Shown in pieces: positions 1-5,183 of a DNA stretch of 5,183 nt (position 1 is its first letter; every line of letters starts with the position of its first letter). The stretch covers positions 1-5,183 of the forward strand of contig MVZL01000092.1 of NCBI GenBank assembly GCA_002068375.1. The letters run 5' to 3'. A program made the translations under genes and the position numbers. The notes under the pieces were generated by a model, which saw only the letters and a program-made list of their open reading frames with translations, ran no database searches and was not told the DNA's origin. This DNA is from Tenericutes bacterium ADurb.BinA155. GTDB lineage: Bacteria; Bacillota_I; Bacilli_A; RFN20; CAG-826.

Positions 1-25
1 CACAACGTGAGGGATATTCACTAAC

Positions 26-577
26 ATGATCACCATCAGCATCCTTGGTCTCGACCAATTCGTCGTCGGACGTTATAGCAAGGACAATTCCGCCAACTTG
101 GCAAACCTTTTCGAATCCGATGAAAACCTGCTTAATTTCTACGCTCCGAACGCGATGGTCTTCCACCATGGCACCGAACAAACGAGCTGGAACACGATCG
201 TGATCGTGCGGGCTCCGATCAAATATAAACCCTGCGAAGGCAAGGTCGCGGAGTATCTCATGAAGACCCTCAGCGAGTTCTCGATCAACGTCGAAATTGA
301 GTTCGAATACTTCGAGCAATCGAGCCATTACGAGCACATCAATGATAGCTATCCCCGTTATATCGCAAGCGACAACATCGTCTCCACCGACGATATGCCG
401 GGCGAAGAGAACGAAGAAGACGAGGAGGAGGAAGCCGATCCGCGCGATCGGAGCGACCTCGATCCGAATGACCCCAATCAGATTTATCTTGGCAATGCCT
501 TTGAAGGCTTTGAAGATAAATTAGCCGCGAAGGAAAAAGAAAACGCGGCCAAGCCGAGCGATCCGAAAAAGAAATAA
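26..577 (+). CDS. Hypothetical protein with a small alpha/beta-like N-terminal domain and a highly acidic C-terminal tail
   Basis: I do not recognise this 183-residue protein with confidence. Residues 1-112 look like a compact folded domain. It has beta-like segments at 2-7, 57-64 and 87-96, helix-like stretches at 20-30 and 71-86, and an aromatic/His-rich end at 95-112 (YF, HYEH, YPRY). The pattern loosely recalls the DUF1904/tautomerase-like fold found in Bacilli, but there is no Pro after the initiator Met, so a tautomerase function is not supported. Residues 122-150 are strongly acidic, with a run of Glu/Asp at 127-138, and are probably disordered. Residues 152-172 could form a short helix (IYLGNAFEGFEDKL), and the protein ends in a Lys-rich tail (PKKK). 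No signal peptide or membrane segment is seen, so it is probably cytosolic. The ATG at 26 is preceded by GTGAGGG at 7-13, a plausible though somewhat distant ribosome-binding site. It lies 20 bases upstream of the RsmB-family gene and probably shares its transcript. Confidence 0.8.
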   Translation: MITISILGLDQFVVGRYSKDNSANLANLFESDENLLNFYAPNAMVFHHGTEQTSWNTIVIVRAPIKYKPCEGKVAEYLMKTLSEFSINVEIEFEYFEQSSHYEHINDSYPRYIASDNIVSTDDMPGEENEEDEEEEADPRDRSDLDPNDPNQIYLGNAFEGFEDKLAAKEKENAAKPSDPKKK

Positions 578-582
578 TCCCC

Positions 583-589
583 GAGGAGG
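583..589 (+). promoter_or_regulatory. Strong Shine-Dalgarno site for the RsmB-family gene
   Basis: GAGGAGG lies 8 bases before the ATG at 598, in the 20-base gap after the TAA at 575-577. It is the best ribosome-binding site in the window and fixes the start of the downstream gene. It argues that the RsmB-family protein is actively translated even though its catalytic motifs are degenerate. Confidence 0.85.
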
Positions 590-597
590 ATTAGCCC

Positions 598-1938
598 ATG
601 CAAGAACTGGATTTAGCGAGCGAGATTCTGATCGACATCAGCGGAAACGATGTCGAGTTCGCCGAGGCCCTGCGGAAGAAGTTCCAGGCCGATGTTTCGA
701 TCCGGCCGTTACGGAGCAACGTCGCGGGCTTAGTCGGATGCGAACTCCGCCATCACTTGCTTTTCACTTTCTTACTCAACCCGCTTGCCCCCGATTGGAC
801 GGCGGAAGAAAAATCCTATGCCGCCTTGGTCCTCGCCAATGAATATTTCTTCAAGCGTTATAAATCCGAGGACATCAAAGCCGCCCTCAAATTGAAGCTG
901 GGCGATGCGAAGTTCGCCTTGCTCGCCCCCTTATTCGAGAAGTCGGGCAAACCCGAAGAATATATTCCGGCCACGGTCGCCCGCAATAGCGATCAGTACC
1001 TTTCTCTTCGCTACAACACCCCGGAATGGGTTCTTAAGATCTGGGAGCACTATGGCTATGGCGCGACCTATCGGATTTTACGGAAGAACATCCGGCCCCT
1101 CGTTTCGTCCTTACGGGTCCGGACGGATCTCCTCAAGACCGAAGATCTCGTGAAGAATCCGGATTTTAAGCCGACCCCGGTGAGCGATCTCGTGACTTAT
1201 GTCGGCAAGACCCCGCTCCGCCGGCTCGATGAAGTGAAGCAGGGGAAGCTCTTCTTAGAAAAAGCCGCCCTCAAGAAAGTCCTCGACGAGTTCAAGATCA
1301 AAGAACCCTGCGAAGCCTTATGCTTCAATGGCAACGCCGATGACGCGATCTTAAAGGAATTCATCGTGAGCTATGGCTCATCGGTTGGCCTCAACCTTGG
1401 GGTCTATAACGTCGACAAGTACGTTGAAGTCTCGAAGCTCATCAAATCGCTTAATCTCCATAACATCAACTTCTATTCGGCCGAAGATCCTTTGGCGATG
1501 GATGCCGCGATCAGCCGGCCCCAGGACCTCGTGGTTGCCTGCCCCAATAGCTCGAACTTCGACCTCATCCGCGAATACCCCGACTATTTGATGCACTTCA
1601 AAAAGGATGGGATGGATTCGCTCTTCGCCAAAGAAAAGGCTTGCCTTGAAGGCTGCAGCAAATACGTGGCCGAAGGCGGAACCCTGATTTACATGATCTT
1701 CACGATCTCGCGGAAAGAAGGCCACCAGACCCTCGCCGAATTCGTCGAGCACCATTCCGAGTTCAAACTCGTTTCGGAGAGTCAGCTCTTCCCGTATGAG
1801 GATCTCGATACCGCGATGTACTATGCCGTCCTTAAAAAAGAACCGAAGCTCGCCAAAGTCACTCCGCCCCTAGCGGATTTAGCTAAGGCTAGCGTCCCGC
1901 AGGTCGCCGTTTCCGCCGAAGGGGCGGCGGCGAAGTAG
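598..1938 (+). CDS. rsmB: RsmB/Sun-family protein (NusB-like plus m5C-methyltransferase domains), apparently catalytically inactive
   Basis: RsmB normally methylates C967 of 16S rRNA using SAM. This 446-residue protein has the usual family length and layout. Residues 1-130 form a NusB-like helical region. Residues 137-176 carry the RsmB linker signature (SLRYNTPEWV, a YG pair, then N...P...LRV). A Rossmann-like domain spans about 215-415, and residues 430-446 are an Ala-rich tail. The catalytic motifs are altered. The motif I region (LCAAPGGKT in active enzymes) reads LCFNGNADDA at 241-250. The motif II acidic residue appears as Asn 271. Motif IV (DAPCSG) reads ACPNSS at 314-319, so the Cys is Asn 317 and the Asp is Ala 314. 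Motif VI (YSTCT) reads YMIFT at 365-369, so the nucleophile Cys is Phe 368. Surrounding anchors survive: PD at 328-329, EGG at 359-361 and FVEHHSEF at 382-389. Homology is clear from context and layout; loss of methylation is inferred. It sits directly before rlmN, as rsmB does in Bacillota. Confidence 0.82.
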   Translation: MQELDLASEILIDISGNDVEFAEALRKKFQADVSIRPLRSNVAGLVGCELRHHLLFTFLLNPLAPDWTAEEKSYAALVLANEYFFKRYKSEDIKAALKLKLGDAKFALLAPLFEKSGKPEEYIPATVARNSDQYLSLRYNTPEWVLKIWEHYGYGATYRILRKNIRPLVSSLRVRTDLLKTEDLVKNPDFKPTPVSDLVTYVGKTPLRRLDEVKQGKLFLEKAALKKVLDEFKIKEPCEALCFNGNADDAILKEFIVSYGSSVGLNLGVYNVDKYVEVSKLIKSLNLHNINFYSAEDPLAMDAAISRPQDLVVACPNSSNFDLIREYPDYLMHFKKDGMDSLFAKEKACLEGCSKYVAEGGTLIYMIFTISRKEGHQTLAEFVEHHSEFKLVSESQLFPYEDLDTAMYYAVLKKEPKLAKVTPPLADLAKASVPQVAVSAEGAAAK

Positions 1939-1943
1939 TTTCG

Positions 1944-3008
1944 ATGGAACAAGTCAATCTTTTAGGGTTTACTCTTTCTAAACTCACCGATGAAATGGTC
2001 GGTTTAGGCGAGAGTAAATATCGGGCGAAGCAGCTCTACAGTTGGCTCTACCAAAAACATGTCCTCGATTTCAACGCGATGAGCGATATCTCGAAGGGTT
2101 TTCGAACGATCTTGCTGCGGAACTATTGCCTCTACCTCCCAAGCGTCTTCAAACGCCAGGATAGCGAAGACGGCACGATCAAACTCCTGCTCCAGATGAG
2201 CGACGGGGCCAAAGTCGAAACCGTCCTCATGCGTTACAACTATGGCAACGTCATCTGCGTTTCCTCCGAAGTCGGCTGTAACATGGGCTGCGCCTTTTGC
2301 GCCTCGGGGCTTTTGAAGAAAGAACGGAACCTCACCGCCGCGGAAATGGTGGGGGAGGTCTTGGTGATGAACCAGCTCCTTTCTGAAGAAAAAGAAAACG
2401 TGACCCACATCGTCGTGATGGGGACCGGCGAGCCTTTCGATAACTACGATAACGTGATGGATTTCATCCGGATCATGAACGCCCAAGAAGGCTTAGCGAT
2501 CGGGGCGAGGCACATCACCGTCAGCACCTGCGGCCTCGTCGATGGGATCAAGAAATACGCGAAGGAAGGTCTTCAGATCAACCTCGCGATCTCCTTGCAC
2601 GCCCCCAATGACAAGATCCGCCAGCAAATCATGCCGATCGCGAAGGCTTATCCGCTCGATCAGCTGATGGAAGCGGTCCATTATTACGAAGAGAATGGCG
2701 GCCGCCGCGTCACCTTCGAATATATCATGCTGAAAGGCGTGAACGATTCTTTGGAATGCGCCGATGAACTCGCCAAACTCATCCGCGGAACCCTCGCTTA
2801 TGTGAATTTGATCCCGTATAACCCGGTGAAAGAAAAACCCTATGAGCGGAGCCCGGAGCCCCAAGTAAGGGCCTTTTGGGACCGCTTGATGAAGCAGGGG
2901 ATCAACACGACGATCCGCAAGGAATTCGGCACCGATATCGATGCGGCCTGCGGGCAGCTCCGGGTGAAATACGTTTTGCCCAAAAAGGATCCGGTAAGTA
3001 AGCCATGA
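1944..3008 (+). CDS. rlmN: Dual-specificity 23S rRNA A2503 / tRNA A37 C2-methyltransferase RlmN (radical SAM)
   Basis: RlmN uses radical SAM chemistry to add a methyl group to C2 of adenosine 2503 in 23S rRNA, and in many bacteria to A37 of some tRNAs. At 354 residues it has normal length. An N-terminal helical accessory region (about 1-75, with YRAKQLYSWLY at 26-36) is followed by the radical SAM barrel. The 4Fe-4S ligands are Cys 112, 116 and 119 in GCNMGCAFC. The two mechanistic cysteines are both present: Cys 105 in VICVSSEVGC and Cys 336 in DIDAACGQL, which match E. coli Cys 118 and Cys 355. The SAM-binding GTGEPFDNYDNV lies at 160-171, followed by HITVSTCGL (190-198), LAISLHAPND (214-223) and NLIPYNP (288-294). 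All residues needed for activity appear intact, in contrast to the upstream RsmB-family protein. The start lies 5 bases after the preceding stop and lacks a clear Shine-Dalgarno sequence, so translational coupling is likely. The 3' end overlaps the phosphatase start by 4 bases. Confidence 0.97.
   Translation: MEQVNLLGFTLSKLTDEMVGLGESKYRAKQLYSWLYQKHVLDFNAMSDISKGFRTILLRNYCLYLPSVFKRQDSEDGTIKLLLQMSDGAKVETVLMRYNYGNVICVSSEVGCNMGCAFCASGLLKKERNLTAAEMVGEVLVMNQLLSEEKENVTHIVVMGTGEPFDNYDNVMDFIRIMNAQEGLAIGARHITVSTCGLVDGIKKYAKEGLQINLAISLHAPNDKIRQQIMPIAKAYPLDQLMEAVHYYEENGGRRVTFEYIMLKGVNDSLECADELAKLIRGTLAYVNLIPYNPVKEKPYERSPEPQVRAFWDRLMKQGINTTIRKEFGTDIDAACGQLRVKYVLPKKDPVSKP
3005..3008 (+). other. ATGA start/stop overlap, rlmN to phosphatase
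   Basis: The phosphatase ATG at 3005 overlaps the rlmN TGA at 3006-3008. Only a weak AAGGA at 2985-2989, about 15 bases upstream, could serve as a ribosome-binding site. Initiation by re-use of terminating ribosomes is therefore likely. Confidence 0.85.
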
Positions 3009-3754
3009 AGCCCGTTTATAAAGGAACATACGCCTTTAAGACGGATATCGGGAAGGTCCGGGTCTCCAATGAAGACCAGGCCTATGTCCAACTCAATAGC
3101 GACGGCGAGGTCTTTTTGATCGTCTGCGATGGGATGGGCGGGCAGAACAAAGGCGACTACGCCAGCAAAATGGCGATCGACTCGATGCTCGATAGCTTCG
3201 CCCATAAGAATAGCCACGTCCCTTCCTTTTTACGGAAAACTTGGATCACCCAGGCCGTGAAGAAAGCCAATGGGATCATCTTCGATGAAGCCGATAAGAA
3301 TTCGGTCTATAAAGATATGGGAACGACCCTAGTGGCCGCTTGGATCGTGAAAGATAAGTTGGTCTTGGCCAATGTCGGCGATTCCCGTTGCTACGCCCTT
3401 AAAAACGATACGTTAGTCCGCCTTAGCGAAGACCAGACCTACGTCGATTTCCTTTATCGGACCGGGAAGATCAGCGAATCCCAGACCTTGTCCCACCCCG
3501 AACGCCACGTCCTCATGAATGCCCTTGGGATTTATCCCTCGGCTTCGGTCGACGTCAAAGTGATCCCTTACCATGGCGAGCCGATTTTGCTTTGCTCCGA
3601 CGGCCTCTACAACAACGTGGCCGAAAACGAGATCCGGAGCCTTATCTCCACCGATGAACGGGCCGATCAAAAGGCCTTATCCCTCATTAATGAAGCCAAC
3701 AATAACGGGGGCAGCGACAATATCGCCGTCGCCTATTGGGAGCCGCTCAAATGA
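3005..3754 (+). CDS. prpC: PP2C-type (PPM) serine/threonine protein phosphatase, PrpC/Stp family
   Basis: This metal-dependent phosphatase removes phosphate from Ser/Thr residues and normally counteracts the kinase encoded next to it. Its 249 residues match the length of bacterial PrpC/Stp/PstP enzymes. The PPM motifs appear in order: D14-I-G-K-V-R and SNEDQ (21-25); CDGMGG (41-46) with the metal-binding Asp 42; the MGTTLVAAW strand (105-113); LANVGDSRCYAL (121-132); LSEDQTYVDFL (140-150), leading into the flap; HVLMNALG (168-175); CSDGLYNNV (197-205) with the metal-binding Asp 199; and GGSDNIAVAYW (235-245) with Asp 238. All expected metal ligands are present, so the enzyme is probably active with Mn2+ or Mg2+. 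No membrane segment or signal is visible, so it should be cytosolic. It overlaps both neighbours by 4 bases (ATGA), giving tight co-expression with the kinase. Confidence 0.96.
   Translation: MKPVYKGTYAFKTDIGKVRVSNEDQAYVQLNSDGEVFLIVCDGMGGQNKGDYASKMAIDSMLDSFAHKNSHVPSFLRKTWITQAVKKANGIIFDEADKNSVYKDMGTTLVAAWIVKDKLVLANVGDSRCYALKNDTLVRLSEDQTYVDFLYRTGKISESQTLSHPERHVLMNALGIYPSASVDVKVIPYHGEPILLCSDGLYNNVAENEIRSLISTDERADQKALSLINEANNNGGSDNIAVAYWEPLK
3738..3742 (+). promoter_or_regulatory. Shine-Dalgarno site that favours the kinase start at 3751
   Basis: GGGAG, inside the last codons of the phosphatase gene, lies 8 bases before the ATG at 3751. A TTG at 3736 would give a protein five residues longer (MGAAQ added), but that start overlaps this site and has no good spacing of its own. 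The ATG at 3751 is the better choice. Confidence 0.65.
3751..3754 (+). other. ATGA start/stop overlap, phosphatase to kinase
   Basis: The kinase ATG at 3751 overlaps the phosphatase TGA at 3752-3754. This repeats the junction type seen at 3005 and 4623 and supports both the chosen kinase start and coupled translation of the phosphatase/kinase pair. Confidence 0.85.
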
Positions 3755-4626
3755 TCAAGATCGGCGATCATATCGACGGGCGTTACCGCATCACCTCGCG
3801 GATCGCGACCGGAGGGATGGCCGATGTCTATGAGGCCAATGATTTGATCGGGCACCGCGTGGTGTCCTTAAAAATCATGCGGGAAGATCTTTTAAGCGAC
3901 CCGAAGAATCTGGAGCGTTTCGAGAATGAATGCGCGGCCGCGGCCTCGCTCAATAACCCCAATATCGTGAAGGTCTATGGCCGGGGAATGGTGGAAGGCC
4001 GGCCTTATATGGCTAACGAGTACATCAAAGGCCAAACCCTGCGCGACAAGCTCAATTTCACTTTGTCCCTTTCCGTTTCCGATGCCTGCGAAGTGATGCT
4101 TCAGCTCACGTCGGGGATCGATTACATCCATAAACACGGGATCATCCATCGCGACATCAAACCCGATAACCTCTTTTATATGTCCGATGGCACCCTCAAG
4201 ATCACCGACTTTGGGATCGCGACGCCAGCCGGGGCTCCTCAGCCTGACGACGACTCGATCCAAGGGACGGTCTACTATTGCGCGCCCGAAATCCTCACCG
4301 GGGCGCCCGCTGGCGTCCAAAGCGACATCTATTCGATGGGGATCGTCTTCTTTGAAATCCTGACCGGCCAAGTTCCTTTCGATGGCCAAACCCCAGCCGA
4401 AGTGGCGTTAAAGCAGATCAAAAAGCATTTCCCGGAGCCGAGTAAGATCGTCCCGAGCATTCCTCATTCGATCGATAAAATCATCATCAAAGCCTGCCGG
4501 AAATCGCCGGAAGAGCGTTATCAAAACGCGATGGAAATGCATGAGGCCCTCGTCCAAGCGATGGGCGATAAAGAAAACTTTAAGGAGCATAAGACCTTGC
4601 TCAGCAAGATCTTTGGATTCAAATGA
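3751..4626 (+). CDS. Hanks-type serine/threonine protein kinase, PrkC/PknB-like catalytic domain only
   Basis: This kinase transfers phosphate from ATP to Ser/Thr of target proteins and is paired with the upstream PP2C phosphatase. From the ATG at 3751 it has 291 residues. Visible kinase elements are the glycine loop IATGGMADVY (18-27), Lys 41 in SLKIM, the alpha-C Glu 60 in RFENE, HRDIKPDN (133-140) with catalytic Asp 135 plus Lys 137 and Asn 140, DFG (153-155), GTVYYCAPE (172-180), SDIYSMG (191-197) and the late-lobe Arg in PEERYQNA (253-260). All catalytic residues are present, so activity is expected. It ends soon after the kinase fold with KIFGFK. There is no transmembrane segment and there are no PASTA repeats, whereas walled Bacillota PrkC is roughly twice this size and membrane-anchored. 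It is probably soluble and would not sense muropeptides. The activation loop lacks the Thr cluster common in PrkC and instead carries PDDDS at 165-169. Its start and stop overlap the neighbours by 4 bases each. Confidence 0.95.
   Translation: MIKIGDHIDGRYRITSRIATGGMADVYEANDLIGHRVVSLKIMREDLLSDPKNLERFENECAAAASLNNPNIVKVYGRGMVEGRPYMANEYIKGQTLRDKLNFTLSLSVSDACEVMLQLTSGIDYIHKHGIIHRDIKPDNLFYMSDGTLKITDFGIATPAGAPQPDDDSIQGTVYYCAPEILTGAPAGVQSDIYSMGIVFFEILTGQVPFDGQTPAEVALKQIKKHFPEPSKIVPSIPHSIDKIIIKACRKSPEERYQNAMEMHEALVQAMGDKENFKEHKTLLSKIFGFK
4623..4626 (+). other. ATGA start/stop overlap, kinase to epimerase
   Basis: The epimerase ATG at 4623 overlaps the kinase TGA at 4624-4626. No strong ribosome-binding site precedes it, so coupled translation is likely. 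In Bacillus rsgA lies between these two genes; here there is no room for it. Confidence 0.85.
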
Positions 4627-5183
4627 AACCGATCATCGTTGCCCCGAGTATTTTGTCGGCCGATAAGACGAAGATCGTTTCCGAGATCTTAAAAGCGGAA
4701 GCAGCCGGCGCCCAATTTATCCATATCGATATCATGGATGGCTTATTTGTTCCGAATACGTCCTTATCGCTCGATTTCGTTAAGCAGATCCACGACCAGC
4801 ATGAACTAGTGAATGATGTCCATATCATGGTGGCCAATCCGCTCGACCTTGGACCCGCCTACGCCAAAGCCGGAGCCGACATCGTCACCTTCCATTACGA
4901 AGCCCTAATCGACGATGAGACTCGGAAGCTTTGCATCGAGAAAATCAAAAAGGCCGGGGCCAAAGTGGGGATGTCGGTGAAACCTAATACCTCTCCCACG
5001 GTTCTTTTTCCTTTCTTAAAGCAGCTCGACCTCGTCCTCGTGATGTCGGTGGAGCCGGGTAAAGGTGGCCAAGCCTTTATGCCGAACGCCTTAGATAAAA
5101 TTAAAGTGTTACGGGAAGCGATCGATGAACGGCATCTCCGGACCCTCCTCGAAGTCGATGGAGGTATTAACGCCGAGACGGGG
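4623..5183 (+). CDS. rpe: Ribulose-phosphate 3-epimerase, 3' end cut by the window
   Basis: Rpe interconverts D-ribulose 5-phosphate and D-xylulose 5-phosphate in the pentose phosphate pathway, using a TIM barrel and a divalent metal. The 187 codons seen are open to the last base; the family is usually about 215-225 residues, so roughly 30-35 residues are missing. Motifs include APSILSAD (7-14), FIHIDIMDGLFVPN (32-45) with His 34 and catalytic Asp 36, DVHIMV (65-70) with His 67, TFHYEA (89-94), MSVEPGKGGQAF (141-152) and EVDGGI (177-182) with the second catalytic Asp 179. The metal ligands and both acid/base Asp residues are present, so activity is expected. Small departures are SLSL at 47-50, where many homologues have a Phe-Gly-Pro-containing segment, and Lys 147, where PGFGGQ is the usual form. 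It is the sixth gene of the cluster, and its position after the kinase agrees with Bacillota gene order apart from the missing rsgA. Confidence 0.96.
   Translation, partial: MKPIIVAPSILSADKTKIVSEILKAEAAGAQFIHIDIMDGLFVPNTSLSLDFVKQIHDQHELVNDVHIMVANPLDLGPAYAKAGADIVTFHYEALIDDETRKLCIEKIKKAGAKVGMSVKPNTSPTVLFPFLKQLDLVLVMSVEPGKGGQAFMPNALDKIKVLREAIDERHLRTLLEVDGGINAETG

Follow-up and report, generated by a model that had tools for sequence, protein, structure and literature searches.

The closest described systems bear on one question: do rRNA methyltransferases matter for the methyl group that they deposit or for the presence of the protein during assembly? METTL15, a 12S rRNA methyltransferase, belongs to another enzyme family than RsmB (Fmu/Sun), the 16S rRNA m5C967 methyltransferase. 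Small-subunit assembly depends on the METTL15 protein rather than on its activity (PMC11197891). In E. coli, 17S rRNA accumulates when rsmB is missing, and RsmB acts before S19 joins (PMC7056703 for both). Catalytically dead NOP2 rescues rRNA processing (PMC9561284), and NSUN4-MTERF4 has a role in assembly apart from methylation (PMC3916286). RsmB itself has been lost outright in several groups of Mollicutes, including the Acholeplasma/Anaeroplasma/Phytoplasma group (PMC4014445).

Set beside these accounts, the locus described here differs from each of them. Unlike in the Mollicutes with outright loss, the protein has been kept. The eukaryotic proteins NOP2/NSUN1 and NSUN4 are members of the m5C methyltransferase family with non-catalytic assembly roles that keep their catalytic site and are bifunctional, whereas in the protein studied here, which we call pseudo-RsmB, the site is naturally lost. 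METTL15 offers a parallel as a small-subunit rRNA methyltransferase with a chaperone-like role, but it makes m4C, not m5C, and unlike pseudo-RsmB it is active in nature. A natural lineage in which the chemistry has been dropped and the protein kept across most of an order makes the question testable by comparison.

The window, by which we mean the whole stretch of 5,183 nucleotides that was analysed, is a tight string of forward genes: a DUF1904-like ORF, the pseudo-RsmB ORF, rlmN, a PP2C phosphatase gene, a PknB-like kinase gene and rpe (Table 1). As the initial annotation had proposed, the 446-codon frame is intact, it is preceded by a ribosome-binding site, and it occupies the RsmB position directly before rlmN. 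The product of the upstream ORF is small and conserved; its best PDB match is 4m1a, its tail is acidic, and a GNxFEGFE-like motif is conserved at its C-terminal end. For the kinase, only positions 2–273 of the 563 in the PASTA kinase model were matched, below the cut-off, and it therefore appears to consist of the kinase domain alone, with no PASTA domains. In many relatives pknB and rpe are separated by an rsgA-sized ORF that the window lacks (4620–4626).

Table 1. Features of the window; positions are counted from its first letter.
Feature	Position	Strand	Remarks
Upstream conserved ORF, DUF1904 / tautomerase-superfamily fold, acidic tail	26..577	+	
Shine-Dalgarno-like GAGGAGGA	583..590	+	7 bases 5′ of ATG; read from sequence
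Pseudo-RsmB coding sequence	598..1938	+	446 aa, intact ORF
NusB-like N-terminal domain	598..951	+	residues 1–118; helical in model; approximate boundary, by eye
GCELRH motif	736..753	+	residues 47–52
LRYNTPEWVLKIW, strongly conserved middle-domain motif	1006..1044	+	residues 137–149
Rossmann methyltransferase-like domain without SAM motifs	1264..1842	+	residues 223–415
N246-A247-D248, region of lost motif I (AAPGGK)	1333..1341	+	
Ser318 codon, equivalent of E. coli RsmB Cys325 (motif IV)	1549..1551	+	
Phe368 codon, equivalent of E. coli RsmB nucleophile Cys375 (motif VI)	1699..1701	+	
C-terminal tail, low-confidence (probably disordered)	1855..1935	+	residues 420–446; from model
rlmN, conserved downstream neighbour	1944..3008	+	TIGR00048, 421 bits
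PP2C phosphatase gene	3005..3754	+	
PknB-like kinase gene	3751..4626	+	
rpe	from 4623	+	

By sequence the 446-aa product is a very remote RsmB, with 14–15% identity to the E. coli protein. It scores 14.6 bits against the Pfam RsmB/F model (cut-off 27) and stays below the thresholds of both RsmB equivalogs, NCBIfam PRK14902 (58.4 bits versus 319) and TIGR00563 (25.8 bits versus 269.05). Profile–profile comparison with RsmB (hhalign) gave a probability of 99.9 and an E-value of 1.5e-34 over 402 columns, and the best solved structures for the predicted model are 1sqf and 1sqg, both E. coli RsmB, which upholds a relationship to RsmB over the whole length. The RsmF structures 2frx and 3m6w were also matched, the Rossmann m5C methyltransferase core being common to the window protein and this m5C1407 family. 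The window protein has the RsmB architecture of NusB-like domain, middle domain and Rossmann m5C-methyltransferase fold; it does not show the RsmF combination of a C-terminal extension and DAPCS and STCS motifs without a NusB-like domain. In the middle domain, P142 and K147 of the LRYNTPEWVLKIW motif are common to active RsmB.

The window protein was aligned by MAFFT with E. coli RsmB (MG1655 record) and nine canonical RsmB genes of the same order. Motif IV gave an ungapped match of RILLDAPCSATGVIRRHPD against LVVACPNSSNFDLIREYPD, and motif VI one of YATCSV (canonical) against YMIFTI (window). Since MAFFT and hhalign agree, Cys325 corresponds to Ser318 and Cys375 to Phe368. The initial annotation had thus placed Cys375 correctly and was right that the motif IV cysteine is lost, but it named Asn317 and so fell one residue short. 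The loss of motif I (CAAPGGK) at residues 246–248 that it had proposed is borne out by the alignments, and the losses extend beyond those it listed: motif X (QD) is gone as well, with Glu221-Lys222 in its place, as is D-x-P-C. The structure prediction that it had recommended gives a model that keeps the RsmB fold, while the SAM motifs are absent.

This loss is shared among relatives. Both cysteine columns hold Cys in 10 of 10 canonical RsmB genes, and the 18 RsmB genes fetched from the class as an outgroup all carry [ST]TC[ST], 16 of them also matching a simple D-x-P-C pattern. After RsmF-type cross-hits and ORFs no longer than 300 aa had been excluded, we read 125 non-canonical ORFs, the window's included. 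None of them has Cys in the nucleophile column; in the motif IV column 94 have Ser, 21 have Asn, four have Cys (L047, L172, L174 and L177) and six have another residue or X, and no ORF has both catalytic cysteines. Judged from these residues, methylating activity has presumably been lost in pseudo-RsmB.

The loss of the catalytic site is common to most of an order of Bacilli, which we take to be RFN20 in GTDB. A protein search returned 196 proteins including the query, and the others among the 120 listed were 48–81% identical to it. A genome scan with the single protein as query gave no matches; with the alignment as query it gave 57 loci. The pseudo-RsmB profile matches 242 of the 279 species genomes of the order (E ≤ 1e-5), and subtraction of nine canonical genes leaves a family of about 230, in which some of the weakest matches are uninspected. 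The RsmB equivalog is over its cut-off in eight of the 279 genomes, with a ninth (G279) at 301 bits. Of 395 sampled genomes of the class, 130 carry an over-cut-off RsmB, and G277 is the only one of these to come from the order. The matches listed above 92 bits to the pseudo-RsmB profile in this sample are all order members, and the best-scoring outsider (G563, 91.8 bits) itself has an over-cut-off canonical RsmB. Two loci of Candidatus Alloenteromonas (L043 and L048) are relatives, the genome of L048 lying inside the order. The sources of the listed proteins name some as RsmB/RsmF methylases and others as hypothetical proteins of Bacilli MAGs, and some genes are called ‘16S rRNA C967 or C1407 C5-methylase’. 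Annotators should be warned that these names are carried despite the lost site, so that the roughly 230 genomes matching the family risk a false prediction of m5C967. Among the papers listed by searches of open-licence PMC text, judged by title and start of abstract, none reports an inactive RsmB family, and no paper there links RsmB with the term pseudoenzyme.

Gene order ties the non-canonical genes to RsmB. By a set rule, rlmN is directly downstream on the same strand in 120 of 136 loci with an RsmB-type gene, and it is downstream in nine more where the mechanically chosen start creates an overlap of more than 60 bases; the remainder are L117, unclear and broken into pieces, and six loci without room. 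Canonical RsmB occupies the place before rlmN in 8/8 loci with room and the non-canonical gene in 121/122, which supports orthology and loss of activity in place rather than a new arrival.

The upstream DUF1904-like gene was considered as a possible partner. Among 127 non-canonical loci it is adjacent in 108, otherwise placed in six by the set rule and not seen in 13, eight of which have no room, and it is found in none of nine canonical loci. Genome-wide it is present in 26/26 pseudo-RsmB genomes tested, in 0/9 canonical genomes of the order and 0/7 of the class, and in 17 of 24 order genomes without a pseudo-RsmB profile match (one of them, G272, weakly). It stays before rlmN in all 12 inspected loci from which pseudo-RsmB has been deleted (L219–L230), and in several deep lineages it sits away from pseudo-RsmB beside a gene of about 730 aa that is priA-like by size and place. 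An obligate partnership was therefore rejected, and the pattern is explained by the shared ancestry of one clade. In L042 (2–1987) the DUF1904-like gene and pseudo-RsmB form one continuous frame, unlike in the relatives L039 and L050, through either a fusion or an assembly error.

The target base exists. All 51 of the 16S matches, which come from 50 genomes, retain C967 and the adjacent G966. They were found with an h31 pattern that left positions 965–968 free and matched only 50 of the 279 genomes, those missed having other changes there or no assembled 16S; loss of the target base is thus not seen. At position 968, 36 of the 51 matches have U and 15 have A, and both canonical-RsmB genomes that matched, G276 and G279, are among those with A. 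A second intact RsmB/RsmF-like gene, which the initial annotation had advised looking for, is present in 21 of 22 related pseudo-RsmB genomes (137–175 bits, no stops), G016 being the one among the 22 without a strong family member elsewhere. E. coli RsmB matched all 20 such genes fetched, and those aligned, 12 in number, are of RsmF type: unlike the window protein they have no NusB-like domain and carry a C-terminal extension, and their DAPCS and STCS motifs are intact. In these related genomes, as distinct from the window's own, methylating capacity of the RsmF kind thus persists, and no second RsmB was seen. Seven order genomes outside the window's clade (loci L088–L090, L092 and L094–L096) have an extra RsmB/F-family methyltransferase of about 300 aa, with 172–207 bits against the canonical RsmB profile, which could be a source of m5C in those species.

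Taken as a whole, the explanation to which we give slightly better than even odds is that pseudo-RsmB is a pseudo-methyltransferase derived from RsmB whose scaffold was kept and promotes 30S assembly without methylation. Its parts differ in strength: the gene is very probably a pseudoenzyme retained by selection, and, granted that, 30S assembly is probably its role. The ancestor was the m5C967 methyltransferase RsmB, with fold and gene place kept. A single loss of catalysis would have removed methylation and left the scaffold, which may still bind near helix 31 of an early 30S intermediate, or bind a partner at that place, and would promote assembly while leaving C967 unmethylated. In the window's clade, newly invariant residues, GCELRH among them, may indicate that the binding surface has been rebuilt. 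The best outside support for an assembly role comes from the 17S phenotype of E. coli rsmB mutants and the non-catalytic work of NOP2 and NSUN4, as given in the reports cited above.

A retained pseudoenzyme could also have a job unrelated to 30S assembly, its scaffold having been re-employed in regulation or to bind a different RNA or protein. The features that speak for such a change are the GCELRH motif, absent from canonical RsmB and invariant at G47, C48, L50, R51 and H52 in all 120 listed members including the window's, and a shift of net charge in all three parts of the protein. The mean net charge of the NusB-like part goes from +5.1 in canonical RsmB to −2.9 in non-canonical proteins (−1 in the window) and that of the methyltransferase-like part from −1.1 to −7.8 (window −10); the middle part, from −0.8 to +4.4 (window +5), is the only one to become more basic, so that RNA binding is not obvious. 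Besides, only active RsmB is known to have the 17S and h31 role. Against an unrelated job stand the same operon place before rlmN, the same overall fold including the NusB-like part, and the fact that no partner could be named, the DUF1904-like gene not behaving as an obligate one. We regard this explanation as unlikely, though the strongest of the competitors.

That the gene is instead a decaying relic, drifting towards loss after catalysis went first, is improbable in view of the selection on it. Nei-Gojobori dN/dS was calculated for 55 pairs above 72% identity, two of them saturated; the 53 pairs with finite dS, which are not independent since one rumen cluster supplies many, gave 0.026–0.305 with a median of 0.085, and 47 of them lie at or below 0.148, the top value involving the fused or cut ORFs L042/L050. 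Even the fast lineage L153–L155 has values of 0.060–0.081. The neighbouring rlmN has the lower dN/dS in 43 of 48 comparable pairs (median 0.042), so the constraint on pseudo-RsmB is real and about half as strict. With RlmN identity as a clock (bins 0.55–0.65, 0.65–0.75, 0.75–0.85 and 0.85–0.95) and the clade taken from the RlmN tree, mean identity of the RsmB-type protein in the window's clade (50 loci) is 0.436, 0.478, 0.595 and 0.754. Canonical pairs give 0.421, 0.508 and 0.752 in the first, second and fourth bins, from a small sample of seven loci and 18 pairs (13, 4 and 1, with none in the third bin), and the dead enzyme of the window's clade is thus about as constrained as the live one. 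This clade, moreover, has invariant residues of its own. Catalytic residues lost under purifying selection across species is what defines a pseudoenzyme, and the retention for a non-catalytic role that the initial annotation had preferred to decay is supported by the shared loss, by this selection and by the kept RsmB fold.

Decay finds its footing elsewhere in the order. Non-canonical lineages outside the window's clade (66 loci) show identities of 0.206, 0.247, 0.358 and 0.507 over the four bins, about twice the divergence of canonical RsmB for a given RlmN divergence. Erosion is graded: some lineages retain traces of motif X (MMDESNQ in L118, VEDEAEQ in L133) and traces of motif IV (SS-x-x-G-x-x-R), others have neither, and the nucleophile persists in no lineage, which suggests that the nucleophile was probably the first to go, with parallel erosion of the SAM site afterwards. 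The gene is also cleanly missing between the DUF1904-like gene and rlmN in the 12 inspected loci, and is therefore dispensable in some relatives; on the RlmN tree these losses take three changes, at least two of them forced by starred branches.

The RlmN trees also bear on the number of origins. Without outgroup (118 rows, after removal of 10 near-duplicates and frames under 330 aa), the canonical rows form one side of a branch with SH-aLRT 97, requiring one change. The window's clade in the RlmN tree comprises 44 rows and has an SH-aLRT of 99. Quick searches with an outgroup gave two changes, or three after removal of four long rows, and holding the non-canonical and gene-lost rows as one clade gave a log-likelihood 41.7 above the free tree (p-AU 0.82). 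One origin of non-canonical RsmB is thus favoured, not proven.

RsgA (TIGR00157) is present in 17 and missing in 16 of 33 genomes tested, many of which are MAGs in which single absences are weak. It was undetected in all 13 window-clade genomes tested, 10 of them assigned through the RlmN tree, directly or as near-copies of its rows, and three by profile score only. G068 and G145, with pseudo-RsmB of the fast kind (112–114 bits), and G205, in which the gene is deleted, also lack RsgA, and compensation for RsgA as a general link was dropped. We offer only tentatively a more specific history, possible although the odds are against it: most of the order would have given up m5C967 methylation once and kept the writer as a dedicated non-enzymatic 30S biogenesis factor, and the window's clade, also without detectable RsgA (0/13), would have regained enzyme-grade constraint and gained new invariant motifs on recruitment to an important assembly role. 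If that history is true, nature would here have separated the scaffold function of a widespread rRNA methyltransferase from its catalytic one.

Continued catalysis through other residues or another cofactor is very improbable. It could appeal to conserved residues at or near the old site, Ser318 being kept in 117 and T369 and E374 in all of the 120 listed members, and to the motif IV cysteine of the four scattered carriers. Yet Cys does not occur in the nucleophile column, SAM motifs I and X are gone in the window's clade, and the methyltransferase-like region has no conserved Cys, 19 of the 120 having none at all there. No listed member, the window's included, has Cys at 316–319 or 367–369, and the column of Phe368 is Tyr in 92. 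The cysteines 315, 349 and 353 that had been put forward as possible replacements are Cys in only 13, 1 and 50 of the 120, respectively. The sole invariant cysteine among the listed members is C48, in the NusB-like part; it is kept in 60% of all non-canonical ORFs, and canonical RsmB has G in this column.

Takeover of the transcription antitermination role of NusB by the NusB-like domain, suggested by the fold of the N-terminal part in alignment with E. coli RsmB, was rejected as the least credible reading, given that all 44 genomes tested, pseudo-RsmB ones included, encode a stand-alone NusB homologue (open frames of 134–217 aa; three pass the curated cut-off of 88.35 bits and the rest score 60–87). 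Two pseudo-RsmB proteins (P0035 and P0038) reach 638 and 645 aa through a long C-terminal extension rich in Ala, Pro, Glu and Lys.
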